Source: Gammaproteobacteria bacterium
GTDB lineage: Bacteria; Pseudomonadota; Gammaproteobacteria; Competibacterales; Competibacteraceae
Reading direction: 5' to 3'
Length of the DNA: 64,000 bases
Assembly: GCA_020846135.1 (NCBI GenBank)
Contig: JADLEK010000034.1
Location: 1-64,000 of the forward strand
Part shown: piece by piece, positions 1 through 64,000 of the stretch
How the letters are laid out: each line of letters begins with the position of its first letter
Position numbering within the stretch: the stretch's first letter is position 1
Made by a program: the position numbers and the translations under genes
Notes under the pieces: model-generated
Database searches by the model: none
Seen by the model: only the letters and a program-made list of their open reading frames with translations
Told to the model about the DNA's origin: nothing

Positions 1-2
1 CC

Positions 3-110
3 AGCGTTATCGATACCTGCCGCCAGCGCGGCCAGTCTCCGTGGCGTTATCTGGAACGGGCCATCGCCGACCGGCGCGCCGGTCACCCTTTGGCCACCTT
101 ACCTCGGTAG
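3..110 (+). pseudogene. C-terminal tail of a transposase (IS66-like), cut by the window edge
   Basis: An open frame enters from the left edge and stops at 108-110. Its last 35 residues include TCRQRGQSPWRYLERAI and end in a short Leu/Pro tail. This matches the usual end of a large group of DDE transposases annotated as IS66-like, in which a conserved Cys-Arg-Gln stretch is followed by a variable tail. Directly after the stop comes GGGTTCTGAACGGCTAC, which resembles the sub-terminal DNA of such elements. The left part of the element lies outside the window, so it cannot be told whether the transposase is intact. Family assignment rests on pattern memory only. Confidence 0.5.
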
Positions 111-351
111 GGGTTCTGAACGGCTACGTTCAGGTTAGTGACTACCAACGGCGGGGCGAGACTGAAACTGGCTTCGACGGTGCAATTCGCAGTGATCGCA
201 AGGATGCTGGCGAGATGAAATTTCTGATCCGGATGGCAGCCGTAGCCTTCCGCGTTTCGCTTACAATAGTGGTCAGCACCAATCATCACGCCTTGCCGGT
301 CTTAAGCGACGGCGCCTGATGACCCCTCAAAGCAGCTTCCTGGAGAATTGA

Positions 352-1620
352 ATGTCGGCGCTTTCGGTTCGCGTTTCGGAAGATCCCGCCCGCCCGCTGG
401 GACATGCCATCGTCACTCTCGGCGGATTGCCGCGCAGCCTGGAAACCTTCGAGTTCGCGCTGCGCCGGCATGGTTTTGCCGACAACTATCTGGGGCCGGA
501 TGGCTGGCAGGGTGCCGAATGCTGGCTGCAACCCCAGGAAGTCTGGTACAGCGGCGAGGCGCTGAAATTTGTCATCCATTCCGATCTGGCGTTCCAACTG
601 GAAAATATGCCCTATCGGCTGGCAGTGCGCGGACAGGGTCTGGCGGGCATAGCAGAGGTGACCTTTACCTGGCCGCCGCAACTGGAGATTGAGGCCGGCG
701 CAGCCAGTGGTGAGCGGCGGGTGGTTGGCGGGGCGAAGGTCGAGGCCGGCCCGAAACAGCCTCCCACACCGCCGCCGATGCCAGCGGCGCCCGAGGTCAA
801 CCACGCCGATTTGCCCATCCCGGATGTACCGATCCCCGATCTCGGTTTCATCGCCGAGCCGACCGACGAGAATCTGCCCACCCGGGTAGCTCCGGGCCGG
901 CACTCGCCGCCGGCAGATGACGACCAGACCACCCGAATTGCCATGCCAGGCGCACGACCTGCCCACGCGAATCGCAACCTTCCGGCTGATGCAGAACCGA
1001 CGGTTAGCGTACCCGGGCGCAAAGTTCCACCCCCGGTTCCAGCAGAGCCGGCCCCGAAACCGGAGTCACCGCCCCGCACCCCATCGCCAACCGAGACTCC
1101 AGGGGGGGGCGACGAACCGCGGCGGGGTAAATCCGGGTTACTGATCGGCCTGCCGATCCTGGTGATCCTGGCGGCGGTGGCGGCGGCAGGGTGGTGGTGG
1201 TTCATCCGCCAGAGTGAGCCAACTCCACCTGTGGCGTCCCCGGTCGCGGCTCCACCAGTCAGGACCTATGCGCCCCCCGAGCCAAAGCCGGCGCCTGAGC
1301 CGAAACCGGCGTCAGAGCCGATCCCTGCCCCTGAGCCAAAGCCCGCCCCGGAACCAGCACCCGCACCAGAACCGAAACCAGCGCCTGAACCCGCTGTTCC
1401 GGTTCAACCCGTGCAGCCAACACCGACGCCGCCTGCCGATCCAGTATCCTCCGAACCGCCAGCGGCAACCCCGGCGCAGCCGGTTGCTACTCCGCCGCCT
1501 CCGGCTGTGTCCTCCCAACCGTCGGGTTCGGGACGAAGTCTGGAAGATGAATTGAAATCAGAATTTGATCCGACTGTGCAGGAGCTGGAAAAAAGGCTAC
1601 GCCGCCCCAAATCGCCTTGA
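352..1620 (+). CDS. Proline-rich single-pass membrane protein of unknown function
   Basis: This 422-residue protein starts at an ATG 6 bases after a TGGAGA ribosome site. It has three parts. Residues 1 to about 120 form a folded-looking domain with no family I recognise. A Pro-rich linker follows, with a membrane segment at about 262-283 (GLPILVILAAVAAAGWWWF). Residues 304-350 carry Glu-Pro-Lys-Pro-Ala repeats like the TonB spacer, but there is no TonB C-terminal domain. The last 30 residues are charged and possibly helical. The basic residues just before the membrane segment favour a cytoplasmic N-terminus. It leads a same-strand run of five envelope genes reaching 5746, and an SrfA-like protein in that run has a similar layout. 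The function is unknown; a scaffold spanning the periplasm is an inference. Confidence 0.75.
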   Translation: MSALSVRVSEDPARPLGHAIVTLGGLPRSLETFEFALRRHGFADNYLGPDGWQGAECWLQPQEVWYSGEALKFVIHSDLAFQLENMPYRLAVRGQGLAGIAEVTFTWPPQLEIEAGAASGERRVVGGAKVEAGPKQPPTPPPMPAAPEVNHADLPIPDVPIPDLGFIAEPTDENLPTRVAPGRHSPPADDDQTTRIAMPGARPAHANRNLPADAEPTVSVPGRKVPPPVPAEPAPKPESPPRTPSPTETPGGGDEPRRGKSGLLIGLPILVILAAVAAAGWWWFIRQSEPTPPVASPVAAPPVRTYAPPEPKPAPEPKPASEPIPAPEPKPAPEPAPAPEPKPAPEPAVPVQPVQPTPTPPADPVSSEPPAATPAQPVATPPPPAVSSQPSGSGRSLEDELKSEFDPTVQELEKRLRRPKSP

Positions 1621-1716
1621 GCGTTCATAAACCGTTCATAAACAGGGGGGCGACATCCAGCGCGAATGGATCGTGAACCCCGATTGATCGTGAACCTATT
1701 GCCAGGAGCATTTCCC

Positions 1717-2790
1717 ATGAACCGTCTGCTAATCAGCGGCCTGTTATTTCTACTCAGTGGGGCTGGTCTGGCCCCGGCTATCGCCCAAGAGACCGATGCC
1801 AAACAGATCGGGATGGTGACCGGCTCCAAGACCGGGACCTATATCCAGTTCGGCAATGACATTGCCGGCGTCGGTAAAAGCGCCGGTCTGGACATTCTGG
1901 TCAAGGATTCTCAAGGATCGATTGACAACATCAAGCGGATGAACAGCAAGGAAAACGCCGCCTTGGGCATTGTCCAGTCCGACGTGCTGGGCTTTCTCAG
2001 CCGTTCTGAGAATCCGGAAATGCGCCAGGTCGCCAGCCGATTGCGGCTGATCTTCCCGTTCTACAACGAAGAAGTGCATCTGTTCGCCAACAAGTCCATT
2101 CAGTCGGTTAGTGACTTGCAGGGCAAACGGGTTGCGGTCGGCGAGCAGGGCAGCGGCACCTGGCTGACCGCGATGAATCTGCTGCAACTGAGCGGGGTCA
2201 AGCCGGCGGAACTGCTGAATTTGCCGCCATTGCAAGGCGTCACCGCCGTCCTCAAGGGCGAAGCCGACGCGACGTTTTACGTTGCGGGCAAGCCGGTCAG
2301 CCTGTTCACCAAGGTAGGCAACCTGATCACTAAACCGGAGTTTGCGGCGATGCTGGCGAATGTGCATTTCGTGCCGCTGGACGATCTGCGGCTGTTACGC
2401 GAGTACCAGTCGGCCCAGATCAGCCCGATGGATTACGACTGGCTGGCCGAGCAAGTCCCGACGGTTGCGGTCAAGGCGGTGCTGATGAGCTTCGATTTTT
2501 CCGGCAAGCAAAGTCCCTATTTTGTCCAGCGTTGCCAGCAGTTGGCGACTTTGGGTCAAGCGATTCGCGGCAATATCGGCCAACTTCAGCAGTCCGGCCA
2601 TCCGAAATGGAAAGAAGTCAAACTGGATGAAAAAGTCGGCGCCTGGCCGTTGGACCGATGTTCGCGCAGCGGCGTGAAGAGCGATGATTCGGGCAAAAAA
2701 AGCGGTTCGGGCGTGGATATCAACCGCGAACTGGAAAAGATGTTGCTGAACCAGTTTGAGGGACCTTCCTATACCGTTTCAGCGGGTTGA
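1717..2790 (+). CDS. TAXI-family TRAP-type periplasmic solute-binding protein
   Basis: The 357-residue product begins with a clear signal peptide (about residues 1-24, ending APAIAQ). The mature part has the marks of the TAXI branch of TRAP substrate-binding proteins: GMVTGSKTGTYIQFGNDIA near the N-terminus, then VSDLQGKRVAVGEQGSGT and a segment on solute-induced placement (GEADATFYVAGKP). The ATG at 1717 is chosen over an upstream in-frame start at 1666 because it follows CCAGGAG and gives the signal peptide directly. No TRAP membrane permease (DctQM type) lies nearby. The protein may therefore serve as a sensor or scaffold for the neighbouring membrane proteins instead of feeding a transporter. 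Family assignment is good; ligand and partner are unknown. Confidence 0.85.
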   Translation: MNRLLISGLLFLLSGAGLAPAIAQETDAKQIGMVTGSKTGTYIQFGNDIAGVGKSAGLDILVKDSQGSIDNIKRMNSKENAALGIVQSDVLGFLSRSENPEMRQVASRLRLIFPFYNEEVHLFANKSIQSVSDLQGKRVAVGEQGSGTWLTAMNLLQLSGVKPAELLNLPPLQGVTAVLKGEADATFYVAGKPVSLFTKVGNLITKPEFAAMLANVHFVPLDDLRLLREYQSAQISPMDYDWLAEQVPTVAVKAVLMSFDFSGKQSPYFVQRCQQLATLGQAIRGNIGQLQQSGHPKWKEVKLDEKVGAWPLDRCSRSGVKSDDSGKKSGSGVDINRELEKMLLNQFEGPSYTVSAG

Positions 2791-2843
2791 AGCCAGGTAG
2801 GGTGGATGTCTGAGTAGTTACCATTATTTTAAGGGGAAGAGCG

Positions 2844-3317
2844 ATGCGATTGGCGCAGATGATTTTGACGGCAATGCTGGCGACGGGAACGGGCGCAGCG
2901 TTGGCCCAGGATGGGCGAGTCGATGGCCGGCTGCAATTTTCCAGCACCTCATTCGGGCTGCTGTTCGGCTATAGCCAGGGCGATGGATCGCTGGAATTCG
3001 AGGGCAAAAATTACCCGTTCACGGTTTCCGGGGTGAAGGTGGCCACCATCGGCGTCAGCAAGGTGGACGCGCTTGGCCAGGTCTACCGCCTGAGTGAACT
3101 CGCCGATTTTTCAGGAACCTATGTGAACATCGAAGGCGGTTTTACGCTGATTCAGGGCGGCGGCAGCGCGATGCTGCGCAATGAAAAGGGCGTTACGCTG
3201 TTCCTGCAGAATGTGCAATACGGTCTGGATCTGACGCTAGGCGGTGGCGGGCTGTCCATCGCGTTGAGCGAGCCAGCGAAGGTGGCGTCTCCGGATGCTA
3301 AACCGTCGGGTCAATAG
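2844..3317 (+). CDS. Small secreted beta-rich protein, possibly DUF1134/EipA-like
   Basis: The 157-residue protein has a signal peptide of about 22 residues ending ALAQ and a good ribosome site (AAGGGGAAG). The mature part is rich in Gly and alternating hydrophobic residues. It includes FGLLFGYSQGDGSLEFEG, a Tyr-Pro-Phe core and a run reading VYRLSELADFSGTYV. This pattern recalls the periplasmic DUF1134/EipA group, but the match is from memory and weak. The gene sits between the TAXI protein and the SrfA-like protein with short gaps (53 and 39 bases), so co-expression is likely. The role is unknown; an envelope function fits the context. Confidence 0.7.
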   Translation: MRLAQMILTAMLATGTGAALAQDGRVDGRLQFSSTSFGLLFGYSQGDGSLEFEGKNYPFTVSGVKVATIGVSKVDALGQVYRLSELADFSGTYVNIEGGFTLIQGGGSAMLRNEKGVTLFLQNVQYGLDLTLGGGGLSIALSEPAKVASPDAKPSGQ

Positions 3318-3356
3318 CAAAATCAGGATGGCCAACCTTTACGAGGCGCAGCGGAT

Positions 3357-5420
3357 ATGGCGACCGAGCAGATTTTACTGAGCAGCAGTGCCTTTGAAGG
3401 AATGCGGGAAACCGGTGGTTTTGGCCAGCCGTTGCACACGCTGTACCCGCAGATCCGGGCGGTGCTGACCGAACAGTTGGGAGCGGATGCAGCGGATCTG
3501 CTGGCCGAACCGGTAGTGGATCGCGCCCGTGGCCGCATTGACTGGTACACCGAAGGCGATCCTGAACAGCAACGGGTGACGTTCGACGCGCTGCCCGAAG
3601 AGCAGCGCCGGGCCATGCTCGCCCGGATTGAGGACATCCTTAGGCGCGGACGGGAACTGGCGGAACGCTATACCGCTTCCGGGAATGCGCAACGGATGCA
3701 GTTGGGCGCGATCCTGAAAACGGTGCTGGAGACTCCGGCGACCAGTGGGATTTTTCTGGTCGCTGATCGACCGGTGATCACCGGGTGGGGCTTCGCGCCC
3801 GACCGGCCCTGGGAGACGCTAGCGGGTTCGATATCAGGCCCGGCGCCGGCGTCACCCCAGACGGTTGAGTCCTTCCGCGATGTTGCAATCCCGGAGGTTG
3901 CCCTGCCCGAACTGACCGGCGCGCCGCTGGAATCTGCGCCTGCGTCTCCAGCGTCGTCGGCTTTGCCAGAATCTGCCCCGCCACCCTTGCCGGAGCCATT
4001 CCCGGATTCTTTGCCAAAGGCGTCATTAGCCACGACCGCAGAATCGGCGCCGTCGCTGTCTGAACCATCGCTGTCTGAACCGAAACTGTCGCCAAAGCCT
4101 GAATCAGAGCCGGAGCCGGAGCCGGGACCGCCGCCGAAGCCATTCACCGAATTTGCTCCCATCATCAATGTTGAACCGCCGCCACCTCTTGCCAAAGCCG
4201 TGCCCGCTGCGCCGTTTCATTATGTAGTCGTCGGTTCCGGATACTTCTGGACTGTCGTCATCCTCGCCGTGCTGCTGGCGCTGGGCGCGGGATGGTGGAA
4301 CTGGCTGAAAAAACCAGCGCTTGATCCCATCAGCGGCGATCTCGCTGCCGATGCGCTAACCATCGCCCAAGATACTGAAACGGAGTTGCGCGCCCGACTT
4401 GAAACCCTGCTGGCGCGACTGGCTGAACAGCGCGGCCAGTGTTCGTCGCCGTCCGGCTCCACTGCGGCTCCTGTTGCTTCCCGGCCAGAGCCAGGCAGCA
4501 GCTACAGCGCGGCTCCGGCGCAGTCTGCGGTTGCCGTGGCCGGTGGCGCAAGTCCGCCCAACGCAGCGGTGAAGGCCTCGCTTCCCGACCGTGTGGCGGT
4601 TCCAGCGACTGGAGTTCCTGCTATCTCCATGAGTGACGATCAGGCGCCGGCATTGCCCACGGTAGCAGCGCCTACGGCGGACCGGGCGGCAGCGGCATTG
4701 CCAAAGACCGCAGCTCCAGTCGACCAGGGAGCAACCTCACCGGCGGCTTCTGGACGTAATTCCGGTGACCAGCCCGTCGGGGTAACGCCCACTGTGCCGG
4801 ATCGCGCGCCGCCCGACGGACGGAATCCGCCTGATGCCCTGGATTCAGCATTGGCCAAGCCTGGCCTTCGCGACTCTGCTCCCGGTGTGGCATCGCCGGC
4901 GCGAACCTTGGAAGACACGCTATTGGATCGGACGCCGGCGACTACGCCAGTGCGGCCACTGCCGCCGGCTGAACCGCCGGTCAAAGCTGCTCCCACGCCG
5001 GAAGAGCGCCAGGAGTTTGTCAACCGGCTATCCGCCGCCGGCGCGGCCACTGGCGAGCTGACCGTGACCCTGCTGTGGAACAGTCGCAGCGATCTTGATT
5101 TGGTGGTGCGCTGTCCGACGGGCCGACAACTTGACTATCAGCACGCTGCCGAATGTGGCGGTACTCTGGATGTCGATGCCAACGCGGTCCGTGACCGACT
5201 CAGCGACCGGCCGGTGGAAAATGCGTTCTGGCCGGCGGGCAAGGCCGGGCCGGGCGTCTATGAAATCGCTGTCCGCTACGCGCCGCGCAAGGATGAAACC
5301 AGCCCCGGCGAGACGCCGTTCCAGGTTCGCCTGATCCGGGGCGGCCAGGAGTCGGTCTTCAAAGGCGTCATCCGGCCTCATACCACCCTGCCGGTGACCA
5401 CATTCACCGTAGAGCGTTGA
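3357..5420 (+). CDS. SrfA-like membrane protein with C-terminal DUF2135-like domain
   Basis: This is a 687-residue protein. Residues 1 to about 155 form a soluble domain with ALPEEQRRAMLARIEDILRR and a VADRPVITGWGF strand. This resembles the N-terminus of the SrfA putative virulence factor family, where a GWG motif is typical. A Pro/Glu/Ser-rich linker (about 160-285) leads to a membrane segment at 294-313 (TVVILAVLLALGAGWWNWL) and a short coiled coil ending near a Cys (LRARLETLLARLAEQRGQC), also as in SrfA. After a long low-complexity stretch, residues 565-687 (GELTVTLLWNSRSDLDLVV) form a beta-sandwich resembling DUF2135. SrfB and SrfC are absent from the window. The family call is tentative; the domain layout is directly visible. 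Confidence 0.75.
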   Translation: MATEQILLSSSAFEGMRETGGFGQPLHTLYPQIRAVLTEQLGADAADLLAEPVVDRARGRIDWYTEGDPEQQRVTFDALPEEQRRAMLARIEDILRRGRELAERYTASGNAQRMQLGAILKTVLETPATSGIFLVADRPVITGWGFAPDRPWETLAGSISGPAPASPQTVESFRDVAIPEVALPELTGAPLESAPASPASSALPESAPPPLPEPFPDSLPKASLATTAESAPSLSEPSLSEPKLSPKPESEPEPEPGPPPKPFTEFAPIINVEPPPPLAKAVPAAPFHYVVVGSGYFWTVVILAVLLALGAGWWNWLKKPALDPISGDLAADALTIAQDTETELRARLETLLARLAEQRGQCSSPSGSTAAPVASRPEPGSSYSAAPAQSAVAVAGGASPPNAAVKASLPDRVAVPATGVPAISMSDDQAPALPTVAAPTADRAAAALPKTAAPVDQGATSPAASGRNSGDQPVGVTPTVPDRAPPDGRNPPDALDSALAKPGLRDSAPGVASPARTLEDTLLDRTPATTPVRPLPPAEPPVKAAPTPEERQEFVNRLSAAGAATGELTVTLLWNSRSDLDLVVRCPTGRQLDYQHAAECGGTLDVDANAVRDRLSDRPVENAFWPAGKAGPGVYEIAVRYAPRKDETSPGETPFQVRLIRGGQESVFKGVIRPHTTLPVTTFTVER

Positions 5421-5431
5421 GGAGCAGAACG

Positions 5432-5746
5432 ATGATCAAACAGGAATCCGCACAATTCACGATTTATGAGGCCGAGGCGATGATTCCTGGCCATCAACGC
5501 GCCTGGGTCTGGGGGATCGCAGCGCTGGCGATTCTGCTGTGCGGGCTGGTGGCGGGTTGGTTGCTGGGCGGTACGCTGAACCCGTACCCATTTAGCGCAT
5601 CAACGACTGATAGCGCCAGGTTGCTGATCCGCCAGGAGGCGATTAACCAGCAATTGCGCGAGCGTATCGCCGGGCTGGAGCAGGCGCTGGGTAGCGATGT
5701 CTGTGGGCTAGCGGCGCTGAAAGCGTTGCCGCCAGACCGTAAGTAA
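5432..5746 (+). CDS. Small single-pass membrane protein with a coiled coil
   Basis: The 104-residue product has one membrane segment (GIAALAILLCGLVAGWLLGG, about residues 27-46) followed by a short helix likely to form a coiled coil (RLLIRQEAINQQLRERIAGL). The ATG at 5432 is preferred over a TTG at 5417, because GGAG at 5420-5423 lies correctly in front of it. It begins 11 bases after the SrfA-like gene stops, so the two are probably translated together. The helix could pair with the similar coiled coil in the SrfA-like protein, but that is inference. I recognise no family. Confidence 0.7.
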   Translation: MIKQESAQFTIYEAEAMIPGHQRAWVWGIAALAILLCGLVAGWLLGGTLNPYPFSASTTDSARLLIRQEAINQQLRERIAGLEQALGSDVCGLAALKALPPDRK

Positions 5747-5799
5747 CCCACCGTCCGGTCTTCTTCCGTTCAATATTCTTTCCCGAGGAGTCCATCCCT

Positions 5800-6261
5800 G
5801 TGTCCACTTTTTCAATCTTTCTTAACTGGCAACGAACCACGCCGGATTTCGATCACAAGACCTTCGACCGCAGCCATACCTGGCGACTGGCTGGCGGCCA
5901 GATCGTGCAAGGGTCAGCGGCCCCGGATTATTCCGGCGACCCCAACATGAGCAATCCCGAAGAAGCGCTGCTCGCCGCGCTGTCCAGTTGCCACATGCTG
6001 ACCTTCCTGACCATCGCCGCGCTGCGGAAATTGACAGTGGACCGCTACGAGGATGAACCGCTGGCCGAACTGGGTAAAAATGCACAGGGCAAGATGATGG
6101 TGTCACGCCTGACGTTGCGGCCCCTGGTGGCGTTCAGCGGGGCTAATCCGCCGGATGCCCATACGGTCAACGAACTCCACCGCAAGGCCAAGGAAAACTG
6201 CTTTATCGGCAATTCCCTGCTGAGCGAAATGGTCATCGAACCGCGCAGCGTCCAGGCTTGA
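5800..6261 (+). CDS. OsmC/Ohr-family peroxiredoxin
   Basis: The 153-residue protein starts with GTG after a CGAGGAG site. OsmC-family proteins reduce organic or fatty-acid hydroperoxides with a pair of cysteines. Both are visible: one in LAALSSCHMLTFL near residue 67 and one in AKENCFIGNSLLSEMVIEP near residue 132. The conserved NPEEALLAALSSC block is also present. The length is normal for the family. Which subgroup (OsmC, Ohr or YhfA) it belongs to is uncertain. It appears to be a single-gene unit. Confidence 0.88.
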   Translation: MSTFSIFLNWQRTTPDFDHKTFDRSHTWRLAGGQIVQGSAAPDYSGDPNMSNPEEALLAALSSCHMLTFLTIAALRKLTVDRYEDEPLAELGKNAQGKMMVSRLTLRPLVAFSGANPPDAHTVNELHRKAKENCFIGNSLLSEMVIEPRSVQA

Positions 6262-6332
6262 ACTTGCATCGCCGGCCCGGCTGTCTTATAAACCGCGCCC
6301 TGATGAAAATGGTTAAGAACAGGTGAGTCGCT

Positions 6333-6944
6333 ATGTGGAAGTTTGGTAAACGGCTGATTTTGATCGGCGGCCTGGCGTGGCTGGTCAGCGCCTGCGCCCC
6401 AACCAGCGTCGATTCGACGATCCCGCCTCCGGTTGCGGCAAACAATGCTGCGCTGCCGGCTGGCCCTTGGTTACTGGTGGACACCAAGGCCGATGCGCTG
6501 ATCGTGATGCAGGGCAACCGGCCGATCGAATCATTCCGCCAGATTGCGGTAGGCAGCAGCGGCGCCGGACTGAAATTTAAACGTGGCGACAACAAGACCC
6601 CACTGGGCGTATTCCGGGTCGGCTGGATCAACGACCACAGCCGGTTTAAAACCTTTATCGGTCTGGATTACCCCAATCCGGACTATGCCGAACAGGCCTT
6701 GCGGGAACGCCGGATCGATGCCTTGACCTACGAGCGGATTCGCGCCGCCTGGATTACCGGCCGCACCCCGCCGCAGGACACACCGCTGGGTGGGCAGATC
6801 GGCATTCACGGCGTCGGCGCGGGCAATCCCGTTGTTCATAGCGCCGGCATCGACTGGACCAGCGGCTGCATCGCGTTGGACAACCGGCAGATCGAGGCGC
6901 TCAGACCTTGGGTAAAACTCGGGATGCGGGTCGAGATTCGGTGA
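6333..6944 (+). CDS. L,D-transpeptidase (YkuD domain) lipoprotein
   Basis: The 203-residue product has a lipoprotein signal: a basic start, a hydrophobic run and a LVSAC lipobox with Cys at about residue 21. The YkuD fold follows (PWLLVDTKADALIVMQG). The catalytic signature is complete: His in GIHGVG and the nucleophile Cys179 in TSGCIAL. Such enzymes form 3-3 cross-links in peptidoglycan or attach proteins to it, working in the periplasm. The gene lies 136 bases before the Lpp-type lipoprotein gene on the same strand. A good promoter stands between them, so the two need not be co-transcribed. Confidence 0.88.
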   Translation: MWKFGKRLILIGGLAWLVSACAPTSVDSTIPPPVAANNAALPAGPWLLVDTKADALIVMQGNRPIESFRQIAVGSSGAGLKFKRGDNKTPLGVFRVGWINDHSRFKTFIGLDYPNPDYAEQALRERRIDALTYERIRAAWITGRTPPQDTPLGGQIGIHGVGAGNPVVHSAGIDWTSGCIALDNRQIEALRPWVKLGMRVEIR

Positions 6945-6961
6945 TTTGCGTTGTCGAGGCA

Positions 6962-6992
6962 TTGTCCGCAAACCGAAATTCCGTTATATAAT
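6962..6992 (+). promoter_or_regulatory. Putative sigma-70 promoter of the Lpp-type gene
   Basis: A perfect TATAAT stands at 6987-6992, about 90 bases upstream of the ATG at 7081. The best -35 candidate, TTGTCC at 6962-6967, lies 19 bases away, longer than ideal. Strong -10 boxes are usual for highly expressed lpp genes. Confidence 0.5.
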
Positions 6993-7080
6993 GGTTTTTG
7001 TTGTATTGCGACAATCAGTTGCGCCAAGACAACAACTGTTATCTGGCGTACTTTTTTAATCAAACCAAGGAGTTGAATCG

Positions 7081-7317
7081 ATGAAGACCTTAATCAAGAT
7101 TTCCGCCCTAGCCCTGATCGCCGGCCTGACCGTCGGCTGCGCCAGCACCAGTGACCTGCAAAAAGTGCAGAACGATGCTAACGAAGCCAAGGGCATGGCC
7201 AGCAACGCCATGAGCACCGCCAACGATGCCAAGTCCATTGCGATGGAAGCCAAGTCGATGAGCATGGCGACTGAGGAAAAGATCAACCGGATGTTCAAGA
7301 AGTCGATGTATAAATAA
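7081..7317 (+). CDS. lpp: Lpp/OprI-type major outer-membrane lipoprotein
   Basis: The 78-residue lipoprotein has a LTVGC lipobox (Cys at about residue 20). A continuous alpha-helix rich in Ala, Asn, Asp and Lys follows with heptad spacing (NDANEAKGMASNAMSTANDA). It ends in Met-Tyr-Lys. Braun lipoprotein in E. coli has the same build and is joined to peptidoglycan through its C-terminal Lys, so the terminal Lys here suggests covalent attachment. A strong ribosome site (AAGGAG), a perfect -10 box upstream and a strong terminator just downstream indicate a monocistronic, highly expressed gene. A likely enzyme partner is encoded convergently at 7496-8671. Confidence 0.88.
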   Translation: MKTLIKISALALIAGLTVGCASTSDLQKVQNDANEAKGMASNAMSTANDAKSIAMEAKSMSMATEEKINRMFKKSMYK

Positions 7318-7343
7318 GCATCGCCGCCTGACGGCAGATCAAC

Positions 7344-7380
7344 AAAAAACCCCGCGCTTGCTGCAAGCGCGGGGTTTTTT
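7344..7380 (+). terminator. Strong intrinsic terminator, probably bidirectional
   Basis: A perfect 11-base-pair GC-rich stem (7350-7360 with 7364-7374) with a 3-base loop is flanked by six As on the left and six Ts on the right. It can end the Lpp-type gene on the plus strand and the converging transpeptidase gene on the minus strand. Confidence 0.93.
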
Positions 7381-7391
7381 GTGGGTGCCGG

Positions 7392-7498
7392 TTATACCGT
7401 TGACCGATAGATTTGATCTTTATTCGTCATACCCGCGAAAGCGGGTATGACGAATAGTGAGAACCTTACATGTGAGAATCCAACGGGAATTGGTATTA
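7392..7498 (-). repeat. Dispersed palindromic element, copy A
   Basis: The element is bounded by TTATACC at 7392-7398 and GGTATTA at 7492-7498, a near-perfect terminal inverted repeat. It contains a perfect 16-base-pair hairpin (7421-7436 with 7441-7456, loop GAAA). Read on the minus strand, the hairpin is followed by AAGATCAAATCTATCGG and then ACGGTATAA, matching the copies near 11.6 kb and 52.3 kb. Its outer end supplies the TAA stop codon (7496-7498) of the adjacent transpeptidase gene. Confidence 0.75.
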
Positions 7499-8671
7499 CA
7501 AGCGATTAGCGGCTGGAAATCCCGAATCGACCGGACTGTTGCCAGACGATGACCGAATCGACGGTCTGACGCCGCCGTAAGGCGCGGGCGCTCGTGGGTC
7601 GACCGGGTAGGGCTGGTAAGCCGGCGCTGGGCGATAAGGAACCTCGCCGTAGGCAGGCTCCTGGCCATAGGCGGGGTAGTCGCCTGGATCATCGGACTGC
7701 GGCGGCGGTGAGCCGGCGGTTGATGCCACCGGCGCTGCGCCTGGCAGCGCGCCGATCGAGACCGGGATGCCGCTCAGTTGCTCAAGCGCCACGTTCAGCG
7801 CCGCCTGATCCACGCCGACCATGTCCGGGCCGGTCTTGGCGATGACCGCCTGCCGGGCTTGTTCCACTGTGACCTTAATTGGGATGTTGTCTTCTTCCAG
7901 CGGCTCATGCGCTTCCAGCAGCAGCGCGCCGTTCAGCCGACCCACCTTGACCGGCTGGTCAACCAGGCGCACCGGCGTCCCCACCGGCACCATCCCGAAC
8001 AGCCGTTCAATATCCTCCGGGTACATCCGCACACAGCCGTGGGTGACCCGCATCCCGATCCCATAGGGTTTGTTGGTGCTGTGAATCAGATAGCCGGGAA
8101 CGCCCAGTCGCATGGCGTAGCGCCCGAGCGGATTATCGGGGCCGCCGGGAATCACGTCCGGCAGGATGTCGCCCTCAGCAGCATGTTCAGCCTTGATGGA
8201 GGCAGGAGGCCGCCACGCTGGATCAACATCCTTGGCGACCACCTTGGTCAAGCCCATCGGGGTTTTCCAGTCCATTCTGCCAATGCTGACCGGATAGGTC
8301 ACCACCGTCCGTTCGTCGTTGACGCTGGCTTTGGGGTAGTAGTAGATCCGCATTTCCGCGATGTTGAGGATGATCCCTTCGCGCGGGGTATTGGGCAGGA
8401 TGTAGCGGGTCGGCAGTACGATAGGCGTACCCTCGCCGGGCGCCCAGCGATCCAGGCCCGGGTTGGCATGGACGATCTCATCGTAACCCAATCCATGCCG
8501 GCGAGCGATATCAACCAGGGTATCGTCCTTGGCGGCGTACATCACCTTGACCTGACCGATCACATCGGTATCCGGGGGCGGCAAGGGATAAACTGCGGCT
8601 TGCGCCGCGCCAGCGGTCAGCCAGCCTAGCAGCAGCAAACCGTGGTTAAGTTTCAAGTTCGGGCGTGGCAT
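7496..8671 (-). CDS. L,D-transpeptidase of the ErfK/YbiS/YcfS type with LysM
   Basis: The 391-residue product has a signal peptide (about 1-25, ending AQA). Next comes a LysM-like module (KDDTLVDIARRHGLGYDEIV) that binds glycan strands, and then a YkuD catalytic domain. The signature is intact: His in YLIHSTNKPYGIG and Cys213 in VTHGCVRMYPEDI. Enzymes of this architecture in E. coli attach Braun lipoprotein to peptidoglycan, and an Lpp-type gene with a terminal Lys faces this gene across a shared terminator. The last 75 residues are Pro/Tyr-rich and low complexity, longer than in E. coli homologues. The end of the frame coincides with the edge of the palindromic element, so insertion may have changed the C-terminus. 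Confidence 0.9.
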   Translation of the reverse strand: MPRPNLKLNHGLLLLGWLTAGAAQAAVYPLPPPDTDVIGQVKVMYAAKDDTLVDIARRHGLGYDEIVHANPGLDRWAPGEGTPIVLPTRYILPNTPREGIILNIAEMRIYYYPKASVNDERTVVTYPVSIGRMDWKTPMGLTKVVAKDVDPAWRPPASIKAEHAAEGDILPDVIPGGPDNPLGRYAMRLGVPGYLIHSTNKPYGIGMRVTHGCVRMYPEDIERLFGMVPVGTPVRLVDQPVKVGRLNGALLLEAHEPLEEDNIPIKVTVEQARQAVIAKTGPDMVGVDQAALNVALEQLSGIPVSIGALPGAAPVASTAGSPPPQSDDPGDYPAYGQEPAYGEVPYRPAPAYQPYPVDPRAPAPYGGVRPSIRSSSGNSPVDSGFPAANRL

Positions 8672-8787
8672 GGCGGCGTCTCTTCTCCGATAGTGGGCGG
8701 CAAAGCCTTGAAAAAATAAGGGTTATGAAGTCCGTTCAACCTATATTGACCCGGTTCGGCGCATTCCGTTGCAACAGCGGCATCCGA

Positions 8788-9345
8788 TCAAATCTTACCG
8801 GCCTGCTGGGCGATAAAGGCGGTCTTGGCCGACAGCTCCAGCGAACAGGTCCACTTGTAGGCGAGATTCAAGCTGTTGGCGCTGGCATAAACGCCGTGGC
8901 CGCGCACCACCGCAATCGGATAGTCCGCCAGAATTTCGGCCACCATGCGCGGCGAGCGGGCTGCATACTGATCATAGGGAATGGTCAACACCGGCACCCG
9001 GCTGAAATAAAGCTGGCCCTCGAAATCCGTCGGCAGAAATTCCTCATTGTCCATGGTCATCGCCACCGAATAGGGACCGTGGCTATGCAGGACGGCGCGG
9101 GTTTCCGGATTAGCCTGATAAATCGCTAGATGCAGGGGGGCGTCCATGGATGCGCCCTTGCCGAGTGCGCCATCCAGGCGGCATTCCACCAGTTCGCCAC
9201 TGCTGAGCGTATCGGCGCAGCACCCGGTGGGGGTGATCCAAAAGCCGTCGCTGTCCCGGATCGAGGCGTTGCCGCTGTGGGAGTCGTTGAGGCCGTACTG
9301 GCGCAGCCAGTGATAATGTCGGACCAGATCGTCTTTGTTGTTCAT
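8788..9345 (-). CDS. Class II aldolase/adducin-family protein
   Basis: The 185-residue protein matches the class II aldolase fold (L-fuculose-phosphate aldolase type), which uses Zn to retain an enolate. The metal-binding histidines are visible in AVLHSHGPYSVA and later in VVRGHGVYA. The early GNASIRDSDGFWITPTG stretch corresponds to the phosphate-binding loop. No sugar kinase, isomerase or methionine-salvage gene is adjacent, so the substrate cannot be inferred. The next gene upstream, cpdA-like, is on the same strand 22 bases away, which permits co-transcription. Confidence 0.85.
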   Translation of the reverse strand: MNNKDDLVRHYHWLRQYGLNDSHSGNASIRDSDGFWITPTGCCADTLSSGELVECRLDGALGKGASMDAPLHLAIYQANPETRAVLHSHGPYSVAMTMDNEEFLPTDFEGQLYFSRVPVLTIPYDQYAARSPRMVAEILADYPIAVVRGHGVYASANSLNLAYKWTCSLELSAKTAFIAQQAGKI

Positions 9346-9367
9346 AAGGTTGGCTTATCCAGAGTGG

Positions 9368-10171
9368 CTATTCCGCCGGAACCCGCCGGGTGAGTCCCAA
9401 CGGTCGAGTCGTTGTTTCAATCCGCTCCACGCCGGTTTCCAGCCGGCCATCAGGATAGAGTTCAAACCAGCGATAGCCGGGCGGCAGATCATCCAGTTGC
9501 GGTTCCGCAGTCTTAGGTTTGAACTGCATACAGGTGGCGGGCGTTCCCAGTAACTGGAGCTTGCCGCGCCGGGCGGAAAATTCGGCGTGAAGGTGGCCCC
9601 AAACCAGCGCCTGCGCCTGGGGATAACGATCCACTACCGCCAACAGCGCCGGACCGTTGCTGACCGTCATGGTGTCGAGCCAGGGCGTGTGACTGGGCAC
9701 CGGGTTGTGGTGGAGACAAACCAGGGTTGGCCGTTCGGGATGCAGTACCAGCGCGGTATCCAGAAACGCCAGTTCGCCATAGGCCAGATGGCCGTTCGGC
9801 GTGCCGGGAACGCTGGAATCCAGCAGCACGATCTGCCAGCCGCCGGCGATGACGCGGCGTTGCCAGCGGACCAGGCCGTGACGCAGGGTCTGCGCCATGC
9901 GGGCAGGAAAATCGTGATTGCCGGGCAGGCAGTAGACCGGGACGCCGATCGGTTCGAGAAATTCGCGCACCCGGTCATAAGCCTCCGGCTCGTCGCCGAC
10001 CAGATCGCCCGTCGCCAGGATAAAATCGGGTTGAGGATGGCGCTCCTGGATACAGGCCAGCACCGCACTGAGACCGGCATCGACATCCACTCCCCACGGC
10101 CGGCTACCGGGGGTGGTCTTGAGATGAAAATCAGTGATGTGGATGACTCGCAAGGGGGCGGCGGTCGGCAT
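9368..10171 (-). CDS. cpdA: CpdA-like metallophosphoesterase (cyclic-nucleotide phosphodiesterase)
   Basis: The 267-residue protein has the full calcineurin-like metal-site set: ITDFHL, ATGDLVGDEPEAY, LPGNHDFP, LVCLHHNP and VWGHLHAEF. The segment GTPATCMQFKP close to the C-terminus is typical of the CpdA group, which hydrolyses 3',5'-cAMP. The length is close to E. coli CpdA (275). The gene precedes the class II aldolase gene on the minus strand, and argA lies 43 bases upstream. Assignment to CpdA is good, but substrate range in this family varies. Confidence 0.85.
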   Translation of the reverse strand: MPTAAPLRVIHITDFHLKTTPGSRPWGVDVDAGLSAVLACIQERHPQPDFILATGDLVGDEPEAYDRVREFLEPIGVPVYCLPGNHDFPARMAQTLRHGLVRWQRRVIAGGWQIVLLDSSVPGTPNGHLAYGELAFLDTALVLHPERPTLVCLHHNPVPSHTPWLDTMTVSNGPALLAVVDRYPQAQALVWGHLHAEFSARRGKLQLLGTPATCMQFKPKTAEPQLDDLPPGYRWFELYPDGRLETGVERIETTTRPLGLTRRVPAE

Positions 10172-10213
10172 GGCGGTTTCTCGCGGGAACGAACAGGCGC
10201 AACAGTCTACAGG

Positions 10214-11527
10214 CTACAGGGTTTTGATAAAAACTTTGGAGCGCCGCCGCCAGTTATACAGCGCCTGTTTTTGCACCGGCAAATCGGCGACCTCGGCAGG
10301 TTCAAAGCCGCGCTCGCGAAACCAGTGGGCGGTGCGGGTCGTCAGCACGAACAGTCGCTGCAAACCCTGACTGCGGGCCTGGCGTTCGAGGAACTGGAGC
10401 AGGGCGTCGGCGCGGCCCCGGTTGCGATAAGCCGGCTGCACCGCCACGCAGGCCAGTTCGCCCAACTGCTCTTCAGAAAATGGATACAGCGCGGCGCAAC
10501 CGATAATGGTTCCGTCGCGCTCCAGCAGGCTGAATCGGTCGATCTCTATTTCCAGCCGTTCCCGTGACCGCCGCACCAAAGTTCCATCCTCCTCTAGCGG
10601 CTGGATCAGCTCCAGCATCCCGCCGATATCGTCAATGGTCGCCGACCGCAGCCCTTCGTAACTATCTGCGGCGACCATGGTTCCTACGCCATCGCGGGTG
10701 AACAACTCCAGCAACAGCGCCCCGTCCAGCCGCCGATTCAGCAGATGAACGCGACGGACGCCAGCCTGACAAGCCCGCAACGCCTGACGCAGATAGCGGG
10801 TGTGATCGTCACTCAGATCGGGAGATTCCGCCAATAACCGTTCGGCATCGCCGGGACCCAGTTCCCGGATCGGTGGTCCGCCGGGATCGCGCAATTCCAG
10901 CCCTTCGCTCAAGACCAGCAGCTTGTCGGCCTGCAAGGCGATCGCGGTAGCGGTGGCCACATCTTCAGCGCTGAGGTTGAAAATTTCCCCGGTCGGCGAA
11001 TAGCCCAGCGGCGACAGTAGCACAATGGCGTCCTGCTCCAGCCACAGCCGGATCGCCCGGTCATCGATCCGGCGCACCTCGCCGGTGAAGCCGTAGTCAA
11101 TACCATCGCGAATGCCCAGTGGGCGGGCGGTGACCATGTTGCCGGACACCACCCGCAACTGTGCGCCGTGCATCGGTGAGTTGGCGATCCCCAGCGATAG
11201 CTGCGCCTCAATGCGAATCCGCGCCCGACCAATGGCCTGTTTGACATAGCGCAAATCCTCGCTGTCAGTCAGCCGCAGGCCATTGACATAACGGAGACTG
11301 CGCCCGGCTTCGCGCAGGCGTTCCTCGACTTGCGGGCGTGCGCCGTGAACCAGAGCCAGGCGAATGCCGAGGCTGTGCAGCAGGGCGAGATCATGAATCA
11401 GGCTGGAAAAGGCGTCGGCTTCAACCGCTTCGCCGCCAAACAGCACGACGAAGGTTTTGCCGCGATGGGCGTTGATGTAGGGACTGGCTTGCCGGAACCA
11501 TTGAACAAAGTGATCGGCATCCATCAT
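10214..11527 (-). CDS. argA: N-acetylglutamate synthase, first step of arginine synthesis
   Basis: The 437-residue enzyme acetylates glutamate with acetyl-CoA in the cytoplasm. Residues 1-280 form the amino-acid-kinase-like domain that usually binds arginine as feedback inhibitor (KTFVVLFGGEAV, LALVHGARPQVEERL). Residues 290-437 form the GNAT domain, with the CoA-binding region at VAVQPAYRNRGRADALL. Length and order match E. coli ArgA (443). The start is placed at the first of two adjacent ATGs (11527), since the longer frame begins with TTG and has no better ribosome site. Confidence 0.95.
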   Translation of the reverse strand: MMDADHFVQWFRQASPYINAHRGKTFVVLFGGEAVEADAFSSLIHDLALLHSLGIRLALVHGARPQVEERLREAGRSLRYVNGLRLTDSEDLRYVKQAIGRARIRIEAQLSLGIANSPMHGAQLRVVSGNMVTARPLGIRDGIDYGFTGEVRRIDDRAIRLWLEQDAIVLLSPLGYSPTGEIFNLSAEDVATATAIALQADKLLVLSEGLELRDPGGPPIRELGPGDAERLLAESPDLSDDHTRYLRQALRACQAGVRRVHLLNRRLDGALLLELFTRDGVGTMVAADSYEGLRSATIDDIGGMLELIQPLEEDGTLVRRSRERLEIEIDRFSLLERDGTIIGCAALYPFSEEQLGELACVAVQPAYRNRGRADALLQFLERQARSQGLQRLFVLTTRTAHWFRERGFEPAEVADLPVQKQALYNWRRRSKVFIKTL

Positions 11528-11598
11528 GGGCGCTCTGCGGAGGATCAAGGGCCGACGATTATGCCAGAGCGGATGTCGGAATGCGGGGCAACAAGGTT

Positions 11599-11681
11599 TT
11601 CGTCATACCCGCGAAAGCGGGTATGACGAACCAGGTGGTTTTCGTTCTGAAAAAGATAAAATCTATCGGGAAACGGTATGA
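11599..11681 (+). repeat. Dispersed palindromic element, copy B
   Basis: A perfect 14-base-pair hairpin (11599-11612 with 11617-11630, loop GAAA) is identical in sequence to the core of copy A at 7421-7456. It is followed by AAGATAAAATCTATCGG and ends in GGTATGA at 11675-11681. A degenerate left terminus, TTATGCC, may lie at 11559-11565. Copy B sits between argA and tRNA-Ser. The rest of the gene-free stretch 11528-11852 holds nothing else that I can identify. Confidence 0.7.
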
Positions 11682-11852
11682 GTTGTGGAATCGCCGCTTC
11701 GAACCACCCTGTCGACTTCGTCGCCACCCCTTGGATTTCCGGCGCTGGCGCCACTATCTCGAACAGTCGCTTGCGCAGAATGGGGTAAACAGCCAAGCCG
11801 GGAAGTGCGGGGGAGATTTGACGGGAAAGGCGGCAACTGGATTTTTGCTGTT

Positions 11853-11940
11853 TGGCGGAGAGGGTGGGATTCGAACCCACGGATCCTTGCGGATCAACGG
11901 TTTTCAAGACCGTCGCAATCGACCACTCTGCCACCTCTCC
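11853..11940 (-). tRNA. tRNA-Ser (anticodon UGA)
   Basis: On the minus strand the sequence starts GGAGAGGTGGCAGAGTGG and ends CCTCTCC, G, CCA. This gives a 7-base-pair acceptor stem, a discriminator G and an encoded CCA end. The anticodon loop reads CTTGAAA, giving anticodon TGA for serine codon UCA. The long variable arm expected of class II tRNA-Ser is present, and the T-loop reads GTTCGAATC. Length is 88 bases with CCA, as in E. coli serT. Confidence 0.96.
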
Positions 11941-12059
11941 AAACAGGAACTGGCTACGGACCGGCTATGTCGCCATACAACAGCACGCACCGTCCTTCGC
12001 AGTTGGTTAAAATGTAGCATGTACACTCATTCTCTCCAAGCGTTCAGGATCATCCGAAC

Positions 12060-13076
12060 ATGCCTTACCGTGTCACGCTTTTGCCTAGCAGCCATGAATT
12101 TTCGGTTGCGGAACATGAGTCGGTGCTAGACGCCGCCCTGCGCGAACGGTGCAGCGTCCTGCCCTACGGTTGTCGTAACGGAACCTGCGGCTCCTGCATG
12201 GCGACGATTCAATCCGGCGAACTGGTCTATCCCGATGGCCGCCCTCCCGGACTCAGCGAACGGGAGCAGGCCGAGGGGAAGGCGCTGCTCTGCCAGGCCC
12301 GGCCCCGTTCTGATCTCGTCATCGTGGCTCGCGAAGTCAAGACTGGGGGCGATCTCATCGTCAAGACCCTGCCGTGCCGGGTCGAACAACGGGAATTATT
12401 GGCCCCCGACGTGATGCGGCTCTTTCTCAAGCTGCCTAATACCGAGCGCCTGCAATTTCTGGCCGGGCAATATGTGGACATCTTGCTGACCGACGGGCGA
12501 CGGCGCAGTTTCTCGCTGGCCAATCCGCCCCATGCCGACGAGTTATTGGAACTGCATATTCGCCACGCGCCCGGCGGTTTTTTCACCGATTATGTCTTCA
12601 ACCGGATGAAAGACAAGGCGCTGCTGCGGTTTCAGGGACCGCTGGGAACCTTCGTGCTGCGCGAAGACTCGCTGCGCCCGATCCTGCTGATCGGCGGTGG
12701 CTCCGGGTTCGCCCCGCTTAAAGGCATGCTGGAACATGCGTTTTATATCGGACTGGATCGGCCTTTGCATTTGTACTGGGGGGCACGGGCCAAAGTGGAT
12801 TTATATCTGGACGAACTGCCGCGCCGCTGGGTGGAAGAGCACCTGAACTTCCGCTACACCCCGGTCTTGTCGGAACCACGCCCGGAGGATCAAGGGTTAG
12901 ACCGGACCGGTTGGGTGCATGAAGCGGTCGCCGCCGACTATCCTGATCTGAGCGGTTATGATGTCTATATGAGTGGCCCGCCGCCGATGATCGCCGCCGC
13001 TAAACCGGTTTTCACCGCGCAGGGCTTGCCGGCGGAACAGTTGTTCTATGATTCCTTCGAGTTTGCGCCGCGTTGA
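12060..13076 (+). CDS. Ferredoxin-domain NAD(P)H:flavin reductase (CDP-glucoseen reductase-like)
   Basis: The 338-residue protein joins three modules. Residues 1-90 are a plant-type 2Fe-2S ferredoxin with the CRNGTCGSC cluster motif and a distant fourth Cys (LLCQARP). Residues 100-200 are an FAD-binding barrel (RRSFSLANPP). Residues 210-338 are the NAD(P)H domain (LIGGGSGFAPLKGML, and DVYMSGPPPMI near the C-terminus). The order and the GPPPMI motif match the family often named CDP-6-deoxy-delta-3,4-glucoseen reductase (AscD-like), also close to phenol hydroxylase reductases. It passes electrons from NAD(P)H to an oxygenase or reductase that is not encoded next to it. The actual partner is unknown. 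Confidence 0.85.
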   Translation: MPYRVTLLPSSHEFSVAEHESVLDAALRERCSVLPYGCRNGTCGSCMATIQSGELVYPDGRPPGLSEREQAEGKALLCQARPRSDLVIVAREVKTGGDLIVKTLPCRVEQRELLAPDVMRLFLKLPNTERLQFLAGQYVDILLTDGRRRSFSLANPPHADELLELHIRHAPGGFFTDYVFNRMKDKALLRFQGPLGTFVLREDSLRPILLIGGGSGFAPLKGMLEHAFYIGLDRPLHLYWGARAKVDLYLDELPRRWVEEHLNFRYTPVLSEPRPEDQGLDRTGWVHEAVAADYPDLSGYDVYMSGPPPMIAAAKPVFTAQGLPAEQLFYDSFEFAPR

Positions 13077-13104
13077 ATTTGCAAATCCAAGTGGAGGTAT
13101 AGCG

Positions 13105-13494
13105 ATGGGAATGCATGTTTGTAATGGCGCTGTACTGATGTGCAGCTTCGGGGTCGCGCCGAGTTCGCTGGTGGTTTTGCCGATCAATATGGTGACGACC
13201 AGCAATATGCCGGCGGCGAACATCATGGATAACAAGCCCATGCTCAACATCCTGCCCTTCGGGATGTGTACCAGTCTGGCTAATCCTACGGTAGCGGCGG
13301 CGACTGCGGCGGCGATGGGCGTATTGACGCCGATGCCCTGCATTCCGGTGACGCCCGCGCCGTGGGCGCCAGGATCGCCGACCGTCATGCTGAGCAATAT
13401 GCCGGCGCTGAATAACACGTCGAAACTGATGTGTACCTGGGGCGGAGTGATCTCGGTCACGGTTCCAGGGCAATTCACCGAACAGATCCCCTGA
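13105..13494 (+). CDS. DUF4280 PAAR-like protein, orphan
   Basis: The 129-residue protein starts at ATG 13105 after TGGAGG. Features of the DUF4280 group are the starting VCNGAVLMCSFG, a NIMDNKPMLNI repeat unit, Cys residues in regular positions and a late WGGVISVTVPGQ. DUF4280 proteins are PAAR-like and usually sit at the tip of contractile injection machines or are tied to their effectors. No VgrG, Hcp, sheath or effector gene lies in this window, so this copy stands alone, 28 bases after the ferredoxin reductase. It could be a spare spike tip supplied from elsewhere in the genome; that is inference. Confidence 0.75.
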   Translation: MGMHVCNGAVLMCSFGVAPSSLVVLPINMVTTSNMPAANIMDNKPMLNILPFGMCTSLANPTVAAATAAAMGVLTPMPCIPVTPAPWAPGSPTVMLSNMPALNNTSKLMCTWGGVISVTVPGQFTEQIP

Positions 13495-13507
13495 GATCGC
13501 CTAAGAA

Positions 13508-13531
13508 CCCCTCTCCTGTATGGGAGAGGGG
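13508..13531 (+). terminator. GC-rich hairpin after the DUF4280 gene
   Basis: A perfect 9-base-pair stem (13508-13516 with 13523-13531) with a 6-base loop lies 13 bases past the stop codon and ahead of a converging pseudogene. It lacks a T-tract, so it may be a weak or factor-assisted terminator. Confidence 0.4.
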
Positions 13532-13588
13532 CAACGGTGAAAGATTCTGACGGTATTCCTGCGTTGGGGCGTGACAACGAGAACCAAT

Positions 13589-14243
13589 TTAGAGGTGGAG
13601 ACTGTTCAAGCCTCGATAACCGCTAAAAATCCCGATGGCCATGAATCCTGCGATTGCCGCATAAATCAACCGGGGCGCCCATTCCGCCAGCGTGTCCCAC
13701 TGCAATTCCAACTGACCATTCCACTGTCGTAACTGGCGGCGGATTACCTGATCCAGCCGACTCGCCTCTTCTCCACTAGCAATAAGGGCGGTCCAATCGC
13801 CCGAAACAGATACTCTCCCGGCCCTATCGTTCCTTGGAATAGCGCCGGAAAAGGTGCGACGAAGAATTACTGGCGGACCGGTGATGCCAGCAACAGAATC
13901 AGCAAGGGAAAGATTTAGTCGGGACTGCATTCGGTTCAATAACACCGAGCGATGGGCGTAATGGGCGCTCAGGCTGGCGAACAGGCTTTCCAGCCGCCCA
14001 CCCACTGCCGCGGATCGTCCGCGTTTCCCATGGCAGCCAGACACCATGGTTTTCCCCGGCTTCCGCGATGCTCATTCCCCGCGCCAGGGCGGCGGCGGTT
14101 TGAGTCAGGGAACGACGCTCTTTCAGCGGCAGATCGTCTCCGATTAGGGTGAACGCCTGCGCTGGTGGAATGCCGGCCCGTTCCAGCGTCGCCAGTTGCG
14201 CGAACAACCGGGAACGGGTATGGGCGCTGAGAGCTGGATTCAT
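13589..14243 (-). pseudogene. Broken type II secretion system F (GspF/PilC-like) gene
   Basis: Two minus-strand frames carry parts of one GspF-type inner-membrane protein. The first (from 14243) gives the N-terminal helical domain: LFAQLATLERAGIPPAQAF, then ALARGMSIAEAGE and GVWLPWETRTIR. The second continues with VGGRLESLFASLSAHYAHR and ends in a normal C-terminus (GEEASRLDQVIRRQ, then LAEWAPRLIYAAIAGFMAI). The switch between frames falls near 13990-14015 and indicates a frameshift. The central hydrophobic segment and second helical repeat are mostly missing, since GspF-like proteins of this kind are clearly longer. No other secretion gene is nearby. The gene looks dead. Confidence 0.75.
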
Positions 14244-14287
14244 GGGATCTTCGAGCGCAAGGGGGTTAGCGAAGCGTAGCGCCCGGG

Positions 14288-14318
14288 CAGTCGCTGAACA
14301 AAGTGGATACCCGCTTTT
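14288..14318 (+). repeat. Fragment of the dispersed palindromic element
   Basis: About 31 bases (CAGTCGCTGAACAAAGTGGA and onward, to CCGCTTTT) match 52281-52311 in the third copy with a few differences and one gap. It borders the GspF pseudogene, so the element may mark a rearrangement point. Confidence 0.45.
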
Positions 14319-14438
14319 TCTTGGGTAGGGAAGATTTTCGCCGCCAAGAGTGAATTAACCGGGGCATCCTACACTCTAAACCGGACCGAAATGCTCCGAT
14401 TTTCTGTTGTTTTATCCAACAAATACGTTGTCATTTTA

Positions 14439-14471
14439 ATACTTTATGGTATCATTGATACCATAAAGTAT
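14439..14471. promoter_or_regulatory. Perfect 33-base palindrome upstream of ldtD-like gene
   Basis: ATACTTTATGGTATCA (14439-14454) is followed by one central T and its exact reverse complement (14456-14471). It lies in an AT-rich stretch 32 bases before the transpeptidase start at 14503. A symmetric site of this size could be an operator bound by a dimeric regulator, or a hairpin in the mRNA leader. No regulator gene is adjacent. Confidence 0.5.
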
Positions 14472-14502
14472 GCCACTCGCCAGCATCAGGTCGGTTATCG
14501 CC

Positions 14503-16377
14503 ATGTCCAAGCGGATCATTGTTTCCTTAGGATTTTGTACCCTACTGAGCGCTTGCGCGCTTAACCCGCCGCCGGTTGCTGCGCAAGCCGCCAGCGATCC
14601 GGCGCCAGCGATTCGGGACGCCACAACGGGTTTACCAAAGCCGGATGGCGCTTCGGCGGTCGCGGTGCTGCAACCCAGTCCCACGCCACTGGAGCAGCGC
14701 GAAGACGCTGAACCAGAGTCGGAACTGAAGGCCGGGGAAGTCGCGCCGGTCGAAACGGTTGCCGCCCCGCCACCGTTGCCGCCATGCCCAGCCAGCGACG
14801 GCGCGTTGCAAAGCAGAGTCGCCGAGCAAATTTGCCAGCGGGTCCGGATCGAGCCGTTACCGACCACGGTCAAAGTTGAAAATCGGGAGTTGCGGACGCA
14901 ATACCTGATTCCTTTTTACGTCCAGCGTGATTATCGGGCGGCTTGGCTCAGCGCCGATGGCAAGCCTCGATCGGCGGTTGATGACTTGATCAAGGCGCTG
15001 GGCGAGGCGGATCGTGAAGGGTTGCGGCCTGCTGACTACCACCGCGCCGAACTGCAAAAACTGCTCAGTTCGCTGGAGCAAGGCGAGGCGGGGCGGACTG
15101 CCGAGCAACTGGCCGACGCCGATCTGCTATTTACCGATGCCTATCTGACCTACGCCTCCCATCTGCTGTCGGGCCGGCTGTCGCCGCGCAAGGTCGATCC
15201 GGAGTGGGCCATCCCGCCGCGTTCCCGTGATCTGGCTGAAACGCTGCGCGAGGCCCTAGCTAACGATAAAGTGATGGGTTCGCTACGGGCATTGGCTCCA
15301 CAAGGCAAGGGCTATGTCCAGTTACGCGACACGCTGCATCGCTACCGCAAGGTCGAGCAGGAGGGTGGCTGGCCGATGGTTGGCGCTGGAGCATCGGGTA
15401 AAGTCTTGCGGATTCGTTTGCAAGCCAGCGGCGATCTGGCCGATGTCGCCACAGAACCCGGCAAGAATGCCACTTATGACAAGGCAGTGACTCAGGCCGT
15501 GCGCGATTTCCAGCGCCGGCACGGTCTGGCGGAAACGGGAAAAGTGAATGCCGCCACCCTGGCCGCCCTCAACGTGCCGGTTTCGGAGCGGATTCGCCAG
15601 ATTGAATTGAACATGGAGCGCTGGCGCTGGCTGCCGGATGATTTCGGGACGCGCTATATCCTGGTCAACATTCCCAGTTTCCGGATGAGCGTGATCGAAA
15701 ACGGCAAGCCGGTGATTGAATCCAATGTGGTGGTGGGCCGGCAGGAGCGGCAAACCCCGACCTTTACCGCCAACATGGCTTACCTGGTGCTGAGTCCCAA
15801 GTGGTATGTGCCACGCTCCATTGCGGTCAAGGACAAGTTGCCAAAACTGCGGCGCAACGCCTATGCGCTGGCTGGACAGGGCATCCGCATCTACAACAGC
15901 GCTGGGCAACAAATCGATCCGGGAGGGGTAAACTGGAGCGCAGTCGGGGCCGGCAACTTCAACTACCAGTTGCGTCAGGACGCCGGGCCACGCAATGCGT
16001 TGGGCGGGATCAAGTTCATGTTCCCCAATCCCTACAACGTCTATCTGCACGATACCCCGTCACGCAGCCTGTTCAGCCGCAGTCAGCGCACTTTCAGTTC
16101 CGGCTGCATCCGCATTTCCAATCCGGTCGAACTGGCCGAGTATCTGCTCAAGCACGATCCGAAATGGAGCAAGGACGCCATCAAGACCGCCGCCGCCAGT
16201 GGCAAACAGCGGGTGGTTAATTTGCCACAGGAAGTGCCAGTCTATCTGCTGTACTGGACAGTCTGGGCGGATGAAAACGGCGATATTCAGTTCCGGGATG
16301 ATATTTATCAGCGCGATAAATCACTGAAGCGCGCGCTGTATCAGGAAGGCAAGCCGAGCGGCGGCAAAGGGGCCTGA
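14503..16377 (+). CDS. ldtD: LdtD/YcbB-like L,D-transpeptidase lipoprotein
   Basis: The 624-residue product has a lipoprotein signal (VSLGFCTLLSAC). A Pro-rich linker, a scaffold domain (about 115-330), a peptidoglycan-binding helix bundle (AVTQAVRDFQRRHGLAETG) and a large YkuD domain follow. The catalytic signature reads YLHDTPSRSLF, then SSGCIRI with Cys535. E. coli LdtD makes 3-3 peptidoglycan cross-links and has the same domain order. The ATG at 14503 is preferred over 14470, because the latter lies inside the palindrome and would place extra residues before the signal. A lipobox is unlike E. coli LdtD, which is anchored by a membrane segment; here lipid anchoring is likely. Confidence 0.92.
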   Translation: MSKRIIVSLGFCTLLSACALNPPPVAAQAASDPAPAIRDATTGLPKPDGASAVAVLQPSPTPLEQREDAEPESELKAGEVAPVETVAAPPPLPPCPASDGALQSRVAEQICQRVRIEPLPTTVKVENRELRTQYLIPFYVQRDYRAAWLSADGKPRSAVDDLIKALGEADREGLRPADYHRAELQKLLSSLEQGEAGRTAEQLADADLLFTDAYLTYASHLLSGRLSPRKVDPEWAIPPRSRDLAETLREALANDKVMGSLRALAPQGKGYVQLRDTLHRYRKVEQEGGWPMVGAGASGKVLRIRLQASGDLADVATEPGKNATYDKAVTQAVRDFQRRHGLAETGKVNAATLAALNVPVSERIRQIELNMERWRWLPDDFGTRYILVNIPSFRMSVIENGKPVIESNVVVGRQERQTPTFTANMAYLVLSPKWYVPRSIAVKDKLPKLRRNAYALAGQGIRIYNSAGQQIDPGGVNWSAVGAGNFNYQLRQDAGPRNALGGIKFMFPNPYNVYLHDTPSRSLFSRSQRTFSSGCIRISNPVELAEYLLKHDPKWSKDAIKTAAASGKQRVVNLPQEVPVYLLYWTVWADENGDIQFRDDIYQRDKSLKRALYQEGKPSGGKGA

Positions 16378-16450
16378 TCGGTCATAGCCACCGCTACACA
16401 ACGCAAAAAAGCCAGGCAGGGTGTCTGAGTAGTTATGAATTGCCTGAAGC

Positions 16451-16480
16451 AAAAGCCGGAACTCAGATTCCGGCTTTTTT
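16451..16480. terminator. Bidirectional intrinsic terminator
   Basis: An 11-base-pair stem (16451-16461 with 16468-16478) with a 6-base loop is flanked by As on the left and Ts on the right. It separates the ldtD-like gene from the converging acyl-CoA-binding protein gene and can serve both. Confidence 0.8.
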
Positions 16481-16553
16481 GCGCCAGCAGTTCATTAATG
16501 CTGCCAGAGACCTGCGAAGCAGTGGTGTCGCCGCCCGGCGGAACTATGCTTGG

Positions 16554-16814
16554 TCAAGCGCTTTTGAGCGATTCGACCAAATCGATGTATTGCTGCATGG
16601 CGTCTTCCTTGGGCGTCCCTTTCAGCTTGGCCCAGGCGTCGTACTTGGCGCGGCCCACCAGATCGGTGAAGCCGGGGCGCTTGCCTTCGACATCGCCGCT
16701 CGATCCCTGCTTGAAGGTGGCGTACAACTTCAACAGGGTGTCATTGTCGGGGCGCTTGCTCAGCTTCTTGCTGTCATCGGCGGCAGCTTGAAAACGAGTG
16801 GCTAAATCGGACAT
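16554..16814 (-). CDS. Acyl-CoA-binding protein (ACBP)
   Basis: The 86-residue protein matches ACBP from end to end. It has the helical start (RFQAAADDSKKLSKRPDNDT), the signature LKLYATFKQGSSGDV, the core KRPGFTDLVGRAKYDAWAKL and the final helix. Length is the same as in eukaryotic ACBPs (86-90). ACBP holds long-chain acyl-CoA esters in the cytosol and shields or delivers them. The ATG at 16814 is used because it gives the standard N-terminus; a longer frame upstream has no support. It is divergent from the WS/DGAT gene at 17020, an acyl-CoA user, so it may feed that enzyme. ACBP is uncommon in bacteria but does occur in proteobacteria. Confidence 0.93.
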   Translation of the reverse strand: MSDLATRFQAAADDSKKLSKRPDNDTLLKLYATFKQGSSGDVEGKRPGFTDLVGRAKYDAWAKLKGTPKEDAMQQYIDLVESLKSA

Positions 16815-17019
16815 GGCTGGTTCTCTCAGTGGGTGTGTTTGTAGCGTTTTGCACGGAATTGGCGATCGCCGCAACTATAACCAAGTCAGTCGCCGGTTGT
16901 ATTGGACAGAGTGGTTACTCCATCGCCGGGCTGAAAATACCGGCCTCATGACCCTGCCCAAAGCGCGGCCAATTCAACCAAGTTCCTGTTAATCCACCGG
17001 CTTAGAATTTATCGCCTTT

Positions 17020-18510
17020 ATGATTCTGGATTTCCTCATGCCCAAGAACAAAGACAGCGAGCGCATCTCCGGGATTGACACCGCTTGGCTGCGGATGGAG
17101 CGCCCGACCAATCTGATGATGATCACCGGAGTCATGATCTTCGCCGAGCGGTTGACTTACGAGCGGCTGCGCGAAGTTGTCGAGTCCCGGTTCCTGAAAT
17201 ACCGGCGCTTTACCCAACGAGCCGTGCAGAAAGCCGCTGGCGCGTTCTGGGAAACCGATCCGTATTTCGACATTAATCGCCATGTGTTGCGCACCGCCCT
17301 GCCGGGCCGGGCAGACAAGGCTGAGTTGCAACATCTGGCCAGCGATCTGATGAGTACCCCACTGGATTTCTCCAAACCGATGTGGCAGTTCCATCTGGTC
17401 GAGGACTATCAGGGCGGCAGCGCCGTGGTGCTGCGAATTCACCACAGCTACGCCGATGGCATCGCCCTGATTCACGTTTTGCTGGCGCTGACTGATCCCG
17501 CCACCGCTGCCGCACCGGAGCCGGAAGTTGAAGTCGAACGCGCCGCCGAGGAAGAAGCCGGCATTTTCCGGCGATTTTTCGATCCGGTGGACAAGGCGGT
17601 GCATACCACCCTCAAGCTGGGCCGGGGGCTGCTGGGCGAAGGCATGGACATCGTCAAGCATCCCACTCATGCACTGGACTACGCCCGCACCGGAGTGCGG
17701 CTGACCACCGAAATCGCCCGTCTCGCCCTGATGAATGACGACTCCCAGACCCGCTTCAAGGGCGATCTAGGCGTGTCCAAGCGGGTCGCCTGGGCCGAGC
17801 CGTTGCCTCTGGATGAAGTCAAGACTATCGGCAGGGCGCTGGGCGGATCGGTTAATGATGTGCTGCTGGCGGCGGTGGCGGGCGCATTGCGTGATTATCT
17901 GGTTGAGCAAAGCGAGCCGGTTCCCGCCGATTTGCAGGTGCGGGCGGTGATCCCGGTCAATCTGCGCTCGCAGGAGAAAGTTGCCCAGCTCGGCAACTTC
18001 TTTGGGCTGGTGTTTCTGACGCTGCCGGTCGGCATTGCCAATCCGCTGGAGCGGGTCTACGAAGTGCGGCGGCGGATGGACGAGTTGAAGGAGTCATTCC
18101 AGCCGATCCTGGCGCTGGGTCTGCTCGGAGCCGCCGGGATGGGGCCGAACCGGGTGCAACAATCGCTGCTGGAGATGCTGAGCAAGAAGGCTTCAGCGGT
18201 GATGACCAATGTTCCCGGCCCCCGCGAGCCGATTTATCTCGGTGGCGCGCGAATGGCCGAGATGATGTTCTGGGTGCCGCAGTCCGGCCAGATCGGGATG
18301 GGCGTCAGCATTCTCAGCTATAACAACCAAGTGCATTTCGGGTTGGTGGCGGATCAAAAACTGGTCGCTGATCCGGAAGCGATCATCGGGCGGTTCGCCG
18401 GCGAGTTTGAAAAGCTGCTGTTGATCACGCTGATGAGTCCTTGGGAGCCTGAACTCGATGCGCAACAGGTGGAGCATTCGCTCAAGGCGCTGACTGCGCC
18501 AGAGAGCTGA
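17020..18510 (+). CDS. Wax ester synthase / diacylglycerol acyltransferase (WS/DGAT)
   Basis: The 496-residue enzyme has the condensing motif HHSYADG at about residues 141-147, a variant of HHxxxDG. Other conserved WS/DGAT blocks are PLDFSKPMWQF, NDVLLAAVAGALRDYL and NVPGPREPIYLGG. Family members esterify fatty alcohols or diacylglycerol with acyl-CoA and act at the membrane to form wax ester or triacylglycerol inclusions. A second start at 17038 is possible; neither has a clear ribosome site. The surrounding ACBP, phasin and FadD genes support a role in lipid storage. Which product it makes cannot be read from sequence. Confidence 0.92.
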   Translation: MILDFLMPKNKDSERISGIDTAWLRMERPTNLMMITGVMIFAERLTYERLREVVESRFLKYRRFTQRAVQKAAGAFWETDPYFDINRHVLRTALPGRADKAELQHLASDLMSTPLDFSKPMWQFHLVEDYQGGSAVVLRIHHSYADGIALIHVLLALTDPATAAAPEPEVEVERAAEEEAGIFRRFFDPVDKAVHTTLKLGRGLLGEGMDIVKHPTHALDYARTGVRLTTEIARLALMNDDSQTRFKGDLGVSKRVAWAEPLPLDEVKTIGRALGGSVNDVLLAAVAGALRDYLVEQSEPVPADLQVRAVIPVNLRSQEKVAQLGNFFGLVFLTLPVGIANPLERVYEVRRRMDELKESFQPILALGLLGAAGMGPNRVQQSLLEMLSKKASAVMTNVPGPREPIYLGGARMAEMMFWVPQSGQIGMGVSILSYNNQVHFGLVADQKLVADPEAIIGRFAGEFEKLLLITLMSPWEPELDAQQVEHSLKALTAPES

Positions 18511-18622
18511 AACGCGGGCTTAGGGTGTTCAGTCTAATTTTTGCGATTAGAATCAAAATAATAAAATTTCCTCTCCCGCAGCAGTGGGCGAGAACCGTGA
18601 AGCTTCCATAGGAGTATCCATC

Positions 18623-19021
18623 ATGGCTAAAAAATCCAAAGGCGAAGCTGACCGCCAGTTATCCGAATCTGTTCAGGATTCCGCGCATCTGATCTGGCTG
18701 GCCGGGCTGGGCGCGTTCGCCAAGGTGGGCGAGGAAGGCAGCAAGCTGTTTGAGAAGCTGATTAAGGAAGGCGAGAAAGTGGAGAAAAAGGCTCGTGACG
18801 TGGCCGCCGGCAAACTGGAGGAAGCGCAGGGTAAAGTGGATAAAACCCGGAACAAGGTCGCGGATACCTGGGACAAGGTGGAGCAGTTGTTTGAGGATCG
18901 GCTGACGCGGGTACTCAGCCGGCTGGGGGTGCCAAACCGTGACGAGTTGCAGGAACTGAGCCGACGGGTTGACGAATTGCAGGAGATGATCAAGGCCGTG
19001 GGTGCAGAAAGCCAGAAGTAA
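18623..19021 (+). CDS. Phasin-family polyhydroxyalkanoate granule protein
   Basis: The 132-residue protein opens with a short basic start, then SAHLIWLAGLGAFAKVGEEG, the hallmark of PhaF/PhaI-type phasins. A long charged amphipathic helix follows (KLIKEGEKVEKKARDVAAGK) and a leucine-rich final coil (LQELSRRVDELQEMIKAV). Phasins coat PHA granules and set their number and size. The ATG at 18623 follows TAGGAG. The Lys/Ala-rich DNA-binding tail of PhaF is absent, so it is closer to PhaI. No PHA synthase gene is in the window. Confidence 0.9.
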   Translation: MAKKSKGEADRQLSESVQDSAHLIWLAGLGAFAKVGEEGSKLFEKLIKEGEKVEKKARDVAAGKLEEAQGKVDKTRNKVADTWDKVEQLFEDRLTRVLSRLGVPNRDELQELSRRVDELQEMIKAVGAESQK

Positions 19022-19028
19022 AAACTTA

Positions 19029-19102
19029 GCCACGGAAGGATACGGAAAAAGAATGAAAATCAGGTTTTTTTCTTCTTGTTAACGTCCATGTTTTTCCGTG
19101 GC
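19029..19102. repeat. Degenerate inverted repeat with CCACGGAA arms, copy 1
   Basis: GCCACGGAA at 19029-19037 faces its reverse complement TTCCGTGGC at 19094-19102, with extra matches in the TACGGAAAAA and TTTTTCCGTGG flanks. A similar sequence is found at 27465-27524. The remaining gene-free bases up to 19269 are AT-rich and show no further feature. Confidence 0.5.
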
Positions 19103-19269
19103 CAGCCATTCCCGGTATCTTGCTTTGTATTTAATTTATGGGCGTTTTTTGTTAAAAATTGAAAGATGTTTAATATACAATAAATTTATAAATCAATTAG
19201 ATAGGTAAAAAGGATTGGGAATTACTGTTCCGTGGCTCTCTTGTTTGCTGTGGCTCCCCTGGATCAGCG

Positions 19270-19923
19270 TCAGCTCAGATATTCCCGGCTGAGCTGCTGG
19301 AGCAGTCGCCGGGCGTCACCGTTCAAAAAAGGCGCAACCAGCGACAGCACCTGATAAACCCCTAACCCCAGATCGTCGCTGTCATTGCCTGGGCTAGTGG
19401 CACGGACGCTCTGGAAATTCAGCCAGTAGGTTGCCACCACTGCAATGTTTCGGCTGAGCGCGGCAATATCCTCGGCGGTTGCGGTCATCACCCCTGCGCC
19501 CACCAACCCCTTGCAAATGGCCGTAGCCGTGCTGACCTTGCGCTCCAGAATGCGGCGGAAGTGAGTTCGCAGTTTCTTGTTGCGACTGAGAATGTTGTCG
19601 AGATCGCGGTAGAGAAACCGGTACTCCCAGATATTCTCGAACACCAGATGCAGGTAGAGCCACATGTCTTCCATATCCGGGATCCGGCGCTCGGGAACTT
19701 GCAGCGCTGCGTCCATCCGTCGCTCAAACTGTTCGAATAATAGCCAGATAATGTCGTCCTTGTTGCGGAAGTGGTAGTAAAGATTGCCGGGGCTGATGTC
19801 CAGTTCGTCGGCGATATGGTTGGTGGTAATGCGTGGTTCGCCGACGTCATTGAAGAGTTGCAGGCTGGTCTGGACAATGCGGTCGCGGGTTTTCAGCGGT
19901 GGGGACGGGTCGGACGGGGACAT
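19270..19923 (-). CDS. TetR-family transcriptional regulator
   Basis: The 217-residue protein has a TetR-type N-terminal helix-turn-helix (TSLQLFNDVGEPRITTNHIA then LDISPGNLYYHFRNKDDII). The ligand-binding part contains a Trp-rich helix (WLYLHLVFENIWEYRFLYRD) typical of the group near fatty-acid genes. The ATG at 19923 is used instead of a TTG six bases upstream. It diverges from the acyl-CoA synthetase gene 114 bases away, so it may repress fadD and itself in response to acyl-CoA. That regulatory link is inference from gene order. Confidence 0.88.
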   Translation of the reverse strand: MSPSDPSPPLKTRDRIVQTSLQLFNDVGEPRITTNHIADELDISPGNLYYHFRNKDDIIWLLFEQFERRMDAALQVPERRIPDMEDMWLYLHLVFENIWEYRFLYRDLDNILSRNKKLRTHFRRILERKVSTATAICKGLVGAGVMTATAEDIAALSRNIAVVATYWLNFQSVRATSPGNDSDDLGLGVYQVLSLVAPFLNGDARRLLQQLSREYLS

Positions 19924-20037
19924 GGGCAACTCGATGATTTCAGATGAGCTATCTTTGCTCCTAATTGTGGGTCAATCCGGGCGGTTTTCCAGTGATCCCG
20001 CCCGCCCGTGAAGAATGAATAGAACGAGGAGAACACC

Positions 20038-21696
20038 GTGGAAAAAATTTGGCTGAAAGAATACCCGGCGGGCGTCCCGGCGGAAATTGACCTGAATGAA
20101 TTCAGCTCGCTCAAGGACATTCTGGAAAAAAGCTGCGAGCGCTTCGCTGAATTGCCGGCTTATTCCAACATGGGCGTGACCTTGCGCTACCGGGACATTG
20201 ACCGCCTCAGCCGTGATTTCGGTGCGTATCTGCAAGGACTTGGCCTGGTCAAAGGCGACCGGGTCGCGATCATGATGCCGAATGTCCTGCAATATCCGGT
20301 GGCGCTGTTCGGGGCATTGCGGGCCGGGCTGACCGTGGTCAACGTCAACCCGCTCTATACTCCCCGCGAGCTGGAGCATCAGTTAAACGATTCCGGGTCA
20401 ACGGTCATCGTGATCATCGAGAACTTCGCTCACACTTTGCAGGAGGTGTTGGACAAAACCCCGGTGAAGACCGTGATCACCACTGAACTGGGCGATTTGT
20501 TCCCATTCCCCAAGCGCCCGCTGGTCAATTTCGTCGTCAAGCGGGTTAAGAAAATGGTCCCGGCCTGGCGCATTCCGGGCGCGGTTCCGTTCCGACGGGT
20601 GTTGGCGGAAGGCGCGGGCAAACCGCTGACCGAGGTGTCGCTCAACCATGACGACATTGCCTTCCTGCAGTACACCGGCGGCACGACCGGCGTGTCCAAG
20701 GGCGCGATGCTGACCCACGGTAATCTGGTCGGGAACCTGCAACAGATTTCGGCCTGGTTGAGTCCGTTTTCGAAGCCGGCGGAAGAGACCATCATCACCG
20801 CCCTGCCGCTGTATCACATCTTTTCGCTGACCGGCAACTGCCTGACGTTTATGAAAGTCGGCGGCCACAACATCCTGATCACCAATCCCCGCGACATGCC
20901 CGGCTTCGTCAGGGAACTGAGCAAGATCAAGTTCACCGTCATGACCGGAGTCAACACTCTGTTTAACGGGCTGTTGCACACGCCGGGTTTCGACAAGCTC
21001 GATTTCAGTTCCTTCAAGATTGCGCTGGGCGGCGGGATGGCGGTACAGCGAGCGGTCGCGGAACAGTGGCGAAAAGTCACCGGCATTCCGTTGATTGAAG
21101 CCTACGGCCTGACCGAAACCTCGCCGGCGGCTTGCGTCAATCCGCTGACCCTGAGCGAGTACAACGGCACTATCGGCCTGCCTATTTCTTCTACCGAATT
21201 GTCGATTCGCGACGATGAGGGTCATGAACTGGGCTTTGGCGAGGATCAGGTCGGCGAAATTTGCGTTCGTGGCCCGCAGGTGATGTGCGGTTACTGGAAC
21301 CGGCCTGAAGAGACCGCTCAGGTGATGACCCCAGACGGTTATTTACGCACCGGCGATGTTGGCTATGCCAACGAACAGGGCTATGTGCGGATCGTGGATC
21401 GCAAAAAGGACATGATTCTGGTGTCCGGCTTTAACGTCTATCCGAATGAAATTGAAGATATTGTTGCCCATCACCCGATGGTGCTGGAAGTCGCGGCGGT
21501 TGGGATTCCCGACGAGAAATCCGGCGAGGCAGTCAAAATCGTCGTAGTCAAGAAGGATCCGACGCTGACCGCCGAGATGCTGATCGAGTATTGCCGCCGG
21601 GAGCTGACCGGCTACAAGCTGCCGCGCCATGTCGAGTTTCGCACTGAACTGCCTAAAACCAACGTCGGCAAGATTCTGCGGCGGTTGCTCCGGTAG
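20038..21696 (+). CDS. fadD: Long-chain fatty acid-CoA ligase
   Basis: The 552-residue enzyme activates fatty acids with ATP and CoA at the inner membrane. The AMP-binding motif reads YTGGTTGVSKGAML, the second core motif EAYGLTETSPAACVN, and the FACS signature DGYLRTGDVGY followed by VDRKKDMILVSGFNVYPNEI. The C-terminal catalytic Lys lies in PKTNVGKILRRLL. Length and N-terminus match FadD (E. coli 561). It starts with GTG after GAGGAG. It lies beside the TetR regulator and near the WS/DGAT and phasin genes. Confidence 0.95.
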   Translation: MEKIWLKEYPAGVPAEIDLNEFSSLKDILEKSCERFAELPAYSNMGVTLRYRDIDRLSRDFGAYLQGLGLVKGDRVAIMMPNVLQYPVALFGALRAGLTVVNVNPLYTPRELEHQLNDSGSTVIVIIENFAHTLQEVLDKTPVKTVITTELGDLFPFPKRPLVNFVVKRVKKMVPAWRIPGAVPFRRVLAEGAGKPLTEVSLNHDDIAFLQYTGGTTGVSKGAMLTHGNLVGNLQQISAWLSPFSKPAEETIITALPLYHIFSLTGNCLTFMKVGGHNILITNPRDMPGFVRELSKIKFTVMTGVNTLFNGLLHTPGFDKLDFSSFKIALGGGMAVQRAVAEQWRKVTGIPLIEAYGLTETSPAACVNPLTLSEYNGTIGLPISSTELSIRDDEGHELGFGEDQVGEICVRGPQVMCGYWNRPEETAQVMTPDGYLRTGDVGYANEQGYVRIVDRKKDMILVSGFNVYPNEIEDIVAHHPMVLEVAAVGIPDEKSGEAVKIVVVKKDPTLTAEMLIEYCRRELTGYKLPRHVEFRTELPKTNVGKILRRLLR

Positions 21697-21732
21697 AGCG
21701 GGAACCACGCCCCGGCGGGCAGGCGGCGGCGC

Positions 21733-22257
21733 TCAGGGCAGAAAATCGTCCAGCGCCAGGGTCAGTTCCGGGAAAGCCAGCGGCGTCAGCGTATTGGGCG
21801 TGGTCACAGCCTGATAGCTGTCGCCTGCCGGCTCGCGATAGACTTCCACGACCCGGGTATTCAGATCGATCAGCCAGACTTCGGGAATGCCATAGCGGGC
21901 GTACAGCGGCAATTTGCGGTTACGGTCATAGCGGATCGAACTGTCGGCGACCTCGATCAGCAGCAACACATCCGCCGGTTCGGGGAGACGGTGGCGATAA
22001 TCCGCCATTTTCACCACCATCAGGTCCGGTTCCGGTTCGGAATCAGGCAGGGAAAGCGGACTTTGGCAAAAGATCATCGCTTGTTCCGCCCATTGACTGC
22101 GATTCAAAAGACGGGTCAGTTGACCTACGGCCCAAACGTGGGGAATGCCGATAGGCGTCATGTCGAATAGCCCTCCTTCAATCAGTTCGATCCGGGTCAC
22201 CGGGAAAATGGGTCCCATCTGGTGATATTCGTCCCGGGTGATTTTGTGTGGGGTCAT
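21733..22257 (-). CDS. Uma2-family putative endonuclease (DUF820)
   Basis: The 174-residue protein has the PD-(D/E)xK-like Uma2 fold: RIELIEGGLFDMTPIG, then EPEPDLMVVK and LLLIEVADSSIRYDR, with GIPEVWLIDLNTRVVEVYR close to the end. These carry the acidic metal-binding residues. Uma2 proteins are numerous in cyanobacteria and gliding or filamentous bacteria, and their function is poorly known. The ATG at 22257 follows CGAGGA and is preferred to a start nine codons upstream. No transposase is next to it. Confidence 0.85.
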   Translation of the reverse strand: MTPHKITRDEYHQMGPIFPVTRIELIEGGLFDMTPIGIPHVWAVGQLTRLLNRSQWAEQAMIFCQSPLSLPDSEPEPDLMVVKMADYRHRLPEPADVLLLIEVADSSIRYDRNRKLPLYARYGIPEVWLIDLNTRVVEVYREPAGDSYQAVTTPNTLTPLAFPELTLALDDFLP

Positions 22258-22290
22258 CACGGTGTCCTCGTTGGTTGGAATCAAGTGGTT

Positions 22291-23106
22291 TTAGCCACTC
22301 GCCGACTGGACGCTGACCGTGCGCTCCAGCCAGTCCAGCAGCACATCCGCCGCTTCGCGCCAGTTCATTTCCAGCATCATCGCGTGAGCCATGTTTGGCA
22401 GAATCTGCGCCTCGGTGCGGTAAAAGCGCGCGGTTTCCTGCACGATCGCCGGTGAAACAAAGACATCGTTCTGCGCCCCCATCACCAGCAGCGGTAACCA
22501 CAACTGGCCGGGTTTGAGCCGCAATGGGTTGAACCACATCATGTCCATCGCGACCCGCTGCGATTCGGCCTGCACCAGATCGAAGTACTCCTGCAATTTC
22601 GCCAAGGGCGTGTCTTTGGAAAAGAGCAGCCCGCGCATCATCTCCAGTGTGCCGTAGCGGGGTCCGAGCATGGCGAACAGGAGCATCTGCTGGAACCGGA
22701 TCGGGTGGCGCATCGCCATGTGCAGATTGGTGGGCAACAGACCCTGGGGCGGCACTGAGGCCATCAGCGTCATTCCGGCGATCCCGGTGTGGTTCTCCAG
22801 ATATTTCTGGATCACCATCCCGCCCATCGAGTGGCCGATCAGGATCGGGGGTCGGGACATGCCCTGCACCGCCTTGTCCAGATCGTCCACATAGTCGGCC
22901 AGTCGCCAGGTGTGCAAATGGTCGTGGCCCTCGCTCAGGCCGTGGCCACGCAAACTGACCGCATGCGCTTCATAGCCATGCTGGGCAAAGTAGGGCAGAA
23001 AGTTAGCGTCCCAGACCCGGGCGTCCGAAAAGGAGCCGTGGACAAACAGCAACGGCGTCGGTTTGGGGGTGGTTTCGGGATAACGGCTGATCAAATCCAG
23101 TTTCAT
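22291..23106 (-). CDS. Alpha/beta-hydrolase family protein
   Basis: The 271-residue protein has the hydrolase nucleophile elbow GHSMGG (PPILIGHSMGGMVIQKYLEN), an oxyanion-side stretch LLFVHGSFSDARVWD and a late His in LPNMAHAMMLE. The acid is probably in the GAQNDVFVS turn. It lacks a signal peptide. The substrate is unknown; lipase, esterase and haloperoxidase relatives all share this layout. It follows the LbcA-like gene on the same strand with a 34-base gap. Confidence 0.88.
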   Translation of the reverse strand: MKLDLISRYPETTPKPTPLLFVHGSFSDARVWDANFLPYFAQHGYEAHAVSLRGHGLSEGHDHLHTWRLADYVDDLDKAVQGMSRPPILIGHSMGGMVIQKYLENHTGIAGMTLMASVPPQGLLPTNLHMAMRHPIRFQQMLLFAMLGPRYGTLEMMRGLLFSKDTPLAKLQEYFDLVQAESQRVAMDMMWFNPLRLKPGQLWLPLLVMGAQNDVFVSPAIVQETARFYRTEAQILPNMAHAMMLEMNWREAADVLLDWLERTVSVQSASG

Positions 23107-23140
23107 ACTACGGTTCCTGTCAGTGGGGAATTATGTTTTT

Positions 23141-24853
23141 CTACCAGCCAAAGCGTTCCTGAAGCTGGCGCAACTGGCGACTGTCGGGGGTCTTACGCTG
23201 CGCTTCCCGCCAGATTTTTTTCGCCTCCTCGCGCTGGCCGCTGACCCACAGCACTTCACTCAGATGAGCGGCGATTTCGGCGTCAGGATTCGCCTGATAA
23301 GCCCGGCGCAGATACTCCAGAGCCTTGACCTGATCGCCCAGCCGGTATTGCACCCAGCCCATGCTGTCCAGCACCGCCGCGTCATTAGGCAAAATTGCCA
23401 GCGCCTGCTCGATATAGCTCAGCGCCTCCTGATAGCGGTCGGTGCGATCCGCCAGGGTATAGCCGAGCGCATTGAGCGCCTGACCGTTTTGGGGATCGGC
23501 GGCGATAATAGCCCGCAAATCCCGCTCCAGCACATCCAGTCGGTCGATGCGTTCGGCCAATAGCGCCCGCGCATAGAGCAAATCCTTGTCATCGGGGTGC
23601 AGCGCCAAGCCCCGCTCCAGCGCGGCGAACGCCTCCTGAAACCGCTCGGCTTCCCGCAACGCTTCGGCCTCGGCCAGATACAGGATGATGCTGTTTTGCG
23701 GATTGGTGCGGCGCAGGGTGTCAAAATGCTGGCTGACCACGGCGGTCGAATCACCCGCTTTGGCCAGTGTCACACCCATCCGCATCCGGGCGTTCAGGTA
23801 GCGATCTTCACCGACCACCCGCTCGTACCATTCCTTGGCCTTGACGTAATTGCCGCGTTGCTCTTCAAGCCGGCCCATCTCGAAATAGGCGTCGGCCAGC
23901 CGAGTCTTGCGCTTGATCAGGTCCAGAAAATAGCTTTCGGCCAGATCAAACTGGCGGGTTTCTGCGGCCAGCAACCCCAGGGCGTAAACCGAATCAGCAT
24001 CCTTGGGATTCTGATTCAGCAGGGTAGCGAACTCGCGGCGGGCCTTGTCCAGTTGCCCCGACTCAATCAGCAGTTTGGCGTAGCTCATCCGCAGATTACG
24101 GTCGCGGGGTAGCACGGTCACGGCTTTACCCAGTCCGGCCAGCGCTGCTTCCCGGTTCTCCTGATCCAGTAGAATCCGGGTGCGCAACAGGTGGGCAGCA
24201 GCCATTTTTGGGTCGCGGGCCAGGGCCTGATCGAGACTGGCCAGGGCCTGATCACGCTCGCCGGCGGCAACCGCCAGCATGGCGTAGTAATACTGGGCGA
24301 AAGCCGAGCGTGGGTTGCGATCCCGGAACTGCCCCATCACCCGTAGCGCCGCCGGCTTATCCTCGACCTGACTCAGCAACGAGGCCAGAGTGGCGTAGCC
24401 GTCCTGCTTGTCTTTCTTGCCGGCCAGCTTCCGGACGGTTTCCAGATAATTAGCGGCCTCATCCACTCGGCCGTTCCGCAACAACGCCAGCGCTAGCGCC
24501 TGTCGGGCCTGTTCATCGGCGGGCGCGAGGGTCTGCCAGTGTTGAGCCAGTTCCAGCGCCAGCGCATGGTCCTTCAGCAACAGCGCCAGCATCGCCCCGC
24601 GTTCAGCAATCCGGGGATCGGCGCTGGTTGCGGCTACCTTACGGTAATTGTCCAACGCCACATCCAGTTGATCGCGCTTGCCGGCCAGTTCCGCCGCCAA
24701 AACCTGATACATCCATTCGGCGCGGGGGCTGGGCTGCAAGACTGGCCGAATCGCAAATTCCGTTTCCGCCGGCGCTTGCGCATCGACGACGGTCGCGCAG
24801 CCGCTCAACAACAACAGCCCACTAAAACCTAATCCTTTCAAAAGTGTATTCAT
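23141..24853 (-). CDS. TPR-repeat outer-membrane lipoprotein, LbcA-like
   Basis: The 570-residue product has a lipobox (LLLLSGC, Cys at about residue 19) and is otherwise almost all tetratricopeptide repeats, with clear units such as PRIAERGAMLALLLKDHALA and DAAVLDSMGWVQYRLGDQVK. In Pseudomonas aeruginosa, LbcA (PA4667) has this architecture and is encoded divergently from hemA, exactly as here. LbcA binds the protease CtpA and helps it degrade peptidoglycan cross-link hydrolases. The same role is inferred from layout and gene order. No ctpA is in the window. Confidence 0.88.
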   Translation of the reverse strand: MNTLLKGLGFSGLLLLSGCATVVDAQAPAETEFAIRPVLQPSPRAEWMYQVLAAELAGKRDQLDVALDNYRKVAATSADPRIAERGAMLALLLKDHALALELAQHWQTLAPADEQARQALALALLRNGRVDEAANYLETVRKLAGKKDKQDGYATLASLLSQVEDKPAALRVMGQFRDRNPRSAFAQYYYAMLAVAAGERDQALASLDQALARDPKMAAAHLLRTRILLDQENREAALAGLGKAVTVLPRDRNLRMSYAKLLIESGQLDKARREFATLLNQNPKDADSVYALGLLAAETRQFDLAESYFLDLIKRKTRLADAYFEMGRLEEQRGNYVKAKEWYERVVGEDRYLNARMRMGVTLAKAGDSTAVVSQHFDTLRRTNPQNSIILYLAEAEALREAERFQEAFAALERGLALHPDDKDLLYARALLAERIDRLDVLERDLRAIIAADPQNGQALNALGYTLADRTDRYQEALSYIEQALAILPNDAAVLDSMGWVQYRLGDQVKALEYLRRAYQANPDAEIAAHLSEVLWVSGQREEAKKIWREAQRKTPDSRQLRQLQERFGW

Positions 24854-25088
24854 TACCCGTGATTACCAGTGGTGTATTGATCGTTCGGCTTTGGCCGCGA
24901 GAGGAGCAGCCGGAATCGAGAGGAGAACAGGGCGCCGGCATCGGGTCGGCCTGTAAAAAACCTTGCCATAAGAAACGTCCGGAAAAAATTCGCAGCGGGC
25001 CGGAATATCTGACTGGGATATGACCTTGTCATTGCCCGGTTCTATCCCGCAGAATCCTACCATTTTTCAGCCTAACCCGACCTCTCCT

Positions 25089-26357
25089 ATGCCCTTGCTG
25101 GCGCTTGGCCTCAATCACCGTACCGCCCCGGTCGCGATCCGCGAACGGATAGCGTTTCATGCCGAACGGCTGGATGCCGCCCTGCGCAATTTGCTCGACT
25201 GCGGCTGCGCCTGTGAGGCAGCGATTCTGTCCACCTGCAATCGCACCGAACTGTATTGCCGACTACGGAATGATGATGGCCGCCGGGTGTTGGACTGGCT
25301 GGGCGATTACCACGCTCTGCCGGTGACCGATCTGCAACCGTATTTGTACCAGTACGCCGATCAGCGAGCGGTGCGCCATATCCTGCGGGTCGCGTCCGGG
25401 CTGGATTCGCTGGTGCTGGGCGAGCCGCAGATTCTCGGCCAGGTCAAGGCGGCTTATCAGGCCGCCAACAGCGCTGGTGCGCTGGGTTCCCGGTTGCAAC
25501 GGCTGTTTCAGCACACCTTTGCGGTCGCCAAACAGGTCCGCACCGATACCCGGATCGGGGCCAGCCCGGTCTCGGTCGCGTTCGCCGCAGTCGGCCTGGC
25601 CAAGCAGATTTTCGCCGATTTGCCGCAACGCATCGCCCTGCTGATCGGCGCTGGGGACACCATCGAGCTGGTCGCCCGCCATTTGCACGATCATGGGGTC
25701 GGCCGACTGATCATCGCCAACCGTACTCTGGAGCGGGCGCACGCGCTGGTTGCGCCGTTCGCCGGCTACGCGATTGGGCTGGAGGAGATTCCCGCCCATC
25801 TTGGCGAGGCCGACATGGTGATCGCTGCGACTACCAGCCCCGGTCTGATGCTGGATGTGGCGCTGATTCGCCAGTGTCTGAGCCAGCGCCGGCGCCAGCC
25901 CATGTTCATGGTCGATCTGGCGGTGCCGCGCGATATTGACCCGGCGGCGGCGGAACTGGACGACGTGTATCTGTACACGGTTGACGATCTGAAGGACATC
26001 ATTCAGGACAACCTGCGTTCCCGGCAGACCGCCGCCGAACAGGCCGAGGAGATCATCGACAGTCAGGTCGAGCATTTCATGGCCTGGCTCCGCACTCAGG
26101 ACAGCACCGCCAGTATCCAGGCGTTGCGCCAGCAGGCCGAGGCCGCGAGGGATGAAGCCCTGCTCCGCGCCCAGCGCCAACTCGGGCAAGGCAAAGACCC
26201 CGCCGAAGTGCTGCGCCTGCTCGCTGACACCCTGACCAATCGCCTCATTCACACGCCCTGCGCCGGCCTGCGCGAAGCTGCGGCCCAGGGTGACGCCGAG
26301 ATGCTGAACATGATCAAAACCCTGTACCGTCTGAACGGTGGGAATTCGTGCCAATGA
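25089..26357 (+). CDS. hemA: Glutamyl-tRNA reductase, first step of tetrapyrrole synthesis
   Basis: The 422-residue enzyme reduces glutamyl-tRNA to glutamate-1-semialdehyde. The catalytic Cys is in [13 protein letters not shown]. Substrate and NADPH regions follow ([36 protein letters not shown]), then the dimerisation helices. The true start is the ATG at 25089 ([15 protein letters not shown]); the frame reads 23 codons further upstream without support. The stop overlaps the prfA start by four bases (ATGA), so translation is coupled. The order hemA-prfA is conserved in gammaproteobacteria. Confidence 0.97.
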
Positions 26358-27436
26358 ATCCTTCCATGCTGGCCAAGCTGGAACAACTGGCCTCCCGCCA
26401 TGAGGAAGTCAGCGCCCTGCTGGCCGAACCGAGCATCATTGGCGACAGCAACCGCTTTCGGACCTTGTCGATGGAATATGCCCAACTGGAGCCGATTGCC
26501 GGCGGATTCTGGGCTTATCGCCGAACGCTGGATGACCTGGCTGCCGCCAGCGAAATGGCGGGCGATCCCGATCCAGAGTTGCGCGCCCTGGCTCAGAGCG
26601 AACTGCTGGAGGTCGAGGCCCGCCGCGCTGAACAGGAGCGGGCCTTGCAATTGTTGCTGCTGCCCCGCGATCCGCACGACATCGGCAACCTGTTTCTGGA
26701 AATCCGCGCCGGGACCGGCGGCGACGAGGCGGCGCTGTTTGCCGGCGATTTGTTGCGAATGTACGCCCGCTATGCTGAATTGCGCGGCTGGTCGCTGGAA
26801 CCGCTGAGCGAGAGCGTTGGCGAGCATGGCGGCTACAAGGAAGTGATCAGCCGGGTGATCGGCCAGGGCGCTTATTCGCGGCTGAAGTTTGAATCCGGGG
26901 CGCATCGGGTGCAACGGGTGCCGGCGACCGAGGCTCAAGGCCGGATTCACACCTCCGCCGCCACGGTCGCGGTGCTGCCGGAACTGGCCGACATCGAACA
27001 GGTAGAGATCAATCCCGGCGACTTGCGGGTGGACACCTACCGGGCCTCCGGGGCGGGCGGGCAGCATATCAACAAGACCGATTCGGCGATCCGCATCACC
27101 CATTTGCCCAGCGGAATTGTGGTGGAGTGTCAGGACGAGCGTTCCCAACATAAAAACCGGTCGCGGGCCATGTCGTTGTTACAGGCGAAATTGCTGGCGG
27201 CGGAACGGGAAAAACAGACCAGCGCCCAGGCTCAAAACCGGAAATTGCAAGTCGGCAGTGGCGACCGTTCCGAGCGGATTCGCACCTACAACTTTCCGCA
27301 GGGGCGGGTGACTGATCACCGGATTAACCTGACCCTGTACCAGCTTGGCGAGGTGCTGGCCGGGAACCTGGATATGATCGTCGAACCGCTGATTAACGAA
27401 TACCAGGCCGATTTGCTGGCGGCGCTGGCGGATTGA
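26354..27436 (+). CDS. prfA: Peptide chain release factor 1
   Basis: The 360-residue protein reads UAA and UAG stop codons on the ribosome and releases the peptide. The catalytic GGQ is in [20 protein letters not shown], which is also where PrmC methylates the Gln. The stop-codon recognition PxT-type motif lies in [15 protein letters not shown]. Length equals E. coli RF1 (360). It overlaps hemA by four bases. The usual next gene prmC is not present; an intergenic repeat follows. Confidence 0.97.
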
Positions 27437-27464
27437 GCATCGCTCATAACCTAAGGATATTAGT

Positions 27465-27524
27465 CATGGAAAAATACAGGAACACACTGAAAAATAAAAA
27501 TTTTCCGTGTTCTTCCGTGGCCAG
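27465..27524. repeat. Degenerate inverted repeat with CCACGGAA arms, copy 2
   Basis: CATGGAAAAATACAGGAACA on the left faces TTTTCCGTGTTCTTCCGTGG at 27501-27520. The right arm matches the right arm of the copy at 19029-19102 (TTTCCGTGGCCAG). This suggests a small dispersed repeat family. Confidence 0.45.
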
Positions 27525-27606
27525 TTTCTGGGATGTTCATCGACGCTCGGTATAGCCTTTATGATAAATCACCGTAATTCCACTTCCCCCGGAGAATGAA
27601 ACCGCC

Positions 27607-27903
27607 ATGTCCAGCCCTGCCGTCCATGTCATTGCCCGTCTCACCGCCCGGCCTGATACCGTAGCCCGGCTCCAGATCATTCTGGCCGGATTACTCGAAC
27701 CAACCCGCCGGGAAACCGGCTGTCGCAGCTACACCCTGCTGCACAATCTGGCTGACCCCACCGATTTCACCTTTGTCGAAGAATGGGCGGACGCCGCCGC
27801 GCTCGACGCCCATCTGCAAACCCCGCATCTGCAAACGGCGCTGGCCCAGGCCGTGAGTTTGCTGACCACTGATCCCGATATTCGCCGCTATGTCCTGATC
27901 TAA
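27607..27903 (+). CDS. Antibiotic-biosynthesis-monooxygenase-fold protein (YgiN-like)
   Basis: The 98-residue protein has the ABM ferredoxin-like fold: a start strand VHVIARLTARPDTVARL, the conserved TRRETGCRSYTLLHNLADPT and FTFVEEWADAAALDAHLQTP. Such small dimers act on quinones or polyketide-like substrates, or degrade haem; the substrate here is unknown. It ends three bases before bluB, so the two form an operon. Confidence 0.87.
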   Translation: MSSPAVHVIARLTARPDTVARLQIILAGLLEPTRRETGCRSYTLLHNLADPTDFTFVEEWADAAALDAHLQTPHLQTALAQAVSLLTTDPDIRRYVLI

Positions 27904-27906
27904 GCC

Positions 27907-28581
27907 ATGTCTTGGTCTAACCCGATGCCAGTAGTGGATCACCGCTTCAGTGACGATGAGATTGCCGCTGTCTACAAAGCGATCGCGCTACGCCGCGACA
28001 TCCGCCATTTTTGCCCCGGTCAGGTGCCAGCGGACCAATTAGCCCGGTTGCTGGCGGCGGCGCATCAAGGGCCAAGCGTCGGATTTATGCAGCCCTGGCG
28101 CTTTATCCGGATCACTGATCCCACCTTGCGCCGGGCGATTCAGGCGCTGGTCGAAACCGAGCGCCTCAGCACCGCCCAAGCCTTGGGCGAGCGTGAGGAC
28201 GACTTCATGCGGCTCAAGGTCGAGGGCGTGCTGGACTGTGCGGAACTGCTGGTTGCGGCGCTGATGGACGGCCGCGAGCGGCATATCTTCGGGCGGCGCA
28301 CCTTGCCAGAGATGGATCTGGCCTCGGTGGCCTGCGCCATTCAAAACCTGTGGCTGGCCGCCCGCGCCGAAGGACTGGGACTGGGCTGGGTGTCGCTGTT
28401 CGATCCGGATGCCCTGGCTGGCTTGCTCGCTATGCCGGCCGGCGCCCGACCCGTTGCGGTGCTGTGTCTGGGACCGGTCGAACAGTTCTACGCCAAGCCG
28501 ATGCTGGAGCTGGAAGGTTGGGCCAGTCGGCAGCCATTGGCTGAACTGGTGGCGGAAAACCAGTGGCCGGGCTTGAAATGA
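27907..28581 (+). CDS. bluB: 5,6-dimethylbenzimidazole synthase
   Basis: The 224-residue flavoenzyme belongs to the BluB branch of the nitroreductase fold. BluB breaks down reduced FMN with oxygen to make the lower base of cobalamin. Diagnostic stretches are ALRRDIRHFCPGQVPADQL, AAHQGPSVGFMQPWRFIRI and VACAIQNLWLAARAEGLGLG. No other cobalamin gene lies nearby, so the link to B12 rests on family membership. It abuts the Pat-type acetyltransferase gene directly downstream. Confidence 0.9.
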   Translation: MSWSNPMPVVDHRFSDDEIAAVYKAIALRRDIRHFCPGQVPADQLARLLAAAHQGPSVGFMQPWRFIRITDPTLRRAIQALVETERLSTAQALGEREDDFMRLKVEGVLDCAELLVAALMDGRERHIFGRRTLPEMDLASVACAIQNLWLAARAEGLGLGWVSLFDPDALAGLLAMPAGARPVAVLCLGPVEQFYAKPMLELEGWASRQPLAELVAENQWPGLK

Positions 28582-31053
28582 GTGACGATGATGCCTACCC
28601 GCCCGTTAAAGGCGCTGTTTAACCCTGCTTCGGTGGCGCTGATCGGGGCCAGCGAGCGGCCCGGTTCGATGGGCGCGGCGTTGACCAGCAACCTGCTGGC
28701 GGGCAGTTTTAAAGGCGAACTGTTCCTGCTCAACCGCCGCCATCGGCGCATTCAGGATCGACACGCCTTTGCGCATCTAGCTGATCTGCCGCATGTGCCG
28801 GAACTGGCGATCATCGCTACTCCCCGGTCCACGATTCCTGAGCTGGTGACCGAACTAGGCCGGCTGGGAACCCGGGTCGCCGTGATCGCTACCGATCATG
28901 GCCCCCTGGGCAGCGATGCCATGCGCCAGTTTCATCACACCTTGCGCGAGCGCGCCCGACCGCACGATCTACGCCTACTGGGGCCGGACAGTCTCGGCGT
29001 GATCGTTCCGCGCTGCGGCCTGAATGCCTCGCTCAGTCACTTGTTGCCATGGCCTGGTCATCTGGCGCTGATCGCCCAATCCGGGGCAGTGCTGGCCCCG
29101 ATGCTGGAGTGGGCGACCGCACAAGGCATTGGCTTTTCCAGCGTCATCGCGCTGGGTGAACGGGCTGATCTCAATTTCAGCGACCTGCTGGACTGGCAGG
29201 CTCGCGATCCGGAGACCCGCGCCATTCTGCTGTACCTGGAAACGCTGACCGATGCCCGTAAGTTTCTGTCGGCGGCGCGGGCGGCGGCCCGGATCAAGCC
29301 GGTGCTGGTGGTCCGGGCCGGGCGGGGTGGCGATCCGGCTTCGCACCAGGTGGATGCGATTTATGACGCCGCTTTTCGCCGGGCCGGGATGTTGCGGGTC
29401 TCGTCGTTGCGGGAACTGTTCTGGGCTGCTGAGACATTGGCTCTGGACATACCGGCGACCGGCGACCGGCTGGCTATTGTCGGCAATAGTCGTGGGCTGG
29501 GCTTGCTGGCGGCGGATGCCCTGTTCGCCGAAGGTGGGCGACTGGCCCGGTTCAGCCCGGCGCTGCAAGAGGCCTTGCATCAGGTTCTGCCATCGGGCTT
29601 CGTGCTGGACAATCCGCTCGATTTGGGCGGCGATGCCGATCCGGCCCGGGTGGCTGCGGTTCTGGAGCCGTTGTTGAAGGAGCGGGAAATTGACTGCCTC
29701 TTGGTCTTGCACTCACCCAATGCGCTGGTTTGCGCCGAAGCGGTCGCAATGACTGTCTGCGCCACGGTCAGACGGTTTCGCGCCCAAGGCGGCAAGCGTC
29801 CCGGAGTGCTGACCTGCTGGCTGGGCGCGAACAGCGCCTGCGCCGCCCGGCAACGCTTTCTGGAACAGCTCATTCCCAGCTATGACCTGCCCAACGACGC
29901 AGTTCGGGCCTTCATGCAGCGTTGGCAATATCAACAGAACCGGATCGCGTTGATGGAAACCCCGCCTGATCCGCCTGAAGGATTCACTGCCGATTCCGTT
30001 GCCGCTCGGCAGATGATTCGCACCGCGCTGGCGGAAGGCCGCGATGTTCTGACTCCGGCGGGAACGGTCGTGTTGCTGCAGGCTTATGGCGTTGGGTTCA
30101 CTACGCCGGAGGTTGCCACGGCAAGCCCCTCCCCCGCTCCGGCATTGCTGGAACTGGCGATCCGGATGATCGTCGATCCGGCGTTTGGGCCGGTGTTGCT
30201 GCTGGGGCCAGGCGGGCGATCTGCGCCTCTGTTTAACGAAGTCGCTGCTGCGTTGCCGCCGCTCAACCCGGTGCTGGCGCGGGAAGTCATCGCGCATACC
30301 CGCATCGGCCAACTGCTGTGCAATGCCGACGCCGCCATGGCTGGGTTACTGGATAGCGTGATGCTGTTACTGGTCAAGGTGGCCCAACTGGTGGTCGATC
30401 TGGGCGAAATTGTGGAGTTGGAACTGAATCCGGTGCTGGCGACGGCGCAGCAAGCGACAGTCGGCGCGGCCCGGGTCCAGATTGCAACGTCCGGGCAACC
30501 GGCTCACGCCCGGCTGGCGATCCGCCCTTATCCCCGGGAACTGGAAGAAACTCTCGCCTTGCCGGATGGTTCGACGCTGCTGATTCGCCCGGTGCGCCCG
30601 GAGGATGAACCCGCCTTTATTGCCGGGTTCGCCCGGCTGACCACAGAAGAGATTCGGATGCGGTTCATGCACCTGGTCAAGGAACTGACCCATGTTGAAG
30701 CAGCCCGACTGACCCAGATCGACTATGACCGGGAAATGGCGCTGGTGGCGGTGCGGCAACGGCCGGGCCAGGAACCGGAAGGCTGTGGCGTGGCGCGGAT
30801 CATCGGTGATGCCGACGGGGAGCGGGCGGAGTTCGCCATCATTCTGCTGCGCGAAGCCACCGGCATCGGGTTAAGCAGCCTGCTGTTGCGCCGCCTGATT
30901 CACTACGCGCGCGATCAGGGCCTGCGTGAAATCTTCGGCGAAATTCTGCGTGAAAACGAGCCGATGCTGGAGCTGTGCCGGGCGATGGGCTTCACCGTCA
31001 AAGTCTGCCCGGACGATTCAGGGGTCGTGATCGCGACGCTGGCGTTGCGGTAA
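28582..31053 (+). CDS. Pat/PatZ-type protein acetyltransferase with reduced ATP-grasp part
   Basis: The 823-residue protein has the PatZ order. A CoA-binding domain comes first (NPASVALIGASERPGSMGAA). A synthetase-like domain follows (LALIAQSGAVLAPMLEWATA, ILLYLETLTDARKFLSAARA), then an ATP-grasp remnant. The GNAT acetyltransferase starts at about residue 657 (LLIRPVRPEDEPAFIAGF, TQIDYDREMALVAV). E. coli PatZ acetylates lysines of metabolic enzymes such as acetyl-CoA synthetase. Compared from memory, about 70-75 residues are missing between TPEVATASPSPAPA and RMIVDPAFGPVLLLGPGG, which removes the core of the ATP-grasp fold; total length is about 63 below E. coli. The GNAT part looks complete. 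The start may be ATG at 28588. Confidence 0.88.
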   Translation: MTMMPTRPLKALFNPASVALIGASERPGSMGAALTSNLLAGSFKGELFLLNRRHRRIQDRHAFAHLADLPHVPELAIIATPRSTIPELVTELGRLGTRVAVIATDHGPLGSDAMRQFHHTLRERARPHDLRLLGPDSLGVIVPRCGLNASLSHLLPWPGHLALIAQSGAVLAPMLEWATAQGIGFSSVIALGERADLNFSDLLDWQARDPETRAILLYLETLTDARKFLSAARAAARIKPVLVVRAGRGGDPASHQVDAIYDAAFRRAGMLRVSSLRELFWAAETLALDIPATGDRLAIVGNSRGLGLLAADALFAEGGRLARFSPALQEALHQVLPSGFVLDNPLDLGGDADPARVAAVLEPLLKEREIDCLLVLHSPNALVCAEAVAMTVCATVRRFRAQGGKRPGVLTCWLGANSACAARQRFLEQLIPSYDLPNDAVRAFMQRWQYQQNRIALMETPPDPPEGFTADSVAARQMIRTALAEGRDVLTPAGTVVLLQAYGVGFTTPEVATASPSPAPALLELAIRMIVDPAFGPVLLLGPGGRSAPLFNEVAAALPPLNPVLAREVIAHTRIGQLLCNADAAMAGLLDSVMLLLVKVAQLVVDLGEIVELELNPVLATAQQATVGAARVQIATSGQPAHARLAIRPYPRELEETLALPDGSTLLIRPVRPEDEPAFIAGFARLTTEEIRMRFMHLVKELTHVEAARLTQIDYDREMALVAVRQRPGQEPEGCGVARIIGDADGERAEFAIILLREATGIGLSSLLLRRLIHYARDQGLREIFGEILRENEPMLELCRAMGFTVKVCPDDSGVVIATLALR

Positions 31054-31101
31054 GCGCCGTTTGAAACTATGACCGGTTCTACCCAGCAATTCCCGGACTC
31101 T

Positions 31102-31699
31102 TTATTTAGGCCGCTTTTGAATAGAGTAATTAGCAGTTTTATGGTAGCCCAATAAAAAAGAAGACTCAAACCGACCCCGATCCCGTGGATAGATCGCACC
31201 GCCGAGGGTCGCAAACGCCTTGAGGAAGAATGCCCGCACGAAATAGGGTTGCAACCGCCGAGCTTCGGCTTGTTCCATCGCCGCCTTGACCGCAAACAGC
31301 CGCTCAACGCCTATCGTCTCCTGAGCCAGCGCGGTCCGGTTAAGCAAATCCCGCAACCGATCCAGATCGAGCGCGTTTTCAATCTTCTGATTGAGGCGGG
31401 CGCGGATTTCAGGCTGATCGTCATAGCGAATGGCTTCCAGCAGCAGGTCTTTGAGACTGACCTCTTCAAAAATTTCATCCAGGACATCAAACACCCGCCC
31501 CTGGAGCGCCTCGCCGACCACCCCCAGCTTTTGCAGCAGCCGGTGGTAGACGTCGCCCTCACGGGTTTCCTTGGCGACCAGATTCCACAGGCGACACATT
31601 TCCTGCTGGCCGATGCGGTGAATCCGCCCAAAGCGTTGTTCCAGCCGATTGGGATTCCACGGCAGATCGTAATTGACCATCAGATTGGCGTTTTGCAGA
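31102..31699 (-). pseudogene. Fragment of an SNF2-type helicase (DrmD-like)
   Basis: A minus-strand frame carries helicase motif VI and the following region of a large SNF2 helicase: [26 protein letters not shown] and [16 protein letters not shown], then a helical region ([20 protein letters not shown]). This part resembles helicases including DrmD of the DISARM defence system. The frame begins right after the accC stop codon in the same phase, with homology only from about LQNANL onward. The ATPase half is absent. The end also leaves the family pattern after GRFESS. It is therefore a truncated remnant of about 175 family residues. An inverted repeat (31700-31708 with 31727-31735) sits at the upstream break. 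Confidence 0.75.
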
Positions 31700-31755
31700 T
31701 CAGGCCCGGTCGAGTTTGCCCGGGAGCGGGCCTGAAAAGAAAGAACGACGGAAGG

Positions 31756-33102
31756 CTAACGAACCGCGAGCAACTGCTTTTCCAGATAGTGAATATCGGT
31801 ACCGCCATCCAGAAACCGGGCATCGCCGAGAATCCGCCGATGCAGCGGCGCGTTGGTCTTGATCCCCTCGATCACCAGTTCCGCCAAGGCTCCGCGCATC
31901 CGGGCGATCGCAGCTTCGCGGGTTTCGCCATAGGCAATCAGCTTGCCGATCATCGAATCGTAATTGGGCGGCACCCGGTAGCCGTTGTAAAGGTGCGAAT
32001 CCACCCGGATGCCTGGCCCACCCGGCGGGTGGTACTGGCTAATCGTACCCGGCGAAGGAATGAAACTCTCCGGGTCTTCGGCGTTCAGCCGGCATTCCAG
32101 TGCATGACCGGTGATCCGAATCTGCTCTTGCCGGTAGCCCAGCGGCAAGCCGGCGGCAATTCGCAACTGCGCCTTGACAATATCGACTCCGGTAATCAGC
32201 TCGGTCACCGGATGTTCGACCTGGACCCGGGTATTCATTTCAATGAAATAGAACTCGCCATCCTGGTACAGGAACTCAAACGTCCCCGCGCCGCGATAAC
32301 CGATCCGCTGGCAGGCGTCCACACAGACCTGACCGATCCGGCGGCGTTGCTCCGGGGTTATGCCAGGAGCCGGCGCTTCTTCAATCACCTTCTGATGCCG
32401 GCGCTGCATCGAACAGTCACGTTCGCCGAGATGAATGGCGTGGCCATGGGTATCCGCCAGCACCTGAATTTCAATATGGCGCGGATGTTCCAGGTACTTT
32501 TCCATATACACCGTCGGATTGCCGAATGCGGCTCCCGCTTCGCTGCGGGTCAGATCCAGCGTGGTCAGCAGCGCTGCCTCGCTATGCACCACCCGCATCC
32601 CGCGCCCGCCGCCGCCGCCGGCCGCCTTGATAATAATCGGGTAGCCGATCTGATGCGCCATCCGCAGGGTTTCATCCGCGTCGTCGCCCAGTGGCCCATC
32701 GGAACCGGGGACGCAGGGAACGCCGGCCTCCTGCATGGCCCGGATCGCCGAGACCTTGTCGCCCATCAGCCGGATGGTTTCCGGTTTCGGGCCAATGAAG
32801 ATGAAGCCGCTTTGCTCAACCCGCTCAGCGAAATCGGCGTTTTCCGACAGAAAGCCGTAGCCGGGATGAATCGCAACCGCATCCGTGACTTCAGCGGCGC
32901 TGATGATCGCCGGCATGTTCAGGTAGCTGTCGGCGGCCGGCGGCGGACCGATACAGACCGTTTCATCAGCCAGCCGGACGTGTTTGAGGTCTCGATCCAC
33001 GGTGGAATGAACTGCGACGGTGCGGATGCCTAGCTCCCGGCAGGCCCGCAGAATCCGCAGGGCGATTTCCCCGCGGTTGGCGATCACCACTTTGTCCAGC
33101 AT
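31756..33102 (-). CDS. accC: Acetyl-CoA carboxylase, biotin carboxylase subunit
   Basis: The 448-residue enzyme carboxylates biotin on AccB with ATP and bicarbonate, the first half of malonyl-CoA synthesis. The full set is visible: [32 protein letters not shown], the glycine-rich ATP loop [32 protein letters not shown] and the catalytic [16 protein letters not shown]. Length is as in E. coli (449). The ATG at 33102 gives the standard [11 protein letters not shown] start. It follows accB by 7 bases. Confidence 0.97.
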
Positions 33103-33109
33103 GGCGGGA

Positions 33110-33592
33110 TTATTCAATGATCAGCAACGGCTGGTCGTATTCAATCGGCTGACCGTTCTCCGCCAGAATCCGGGCAATGGTTCCGGCGCAGTCCGCCTCG
33201 ATCTGGTTGAACATCTTCATCGCCTCAATGATGCAAACGGGATCGCCTACTTTCACCGTCTGGCCGATTTCAATGAACGGTTTGGAGCCGGGCGCGGCGG
33301 AACGGTAGAAGGTGCCGACCATCGGCGAACGGAGAATATGGCCCTTGAGCGGTTCGGGTTCAGGCGCGGCGGGCGGGGCCGTGGACACAGCAGGAACCGG
33401 CAGCGGCGCGGCAGACGGCGGGCCATAACCGGGCGTGGTCCAGACCGGAGGCGGCGTCATCATCACCGCGCCACCATGGGGATGGCGGCTGATCCGCACC
33501 GAATCCTCACCCTCCTTGATCTCAATTTCGGAAATGCCGGAATGCTCCAGCAGGTCAATCAGCTTCTTGATTTTACGAATATCCATCGGCAT
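33110..33592 (-). CDS. accB: Biotin carboxyl carrier protein of acetyl-CoA carboxylase
   Basis: The 160-residue carrier has a helical N-terminal part ([20 protein letters not shown]), a Pro/Ala-rich hinge, and a biotinyl domain. The biotinylated Lys is residue 126 in [12 protein letters not shown]. Most homologues have MKMM or MKLM, so the Phe after the second Met is a mild variant. The family thumb and [18 protein letters not shown] are present. It lies between aroQ and accC, the usual aroQ-accB-accC operon. A second start six bases downstream (33586) is possible. Confidence 0.96.
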
Positions 33593-33600
33593 GGCGGCGG

Positions 33601-34053
33601 CTACCGGGGCAACGCGGCAAGGGACTGGTCGGCGGATCGCAACGCCAGTTCGTAGCCCTGTGCGCCCAGCCCGCTGATGATCCCGACCGCGATGTCGGAA
33701 AGGTAAGAATGATGACGGAATGGCTCGCGGGCGAATACGTTGGACAAATGGACCTCGATAAAGGGGATACCCACCCCGAGCAGGGCATCGCGCAGCGCCA
33801 CGCTGGTGTGGGTGAAGGCAGCAGGATTAATCACGATGAAGGCGACGCCTTCGGTGCGGGCGGCGTGAATCCGGTCGATCAGGGCCGCTTCGGCATTGCT
33901 CTGAAAACAGGCCAGATCATGCGGCCCCAGGCTCCGGGCCAGTGCGGTACAACGCTGTTCGATGTCGGCGAGGGTATCAGCGCCGTAGATTCCGGGTTCC
34001 CGGGTTCCCAACAGATTCAGGTTGGGGCCATTCAGCAGGAGCAGTTTTGCCAT
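33601..34053 (-). CDS. aroQ: 3-dehydroquinate dehydratase, type II
   Basis: The 150-residue enzyme removes water from 3-dehydroquinate in the shikimate pathway. Active-site regions are [20 protein letters not shown] (Arg and the catalytic Tyr), [29 protein letters not shown] and [20 protein letters not shown]. Length is standard for type II. It precedes accB by 8 bases on the minus strand and probably leads the aroQ-accBC operon. Confidence 0.97.
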
Positions 34054-34168
34054 GATGTTGAGCAGAACCCTGGTTGCGCAGCAATTCGCCAGTCAGTCAA
34101 GGGGCGCGATTCTGCATCAACCTCAGCGACTTGTCTATTGACTACGCTTTGGTCAAACCGGCGAGTCT

Positions 34169-34912
34169 TCATCGATACCCGACAATCCGCACCTCGCTGT
34201 TCCAGTCGCCGAAAAAAGGTTCGCCCTCGGCCTGCAAAATCAGCTCGCGGTTTTTGGGCATGGGCAGCCAGACATTGTCCGAGTTGTAGGCCCAGCTTGG
34301 CTGAGGCTGACCGACCGCGTACAGATAAAACGCCGCTTCCCGGTCGCCCTGAGTCCGCACCGAAAGCCGGAACCGGTGCGGCCCACCCTTGGCATAACCC
34401 GTCGCAATCTGGACATACACCAGAATCTCCCGCGCCCGATCCGGCACCAGCGCTGGAATCCGGCGAGTTTCGCGTTTGCCGCCGCCGTTAGGTAACTCAC
34501 CTAATGGCGCGTCCACCGCCCAGAAGTCAGCGCTTGCCGTAGCGGCTCCGTCCGGCGCTGGATTTTGCTTCATCTGCCGCTGGACGCCGACCACCGCCAT
34601 CCGGGTATCGCGCACCTCGCGCCGTAACCCTCCCATGAGCTGCTGCGTCTGGACCTCCTGTTTTTGTCGCTGCTGACCTTGAACACGCACGGCAACCAGC
34701 GTCTGCTCCATCCGCGCCAGCCGCCCGTTCACCTCGTCCAGCTTAGCTTCCAACGCCGGGGGTTGTGCGGTTGACGCCGTGGCCGTCTGGGACTGCGCCG
34801 GCATGGCGGGTTTACCGACCAGCGCTTGCCACCACGCGCAGCCTGGAGTCAACGCCATGATCAGGATGGGTAGCGCCACTGCTCTTGTCTGTTTCATCTC
34901 CGTCAACTTCAT
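34169..34912 (-). CDS. Putative lipoprotein with coiled coil and C-terminal beta domain
   Basis: The 247-residue product has a lipoprotein signal ending in LTPGC. A helix likely to form a coiled coil follows ([40 protein letters not shown]), then a beta-rich C-terminal domain ([39 protein letters not shown]). I recognise no family. The ATG at 34912 is preferred to 34897, since GGA lies at a usable distance. It is divergent from the vWA-phosphatase-kinase operon, with a 113-base gap, so shared regulation is possible. Confidence 0.65.
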
Positions 34913-35025
34913 TCGACTTTTCCGGTCTACTTTCGCTCGTACCCGCTGTTTATTATACCGGGCCTGAACCATGGGCGCGGTATATTCACGCCCGCGCTCC
35001 CTTCCGCTCTGAGAGGATTCCCCGG

Positions 35026-35721
35026 ATGAACGAACTTGACCTTTCCCAACAGACCCCGTTCGGCGTGGATTTCAGTGGCGCTGAATTCGCCGACAATCCG
35101 GAGCCGCGCTGTCCCTGTGTGCTGTTGCTGGACAATTCCTGGTCCATGAATGGTCATCCGATGACTGAACTCAATCACGGCCTGGCGGCGTTCAAGGAAG
35201 AGTTGCTGGCCGATAGCCTGGCCGCCAAGCGGGTCGAAATCGCCATCATCACCTTTGGTCCAGTGCAGGTCGTCGCCGACTTCCAGACCGCCGAGCAGTT
35301 CGTTCCGCCGCAACTGACCGCCCAAAAGGATACGCCGATGGGCCAAGCGATCATTCAGGGGCTGGAATTGCTGGACCAGCGCAAGGCCAGGTACCGTGAA
35401 CACGGCATTCCCTTTTTCCGTCCCTGGGTATTCCTGCTGACCGATGGTAGTCCCACCGACGACTGGAAACCCGCCGCCGATGCGGTGCGACTGGGCGAGG
35501 AAAAACGCGCCTTCGCCTTCTTCGCGGTAGGCGTCGATGAAGCCAATCTCGACATCCTGCAACAGATTTCAGTCCGCAGGCCATTGCGGCTGAGAGGGTT
35601 GCGCTTCCGCGAACTGTTCCAATGGCTGTCCAATTCGATGCGGTCGGTATCGCGCTCGGTGCCCGGAACCGAGGTGCCGCTGCTTAATCCCACCAGCCCC
35701 GACGGCTGGGCTTCGGTGTGA
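35026..35721 (+). CDS. TerY-like von Willebrand factor A protein
   Basis: The 231-residue protein has a vWA domain with a MIDAS metal site: [14 protein letters not shown], the Thr in [10 protein letters not shown] and [13 protein letters not shown]. This is the TerY pattern of small cytosolic vWA proteins. The ATG at 35026 follows GAGAGGA. It overlaps the phosphatase gene by four bases. Published comparative work by Anantharaman, Iyer and Aravind describes TerY, a PP2C phosphatase and a kinase as a triad linked to stress and tellurite systems; this locus has exactly those three genes in order. No other ter gene is here. Confidence 0.87.
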
Positions 35722-36503
35722 GCGGAACGGGCGGCTGGCGCTACGTCTGCGCCAGCGTCCCCGGGGTGGCCCACCTGGCCGATGGCCTGGGCTGCCAGGA
35801 CGCCAGCGCCGCACACTGGCTGCAACCGCTGGATGCCGATTCGACGCTGCTGCTGGCGGTCGCTGATGGGGCCGGCAGCGCCGCCCAATCCGGCATCGGC
35901 GCGGCATTGGCTTGCCAGACCCTGCTGGCGGAATGGACCCGTTGGCTTTCCCAACCCTCGTCGGACTGGACGTCAGTGGTGGCTGAACAGGCGCTCCAGC
36001 AGGTGCAAACCGCGCTGGCGCAGCAGGCGGCAGACTCAGGACGGCCGATCCGGGAGTTCGCCTGCACTCTGCTCGGCGCGGCGCTGACCACAGACCGGGC
36101 GCTGTTCCTGCAAATCGGCGACGGCGCCATCGTGATCGGAAGCGGCGACGGCTATCGGCCAGTGTTCTGGCCGCAGGGCGGTGAATACCCGAACGAAACC
36201 CACTTTGTCACCGACCCGACCGCCGCCGCCCGGCTGGAGTGTTGCCTGCTGACTGAACCGGTGCGGGAAGTCGCCTTGCTGACCGATGGTTTGCAATCAC
36301 TGGCCCTGCACTACCACAGCCGGCAGGCGCATCTGCCGTTCTTTCGCCCGCTGTTCCAGCGCCTGCGCGATTACCCCACCGCCGGCGATCCGGCGGAACT
36401 GACCACCGCGCTGGAGCGGTTTCTGTCCAGCCCGGCGATCAACGAGCGCACCCATGACGACAAGACCCTGATCCTGGCGGTCCGCAATGACGACGCTGGT
36501 TAG
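35718..36503 (+). CDS. PP2C-like serine/threonine protein phosphatase
   Basis: The 261-residue protein has PP2C metal-site motifs: [59 protein letters not shown] and a final [10 protein letters not shown]. The acidic metal ligands are in place, so it is likely active. It begins with GTG inside the TerY-like stop (GTGA overlap) and its end overlaps the kinase start by 17 bases, so the three proteins are made together. It probably reverses the partner kinase. Confidence 0.9.
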
Positions 36504-38481
36504 CGGCGCGGATCACCCAGTCGAACTGGGCAGGGAACTGGGGCGGGGCGGCGAGGGCGCGGTTTACGACATCGTGGGCCGGCCCGGGTTTGTCGCCAAG
36601 CGCTATCACCAGCCGGTTACCGCTGAAAAAACCCTGAAGCTGCAAGGCATGGCCCGCCAGGCCCACCCCAGCCTGCTCGCGATTGCCGCCTGGCCAGTGG
36701 ATGTGTTGCGCGCCAGCCCGAATGGCCCGGTGCAGGGCTTTATCATGCCCAAGGTCAGCGGCTATCAGGAAATTCACAGCCTGTATGGCCCTTCCCATCG
36801 CAAACGCGCTTTTCCCCAAGCTGACTGGTCGTTCCTGGTTCACGCCGCCCGCAACTTGGCCAGCGCGTTCGAGACCATCCATGCCCGGGACCATGTGATC
36901 GGCGATGTCAATCCGGGCAATGTGGTGGTTTCAGCCCAGGCGCTGGTCAAGCTGATCGACTGCGATTCCTTCCAGATCAGCGTCGGCGATCGGCTGTTTC
37001 TCTGTGAAGTCGGTGTGCCGCAATTCACCGCCCCGGAATTGCAGGATCGGCCGTTTCGCGGTTTGCGGCGCAACCCGGATCATGACGCCTTTGGTTTGGC
37101 GCTGCTGTGTTTCCACTTGTTATTCATGGGCCGTCATCCCTTTGCCGGGCGCTACCGGGGCAAGGGCGATATGCCGATTGAACGGGCGATCCGCGACTAC
37201 CGGTTCGCCTTCGGCCAGCACGCGGCGCTGCAACTGATGGAGCCACCGCCGCATACCTTGCCGTTTTCGGCGTTGCCGCGCCCGGTCGCTGATCTGTTCG
37301 AGCGGGCGTTCGTCCCCCTAGCCACGGACCAGCGCCGGCCCACCCCCCGGGAATGGCTGCTGGCGCTGGAGCGGCTCAATCGCGAGTTGCGCACCTGTGG
37401 GCGCAACCCGATGCATAAATACCCCAGTCAGTTGTCGGCCTGTCCCTGGTGCGTGGTCGAACAGGCCAGCGGCGCGGCCTTTTTTCTTTCCCCGCGTCCC
37501 GCCGCGCTCAGTCCCGAGGCAGGGCATCCGGATTTTGATCTGGAGCGGGTCTGGAGCCGGATCAGTGGGGTTGCGCCGCCCGCCATTGAAGCGATGCCGC
37601 ATCCTGAAGCACAGTCGCCGGCGACCGCGACGCCGCTCCCGGAAGTGCTGCAACGCGCCCAGCGTGATAACGCGATCAAGGCTGCGGCGCTGCTGGGCAC
37701 GGCGCTGGCGGCAGTGCTGATTCAGCCCGGATTGTTCTGGCTATGGCCAATGCTGGCTGCCGCCAGCTGGTCGTTGCTGCGTAATCCGGCGGTGCGCCGC
37801 GAGTATCAGCGTCGTCGGCTGGCCTTGTTCACCGCCCGCCGGGAACTGGCCCGCTTGCGGAACGAGTGGCGGGAACACGCCACCGTGCAGCCGTTTCTAA
37901 ACCGGTTGCAGGTTCTGCAAACCCTGCGCGACCGTTACCGGAATCTGGCGGCGGATTTACAGCGAGATTTGCAACGGCTGGAGACTGACCAGCGGCGGGC
38001 GCAATTGCAGACATTTTTGGAAGGCGTTTTTGTAGACGCGGCTCGGATTCCGGAAATTCGCGCTACCGACCGGATGGCGCTGGAGTCCTACGGCATTGAA
38101 ACCGCCGCCGATGTCACCGCCGAGGCCTTGCGCACGGTGCCGGGGTTTGGGCAGCGGCTGGGCCGACAACGGGCAGCGGCGCTGCTGGGGTGGCGACAGA
38201 CCCTGGAACGGCAGTTCTGCTACGATCCGCGTCAGGGCATCGATCCCGCCGCTATCGCTGATCTGCGCCAGCGCTACGCCCAGCAGCGGGCGCAAGTCGA
38301 GCAGGAACTCATGGCAGGTTGCGCTGAACTGACTACACTCAAAGCGGACATTCTCAAGCGCCGCGCTCAGATCAACATCGCCCTGATTCGCCAGGCCATG
38401 CAGGAGAGCCAAGCTCAGGCCGACCTGCGGGTGTTTTACCCCGGTTTTGGCGATCTCTGGCGACGGCGTCACCGCAGCTAA
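36487..38481 (+). CDS. Membrane-associated protein kinase with zinc-ribbon and HhH segments
   Basis: This is a 664-residue protein. Residues 10-300 form a protein-kinase-like domain: glycine loop and Lys in ELGRGGEGAVYDIV and FVAKRYHQP. The catalytic loop reads HVIGDVNPGNVVV instead of HRDxKxxN, and the metal loop reads IDCDSFQI instead of DFG. A Cys-rich knuckle follows (ACPWCVVEQ, with CGRNPMHK before it). Two hydrophobic stretches at about 400-435 probably cross the membrane. A coiled coil and a helix-hairpin-helix (ALRTVPGFGQRLGRQRAAAL) complete it. The Asp in GDVNPGN keeps the catalytic base, so activity is plausible. This is the kinase arm of the TerY-P triad. Confidence 0.87.
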   Translation: MTTLVSGADHPVELGRELGRGGEGAVYDIVGRPGFVAKRYHQPVTAEKTLKLQGMARQAHPSLLAIAAWPVDVLRASPNGPVQGFIMPKVSGYQEIHSLYGPSHRKRAFPQADWSFLVHAARNLASAFETIHARDHVIGDVNPGNVVVSAQALVKLIDCDSFQISVGDRLFLCEVGVPQFTAPELQDRPFRGLRRNPDHDAFGLALLCFHLLFMGRHPFAGRYRGKGDMPIERAIRDYRFAFGQHAALQLMEPPPHTLPFSALPRPVADLFERAFVPLATDQRRPTPREWLLALERLNRELRTCGRNPMHKYPSQLSACPWCVVEQASGAAFFLSPRPAALSPEAGHPDFDLERVWSRISGVAPPAIEAMPHPEAQSPATATPLPEVLQRAQRDNAIKAAALLGTALAAVLIQPGLFWLWPMLAAASWSLLRNPAVRREYQRRRLALFTARRELARLRNEWREHATVQPFLNRLQVLQTLRDRYRNLAADLQRDLQRLETDQRRAQLQTFLEGVFVDAARIPEIRATDRMALESYGIETAADVTAEALRTVPGFGQRLGRQRAAALLGWRQTLERQFCYDPRQGIDPAAIADLRQRYAQQRAQVEQELMAGCAELTTLKADILKRRAQINIALIRQAMQESQAQADLRVFYPGFGDLWRRRHRS

Positions 38482-38504
38482 GACCACACACCCGGAGGGC
38501 GCTC

Positions 38505-39131
38505 ATGGGTAGACGCAATGACCACACCCGTGAGGAACTCCGGGAAATCGCGCTACAAGCCGCTGAGGAACTGGTTGCCGCCGACGGCCTGGATGGATTG
38601 AGCACCCGCAAGGTGGTCACCCGGATCGGCTACACGGTCGGCAGTCTCTATATGGTGTTCCGTAACCTTGATGACCTGATCGTGCAGATGAATGAGCGGA
38701 CTCTGGATGATCTGGGCAAGCAATTGACCGTGGCCGTGGCTGACCAGCCACCGCCGGCCCAGGCGATCCGGGCGCTGGCTCAGGCTTATATCGGGTTCGC
38801 CCTGACCGAAACGCCGCGCTGGCTGGCGATTTACCAGCACCGGCTACCGGAAGGGCAAACCGTGCCGGATTCGTTCAGTGAGAAAGTAGCGGGGATGTTC
38901 GCGCTGGTTCAACAGCAACTGGCGCTGCTCTGCCCCTGCCGCTCTCCGGACGATATCACCCTGGCGGCCCGGGCGTTATGGAGCGGGATTCACGGCGTCT
39001 GCATTCTGGGATTTGATCAGAAACTGGAATTCGTGGGGGGGCGCTCGATTGCCGAAGTGACCGATTCACTGCTGGACCATTATCTGGCGGGGTTGATGGG
39101 TCTGGGTTATCCTCTTTCGCAACAGGCATGA
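38505..39131 (+). CDS. TetR/AcrR-family regulator (WHG type)
   Basis: The 208-residue protein has a TetR helix-turn-helix (LREIALQAAEELVAADGLDG, STRKVVTRIGYTVGSLYMVF). Its ligand domain includes the ALWSGIHGVCILG block of the WHG subgroup. It starts 24 bases after the kinase gene with an ACCCGGAGGG ribosome site. It could regulate the triad upstream or act elsewhere; the gene order alone does not decide this. Confidence 0.88.
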   Translation: MGRRNDHTREELREIALQAAEELVAADGLDGLSTRKVVTRIGYTVGSLYMVFRNLDDLIVQMNERTLDDLGKQLTVAVADQPPPAQAIRALAQAYIGFALTETPRWLAIYQHRLPEGQTVPDSFSEKVAGMFALVQQQLALLCPCRSPDDITLAARALWSGIHGVCILGFDQKLEFVGGRSIAEVTDSLLDHYLAGLMGLGYPLSQQA

Positions 39132-39238
39132 AGTGACAGGATCTAGTTGCCCGTGGTTTTGGTCACTTTTCCATGCCGGGACCGGTTAGACTCGACCGCT
39201 GATTATTGATTATATTGACTCTCTGAGTGAGCGCATCG

Positions 39239-39943
39239 ATGACGCTTGAATCCCGCTTATCACCTCCGCCCCCTGCCTTGACTCCGGCTTTCATGCTGGT
39301 CATAGCCGGTTTTATTACCAGCCTGCTGGTCGCTAATATCATTGCGGTCAAGCTGATCGAGGTGGGTCCCTGGATCATGCCGGCCGGGGTGATCATCTTT
39401 CCGGTCAGCTACATTCTTGGCGACGTGCTGACCGAGGTCTACGGCTATCGCCGCGCCCGGCAGGTGATCTGGCTGGGGTTCGCCTGCAACCTGCTGGCGG
39501 TGCTGGCTATCGCCCTGGCCCAGGCGTTGCCGCCGGCGGGGTTCTGGGACGGGCAGGCGGCGTTTGAACGTATCCTTGGTTACGCGCCGCGCCTGCTGCT
39601 GGCCTCGTTCCTCGCTTATCTGGCGGGCGAGTTCGCCAATGCCTATATTCTGGCGCGAATGAAGATTCTGACCCGGGGACGCTGGCTGTGGACCCGCACC
39701 ATCGGCTCGACCCTGGTGGGGCAACTACTGGATTCAGCCGTCTTTATCGCCGTGGCGTTCGCCGGGGTGCTGCCGCCAGAGGCGTTGTTGACCGCCATTC
39801 TGGTGCAATGGCTGGCCAAGTCGGCCTATGAAACCGCCGCTACCCCGCTGACCTACTGGGTGGTCAACACCCTCAAGCGGCGCGAGGGCGTCGATGTGTA
39901 CGATGCCCAGACCGATTTCAATCCACTGCGATTTCAGGAATGA
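39239..39943 (+). CDS. yhhQ: Queuosine precursor transporter (YhhQ/VUT family)
   Basis: The 234-residue integral membrane protein has about six hydrophobic segments. The VUT/DUF165 signatures are FITSLLVANIIAVKLI, FPVSYILGDVLTEVYGYRRA and RTIGSTLVGQLLDSAVFIAV. E. coli YhhQ imports queuosine precursors preQ0 and preQ1. The C-terminal tail VNTLKRREGVDVYD is typical. The ATG at 39239 is used; a GTG at 39227 is also in frame. Confidence 0.92.
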   Translation: MTLESRLSPPPPALTPAFMLVIAGFITSLLVANIIAVKLIEVGPWIMPAGVIIFPVSYILGDVLTEVYGYRRARQVIWLGFACNLLAVLAIALAQALPPAGFWDGQAAFERILGYAPRLLLASFLAYLAGEFANAYILARMKILTRGRWLWTRTIGSTLVGQLLDSAVFIAVAFAGVLPPEALLTAILVQWLAKSAYETAATPLTYWVVNTLKRREGVDVYDAQTDFNPLRFQE

Positions 39944-39949
39944 CCACCG

Positions 39950-41107
39950 TTAAATCAGGCAAGCCGGATCGGGAGGGAGATCCTCCACGGTCGGCGCAGC
40001 AGATTCAGCAGATTCCCACTGAGGGGGTTCGCCGTCTTCCCCGCCCTTGAGCAGCGCCAGCGCTTGGGTCACCCACTGAGCGATCAACTCCCCCGCCGGA
40101 CAGTCTTCGCACAAATGGCAACCCTGGCCGGCCCACAGCGCCATGAAATCGGTCAAATTCCGCTCGGCAGCGGCTTGTTGCAGATCGTGGGTCAGAAAGA
40201 GTTGCAACGGAAAACCAGGCCATTCCGCCTCGTGCGCCTGTAGCTCGGCGACCAGCCGGTTGCGCAGCACCCGGCCATGGCGGCCTGTAAACGCTCGGCT
40301 CAGGGTAGTGGAAATTTCGCTGCCTTGCCGCAGCAGCGCCTTGTAGGCCGGATGCGCGCCGCTTTCCGGGCAGGCCAGAAAGGCGGTGCCCATCTGGACG
40401 CCGACTGCGCCGAGCATCTGCGCCGCCGCAACCCCGCGCCCGTCCATGATTCCACCGGCGGCAATGATCGGAACCGCGACATGCTTGGACAGTAACGGCG
40501 TCAGGGTCATGGTTCCGACCAGCCCCTGCTCGGGACGTCCGATAAAGGTGCCGCGATGCCCCCCGGCCTCGGCACCCTGGGCGATGATGAAATCGACCCC
40601 GCTTTCCTCCAGCACAATCGCTTCCAGCAGGTGGGTGGCGGTCGCCATGGTGGTGATGCCAGCCTCCTGTAGCAGCGCCAGATACCCGGCATCCGGCACC
40701 CCGAAGACGAAGCTCAGCACCGGGATCCGGCTTTCCAGAATCACGTCCAGTTGTTCATCAAACTCGGTCGGCGGCGGCAGTGACGGCGGTTCCGGCGGCA
40801 AACCCAGTTCGGCGCGGTACGGGGCCAGCAGTTCACCGGCGCGGGCGATGCGGGCTGGATCAGCACGGGCCGGGGCAACCGCGGTCAGATTAACCGCAAA
40901 GGGACCGTCGGTGAGCGCGCGCACCTCAGCGATGGCAGCGCGTAGCCGCTCCGGCTGCATGTAGCCACCGGCCAGTGATCCCAATCCGCCGGCGTTGGAC
41001 GCCGCCGCCACCAGTTGCGGGGTACCCGGACCGCCCGCCATCGGGGCCTGGATGATCGGATAGCGGATGCCAAGTCGCCGGGTCAGGGCGGTGTCAGGCC
41101 AGGCCAT
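39950..41107 (-). CDS. Nitronate monooxygenase-family flavoprotein
   Basis: The 385-residue FMN enzyme of the NPD family has YPIIQAPMAGGPGTPQLVAA at the start, an FMN phosphate region (IIAAGGIMDGRGVAAAQMLG) and the active-site GAEAGGHRGTF with the catalytic His. Family members oxidise alkyl nitronates such as propionate-3-nitronate. The ATG at 41107 gives the standard start. It follows the YdgA-like gene by 13 bases on the same strand. The Cys-rich tail (GCHLCEDCPAG) is an addition that could bind a metal. Confidence 0.9.
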   Translation of the reverse strand: MAWPDTALTRRLGIRYPIIQAPMAGGPGTPQLVAAASNAGGLGSLAGGYMQPERLRAAIAEVRALTDGPFAVNLTAVAPARADPARIARAGELLAPYRAELGLPPEPPSLPPPTEFDEQLDVILESRIPVLSFVFGVPDAGYLALLQEAGITTMATATHLLEAIVLEESGVDFIIAQGAEAGGHRGTFIGRPEQGLVGTMTLTPLLSKHVAVPIIAAGGIMDGRGVAAAQMLGAVGVQMGTAFLACPESGAHPAYKALLRQGSEISTTLSRAFTGRHGRVLRNRLVAELQAHEAEWPGFPLQLFLTHDLQQAAAERNLTDFMALWAGQGCHLCEDCPAGELIAQWVTQALALLKGGEDGEPPQWESAESAAPTVEDLPPDPACLI

Positions 41108-41120
41108 GCGCTGATACCCG

Positions 41121-42653
41121 CTATTGCGGTTGCGCCGGCTTTTCGGCAGCGTCCGGTTCAGTTGGCATTTCTTCACCCATCGCGCCGCTATCCATGCCAT
41201 CCGCCGATGTCAGCGGAATTTCCTGGCCGTTCACCGTCAGCTTGCCCCCGGCAAAGCGGGCGCTCGACTTGTATTGATCGCCTTCCAGGACGATGAACCC
41301 GGCGGCGGTCAATCCTTGCAACTGTTCAGTGACTTGTTGCGCCGCCTGCGTTTGCGCCGCCTGATCATCGACGGTCTCACCCTGCGCTTTGGCTTGCGCC
41401 AGCGCTGTTTCCTTTGCCGTATTGGTCAGCAGCGCCTCAACCAGGGTCCGGGATGCGGCGACATCCGCTGCGCCTTTCTCCAGCGCATTGAGCAGTCCGC
41501 TGGGGTCGAGCAGCGGATTGATCTCGCCAAAATCCTGGAAATTCAGGGTCAGTTGGCCTTGCCAGTTGCCCTGGGCCAGTTTGGCCTGACTATCGATCAG
41601 AAATTCCGGTTTGCCCGCCAGCAGGGCTTTAATCAACGGCATCAGTTCGCCGAGCGCCTGGGGATCCTCGTTGGGATTGCTCGCCACCTTTTGCTGCCAC
41701 TGCTGTAATTTCGCAACGGTCGCGCCATCCAGATTGCGCAGCACCAGCTTCAAACTGCCCTCGCCGCTCTGCTGGTCTACGGTCACCTTGCTGGCCTTGA
41801 TCAACGCCTCGGCAGCGATTTGTTGCGCACCTTGCGGGGTCAGCGAACCGCTGATGCTGAGATTGTTGATGGCGATCGGCGCGCCGCTGGTCTCATCTTT
41901 GGCGCTCAGATCGCCGATTTTAAAGCTGGAGTCGCCAAACAGCAGATCAAACGCGCCCTTGCGCTGGTTCACCGTCAGACTGAGATCGCGCAGGCTGATC
42001 TGACCACCGCCGGTTGCAGGCTGACCGTCAGCCGCAGAGGTGGGCTTGCCGACGGCTTCCAGGCTGGCGACGGTCAGGTTGCCCTGCACCGCGGCAGCCT
42101 TGGCCGCAACCTGAAACTGGCCCTGCAAGCCGCTGAATTTCAGGCTTTGCACCTCGCCGGTATTGGTCAGAGTGAGCGGCGGCATGGCGATGTGGGTATC
42201 GCTGGCCCCGTCGAAGGCAATCCGCGAGATCGCCACGATTGGCGGTTGATTACCATAGGCTTTGGCCAGCTCCCGGGTCCAGGCGCTGCTGTCCGGCTCC
42301 AGAACCGCCCGCACCACCGCGCCGGTTACTTGCATCGGAATGCCCGGAACCCCCCAGCCGGCCAGAGGCAGCGGGCCATGGTAAATCTCCTGGCGAATCG
42401 AAAAAGAGGGATCAGCCTCCTTGGCATCGCTGTTTTCGGGCATCGTCAACTGGATACGGGTCACCGACTGGGAGGAGAACAGTCCGCGCTGATAGCTCAC
42501 CGTACTGAACTTGACGTTGGGGTTCTTCGCGCCTTCCGCCAGGGCTTCTTCGTACCAGCGTTGCGCCTGCATCCCCGACCAGTACGCCGCGCCGGTGACG
42601 CCCGCCGCCGCCACAACCACAACCACGACTACCCCGCCCACCAGTTTATTCAT
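41121..42653 (-). CDS. YdgA-like DUF945 envelope protein
   Basis: The 510-residue protein has an N-terminal membrane anchor (GGVVVVVVVAAAGVTGAAYW) and the DUF945 pattern: QRWYEEALAEGA, then YQRGLFSSQSVTRIQL and QEIYHGPLPLAG. E. coli YdgA has the same length class (502) and fold; its function is unclear, and it is placed in the inner membrane facing the periplasm. The ATG at 42653 follows TTGGAGGA. A C-terminal tail is Pro/Glu rich. It is divergent from recG. Confidence 0.88.
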   Translation of the reverse strand: MNKLVGGVVVVVVVAAAGVTGAAYWSGMQAQRWYEEALAEGAKNPNVKFSTVSYQRGLFSSQSVTRIQLTMPENSDAKEADPSFSIRQEIYHGPLPLAGWGVPGIPMQVTGAVVRAVLEPDSSAWTRELAKAYGNQPPIVAISRIAFDGASDTHIAMPPLTLTNTGEVQSLKFSGLQGQFQVAAKAAAVQGNLTVASLEAVGKPTSAADGQPATGGGQISLRDLSLTVNQRKGAFDLLFGDSSFKIGDLSAKDETSGAPIAINNLSISGSLTPQGAQQIAAEALIKASKVTVDQQSGEGSLKLVLRNLDGATVAKLQQWQQKVASNPNEDPQALGELMPLIKALLAGKPEFLIDSQAKLAQGNWQGQLTLNFQDFGEINPLLDPSGLLNALEKGAADVAASRTLVEALLTNTAKETALAQAKAQGETVDDQAAQTQAAQQVTEQLQGLTAAGFIVLEGDQYKSSARFAGGKLTVNGQEIPLTSADGMDSGAMGEEMPTEPDAAEKPAQPQ

Positions 42654-42721
42654 GCCTGTATCCTCCAAAAGGTTTTAATGATTCAGCATTATTCCATAAA
42701 CTCCCACGGATTTCGCAACGC

Positions 42722-44881
42722 TTGATCCGGGCTGACCGGGCTATCTCATGGGCGTTGCCATCGAGGATTCCAATACTGAACGCACCAGAATCGGCGCGGC
42801 CCTTCACCCCCGAACCCTTGCCGGCGACTGCACTCAAGGGCGTTGGCCCCAAATTGGCCGAACGCCTGCGCCGACTCGGCCTTTGCACCGCTGCTGATGT
42901 ACTGCTGCATCTGCCGTTGCGTTATCAGGATCGCACCCGCCTGACTCCTATCGGCCAGTTGCAGGCGGGCGATGAAGCGCAGATCGAGGCTAAGGTTGTC
43001 GGGAGCGAAATTACCGCCCGGGGTCGGCGGTTTCTGCTCTGTCATCTGGTGGATGGCAGCGGGGTATTGACCTTGCGCTTCATTCATTTCAGTCCCGGCC
43101 AGCAACAATTGCTTGGCCAGACCGGCGCGCGGCTGCGCTGTTTCGGCGAGGTGCGGCAGGGCTATAACGGCCTGGAGATGATCCATCCTGAATGCCAGCG
43201 CATTAGCCCGGACGATCCCCCCGCGCCAGCTTATTTGACCCCGACCTATCCCACGACTGCTGGTTTGCAACAATTCACTCTGCGTGGATTGGCGGAACAG
43301 GCGCTGGAACAACTGGAGACGGCGGCGCTGTTGCCGGAACTGTTACCGGCGGAACTGCGGACCCGACTGCGCCTGACGCCGATTGCCGAAGCAGTGCGCT
43401 TGCTGCACCAGCCGCCAGCCGCGACCACTCTGGCGGAACTGGCCGGCGGCCGCCATCCCGCCCAGCGTCGACTGGCTTTCGAGGAACTGCTGGCCCATCA
43501 ACTTAGTCTGCGCCGGTTGCGCCAGCGGATGAAGCAGCAAACCGCGCCGCGATTGACCGGGGATGGGGAACTGACCGGCCGGTTTCTAGAGCGGCTGCCC
43601 TTTAGCCTGACTGCGGCGCAACAGCGAGTTTTTACCGAAATCGCGGTCGATCTGGCCCAGCCGCGCCCGATGTTGCGGCTGTTGCAGGGCGATGTCGGCT
43701 CCGGGAAAACCGTGATCGCGGCCTTGGCCGCTTTGCAGGCGGTGGAGACCGGCGCACAGGCGGCGCTGATGGCCCCGACTGAATTGCTGGCCGAACAGCA
43801 TTACCGCAACTTCCAGAACTGGCTGGGGGAACTGGGCGTTGAAGTGGCCTGGCTGACCGGGCGACTGACCGGCAAAGCTCGACGGACGCTATTGGAACGG
43901 CTGGCCGCCGGCGACATTCAGTTAGCCGTTGGCACCCACGCGCTGTTTCAGGAACAGGTCGCTTTCGCGGAACTGGCGCTGGCGATCATTGATGAACAGC
44001 ACCGGTTCGGGGTTCATCAGCGGCTGGCCTTGCGCGAAAAAGGTCGGCACAGCGGCAGTCGGCCGCACCAGTTGATCATGACCGCGACCCCGATCCCGCG
44101 CACCCTGGCGATGAGCGCCTATGCCGATCTCGATACCTCAGTGATTGATGAACTGCCGCCGGGACGGCAGCCGGTCAAGACCGTTGCCTTACCCGACAGC
44201 CGCCGGGATGAAGTGGCCGCCCGCATCCGGCAGTCCTGTCAAACCGGACGGCAAGCCTATTGGGTCTGTCCGCTGATTGAGGAATCCGAGACGCTGCAAT
44301 GCCAGGCCGCGGTGGCGACTGCGGAACGGTTGAGCGAAATCCTGCCGGAACTGCGGATCGGTCTGGTGCATGGCCGACTGCCGGCGGCGACGAAGGAAAC
44401 GGTCATGGCCACGTTCAAGGCCGGACAACTGGATTTGCTGGTCGCCACCACCGTGATTGAAGTCGGGGTGGACGTCCCCAACGCCAGCCTGATGATCATT
44501 GAGAACGCCGAACGGCTGGGACTAGCGCAACTGCATCAGCTCCGCGGGCGAGTCGGGCGCGGCGCAATCGAGAGTAGTTGCGTACTGTTGTACCGGCCAC
44601 CGCTCTCCCAAGTGGCGCATACCCGGTTGGCAGCATTGCGGGAATGCCATGATGGCTTTGAAATCGCCCACCGCGATTTAGAGTTGCGCGGCCCCGGCGA
44701 AGTCCTCGGCGCCCGCCAGTCCGGTGAGCAAACTCTGCGGGTCGCCGATTTGTTGCGTGATCAGGATTTGCTGCCCATCGCCCGCCACGCCGCCGATGAA
44801 CTGTTGCGCGATCATCCCGACTGCATAGAACCTTTGATCCGACGCTGGATCGGGGTCGGCGCGCGTTACGGCGAGGTGTAG
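42722..44881 (+). CDS. recG: ATP-dependent DNA helicase RecG
   Basis: The protein, up to 719 residues, unwinds branched DNA at stalled forks. The wedge domain contains LPATALKGVGPKLAERL and VLLHLPLRYQDRTR. The helicase half has Walker A (QGDVGSGKTVIAALAALQ), DEQH (AIIDEQHRFGVHQRL), motif III (MTATPIPRTLAMS) and the C-terminal LRGRVGRG. No in-frame ATG precedes the conserved core; the frame opens at TTG 42722. The real start may be TTG 42755 or a non-ATG codon near 42773-42776, where GAGGA is well placed. The start is therefore uncertain. Confidence 0.95.
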   Translation: MIRADRAISWALPSRIPILNAPESARPFTPEPLPATALKGVGPKLAERLRRLGLCTAADVLLHLPLRYQDRTRLTPIGQLQAGDEAQIEAKVVGSEITARGRRFLLCHLVDGSGVLTLRFIHFSPGQQQLLGQTGARLRCFGEVRQGYNGLEMIHPECQRISPDDPPAPAYLTPTYPTTAGLQQFTLRGLAEQALEQLETAALLPELLPAELRTRLRLTPIAEAVRLLHQPPAATTLAELAGGRHPAQRRLAFEELLAHQLSLRRLRQRMKQQTAPRLTGDGELTGRFLERLPFSLTAAQQRVFTEIAVDLAQPRPMLRLLQGDVGSGKTVIAALAALQAVETGAQAALMAPTELLAEQHYRNFQNWLGELGVEVAWLTGRLTGKARRTLLERLAAGDIQLAVGTHALFQEQVAFAELALAIIDEQHRFGVHQRLALREKGRHSGSRPHQLIMTATPIPRTLAMSAYADLDTSVIDELPPGRQPVKTVALPDSRRDEVAARIRQSCQTGRQAYWVCPLIEESETLQCQAAVATAERLSEILPELRIGLVHGRLPAATKETVMATFKAGQLDLLVATTVIEVGVDVPNASLMIIENAERLGLAQLHQLRGRVGRGAIESSCVLLYRPPLSQVAHTRLAALRECHDGFEIAHRDLELRGPGEVLGARQSGEQTLRVADLLRDQDLLPIARHAADELLRDHPDCIEPLIRRWIGVGARYGEV

Positions 44882-44900
44882 CCGCTGTCCATCCGTGCCG

Positions 44901-46100
44901 CTAACCCTCCCACCGGTGGTAGCTGGCCACCTTTTTTTCTTCTTCAATCTCGAGGGCAGTCATGTCAGCGTTCTGCGGCAGTTGCCGTTTGCCCTCCAGC
45001 TTGATGCGCAGCCGCAGGTTGTTGGCGGAATCAGAGTGGCGGATCGCCATCGCGTAGCTGATCCGTCCGGCTTCGTACAGGTCGAACAGTGCCTGATCAA
45101 AGGTGATGATGCCTCGCTCACTGGAGCGGGTCATGATCGATTTAAGCTCCTTGACCCGGCCATGAAAGATCAAATCAGCCATCAGCGGAGTATTGAGCAG
45201 GACTTCCACCGCCGGGATCAGGCCGGGCTGATCTTCACGCGGCAACAAGCGCTGTGAGATGAACGCCTTCATGTTGAAGGACAAATCCATCAGCACCTGC
45301 GCCCGTTTCTCGTCAGGGAAAAAGTTGACGATGCGGTCAAACGCCTGATCGGTGTTGTTAGCGTGCAAGGTGGTGATGCACAGATGCCCGGTTTCGGCGA
45401 AATTGATCGCCGCTTCTATGGTTTCCCGGTCGCGGCATTCGCCGATCAGAATCACGTTGGGCGCCTGGCGCAGGGTGTTTTTCAGCGCAACCTCGTAGGA
45501 CTCGGTATCGGTGCCGATCTCGCGCTGCTCCACCAGACACTGCTGGTGCCGGTGGAAAAACTCGATCGGATCTTCAACGGTGATGATGTGTTCCCGGCTT
45601 TGGCTGTTGCGATAGTCGATCATCGCCGCCATCGAGGTGGTCTTACCGCAACCGGTGCCGCCCAGAAAAATCACCAACCCGCGCTGAGTCATGGCGATCT
45701 CGCGCAGAATCGGCGGCAGATTGAGTTCCTGAAGGGTCGGGATCCGCTGCTTGACCAACCGCATCACCAAACTAGCGCTGCCGCGCTGGGTAAAGGCGCT
45801 GACCCGAAACCGAGCGATGTTGGGAAAATTCAGGGAAAAATTGACTTCGTTGTTCTGGTCGAATTCCTTGACCTGACGGTCATGCATGATCGATCGCGCT
45901 ATCAAAGAGGTTTGCTGCGGGGTCATGATCTGGGTGCCCACCCGGTGAATTTCCTGATTCACCTTGAGCGCCGGCGGGCTGCCGGCAGTGATGAAAATAT
46001 CCGAACCGTCCAGTTCCAGCAGCTTGAGCGCCAGTTCGTAAATGTATCGGGTCCCCTTCTCGTGATCAGTGATCACCGGCATCGTTTCTTGGTCTTCCAC
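44901..46100 (-). CDS. pilU: PilU-type twitching motility ATPase
   Basis: The 399-residue hexameric ATPase of the PilT family works at the base of type IV pili with PilT for retraction. The conserved blocks are LDGSDIFITAGSPPALKVNQ, the Walker A loop GGTGCGKTTSMAAMID, HIITVEDPIEFFH, LIGECRDRETIEAAINFAET and the His box TTLHANNTDQAFDRI. The Cys in the Walker A loop replaces the common Ser of PilT, and GECRD replaces GEMRD, features of PilU. It starts with GTG after AAGGAG. pilT is not adjacent. Confidence 0.93.
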   Translation of the reverse strand: MEDQETMPVITDHEKGTRYIYELALKLLELDGSDIFITAGSPPALKVNQEIHRVGTQIMTPQQTSLIARSIMHDRQVKEFDQNNEVNFSLNFPNIARFRVSAFTQRGSASLVMRLVKQRIPTLQELNLPPILREIAMTQRGLVIFLGGTGCGKTTSMAAMIDYRNSQSREHIITVEDPIEFFHRHQQCLVEQREIGTDTESYEVALKNTLRQAPNVILIGECRDRETIEAAINFAETGHLCITTLHANNTDQAFDRIVNFFPDEKRAQVLMDLSFNMKAFISQRLLPREDQPGLIPAVEVLLNTPLMADLIFHGRVKELKSIMTRSSERGIITFDQALFDLYEAGRISYAMAIRHSDSANNLRLRIKLEGKRQLPQNADMTALEIEEEKKVASYHRWEG

Positions 46101-46280
46101 GCCTGTCTCCTTGTTAATCGCCTAAGTCGATCATAGGCTATCCGGTTATTTTATACTGCACAAAGCGGAGCGGCGCTCATCGTGACTCATTGGAGCGCGC
46201 CGGGATGCTCCGCCTCCCCGTCCGTATACCGTTTTCCCGTCTGTTGCTTTCCCGCCCATCGCCAGGAGATCATCGCCACC

Positions 46281-47714
46281 ATGAGCCGCTTTCGTTGTCT
46301 GCTCCAATTTTTCGCGCTGTGGCTATTGCTGTGCTGGATGGCGGTTGCCCCGGCTGCCCGCCCCGCCGATACCCAGCCGCTCCCGGATTTTCGCAAGCTG
46401 GTCAAGCAGAACGAAGCGACGGTTGTCAATATCAGTTCAACTCAGACGCCGCGCCGACAGATGCCCGCCCGCTCACCCGGTATGCCGGAATTGCCGGGCA
46501 AGGAAAATTCCTATCTGGATTTTTTCAAGCGCTTCTTCCAGGAGCGCCCCGAACTGCCGGGTGACCGGCAATCCAACTCGCTGGGGTCAGGCTTCATCAT
46601 TTCCCCGGACGGCTATATCCTGACCAATGCTCACGTCGCGCGGGACGCTGACAAGATCATCGTTCGGCTCAGCGATCAGCGCGAGCGGCCGGCCAAGGTG
46701 ATCGGCGCGGACGAACTCACCGATGTGGCGGTGCTAAAGATCGAGGGTGAAAACCTGCCGGCGGTGAAAATTGGCGACTCTGACGCACTGGAGGTGGGGG
46801 AATGGGTGCTGGCGATTGGCTCGCCGTTCGGGCTGGAACACACCGCCACGCAGGGGATTGTCAGCGCGGTGGGCCGTAATCTGCCCAGTGGCGCCTATGT
46901 CCCGTTTATCCAGAGCGATGTCGCGGTCAACCCCGGCAGTTCCGGCGGGCCGCTGTTTAACCTGCGCGGCGAGGTAGTCGGCATTAACTCGCAGATTTAC
47001 AGCAGCACTGGCGGCTACATGGGGCTGTCGTTCGCGATTCCGATCAAGCTGGCGACGCAGGTCGTGGAACAGTTGAAGGCGACCGGCGAAGTAACGCGGG
47101 GCTGGATGGGGATTCTGCTGCAAGCGGTCAACAACGATCTGGCCGAGGCGTTCAGTCTGGATCGACCGCGCGGGGCGCTGGTGGCGCAGATTTTGCCCGA
47201 TAGCCCGGCAGCCAGCGCTGGCTTCAAGCAGGGTGACATCATCCTGCGTTACGGCGGCGAACCAGTGGAAGAATCTTCCCAACTGCCCCGGATGATCGGC
47301 GCGACCCCGGTGGGTAAGACCGTAGCGATGTCGATTCTGCGCAATGGCGAGCCGCTGGAAATCAAGGCGACGATCGCCCGGCTGGAAGCGGTAGCGGAAA
47401 CCGTATCCACGATGGATGAACACAGCGATCCGCGCCTGAAACTCACCGTTGCCGACCTTAGCAACGAGCAGCGCCGCACCTTGGGGATGGAAGAGCAGGG
47501 TGTGTTGGTCGCAGCTCTCGACGAAGGTCCCGCCGCTAACGCCGGGTTGTACCCGGACGACATTATCCTGCAACTGAATGGTCTCCCGGTGAAGAATGCC
47601 GGCCATTTTGTCGAAATGGCCAAGGAGTTGCCCAAGGGCAAGGCGATTCCGTTGCTGGTGCGGCGCGAGAATGAATCGCTGTATCTGGCGATGCGTCTGC
47701 CCGAAAAGGAATAA
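46281..47714 (+). CDS. HtrA/DegP-family serine protease (MucD-like)
   Basis: The 477-residue periplasmic protease has a signal peptide (about 1-30, ending PAARPA). A trypsin-like domain with the complete triad follows: His118 in LTNAHV, Asp148 in TDVAVLKI and Ser221 in NPGSSGGPL. Two PDZ domains end the protein (about 270-360 and 385-475). It degrades or refolds misfolded envelope proteins. The ATG at 46281 follows CCAGGAG; the longer upstream frame lacks support. The layout equals MucD/DegQ. It is divergent from pilU with about 180 bases between them. Confidence 0.93.
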   Translation: MSRFRCLLQFFALWLLLCWMAVAPAARPADTQPLPDFRKLVKQNEATVVNISSTQTPRRQMPARSPGMPELPGKENSYLDFFKRFFQERPELPGDRQSNSLGSGFIISPDGYILTNAHVARDADKIIVRLSDQRERPAKVIGADELTDVAVLKIEGENLPAVKIGDSDALEVGEWVLAIGSPFGLEHTATQGIVSAVGRNLPSGAYVPFIQSDVAVNPGSSGGPLFNLRGEVVGINSQIYSSTGGYMGLSFAIPIKLATQVVEQLKATGEVTRGWMGILLQAVNNDLAEAFSLDRPRGALVAQILPDSPAASAGFKQGDIILRYGGEPVEESSQLPRMIGATPVGKTVAMSILRNGEPLEIKATIARLEAVAETVSTMDEHSDPRLKLTVADLSNEQRRTLGMEEQGVLVAALDEGPAANAGLYPDDIILQLNGLPVKNAGHFVEMAKELPKGKAIPLLVRRENESLYLAMRLPEKE

Positions 47715-47729
47715 GCGGCGAAAATTCCA

Positions 47730-48770
47730 ATGAATCCGAATAACTGTCTGGATTTTGAAAAACCGATCGCTGAACTGGAGGCGATGCTGCGGGAGTTGCG
47801 TCATCTCAGCGCCGAGCAGGATTTGAACATCAGCGATGAGATCGCCCGGCTGGAAGCCAAGAGCAAGGCGCTGACCGATTCGATCTTCGCCAGTTTGACC
47901 CCGTGGCAGATCGCCCAGATCGCCCGTCATCCGCTGCGGCCCTACACCCTGGACTATGTGGAGCGGCTGTTCACTGATTTTCAGGAACTGCACGGTGACC
48001 GGGCCTTTGCCGACGATCATGCGCTGGTCGGCGGACTGGCGCGGCTGGATGGGCGTCCGGTGCTGATCATTGGCTGCCAGAAGGGCCGCGACACCAAAGA
48101 GAAAATTTACCGCAATTTCGGAATGCCACGCCCGGAGGGCTATCGCAAGGCGTTGCGGCTGATGAAGCTGGCCGAGCGGTTTCAGTTGCCGGTGCTGACC
48201 TTCATCGACACCCCCGGCGCTTATCCAGGACTCGGCGCCGAAGAACGGGGCCAGAGCGAGGCGATTGCCCGCAATCTGTTCGAGATGAGCCGACTGCGCA
48301 CGCCGGTGATCGGCGTGGTCATCGGTGAGGGCGGATCGGGTGGCGCATTGGCGATTGGCGTTGCCGACCGGGTGTTGATGCTCCAGTACGGCACCTATTC
48401 GGTGATCTCGCCGGAGGGCTGTGCGGCGATCCTGTGGAACAGCGCCGACCGGGCCGCTGAGGCTGCGGAGGCGCTGGGCTTGACCGCGGACCGGTTGCTC
48501 AAGCTGAAGCTGATTGACGGCGTCATTCCCGAACCGCCCGGCGGCGCTCACCGGAACGTGGCGCAGATGGCTGAAACTCTCCGCGCTACGCTAGTGGATA
48601 ACCTGCAACAACTGGACGAGTTGGCGATGGACGAATTGTTGGAGCAACGCCACCGGCGGCTGATGGCGTATGGCGTATTCCGGGAAGCTGAACCGGCGGT
48701 TTCGTTGCAGTCCACCTGGCAGAGCAGCGTAGCGGCGTTGCTGGGCAAAGATCGGGTGGGGGAAGGGTGA
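47730..48770 (+). CDS. accA: Acetyl-CoA carboxylase, carboxyltransferase alpha subunit
   Basis: The 346-residue subunit transfers the carboxyl group from biotin to acetyl-CoA together with AccD. Family blocks are [59 protein letters not shown] and [20 protein letters not shown]. It is about 27 residues longer at the C-terminus than E. coli AccA. It lies 15 bases after the HtrA gene. accB and accC are elsewhere (33 kb), and accD is not in the window. Confidence 0.96.
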
Positions 48771-48797
48771 TGAAGAAGAAGCGGGGGAGGCAGCAGC

Positions 48798-49424
48798 GTG
48801 TTTGAGTTTGTGAAAGCGGGTGGCTGGGTGATGTTACCGATCATCGCCTGTTCGTTGGCGGCGGCAACCATCATCATCGAGCGCCTGCTGGCGTTGCGCC
48901 GGGCGCGGGTGTTGCCGGGTCAACTGGTGACGCTGCTGCGGCAATGGACTGAACGCGGCGTAGTTACTTCATCCGAGGTGGAAACGTTGCCACTGCACTC
49001 GCCGCTGGGCCGGATCGTGGCGACTGGCCTGGCCAACCGCCACCGGGGTCGGGCGATTCTCCGGGAGCGGGTCGAGGATGTCGGTCGCCATGTGGTTCAC
49101 CAACTGGAGCGATTCCTCAACACCTTGGGCACCATCGCCGCGATCAGCCCGTTGCTCGGCCTGCTCGGTACCGTGGCCGGCATGATTAAAATTTTCCAGA
49201 TCGTGTCAACCCAGGGCAACAGCAATTTCAGCCTGCTGTCGGTAGGCATCGCCGAGGCGCTGGTGACCACTGCCGCCGGCCTGACCGTCGCTATCCCCAG
49301 CCTGCTGTTTTACCGCTATTTCCATTCCCGGGTTGATGAACTGGTGGTGCGGATGGAGCAGGAAACCTTCGAACTGATTGATTTGCTCGATGCCGATTCG
49401 ACCAATCAGGAGCCGCTGCCGTGA
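48798..49424 (+). CDS. exbB: ExbB/TolQ-type proton-channel protein
   Basis: The 208-residue inner-membrane protein has three hydrophobic segments: GGWVMLPIIACSLAAATIII, the central AAISPLLGLLGTVAGMIKIF and AEALVTTAAGLTVAIPSLLF. The last two are the ExbB/TolQ signature. With ExbD it converts the proton gradient to force used by TonB or a similar rod. It starts with GTG 48798. It shares four bases with exbD (GTGA), and the order exbB-exbD-lpxK-ycaR-kdsB is common in gammaproteobacteria. No tonB gene lies close. Confidence 0.93.
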   Translation: MFEFVKAGGWVMLPIIACSLAAATIIIERLLALRRARVLPGQLVTLLRQWTERGVVTSSEVETLPLHSPLGRIVATGLANRHRGRAILRERVEDVGRHVVHQLERFLNTLGTIAAISPLLGLLGTVAGMIKIFQIVSTQGNSNFSLLSVGIAEALVTTAAGLTVAIPSLLFYRYFHSRVDELVVRMEQETFELIDLLDADSTNQEPLP

Positions 49425-49843
49425 ATCTGCGTCCTCGCCGTCGCGAAGAGCCGGAACTCAATCTGGTGCCGATGATTGATGTTGTGCTGGTGCTGCTGAT
49501 CTTCTTCATGATCGCCACCAGTCTGCGCCATGAAGCGCTGCTGGAAATCCGCCTGCCGGAAGCGTCAGGTCAGCCGATGCCTAGCGCCGTCGCCCGGCTG
49601 GAGCTGAGCATTACCGCCGACGGCCGCTATGCGGTCAACGGCCAACCCTTGGAAAACCATGATCCGGCAGCGCTGAAAGCCCAACTGCTGGCCGCAACGG
49701 GCGGGCGCATCCTGCCGCTGATCATCAGCGCTGATGGCCGAACCCCCCACCAGGCGGTAGCCACCGCGCTGAATGTCGCTGCGCAACTGGGCTTGCAACA
49801 ACTGAGTATTGCTACGATCACCGCCTCAGCGCCGGGACCCTGA
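49421..49843 (+). CDS. exbD: ExbD/TolR-type channel protein
   Basis: The 140-residue protein has a short cytosolic start, one membrane segment with the essential Asp (LNLVPMIDVVLVLLIFFMIA) and a periplasmic domain (DGRYAVNGQPL, TPHQAVATALNVAAQLGL). It pairs with ExbB. It starts with GTG overlapping the exbB stop and is followed four bases later by lpxK. Confidence 0.94.
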   Translation: MNLRPRRREEPELNLVPMIDVVLVLLIFFMIATSLRHEALLEIRLPEASGQPMPSAVARLELSITADGRYAVNGQPLENHDPAALKAQLLAATGGRILPLIISADGRTPHQAVATALNVAAQLGLQQLSIATITASAPGP

Positions 49844-49847
49844 ACTC

Positions 49848-51086
49848 ATGCACCACTGGCTGGATCGCTATGGCTATTCCCTGAACCTGATCGCGGTGTT
49901 GCTGTGGCCGCTCAGCCTGCTGTTCTGCGTGATCGTGCGGGTGCGGCGCTGGCTCTATCTGAATGGTTTTTTGCCGAGCGCAGCAGTCGCCGTTCCGGTG
50001 ATCGTGGTCGGCAACATCAGCGTTGGCGGAGCAGGAAAAACGCCGTTGACGGCGCGGCTGGTGGAGTTGCTGCGAGCAGCCGGTTATCGCCCCGGCATCA
50101 TCAGTCGCGGGTATGGCGGTCAGTCCGAGACTTGGCCTCGTTACGTCATCGCCGACAGCGATCCGCAGCAGGTCGGCGATGAGCCGGTGTTGCTGACGCA
50201 GCGTTGCCGCTGTCCAGTAGTGGTCGATCCGGACCGGGTTGCTGCGGCGCGGGCGCTGCTGGAAACGTATCCGTCGTGCAATGTTTTGATCAGCGATGAC
50301 GGCTTGCAGCATTACCGCCTGCAGCGCGACATCGAAATTGCTGTCGTTGACGGCTTTCGCCGGTTGGGCAACTGCGCCTGTCTGCCGGCGGGGCCATTGC
50401 GCGAGCCGCCCTCACGATTACGCGAAGTCGATTTCGTGGTCGGCAATGGCGCGGCGCGCGGCGGCGAATATCTGATGGCTCTGCGGGGCGAAACCGCGAT
50501 CAATCTGCGCGATCCCCAGGTCAGTTCGGTACTGGCCGGCTTCCGACACAGTACGATTCACGCAGTAGCGGGCATCGGCGATCCGGGACGGTTTTTCGAG
50601 CATCTACGCCATGCCCGGCTGCGGCTGATTGAACATCCCTTTCCGGATCATCATCCGTTCTGTCCTGAAGATTTGCAGTTCCGGGAGGATTTACCGGTGT
50701 TGATGACCGAGAAGGACGCGATCAAATGCTGGAAATTCGCCCCGGAAGGGTGCTGGATGGTACCGGTCAGCGCTCAATTGGAACCGCAATTCGAGGAAGC
50801 GTTACTGCAACGGCTGGCGGCCATCGCCCTGTCCAAGGGGGTTCGGCGCGAGATTCCGGCGCGACGGCGCAGCGTCCTTCCTCCCTCCACCCCACATTCA
50901 TCATCCGAGGTAAACGAACATGGACAAGAAACTGCTGGAGATTCTGGTGTGTCCGGTCAGCAAGGCTCCGCTGGTTTACGACCCGGCGCGGCAGGAGCTG
51001 ATCTGCAAGGAAAGCCGGCTGGCCTATCCGATTCGCGACGGGATTCCGGTGATGCTGGAAGCGGAGGCGCGGCCGTTGACCGCTGA
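49848..51086 (+). CDS. lpxK: Tetraacyldisaccharide 4'-kinase with run-on C-terminus
   Basis: LpxK phosphorylates the lipid A precursor at the inner membrane. The P-loop reads [20 protein letters not shown], and other conserved parts are [24 protein letters not shown] and [20 protein letters not shown]. Normal LpxK is about 325-345 residues, but this frame runs to 412. After about [12 protein letters not shown] (residue 335) the rest is not family sequence. It reads through the following gene (start 50920) for 167 bases in another frame. Either the stop codon was lost or a sequencing error shifted the frame near the end. The ATG at 49848 gives the standard start. Confidence 0.9.
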
Positions 51087-51123
51087 GGAGTGTGGCCCTG
51101 ATAGCGATCCAAACCGTGCGTAA
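50920..51123 (+). CDS. ycaR: Trm112/YcaR-family small protein
   Basis: The 67-residue protein matches the YcaR group: [20 protein letters not shown] then [20 protein letters not shown]. This fold is related to eukaryotic Trm112. It lies between lpxK and kdsB, its usual place. Only part of the four-Cys zinc set of Trm112 is kept (Cys 10 and Cys 31), as is typical of the bacterial group. An ACGAGGTAA ribosome site precedes the ATG. It overlaps the lpxK run-on by 167 bases and kdsB by 8. Confidence 0.9.
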
Positions 51124-51934
51124 AGCTGACCCGCTCCGGTTCCGGATCGCCATTCCTGCCCGTTACGGCTCCACCCGGTTGCCGGGTAAGCCGTTACGAC
51201 TGCTAGCCGGGCGACCGCTGATTGAACACGTCTACCAGCAGGCGCTGGATAGTGGCGCGCTGGACGTGGTGATCGCCACCGATGATCCTCGGATTCAGAT
51301 AGTCGCGGAAAGTTTTGGGGCGGTGGTGTGCATGACCTCGCCCGATCATGCTACCGGCACCGATCGGTTGGCGGAAGTCGCCGATCAGCGCGGCTGGCCC
51401 GATGAGGCCATTGTGGTGAATGTGCAGGGCGATGAGCCGCGCCTGCCGCCAGCGCTGGTTCGCCAAGTCGCGGCGGGGCTGGCGGAACATCCTGACGCCG
51501 GGATCGCGACTGCCTGCACGCGCATTCATGATCCGGCGGAGGCGTTTGATCCCAACGTGGTCAAGGTGGTGCGGGATGCGGCGGGTTATGCGCTGTATTT
51601 CAGCCGCGCCCCAATTCCCTGGCATCGCAGCGCATTTGGACCCGTTGGAGTAACGCTGGCGGAACTTCCCGCCGATACGGTCTGGTTCCGCCATATCGGG
51701 ATTTACGCCTACCGGGCGGGGGTATTGCGCGGTTATCCACGGTTGCCGCCGGCCCCGGTGGAGCAAGCCGAGGCGTTGGAGCAATTACGCGCCCTGTGGC
51801 ATGGCATCCGGATTCACGTCGCCGAAGCTGCCGAAGCACCGCCGCCGGGGGTGGATACCGAAGCCGATCTGGTGCGGGCGGCGGCGGAGTGGGCAAGTTC
51901 AGATCAGCAGGTCGAAGCCGGCCAGTTCCGGTAG
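51116..51934 (+). CDS. kdsB: 3-deoxy-manno-octulosonate cytidylyltransferase (CMP-Kdo synthetase)
   Basis: The enzyme (272 residues from GTG 51116) activates Kdo with CTP for lipopolysaccharide assembly. The nucleotide-binding start [42 protein letters not shown] and [16 protein letters not shown] are all typical. Later [21 protein letters not shown] and [13 protein letters not shown] are conserved. A GTG at 51092 is also in frame but would overlap ycaR more. It ends the exbB-kdsB operon and overlaps the converging gene below. Confidence 0.96.
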
Positions 51935-52171
51935 ATCGGGATTGAACCCGTCGCGACAGTTGTTGAGCAGGGCCACGGTGAAGGTCTCGGCAATCCAGTC
52001 GCCGGCGTCGCCGTACTGGGTGGGCTGGATGACCTTGCGCTCCTGATGTCCTTGCAGAACCAGCGCTGGAGGGTTGGCCAGAATTTCAATGACCTGGCAG
52101 GTAATCCCCTGGTAGCGCAAGGTTTGACCGAGTAGGGGCTTGAGTTTTTCGGGATTGATCGTCGTGAGCAT
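51899..52171 (-). CDS. Small conserved-looking protein of unknown function
   Basis: The 90-residue product starts at ATG 52171 (MLTTINPEKLKPLLGQTLRY). It has a single folded-looking domain with strands such as ITCQVIEILANPPALVLQG and a final acidic [12 protein letters not shown] recognise no family. It is convergent with kdsB and overlaps its last 36 bases. The open frame with normal codon use supports a real gene, but a longer start at 52234 cannot be excluded. Confidence 0.6.
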   Translation of the reverse strand: MLTTINPEKLKPLLGQTLRYQGITCQVIEILANPPALVLQGHQERKVIQPTQYGDAGDWIAETFTVALLNNCRDGFNPDLPELAGFDLLI

Positions 52172-52206
52172 GGCGGCGCAGTCTTCAACCTGATTTTTAG
52201 GTAGCT

Positions 52207-52377
52207 TATACCAATTTCCGCCAGGTTTTCGCATTCAGGGTTCCCCCGGGGTTCGTCATTCCCGCGAATGCGGGAATCCAGGCAGCCGCTGAACCACTGG
52301 ATACCCGCTTTCGCAGGATTGACAAATGGGGTGTTTTTTGACCTGAAAAAGATCAAGTCTATTAAGATACGGTATAA
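52207..52377 (+). repeat. Dispersed palindromic element, copy C (longest)
   Basis: TTATACC at 52207-52213 and GGTATAA at 52371-52377 form an exact terminal inverted repeat over 171 bases. Inside are an imperfect hairpin (TTCGTCATTCCCGCGAATGC), then AACCACTGGATACCCGCTTT, then AAGATCAAGTCTAT before the right end. The order of parts matches copies A and B, with extra internal DNA. It lies between the small gene at 51899 and asd, and explains that intergenic space. Confidence 0.72.
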
Positions 52378-52399
52378 AAACCAAATAGTTGAGAAGCGA

Positions 52400-53512
52400 T
52401 CACCGCTCCAGCAGCATCCGCAGCATCCGCCGCAATGGCTCCGCAGCGCCCCACAGCAACTGATCGCCGCAGGTGAACGCGGCCAGATACTCCGGTCCCA
52501 TATTCAGCTTCCGCAACCGGCCTACCGGTACGCTCAGAGTTCCGGTCACAGCGGCAGGCGTCAGATCCCGCATGGATAACTCCCGCTCATTGGGCACCAC
52601 TTTCACCCAGTCATTAGCGGTCCCGATGATCTCCACGATCTCATCCAATGGCGCAGCTCGAGTGAGTTTTATGGTCAAGGCCTGACTGTGGCAACGCATC
52701 GCGCCAATCCGGATGCAGAGACCATCAATCGGCAACGGATCGCCGGAACGACCCATGATCTTGTTGGTTTCCGCCTGGCCTTTCCATTCCTCGCGGCTCT
52801 GCCCATTATCGAGTTGCTTGTCGATCCAGGGAATCAGGCTGCCGGCCAGCGGTGCGCCAAAATTCGCGGTCGGAAACTCACTGGAACGAAGGGTTTCCGC
52901 CACCCTCCGGTCAATCTCAAGAATCGCTGAAGCCGGTTCATTCAGCCGATCCGCGACTGCGGCATGAATCATCCCCATTTGCTGAATCAGTTCGCGCATA
53001 TTCTGCGCCCCGGCCCCGGAAGCCGCCTGATAGGTCATGGCGCTCATCCATTCCACCAGACCCTGCGCGAATAAGCCGCCCAATCCCATCAGCATCAGAC
53101 TGACCGTGCAATTACCGCCGATGTAATCCTTCACTCCCTGATCCAGCGCCTTCTCAATCACCGTGCGATTAACCGGATCGAGAATAATCACCGCGTCATC
53201 TTTCATCCGCAGGGTTGAAGCGGCGTCAATCCAGTAGCCTTGCCAACCGGCAGCCCGTAATTGCGGATAAATGGCGCTGGTATAATCGCCGCCCTGACAG
53301 GTGACAATAATGTCTAGGGTTTTTAATTCGGCAATCGAGTGGGCGTCCTTGAGCAGCGCAGTGGTTTTGCCAATGCCTGGCCCTTGACCGCCAATGTTGG
53401 ACGTGGTGAAAAACACCGGCTCATCGATCAGCGCGAAATCATGTTCCGCCTGCATTCGCGCCATCAGCACCGAACCTACCATTCCCCGCCAACCCACCAG
53501 ACCGACTCGCAT
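52400..53512 (-). CDS. asd: Aspartate-semialdehyde dehydrogenase
   Basis: The 370-residue enzyme makes aspartate-semialdehyde for Lys, Met, Thr and diaminopimelate. It is the gammaproteobacterial type: [20 protein letters not shown], then the catalytic Cys135 in [16 protein letters not shown], and late [18 protein letters not shown] with the active His. The Cys position and length match E. coli (Cys135, 367). It follows leuB on the same strand by 60 bases. Confidence 0.97.
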
Positions 53513-53572
53513 GATTGCACTCCTCGCCTTGCATTAAATCAGCTTGCGTTAAACCAGAATGACTTGAAAATT

Positions 53573-54646
53573 TTACAGCGCCGCAACCACGGCATCGCCC
53601 ATCGCCTGGGTCCCGACCGGCGTCATGCCGGCGGCCATAATATCCAGCGTTCGCAATCCCTGATCCAGCACCTGCCCGACGGCCCGTTCAATCCGTTCAG
53701 CCTGTTGCGGAGCGTTCAGGCTGTAGCGCAACAGCATTGCTGCCGACAAAATCGTCGCCAGCGGATTGGCCATGCCCTTGCCGGCGATGTCGGGCGCGGA
53801 ACCATGAATCGGCTCATACAGACCCTTGCCGTTGGCATCCAGCGACGCCGAAGGCAACATGCCAATGGAGCCGGTCAGCATTGCCGCGCAGTCCGATAGA
53901 ATGTCGCCGAACAGGTTGCCAGTCACGATCACGTCGAACTGCTTGGGGGCGCGGACCAGTTGCATCGCGGCGTTATCCACATACAAATGCGACAACGCCA
54001 CCTCGGGATAGTCCTTCGCCACCCGCTCCACCACCTCCCGCCACAATTCCGACACTTCCAGCGCGTTGGCCTTGTCCACCGAACAGAGCTTGCGCTGGCG
54101 CTTGCGGGCGGCTTCAAACCCGACCCGGGCGATCCGTTCGATCTCCGATTCGCGGTAGATCATGGTGTTAAAGCCTTCCCGTTCGCCGCTGTCCAGGGTG
54201 CGAATCCCGCGAGGCTGACCAAAGTAAACGTCGCCGGTCAGTTCCCGCACGATCAAAATATCCAGCCCGGCGACGATTTCCGGCTTGAGCGTCGAGGCGG
54301 CAGTGAGTTGCGGGTAGAGGATCGCTGGACGAAGATTGGCGAATACCCCTAGATCAGCGCGGATCATCAACAACCCCTGCTCTGCGCGCAACGACCGATC
54401 CAGCGTTTCCCACTTTGGCCCACCAACCGCACCGAGCAGGATCGCATCGGCTTCATGGGCCTGGCGACGGGTCTGATCCGGGTAGGGAACGCCGAACGCA
54501 TCGACCGCACCGCCGCCGAGCAAACCATAATCCAGCGTCACGCCAAGGCCGTGTTCCTGGCGCAGGCACTCCAGCACCTTGGCAGCTTCGGCGATGATTT
54601 CCGGGCCAATGCCGTCACCGGGGAGAATCAGGATTTTGGCGGTCAT
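53573..54646 (-). CDS. leuB: 3-isopropylmalate dehydrogenase
   Basis: The 357-residue enzyme oxidises 3-isopropylmalate in leucine synthesis with NAD. Signature parts are [55 protein letters not shown] and the metal site [20 protein letters not shown]. The motif [18 protein letters not shown] is complete. leuB followed by asd is a known gammaproteobacterial order. leuC and leuD, which often precede, are not found here. Confidence 0.97.
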
Positions 54647-54701
54647 CTCAAACGTCCTTCAAAGAATCACTACTTTCCACACCCGCTTTGGACAGCCTGG
54701 C

Positions 54702-55436
54702 TTACCACGGAATCGGTTGGCCATCCCGGAAGAAGCCGCCGGTTGGGCCATCGTCCGGCAAGGTCGCTGCCCAGACGATGCCTGCTGCGCCCTGCTCTAT
54801 CGTCCGCTCCGCGTGAGGACCGCCCATATCGGTGCGCACCCAGCCGGGGCAGACCGAATTGACCAGGATGTTAAAGCCTTGGGTTTCCGCCGCCAGAATG
54901 CGGGTCAGCGCATTCAGCGCAGTCTTGGAAATCCGGTAGGCCGGCGATTTTCCTTCCATCTCGCTCAACTGGCCCATGCCGCTCGACAGATTCACGATCC
55001 GGCCATAATGCTGGTGCTTCATCAGCGGGACCAGTTCCTGCGCCAGCATCAGCGGTCCATACAGATTGGTTTTCAGCGTGGCGGTTAACGTTTCCAGACT
55101 GGCGGTGAAGACGCTGGCGCTTCCGGCTTCCTCGGAACTGTGGCTGTCCAGGAACACCCCGGCATTATTCACCAGAATATCCAGCCGCCCGCAGCGGCTG
55201 TGAATAAACGCCCCGAGTTCAGCCACGCTGGTTTCAGAAGTCACGTCCAGTGGTTGAAACAGCACATCGAGGTCCTCCGCCAGCAATTTCTCCATCGCCA
55301 TCTCGCCCTTGCCGGCATTGCGGCTGGTCATGATCACCCGGATGTCGCGCTTGGCCAGTTGCCGGGCCGTTTCCAGACCCAAACCCCGATTGGCGCCCGT
55401 TATCACCGCTACGGGCTTGACGCTTTTGTCGCTCAT
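54702..55436 (-). CDS. Short-chain dehydrogenase/reductase
   Basis: The 244-residue SDR has the cofactor motif ITGANRGLGLETARQLAKRD, the core LDILVNNAGVFLDS and the catalytic Ser and YxxxK (NLSSGMGQLSEM, PAYRISKTALNALTR). The Arg in the second turn of the cofactor region suggests NADP preference. The close relatives are carbonyl-reductase-like SDRs that act on small carbonyls. The ATG at 55436 follows GGGAGAG. Substrate is unknown. Confidence 0.9.
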   Translation of the reverse strand: MSDKSVKPVAVITGANRGLGLETARQLAKRDIRVIMTSRNAGKGEMAMEKLLAEDLDVLFQPLDVTSETSVAELGAFIHSRCGRLDILVNNAGVFLDSHSSEEAGSASVFTASLETLTATLKTNLYGPLMLAQELVPLMKHQHYGRIVNLSSGMGQLSEMEGKSPAYRISKTALNALTRILAAETQGFNILVNSVCPGWVRTDMGGPHAERTIEQGAAGIVWAATLPDDGPTGGFFRDGQPIPW

Positions 55437-55571
55437 TATCATCTCTCCCTCAGCCGCCCCGGCAATTCACGATGGTGATCGCAAATTGGCGTAGCGTGTT
55501 GTTTTATTCATATCTGCTGTTGCAAATAGTAACCGTCTTTGCGCGATTAAAACAACAAAACCCACATGAAT

Positions 55572-56027
55572 TTATACGGATTCGGCTCTAAACACGCCAT
55601 ATTGGCCCTTAAAAGTCATTGCCGGTTCGCCATCCGCGCGAATCACCACCTCAACGGTCCAGCGGGCCTTGCCACGCTCGCGGTAGCGGTGAATAAATTG
55701 TTCGACAGCCGTCGGTTCCGGCAATACGCATTCCGCCAAAATCCCTTCCCGCACCGGCCGCAGAAATTTCAGGTGGCTGTCGATAATCACGATCTCGGCG
55801 CTTTCGCTATGCTCGCGCAGGGTCAGCGTAGTCATGGTCCAGCCGGTCAATGCGGCAATTGCGGCCATCGATCCACCAAATGCGGTGCCCTTGTCATTGA
55901 CGTTCGGTTCCAACGGCGCGGTCAACGCCAGCCTCGTGACATCGCAGCGTTCGATTTGGGCCTGCATCGCCCGGAATAGCGGGACATGGCGGTTGAGATA
56001 GTCATTGAGTTCCTGTAGGTGCGACAT
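55572..56027 (-). CDS. Hotdog-fold thioesterase (YiiD C-terminal domain type)
   Basis: The 151-residue protein resembles the thioesterase domain at the C-terminus of E. coli YiiD: LNRHVPLFRAMQAQIERCDV, then NVNDKGTAFGGSMAAIAALT and a late AMTFKGQYGVF. The NDKGTAFGGS stretch marks the helix of the hotdog fold. It probably acts on acyl-CoA or acyl carrier protein. It stands alone, divergent from the nitroreductase gene. Confidence 0.85.
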   Translation of the reverse strand: MSHLQELNDYLNRHVPLFRAMQAQIERCDVTRLALTAPLEPNVNDKGTAFGGSMAAIAALTGWTMTTLTLREHSESAEIVIIDSHLKFLRPVREGILAECVLPEPTAVEQFIHRYRERGKARWTVEVVIRADGEPAMTFKGQYGVFRAESV

Positions 56028-56153
56028 GAGAGCGGCTCCGGTTGGTTTGGAATGGCGAAAATGCTGGAATCAGAAAATTGACCGGCATTTTCGCTTTTTT
56101 CGCGCCGCCGTGGTCTACAAAACCGCCTTTAACCTGAATCTCTGGAGACGCTC

Positions 56154-56759
56154 ATGCAGGAAAACCACGCTGTTACTCAAGTCGCCATTGCCGATCTCAT
56201 CGCCCGCCGCTGGAGTCCGCGCGCCATTGATCCGGATCAGCCGGTCAGTCGCGAGCATCTGTTGGCCTTGCTGGAAGCGGCCCGCTGGGCACCGTCCTGT
56301 TTCGGCGATCAGCCGTGGCGCTATCTGGTCTGGGATCGGTTCCGCGATCCAGCGGGCTGGCAGCAGGCGTTTGAATGCCTCGCCGAGGGCAATCAGGCCT
56401 GGGTCAAAAACGCCCCGATCCTGGCGCTAGCGGTGGCTGCGCCGAATTTCGGCCACAACGGTCAGCCGAACCGTTGGGCGCAGTACGATACCGGGGCCGC
56501 CAGTGAGAATCTGTGTCTGCAAGCGATGGCGCTGGGGCTGGTCGCGCATCAGATGGGCGGCTTTGATCCGGAAGCGGCCAAGACTCGCTTTAACATCCCC
56601 GCCGATCATGCCGGGATGGCGATGATCGCGATTGGACATCCGGGTCCGGTCGAGCTGTTGCCGGCGGCGCTGGCCGAGAAGGAACTGGCTCCGCGCCGCC
56701 GCAAGCCGCTGGAGCAGTGGGCGTTTGAGGGCCATTGGGGCCAAAGCGTCCAAGGCTGA
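56154..56759 (+). CDS. Nitroreductase-family flavoprotein
   Basis: The 201-residue FMN protein has IARRWSPRAIDPDQPVSREH, the conserved EAARWAPSCFGDQPWRYLVW and a late DTGAASENLCLQAMALGLVA. It could reduce nitro, quinone or enone compounds. The ATG at 56154 comes shortly after CTGGAGAC. It lies 12 bases before the MotA-like gene, so it may be co-transcribed with that pair. Confidence 0.9.
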   Translation: MQENHAVTQVAIADLIARRWSPRAIDPDQPVSREHLLALLEAARWAPSCFGDQPWRYLVWDRFRDPAGWQQAFECLAEGNQAWVKNAPILALAVAAPNFGHNGQPNRWAQYDTGAASENLCLQAMALGLVAHQMGGFDPEAAKTRFNIPADHAGMAMIAIGHPGPVELLPAALAEKELAPRRRKPLEQWAFEGHWGQSVQG

Positions 56760-56771
56760 TCGGCGCATCCC

Positions 56772-57851
56772 ATGCCTTTAACCGTCTCCGAACGGCGCTC
56801 GCAGCGGGGTGCCGGGCGTTATCTCTTCAACTCCCTGCTGTTTCTGGCGGCGTTGACCGCGCTGGGCGCCTTTTTCCAGCAGCCGTTGACCGCCGCGTTT
56901 TTAACCAATCCCTATCTGAACGGGACCATCGCCGCCACGTTCCTGTTTGGGGTGGCTTATACCCTCACGGCGCTGACCGATGCGTTGCGCGATGTTCGGG
57001 CCGGCGACCGGGCCGCCGAGGTCGCGTTAAAAGCCCGTCGTCATGAAATCCCGCTCAAACAGGCCGATGAATTGCTGCTCGGCCCGCACTGGCGCGGAGT
57101 CGGCGATTTCATGCAGAAGATTCACCGGGTGATCAGCCACGGCGATGCGGCTGCCACCTTGCCTTATCTGCTCGATTCGCTGGCGACCCAGGGCGATGAC
57201 CGGCGGGCGCTGGTCCGCTATCTGACCGGGGCGCTGGTGCTGCTGGGGTTGATCGGCACTTTTTACGGCCTGTTGCTGACCATTGCCGGGGTGCGTGAGG
57301 TGATCAGCGGACTGGCTACTGACAAGGCCGCCGATACCATGACCCTGATCGCTCATTTCAAGGATCGGCTGGCCGCCCCGCTGGGCGGGATGGGGACCTC
57401 GTTTTCCGCTTCACTGTTCGGCCTGCTGGCGGCGCTGGCGCTGGGCTTTCTAGAGCTGCAACTGCTCCGCGCCCAGAACCATCATCACACCCAACTGGAG
57501 GCGCTGGTGGTCAGCGATCTGGCGCCCCTGTGGCAGCCGGTGGTTACGATCACCGCCCAGACCGAGACCATTTCACCCCGGCATCTGGCGGCGTTGTTGC
57601 AAGCAACCACTGACCGGCTGGAGCGGGTGGCGGCGACGACTGAATATCTAGCGAATCGCGGCGAGGGCATTACCCGGGTCGCGGAACAGGTGGCGAATCT
57701 GGGCCAGCAGATCGAGTCGTTGCGCGGGACCTTGCAGAACATCGAGAACGACCGCACCGCAGATTTGCGTCACGAACTGCGGGCCATTGCCCGCTTGTTG
57801 GCGCAGCAGTCCGGGCAAGCACTGGATGTCGATCATGCTCCGCCGCCGTGA
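56772..57851 (+). CDS. MotA/TolQ-like inner-membrane motor protein
   Basis: The 359-residue protein has two early membrane segments (LFNSLLFLAALTALGAFF and TIAATFLFGVAYTLTAL). A later MotA/TolQ/ExbB-type pair follows: LTGALVLLGLIGTFYGLLLT and LGGMGTSFSASLFGLLAALA. This is the proton-channel signature. The C-terminal tail is a long coiled coil (RHLAALLQATTDRLERVAAT, QVANLGQQIESLRGTLQNIE), which MotA and ExbB lack. Its partner at 57835 has a MotB-like plug and peptidoglycan-binding domain. No flagellar or Tol gene is close. It is probably the pentameric half of an ion-driven motor of unknown use. Confidence 0.88.
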   Translation: MPLTVSERRSQRGAGRYLFNSLLFLAALTALGAFFQQPLTAAFLTNPYLNGTIAATFLFGVAYTLTALTDALRDVRAGDRAAEVALKARRHEIPLKQADELLLGPHWRGVGDFMQKIHRVISHGDAAATLPYLLDSLATQGDDRRALVRYLTGALVLLGLIGTFYGLLLTIAGVREVISGLATDKAADTMTLIAHFKDRLAAPLGGMGTSFSASLFGLLAALALGFLELQLLRAQNHHHTQLEALVVSDLAPLWQPVVTITAQTETISPRHLAALLQATTDRLERVAATTEYLANRGEGITRVAEQVANLGQQIESLRGTLQNIENDRTADLRHELRAIARLLAQQSGQALDVDHAPPP

Positions 57852-58833
57852 GTCGCTCAGTGAAGTCAATCTCTGGCCGGCGTTCACCGACGCCCTGAGC
57901 GGGCTGGTGATGGTGTTGATCTTTCTAATCACGGTATTCGTGATCACCGAGGTGCTGATTGGCCGCGAGATCATGGGCAAGGACACCGCGATTGGTCAGT
58001 TGCAGCGGATCGTCGAGCATCTGGAAGGGCTGGCCGGCGATGCCGAGAAAGAGGCGGCGCGGTTGCGCGGGCGGGCGCAAAATCTGGAAAGCACGGTCAG
58101 CGAACGGGATCAGTTACTGGCCCAATTGCGGAATCAACTGGCCGGGCTAAGCGCCGACAAGAGCAAGGCCGAGCAGAGTTTGGGCAGTGTCCAGGAGCAG
58201 GCGGCGTTGCTGAGTATCCGGGCTGAGCGGCTGGCAGCAGAGCTGGAGCGGCTCAATCGGGCGCTGGCGGCCAATCAGCAGGATTTGGCCCAGCGCGATG
58301 CGGTGATTATTGAGCAGAAGGGCCGGATCGAGGCGCTCGATAGTGCATTGAAGAAAAAGCTGCTAGAGCGGGTCGAGGAGCTGGAGAAATACGCCAGCGA
58401 TTTCTTTGGCCGGTTGCGGGAAGTGTTCGCCGACAATCCCGACATCAAGGTGGTCGGCGACCGCTTTGTGTTCCAGTCTGAAGTACTGTTTGCCTCCGGC
58501 GAGGCCACGCTGTCCCCATCCGGGCGCGGCGATCTGGACAAGTTCGCGGCGGTGTACCGGCAACTGGCGGCGCGGTTGCCAGCGGATTTGCCGGTCATTA
58601 TCGAGGTGCAGGGTCACACCGACCGGGTGCCGGTGCGCGGACGGTTTCCGTCCAATTGGGAACTGTCCACGGCGCGGGCGCAGGATGTGGTGAATTATCT
58701 GATTCAACAAGGCGTCCCGCCGGAACGACTGGCGCCAGTCGGGATGGGCGAATATCACCCGCTGGACCCGGGGGACAACCCGGAGTCGTATCGGCGTAAC
58801 CGCCGGATTGAGTTAAAAATCACCAGTCGCTAA
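57835..58833 (+). CDS. MotB/OmpA-like peptidoglycan-binding motor protein
   Basis: The 332-residue protein opens with a short cytosolic stretch and one membrane segment containing an Asp (PAFTDALSGLVMVLIFLITV), placed as in MotB. A long periplasmic coiled coil follows (about 45-195), and then an OmpA-like domain (VFQSEVLFASGEATLSPSGR, EVQGHTDRVPVRG and NRRIELKI). Such domains grip peptidoglycan. The coil is far longer than in MotB, so the motor may reach further through the periplasm. The gene overlaps the MotA-like gene by 17 bases, so the two are translated together. Confidence 0.9.
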   Translation: MLRRRESLSEVNLWPAFTDALSGLVMVLIFLITVFVITEVLIGREIMGKDTAIGQLQRIVEHLEGLAGDAEKEAARLRGRAQNLESTVSERDQLLAQLRNQLAGLSADKSKAEQSLGSVQEQAALLSIRAERLAAELERLNRALAANQQDLAQRDAVIIEQKGRIEALDSALKKKLLERVEELEKYASDFFGRLREVFADNPDIKVVGDRFVFQSEVLFASGEATLSPSGRGDLDKFAAVYRQLAARLPADLPVIIEVQGHTDRVPVRGRFPSNWELSTARAQDVVNYLIQQGVPPERLAPVGMGEYHPLDPGDNPESYRRNRRIELKITSR

Positions 58834-58894
58834 GGCAGCGGGTCGATTGTGCTAGACTTTTTGGGTCTTTTATCCCAACTCGCGAGTGCGCCCC

Positions 58895-59395
58895 ATGGAA
58901 TTTAAAACGACTGATTTGTGCGATGAGCATTTTGATCTGTGCAACCAGTTTTCGGACCGGTTGCAGATTGCCGAACCGCTGTTTAACGATTATGGCGGCG
59001 AGATCATGTTCTCCGGTCCCATCGTGACGCTCAAGGTGTTTGAGGACAACACTCTAGTGCGTAAGGTGCTGGAAGAGCCGGGGGAAGGCCGGGTGCTGGT
59101 GGTGGATGGCGGCGGTTCAACCCGTTGCGCCCTGCTGGGCGATCAACTCGGCGAATTGGCCGAAGATAATAATTGGGCCGGGGTGATCGTGAATGGCTGT
59201 ATCCGTGACTCCGCTGCGATCAGCGAGCTGAGTATTGGCGTTAAAGCCTTGGCGACTCATCCGCTCAAGAGCGTCAAGCGCAATAGCGGCGAGCGCGATA
59301 TTCCGGTGTGCTTTGCCGGGATTACGTTCAGGCCGGGTTATTATCTCTATGCGGATGACGATGGCATGATCGTGTCGGAACGGCCGTTGATTTAA
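58895..59395 (+). CDS. rraA: Regulator of RNase E activity A
   Basis: The 166-residue protein forms a ring that binds and inhibits RNase E. Typical parts are [20 protein letters not shown], the [19 protein letters not shown] block and the [20 protein letters not shown] turn. Late [15 protein letters not shown] and [16 protein letters not shown] are also conserved. The ATG at 58895 is preferred to a GTG at 58886. Its own terminator follows at 59421. Confidence 0.94.
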
Positions 59396-59420
59396 TGGCA
59401 ACAGCATGATTGATTCATGG

Positions 59421-59447
59421 GGGAGGCCCGTCGGTCTTCCCTTTTTT
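59421..59447 (+). terminator. Intrinsic terminator of rraA
   Basis: GGGAGG at 59421-59426 pairs with CTTCCC at 59436-59441 (one G-T pair) and a run of six Ts follows directly. It lies 26 bases after the rraA stop codon. Confidence 0.75.
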
Positions 59448-59502
59448 ATTGATTATTTACCAGTTAGTTATTTACGCGACTCACCAGAATTTCCCTAATA
59501 CC

Positions 59503-60354
59503 TCAATCCTTTTTACGCCGGCTCATAAACAGCAACCGTTCAAACAGATGCACATCCTGCTCATTTTTCAGCAATGCCCCGTACAGCGGCGGAATCGACT
59601 TGCGCTGGTCGCCGCGCAAGGCTTCGGGCGGGATGTCTTCGGCCACGAGCAGCTTGATCCAGTCCAAGAGTTCCGAAGTCGATGGGCGCTTTTTCAAGCC
59701 CGGCACCTCGCGAATCTCGAAAAACGCCTCGAGCGCCTCGCTCAGTAGCCGCTTCTTCAAATCCGGGTAATGCACCCGCACGATCTGCTCCATGGTTTCC
59801 TTGTCCGGGAAGCGGATGTAATGGAAGAAGCAGCGGCGCAGAAAGGCGTCCGGCAACTCCTTCTCATTATTACTGGTAATAATAATGATCGGGCGCTGGT
59901 TAGCCTTGATGACCTGCCGAGTTTCGTAGACGTAAAACTCCATCCGATCCAGTTCCAGCAGCAGATCATTGGGAAACTCAATGTCGGCCTTATCGATCTC
60001 GTCGATCAGCAGGACCGGTTGAGTCTCGCTGGCGAAGGCTTCCCACAGCTTGCCCCGGACGATGTAGTTGCTGATGTCATTCACGCGCGCCTCGCCCAGT
60101 TGCGAGTCGCGCAGTCGGGAAACAGCGTCGTATTCGTACAAACCCTGCTGCGCCTTGATCGTGGATTTGATGTGCCACTGAATCAAAGGCCGTTGCAGGG
60201 CGCAGGCGACTTCTTCGGCCAGTTGGGTCTTGCCGGTGCCTGGTTCGCCCTTGACCAGCAAGGGCCGACCCAAGGTCACAGCGGCGTTGACCGCCATCAT
60301 CAGATCGTCAGTGACGACGTAACGATCCGTCCCATGAAAACGTGACTCGGACAT
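59503..60354 (-). CDS. MoxR-family AAA+ ATPase
   Basis: The 283-residue protein has the MoxR Walker A (LLVKGEPGTGKTQLAEEVA), Walker B (PVLLIDEIDKADIEFPNDLL), sensor 1 (IIIITSNNEKELPDAFLRRC) and arginine finger region. MoxR ATPases help assemble or load metals into partner proteins and usually work with a vWA protein encoded next door. No such partner is adjacent here; the vWA protein at 35 kb belongs to another operon. It is convergent with rraA. Confidence 0.9.
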   Translation of the reverse strand: MSESRFHGTDRYVVTDDLMMAVNAAVTLGRPLLVKGEPGTGKTQLAEEVACALQRPLIQWHIKSTIKAQQGLYEYDAVSRLRDSQLGEARVNDISNYIVRGKLWEAFASETQPVLLIDEIDKADIEFPNDLLLELDRMEFYVYETRQVIKANQRPIIIITSNNEKELPDAFLRRCFFHYIRFPDKETMEQIVRVHYPDLKKRLLSEALEAFFEIREVPGLKKRPSTSELLDWIKLLVAEDIPPEALRGDQRKSIPPLYGALLKNEQDVHLFERLLFMSRRKKD

Positions 60355-60568
60355 GCATTTTCTCCTTTCAGGCCGGCGGCGATCCGGGTTTTATTCCTGG
60401 ATAGTATAAAAAAATATCCTATTATTCTTTTACTTGTTTATTCTGCGCCTGCTATGTTTAACGCAGTATGCACTGACAAGTTTAACAGGCCAGCCCGGCG
60501 TTGCCCCATTCCGGCCCGCCGGAATTGACGAATTTTTTGACCGGGCAGTTCCGGTTGGAGCAAATCCC

Positions 60569-61486
60569 ATGAAAGCGCACAACATTCTGGAAACGATCGG
60601 CAATACGCCGCACGTCCGCATCAACCGGCTGTTTGCTGACCACAAGGTTGAAGTCTGGATGAAGCTGGAGCGGGCCAACCCCGGCGGCAGCATCAAGGAC
60701 CGGATCGGGCTGGCCATGATCGAAGACGCCGAGCAGCGCGGCCTGCTTAAACCGGATACGCTGATTGTCGAACCGACTTCCGGCAATACCGGAATTGGTC
60801 TGGCGATGGTGGCGGCTACCAAGGGTTACCGGCTGATCCTGACCATGCCGGAATCGATGTCCCTTGAGCGACGCCGCTATCTGGCGGCGCTGGGCGCGGA
60901 GTTGGTGCTGACGCCCAAGGAAAAGGGAATGCCGGGCGCCATTGAGAAGGCTCAGGAACTGGTGCGGAATACGCCCAATGCCTGGATGCCGCAGCAGTTC
61001 GAGAACCCGGCCAACGTCGAGATTCACCGTAAAACCACCGCTCGCGAGATTCTGAGCGACTTTGCTGATGGGCTGGATTATTTAATCACCGGCGTGGGCA
61101 CCGGTGGCCATATCACCGGTTGCGCCGAGGTGCTGAAGGCGCATTTTCCAAAACTGCATGTGTTTGCCGTGGAACCCGCCGCCTCGCCGGTGCTGAGCGG
61201 CGGCGCGCGTGGCCCACACCCGATTCAGGGCATCGGCGCCGGCTTTGTGCCCGCGGTGCTGAATACCGAGATCCTCGACGGCGTTATCCAGGTGAGCCAG
61301 GAAGATGCGTTCAAATTCGCGGCGCGGTGCGTCAAGGAAGAAGGGATTTTTATCGGGATTTCCTCCGGTGCATCGCTGGCGGCGGTCGCCCAGAAACTGC
61401 CGGAAATTCCCCATGGCAGCCGCATCCTAACCTTCTGCTACGACACCGGCGAGCGCTATCTATCAGTGGCTGGGTTGTTTGAGTGA
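60569..61486 (+). CDS. cysK: O-acetylserine sulfhydrylase (cysteine synthase A)
   Basis: The 305-residue PLP enzyme makes cysteine from O-acetylserine and sulfide. The PLP Lys is residue 43 in [11 protein letters not shown]. The substrate loop is [14 protein letters not shown], and the phosphate-binding [11 protein letters not shown] and late SSGASLAA are complete. The ATG at 60569 follows TTGGAG; the frame reads 45 codons further upstream, without support. The region 60355-60568 is AT-rich near 60400-60440 and may hold promoters for both divergent genes, though no clear box pair was found. Confidence 0.93.
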
Positions 61487-61495
61487 GGAAGGCTC

Positions 61496-61531
61496 AGGCG
61501 ATTTCCTGAAATACTTATCCGGAAATCGCCT
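61496..61531. terminator. Hairpin between convergent genes
   Basis: AGGCGATTTCC at 61496-61506 pairs perfectly with 61521-61531 (14-base loop). It lies between cysK and the stop of the converging oxidoreductase gene and overlaps that stop. Without a T-tract on either side it may protect transcript ends instead of ending transcription alone. Confidence 0.45.
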
Positions 61532-62108
61532 AAAAACCGGACGCCAGTTCCCGAACTTCATCCAGCATAGCCCGCCGCTCCGCCGGTGAAACGGTCGTGA
61601 CCTCGTAAAACGCCCGATGAATCACTTGGTGGACGCCACAAGCGCTGAGAACACCCTCGCTCATCGGGCGGACCAGCAGTTCATGCCAATTCTGCTGCTG
61701 ATAGGTAGCCTCGTCACCGCCCAAGGTGTTTAGAACCAACGCCCGTTCGTGAGTCAGTAACCCTTTCATCCCGTCAGAGCCAAACTCAAAAGCGAATTTA
61801 CGGGTGAACACTCGATCAATCCAGCCTTTCAGGATCGCCGGCGGCCCGAACCACCAGATCGGATAGATGAACGCCAGGCCCTGCGCCCAAAGTACCGCTT
61901 CCTGTTCGCGCCGGGTGTCTTCAGAAGGCTCACCGCGCCAGTTACGGTTCAAATCGTCGTTATCCAGGACCGCCCGGAATCGCATCCGGTACAAATCATG
62001 GGTTTGCGTCAAGTGACCCCGTTCGCGCAGGGCGGCGTCCAGCGTTTGCAGAATGGCCTGGTTAAAACTGCGGAGATTGGGGTGAGCGTAGACGATCAGA
62101 ATATTCAT
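61530..62108 (-). CDS. Flavodoxin-fold NAD(P)H:quinone oxidoreductase (KefF/MdaB-like)
   Basis: The 192-residue protein has the flavodoxin-like NAD(P)H quinone reductase pattern: ILIVYAHPNLRSFNQAILQT, then LAFIYPIWWFGPPAILKGWI with DRVFTRKFAFEFG, and a late LVLNTLGG. Such enzymes reduce quinones by two electrons, or regulate K+ efflux as KefF. The start overlaps the FAH-family gene by four bases, so they are translated together. No kefC is present. Confidence 0.9.
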   Translation of the reverse strand: MNILIVYAHPNLRSFNQAILQTLDAALRERGHLTQTHDLYRMRFRAVLDNDDLNRNWRGEPSEDTRREQEAVLWAQGLAFIYPIWWFGPPAILKGWIDRVFTRKFAFEFGSDGMKGLLTHERALVLNTLGGDEATYQQQNWHELLVRPMSEGVLSACGVHQVIHRAFYEVTTVSPAERRAMLDEVRELASGF

Positions 62109-62764
62109 GCCAGCCGCGCATTGAAGTCATGGTCGGCCAGGCGAAGCAGCAGCGCAGCGCCGGACTGCAATGGTCCCACTCCGGCGGGGGTGCCGGTCAA
62201 CACGACATCGCCCGGTTGCAGGGTGAAATGGGTGGAAATGTAGGCCATCAGCGCGAAGACGCCCATCATCATCAGCCGGGTGTTGCCTTGCTGCCGCCAT
62301 TCGCCGTTGACCTGCAACGCCACATCGGTCGCTTGTGGATCGGGCAAGGCATCGGGTTTCAGGAACGGCGAGAGCGGGCAGGCGCCATCAAAGGCTTTGG
62401 CGGTTTCCCAGGGATGGCCGTTTTTCTTCAACTGGTTTTGCAGGTCGCGCAAGGTCAGGTCCAACGCGATGCCATAGCCGGCAACTGCAGCCCGCGCCGT
62501 TTCGGCATCCGCATTCCGCAATTCCCGCCCGACCAGTACCGCCAGTTCGACTTCGTGATGACATTCGCCTCGCCCTGCCGGCAGCCGGATCGGTTCATCG
62601 AGACTGACCAGCGCGGTCGCCGGTTTCATGAACAGGATCGGGGTTTCGGGTAAGACGTTGTTCAGTTCGCGGATATGGTCGAGATAGTTGCGTCCGATGC
62701 AAACCACCTTGCCGACCGGCAGGGTGAGCGGGCTGCCGTCCAGATAACGATGTTGGTAAACCAC
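62105..62764 (-). CDS. Fumarylacetoacetate hydrolase-family protein (YcgM-like)
   Basis: The 219-residue protein has the FAH core: VGKVVCIGRNYLDHIRELNN, then FMKPATALVSLDEPIRLP and the metal-binding ECHHEVELAVLVG, followed by a DLTLRDLQ acid and GDVVLTGTPAGVGPLQSG. Family members cleave or decarboxylate acylpyruvates and oxaloacetate. The GTG at 62764, after AAGGGG, gives the standard length; the longer frame to 62956 looks like non-coding sequence. It precedes the flavodoxin-fold gene. Confidence 0.92.
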   Translation of the reverse strand: MVYQHRYLDGSPLTLPVGKVVCIGRNYLDHIRELNNVLPETPILFMKPATALVSLDEPIRLPAGRGECHHEVELAVLVGRELRNADAETARAAVAGYGIALDLTLRDLQNQLKKNGHPWETAKAFDGACPLSPFLKPDALPDPQATDVALQVNGEWRQQGNTRLMMMGVFALMAYISTHFTLQPGDVVLTGTPAGVGPLQSGAALLLRLADHDFNARLA

Positions 62765-62958
62765 GGGATTCCCCTTAAGGCCTTTTGTTCGCGATGCTGC
62801 GTATTGTCGGGTAAGGGGAGCAGTGCTGCAATGCGAAAAAACGCCGGCATGAGAACCGCGAACTGACCTAATGGCGGATGGCGGATTTTTTGCTCTGATT
62901 AAGGGCGCTATAACACAATCCTGATCTATCCATTCAACAGTGAACAAGGAACCCATCG

Positions 62959-63732
62959 ATGATCGAAACCTGGTTAAATTTTCCGCTTTGGCTGACCATC
63001 CCCATGACTCTGCTATTCTGGCTGGTCACTGCCGCAGGCGTGTGGGGCGTTTTCCAATACCCGCGACTGGTTCCCTTCTGGCAAAAATGTACGGGCATCG
63101 CGCCGCCCTATGTCTCAATTTTTGCGGCACTGTTTGGCCTGTCGGTGAGCTTCATGGGCGCTGATATCTGGCAACGGACCGAGCGGGCGCAAAAAGACGT
63201 TTTCCAGGAAGTCAGTCAATTGAATTATCTGTTACATCTCGCCGAAGCTATCGGACCGGCTGGACAAACCATGACTGTGCCGATCTGCGCTTATGCGAAG
63301 ACGGTCGTGCAGGAGGAATGGCCGGTAATGCTGCTCCACGGCGAAGCTTCGCCGGTTGCCCAAGCCGCCTTTTATCGACTGTTGTCGCTGCTGACGGCTC
63401 CGGAATTTACCGCGCAGGTCGATGCGACCGTGCGCCGGGAGATGTTGAATGCGGTCAATCAAAGTCGTGAGTATCGGATTGACCGGATCCAGCTCAGCAG
63501 CAATTACAGCCACTTCGGTAAATGGGTGATGGTGCTTTTCCTTGGGTTTATGACGCAAATCGCCATCGGCGTGGTGCATCTTGACAAGCCGCGCGCCCGC
63601 GCCGTGACGCTGTTCATTTTTACGATGGCGATGGCGGTTACGCTGATCCTGTTGGCCGGGCTGGATCAGCCCTTCGCATCGCCATTCGCCGTGAGCAATG
63701 ATCCTTTTGTCCAATTGGCGAGTTGTCATTAG
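62959..63732 (+). CDS. Membrane protein resembling DUF4239
   Basis: The 257-residue protein has two N-terminal membrane segments (PMTLLFWLVTAAGVWGVFQY and PPYVSIFAALFGLSVSFMGA), a cytosolic helical region, and two C-terminal segments (WVMVLFLGFMTQIAIGVVHL and LFIFTMAMAVTLILLAGLD). This recalls DUF4239, a bestrophin-like group of unknown role. The block from the N-terminal segments to REYRIDRIQLSSNYS matches the family pattern in spirit only. It is convergent with the partial gene at the right edge. Function is unknown. Confidence 0.72.
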   Translation: MIETWLNFPLWLTIPMTLLFWLVTAAGVWGVFQYPRLVPFWQKCTGIAPPYVSIFAALFGLSVSFMGADIWQRTERAQKDVFQEVSQLNYLLHLAEAIGPAGQTMTVPICAYAKTVVQEEWPVMLLHGEASPVAQAAFYRLLSLLTAPEFTAQVDATVRREMLNAVNQSREYRIDRIQLSSNYSHFGKWVMVLFLGFMTQIAIGVVHLDKPRARAVTLFIFTMAMAVTLILLAGLDQPFASPFAVSNDPFVQLASCH

Positions 63733-63741
63733 CCGCTGACA

Positions 63742-63783
63742 GCCGCTAACGGAGCCAGAGAATGGCTGGGTTCCGTTAGCGGC
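63742..63783. terminator. Long hairpin between convergent genes
   Basis: A 12-base-pair stem (63742-63753 with 63772-63783) holds an inner 5-base-pair stem in its loop. It sits between the DUF4239-like gene and the converging alpha-E gene. There is no T-tract, so its use as a terminator is uncertain. Confidence 0.4.
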
Positions 63784-63790
63784 GCGGGAC

Positions 63791-64000
63791 TCAATGCGCG
63801 AAATAGGCGGCGGCAATTTGGTTGTGCAAGTCCCCGAAACCGATTTGCAGGTTATCGATGAACTCATGTAAGCCTTCGGCAGCCAGTTCCGGCACTGCCG
63901 CATCGCCGAGCCGTTGCTTCAGTGGAGCAATGGCGTCCATTAACGCATCGCTCCGGGGCAATTCCCGCAGGCCGGCTTCCAGTTGCTTCAGGCAAAACGA
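63791..64000 (-). CDS. C-terminal end of an alpha-E (DUF403) protein, cut by the window edge
   Basis: Reading inward from the right edge, the minus-strand frame gives 69 residues and a stop at 63791-63793. It contains SFCLKQLEAGLREL and LHEFIDNLQIGFGDLHNQIA, then a terminal YFAH. This is the end of the alpha-helical DUF403 proteins usually encoded beside an ATP-grasp protein and a transglutaminase-like protein. Those would lie outside the window. Identification rests on a short piece. Confidence 0.6.
   Translation of the reverse strand, partial: SFCLKQLEAGLRELPRSDALMDAIAPLKQRLGDAAVPELAAEGLHEFIDNLQIGFGDLHNQIAAAYFAH

Follow-up and report, generated by a model that had tools for sequence, protein, structure and literature searches.

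A MotA/MotB-like gene pair of Competibacteraceae from a conserved, under-described branch of the ion-motor superfamily

Few ion-driven 5:2 motors are known, and each characterized class moves a different load. In flagellar MotAB and in Zorya, the established mechanism is an ion flow that rotates a pentamer of A subunits around B subunits held by the cell wall. Flagellar MotA is under 300 aa long, and in sodium-driven PomA, TM3 and TM4 each contain polar residues. In type III Zorya, a ZorA of 555-701 aa with a GxxGTxxG polar motif and a long cytoplasmic tail is paired with an OmpA-bearing ZorB of 204-225 aa. Zorya defense requires the ZorA tail (PMC11890865). A recent survey described non-flagellar B subunits as lacking an OmpA-like domain (PMC12505986).

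We analyzed a candidate motor pair in a 64,000-nucleotide stretch of Competibacteraceae DNA (contig JADLEK010000034.1, hereafter the window). The first-pass annotation of this DNA had called two motor genes that overlap by 17 bases and begin 12 bases downstream of a nitroreductase gene, and all of this is as it described: the A and B genes lie on the forward strand, and the nitroreductase gene ends at 56759, 12 bp before A. The features of the pair are as follows:

56772-57851, + strand: A subunit gene, 359 aa, with a MotA/TolQ/ZorA fold, four TM helices and then a cytoplasmic helical tail
Residues 159-168 of A: GLIGTFYGLL motif, family form GxxGTFxGLL
Residues 211-218 of A: FSASLFGL motif, family form FSxSLFGL
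57501-57848, + strand: cytoplasmic tail of A, residues 244-359, predicted to be helical with modest confidence
57835-57851, + strand: A/B gene overlap of 17 bp, of the same length in five of the named Competibacteraceae loci
57835-58833, + strand: B subunit gene, MotB-like, 332 aa, ATG at 57835, NCBIfam PRK09039.1-2
57889-57891, + strand: codon of Asp19, the membrane Asp of the WPxFxD motif (PAFTDALSGL) and the predicted ion carrier
57961-58425, + strand: periplasmic coil of B, a predicted helix spanning residues about 43-197 and briefly interrupted at 108-115
58378-58419, + strand: pre-OmpA signature E-L-x2-Y-x-S-x-FFGRLR, residues 182-195, with hardly any variation across the family
58486-58803, + strand: OmpA-type peptidoglycan-binding domain of B, residues 218-323 (Pfam PF00691, E 5.8e-21)

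A longer reading of B from a TTG at 57787 was rejected, as homologs begin near the ATG. When compared with same-genus relatives, dN/dS is 0.08-0.10 for A and 0.04-0.06 for B, which argues for a real gene pair under strong purifying selection. The nearest named loci, among them L079 with a B that is 95% identical, come from Candidatus Competibacteraceae MAGs, which places the window in this gammaproteobacterial family.

The pair resembles each of the described motors in part. Like type III Zorya, it has the polar motif in A and an OmpA domain in B, but the layout is inverted: across this family A measures 243-411 aa, while B measures about 320-911 aa, carries the coil in the periplasm and comes with no effector genes. 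It shares four TM helices, a membrane Asp and an OmpA wall-binding domain with flagellar MotAB/PomAB, but belongs to another clade, occurs independently of flagella and has a long coil from the membrane to the OmpA domain. TolQR/ExbBD provide the best fold match for A and have the GLxGTxxGI motif in common with it; however, TolR and ExbD have neither an OmpA domain nor a long coil, while B has both, and A again falls in another clade. With its OmpA domain, B does not fit the survey statement on non-flagellar B subunits (PMC12505986).

Pfam MotA_ExbB (PF01618) gives no match to A at E 0.001. An AlphaFold2 model (mean pLDDT 77; mostly 80-94 in the transmembrane core, 45-70 in the tail) nonetheless has, as a predicted structure, the MotA/ExbB fold of a MotA5B2-type ion motor. 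Ion-motor proteins occupy all of the top 25 rows of the structure comparison (VIA-align), led by ExbB/TolQ at Z 13.7 (5sv0_C, rmsd 3.3, 200 aligned), with ZorA at Z 11.6 and MotA (6ykm) at Z 11.1, values that are inflated for helical proteins. Four TM helices, this fold match and the retention of both motifs bear out the earlier call of MotA/TolQ channel segments. T163, P203 and S214 are invariant in 80/80 homologs, and the flanking glycines do not change across about 80 homologs. Polar residues are found in TM3 and TM4 alike, as in proton-driven TolQ; since TolQ and PomA have this pattern in common, the type of ion cannot be read from the residues of A. The coiled-coil tail that had also been proposed is present here as a predicted helical tail and measures 93-167 aa in most relatives, but the family has no strict need for it: it is missing in L189 (A of 243 aa, L189:8120-8851) and very short in L187 (A of 258 aa, L187:9982-10758), which comes from a 0.9-Mb genome. 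At least two lineages thus do without the full tail.

In B, the membrane Asp, the coil of about 150 residues and the OmpA-type domain were all recovered as called. Asp19 is invariant in 80/80 sequences having that column, and W14, P15 and the FFG-LR core of the pre-OmpA signature are likewise unchanged across about 80 homologs. Asp263 of an HTD motif and Arg281 occupy the canonical peptidoglycan-binding places, and the wall-binding residues D263, R281 and N322-R323-R324 are invariant in about 80 homologs. The invariant residues of A and B correspond to the ion path of MotAB and to the peptidoglycan-binding residues of OmpA proteins. The span between the Asp and FFGRL varies across the family from about 160 to about 750 aa. 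At L184:6531-9266, L183:5551-7899 and L186:6452-8791, B is about 780-910 aa long, and roughly 600-750 of its residues form a coil that, if fully extended, would far exceed the length needed to cross the periplasm.

We then asked how far the pair departs from named families. A tree of A (IQ-TREE; 48 sequences, 320 columns) included two MotA references and, for Zorya, ZorA2 and ZorA3, as no ZorA1 reference was found in 274 genomes. The A family forms one clade (support 98.9/100) that joins the Competibacteraceae and alphaproteobacterial forms and stands apart from MotA, TolQ/ExbB, ZorA2 and ZorA3, Zorya being the nearest clade with weak support (62.4/55). A tree of B, which included one wrong ORF and had poor deep support, is used here only for the ZorB3 clade and for lengths. 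B scores 308.2 bits over its full length (E 1.1e-91) against NCBIfam NF006543/PRK09039.1-2 ("peptidoglycan -binding protein"), above the curated cutoff of 305 bits. The novelty suggested earlier therefore stands in part: the pair belongs to none of the flagellar, TolQR/ExbBD or Zorya clades, but its B subunit already belongs to NF006543/PRK09039, which is found in most sampled alphaproteobacterial genomes. The branch is real, conserved and poorly studied; it is under-described rather than categorically new.

Of 284 good genomes sampled from the class to which G218 belongs, which we infer to be Alphaproteobacteria as the other large class of the same phylum, 190 have B, and several of these 190 are of 0.7-1.1 Mb. 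Its occurrence in Gammaproteobacteria is scattered. The B family is absent from Caulobacter, taken as a control, and the pair is thus not essential for alphaproteobacterial division. Phage records matched the OmpA domain only. In 79/79 testable named loci, and in the further loci read, the A gene immediately precedes B. Some genomes carry two B-family genes, as at L193 and L194 (both G746), L194 being the one B locus at which the profile search did not find an A. At L192:4017-5450, a 477-aa gene between an inositol monophosphatase gene and A has a weak match (E 2e-7) to the profile of B, which its coil alone may explain. The Competibacteraceae form has the same gene order as the alphaproteobacterial NF006543/PRK09039 pairs and a B above the cutoff, but is divergent from them (about 37-45% identity in B, about 30% in A) and has different neighbors. 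In Sinorhizobium meliloti, A carries the annotation "MotA/TolQ/ExbB proton channel family protein" and B the annotation "peptidoglycan -binding protein", and a search of the literature naming PRK09039 found no functional information.

Around the pair, the window encodes the nitroreductase, an RraA-like protein and an AAA_5 ATPase. In Competibacteraceae loci, the pair is preceded by nitroreductase or other genes and followed by RraA or DAHP synthase-like genes, and the nitroreductase gene adjoins the pair in only some relatives. In Rhizobiales, an inositol monophosphatase-family gene lies upstream and often an ABC transporter faces the pair downstream. The remaining loci show yet other neighbors. 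Neighbors were called with a codon-position caller, plain longest-ORF calls being misleading in the high-GC flanks. Across the loci examined, no third gene recurs with the pair, which agrees with the first-pass reading that partners are missing and indicates that a load gene is not linked. In 38 loci, from Rhizobiales and some Rhodospirillales, the pair is preceded by the inositol monophosphatase-family gene, often with efp further upstream; both were rejected as partners, being housekeeping genes that the Competibacteraceae loci do not have. Next to L086 and L042, a GTPase gene and other genes were seen a single time.

A further ion-motor pair in the window, an ordinary ExbB-ExbD at 48798-49843 (+ strand), lies less than 8 kb from A and B and is flanked by an acetyl-CoA carboxylase alpha-like gene on one side and lpxK/kdsB-like genes on the other. 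The AAA_5 protein is a MoxR-type AAA ATPase (59503-60354, - strand) that faces the RraA-like gene, with no von Willebrand partner directly beside it, and a bestrophin-like membrane protein is encoded at 62959-63732 (+ strand; PF14023, E 8e-36).

That the pair has no flagellar context is true locally, as motility genes, like defense genes, are found beside it in none of the loci examined, but other contigs of the same genome encode FliG and a further MotA_ExbB/MotB pair. Across genomes, the presence of the pair is independent of flagella: 11 genomes have both FliG and the pair, 10 the pair only, 11 FliG only and 12 neither (Fisher p = 1), and FliG_C is absent from 10/21 good genomes carrying the pair.

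As regards the novelty suggested earlier, probable homologs have already been overexpressed in Komagataeibacter hansenii, the sole experimental work on probable family members that we found (PMC6570709). In this bacterium without flagella, overexpression of motA (348 aa) or motB (321 aa) led to cells that were longer and chained, to wider colonies and to changes in cellulose, and GFP fusions of MotA and MotB were polar; the authors likened the elongated cells to TolQR overexpression and left the load unassigned (PMC6570709). These proteins probably belong to the PRK09039 branch, since their lengths, topology, gene order and annotation names fit a PRK09039 pair and not a flagellar MotA: the genes are adjacent in a flagellum-less alphaproteobacterium and encode a four-TM A and an OmpA-bearing B. 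The cellulose effects, however, are particular to that organism, and an overexpressed membrane channel can lengthen cells non-specifically.

Taken together, these data lead us to favor, with moderate confidence, the view that the pair represents a separate PRK09039 branch of the ion-motor superfamily, near-housekeeping in Alphaproteobacteria and found in addition in Competibacteraceae and certain other Gammaproteobacteria, which would form a peptidoglycan-anchored, ion-driven rotary motor of the MotA5B2 kind. Its most likely job would be the maintenance of the envelope or of cell division, perhaps with a polar location. By homology, five A subunits would surround two B helices in the inner membrane, with ions passing at Asp19 of B against the polar residues T163 and S214 of A. 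The B dimer would cross the periplasm as a long coil, its OmpA domains gripping peptidoglycan. B being held by the wall, the ring of A subunits with its cytoplasmic loop and tail would turn and act on a load whose gene lies at another place in the genome; alternatively, force may be transmitted along the long periplasmic coil rather than through the loop and tail of A.

This last possibility touches on a different explanation, a Tol/Ton-like energizer in which B or a partner passes force to the outer membrane and A turns no cytoplasmic load. ExbB and TolQ are the closest solved folds by Z, the periplasmic coil, which can put as many as about 750 aa between the membrane Asp and the OmpA domain, goes beyond the need to reach the wall, and the elongated K. 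hansenii cells recall TolQR overexpression according to their authors (PMC6570709). However, no TolA/TonB-like gene is linked to the pair, B bears a wall-binding domain where TolR and ExbD do not, A lies outside the TolQ/ExbB clade, and other ExbB/TolQ-type A subunits are already present in the same genome. We consider such an energizer possible but rather unlikely.

A Zorya-like anti-phage motor, in which an effector encoded at another locus would be alerted to infection by the tail of A, appears improbable. ZorA is the nearest, weakly supported clade, PADLOC profiles give partial matches of A to ZorA3 (E 2.7e-10) and of B to ZorB3 (9.6e-18), and the OmpA domain is common to ZorB and to B. 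Against this reading, A belongs to a well-supported clade of its own, and no Zorya effector (ZorC/D, ZorE or the type III set) was found beside the pair or recurring in the loci of relatives. The tail required by Zorya is missing or very short in the two lineages described above. The spread of the family is also broad and often syntenic within one class rather than patchy, and only 5 of 72,556 plasmids give a match, each a very large Sinorhizobium or Shinella replicon that is non-mobilizable. The broad retention within a single class, together with synteny and purifying selection, speaks more for upkeep than for defense.

Finally, an auxiliary flagellar stator drifted in sequence, like MotCD or PomAB, would account for the four TM helices, the OmpA-bearing B and the flagellum encoded elsewhere in this genome, but is very improbable given that A lies far outside the MotA branch, that nearly half of the good pair-bearing genomes are without FliG, and that no examined locus places a motility gene beside the pair.

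Returning to the wall-anchored motor that we favor, we tentatively suggest, as a bolder and less secure proposal, that this class could be a sister to Zorya in which the coil has moved from the cytoplasm to the periplasm, that it may power a basic process of the envelope or of polar growth across Alphaproteobacteria, and that it may have been overlooked through its generic names. What load is moved by a motor that most members of a major bacterial class retain, including some with reduced genomes, is a directly testable question.
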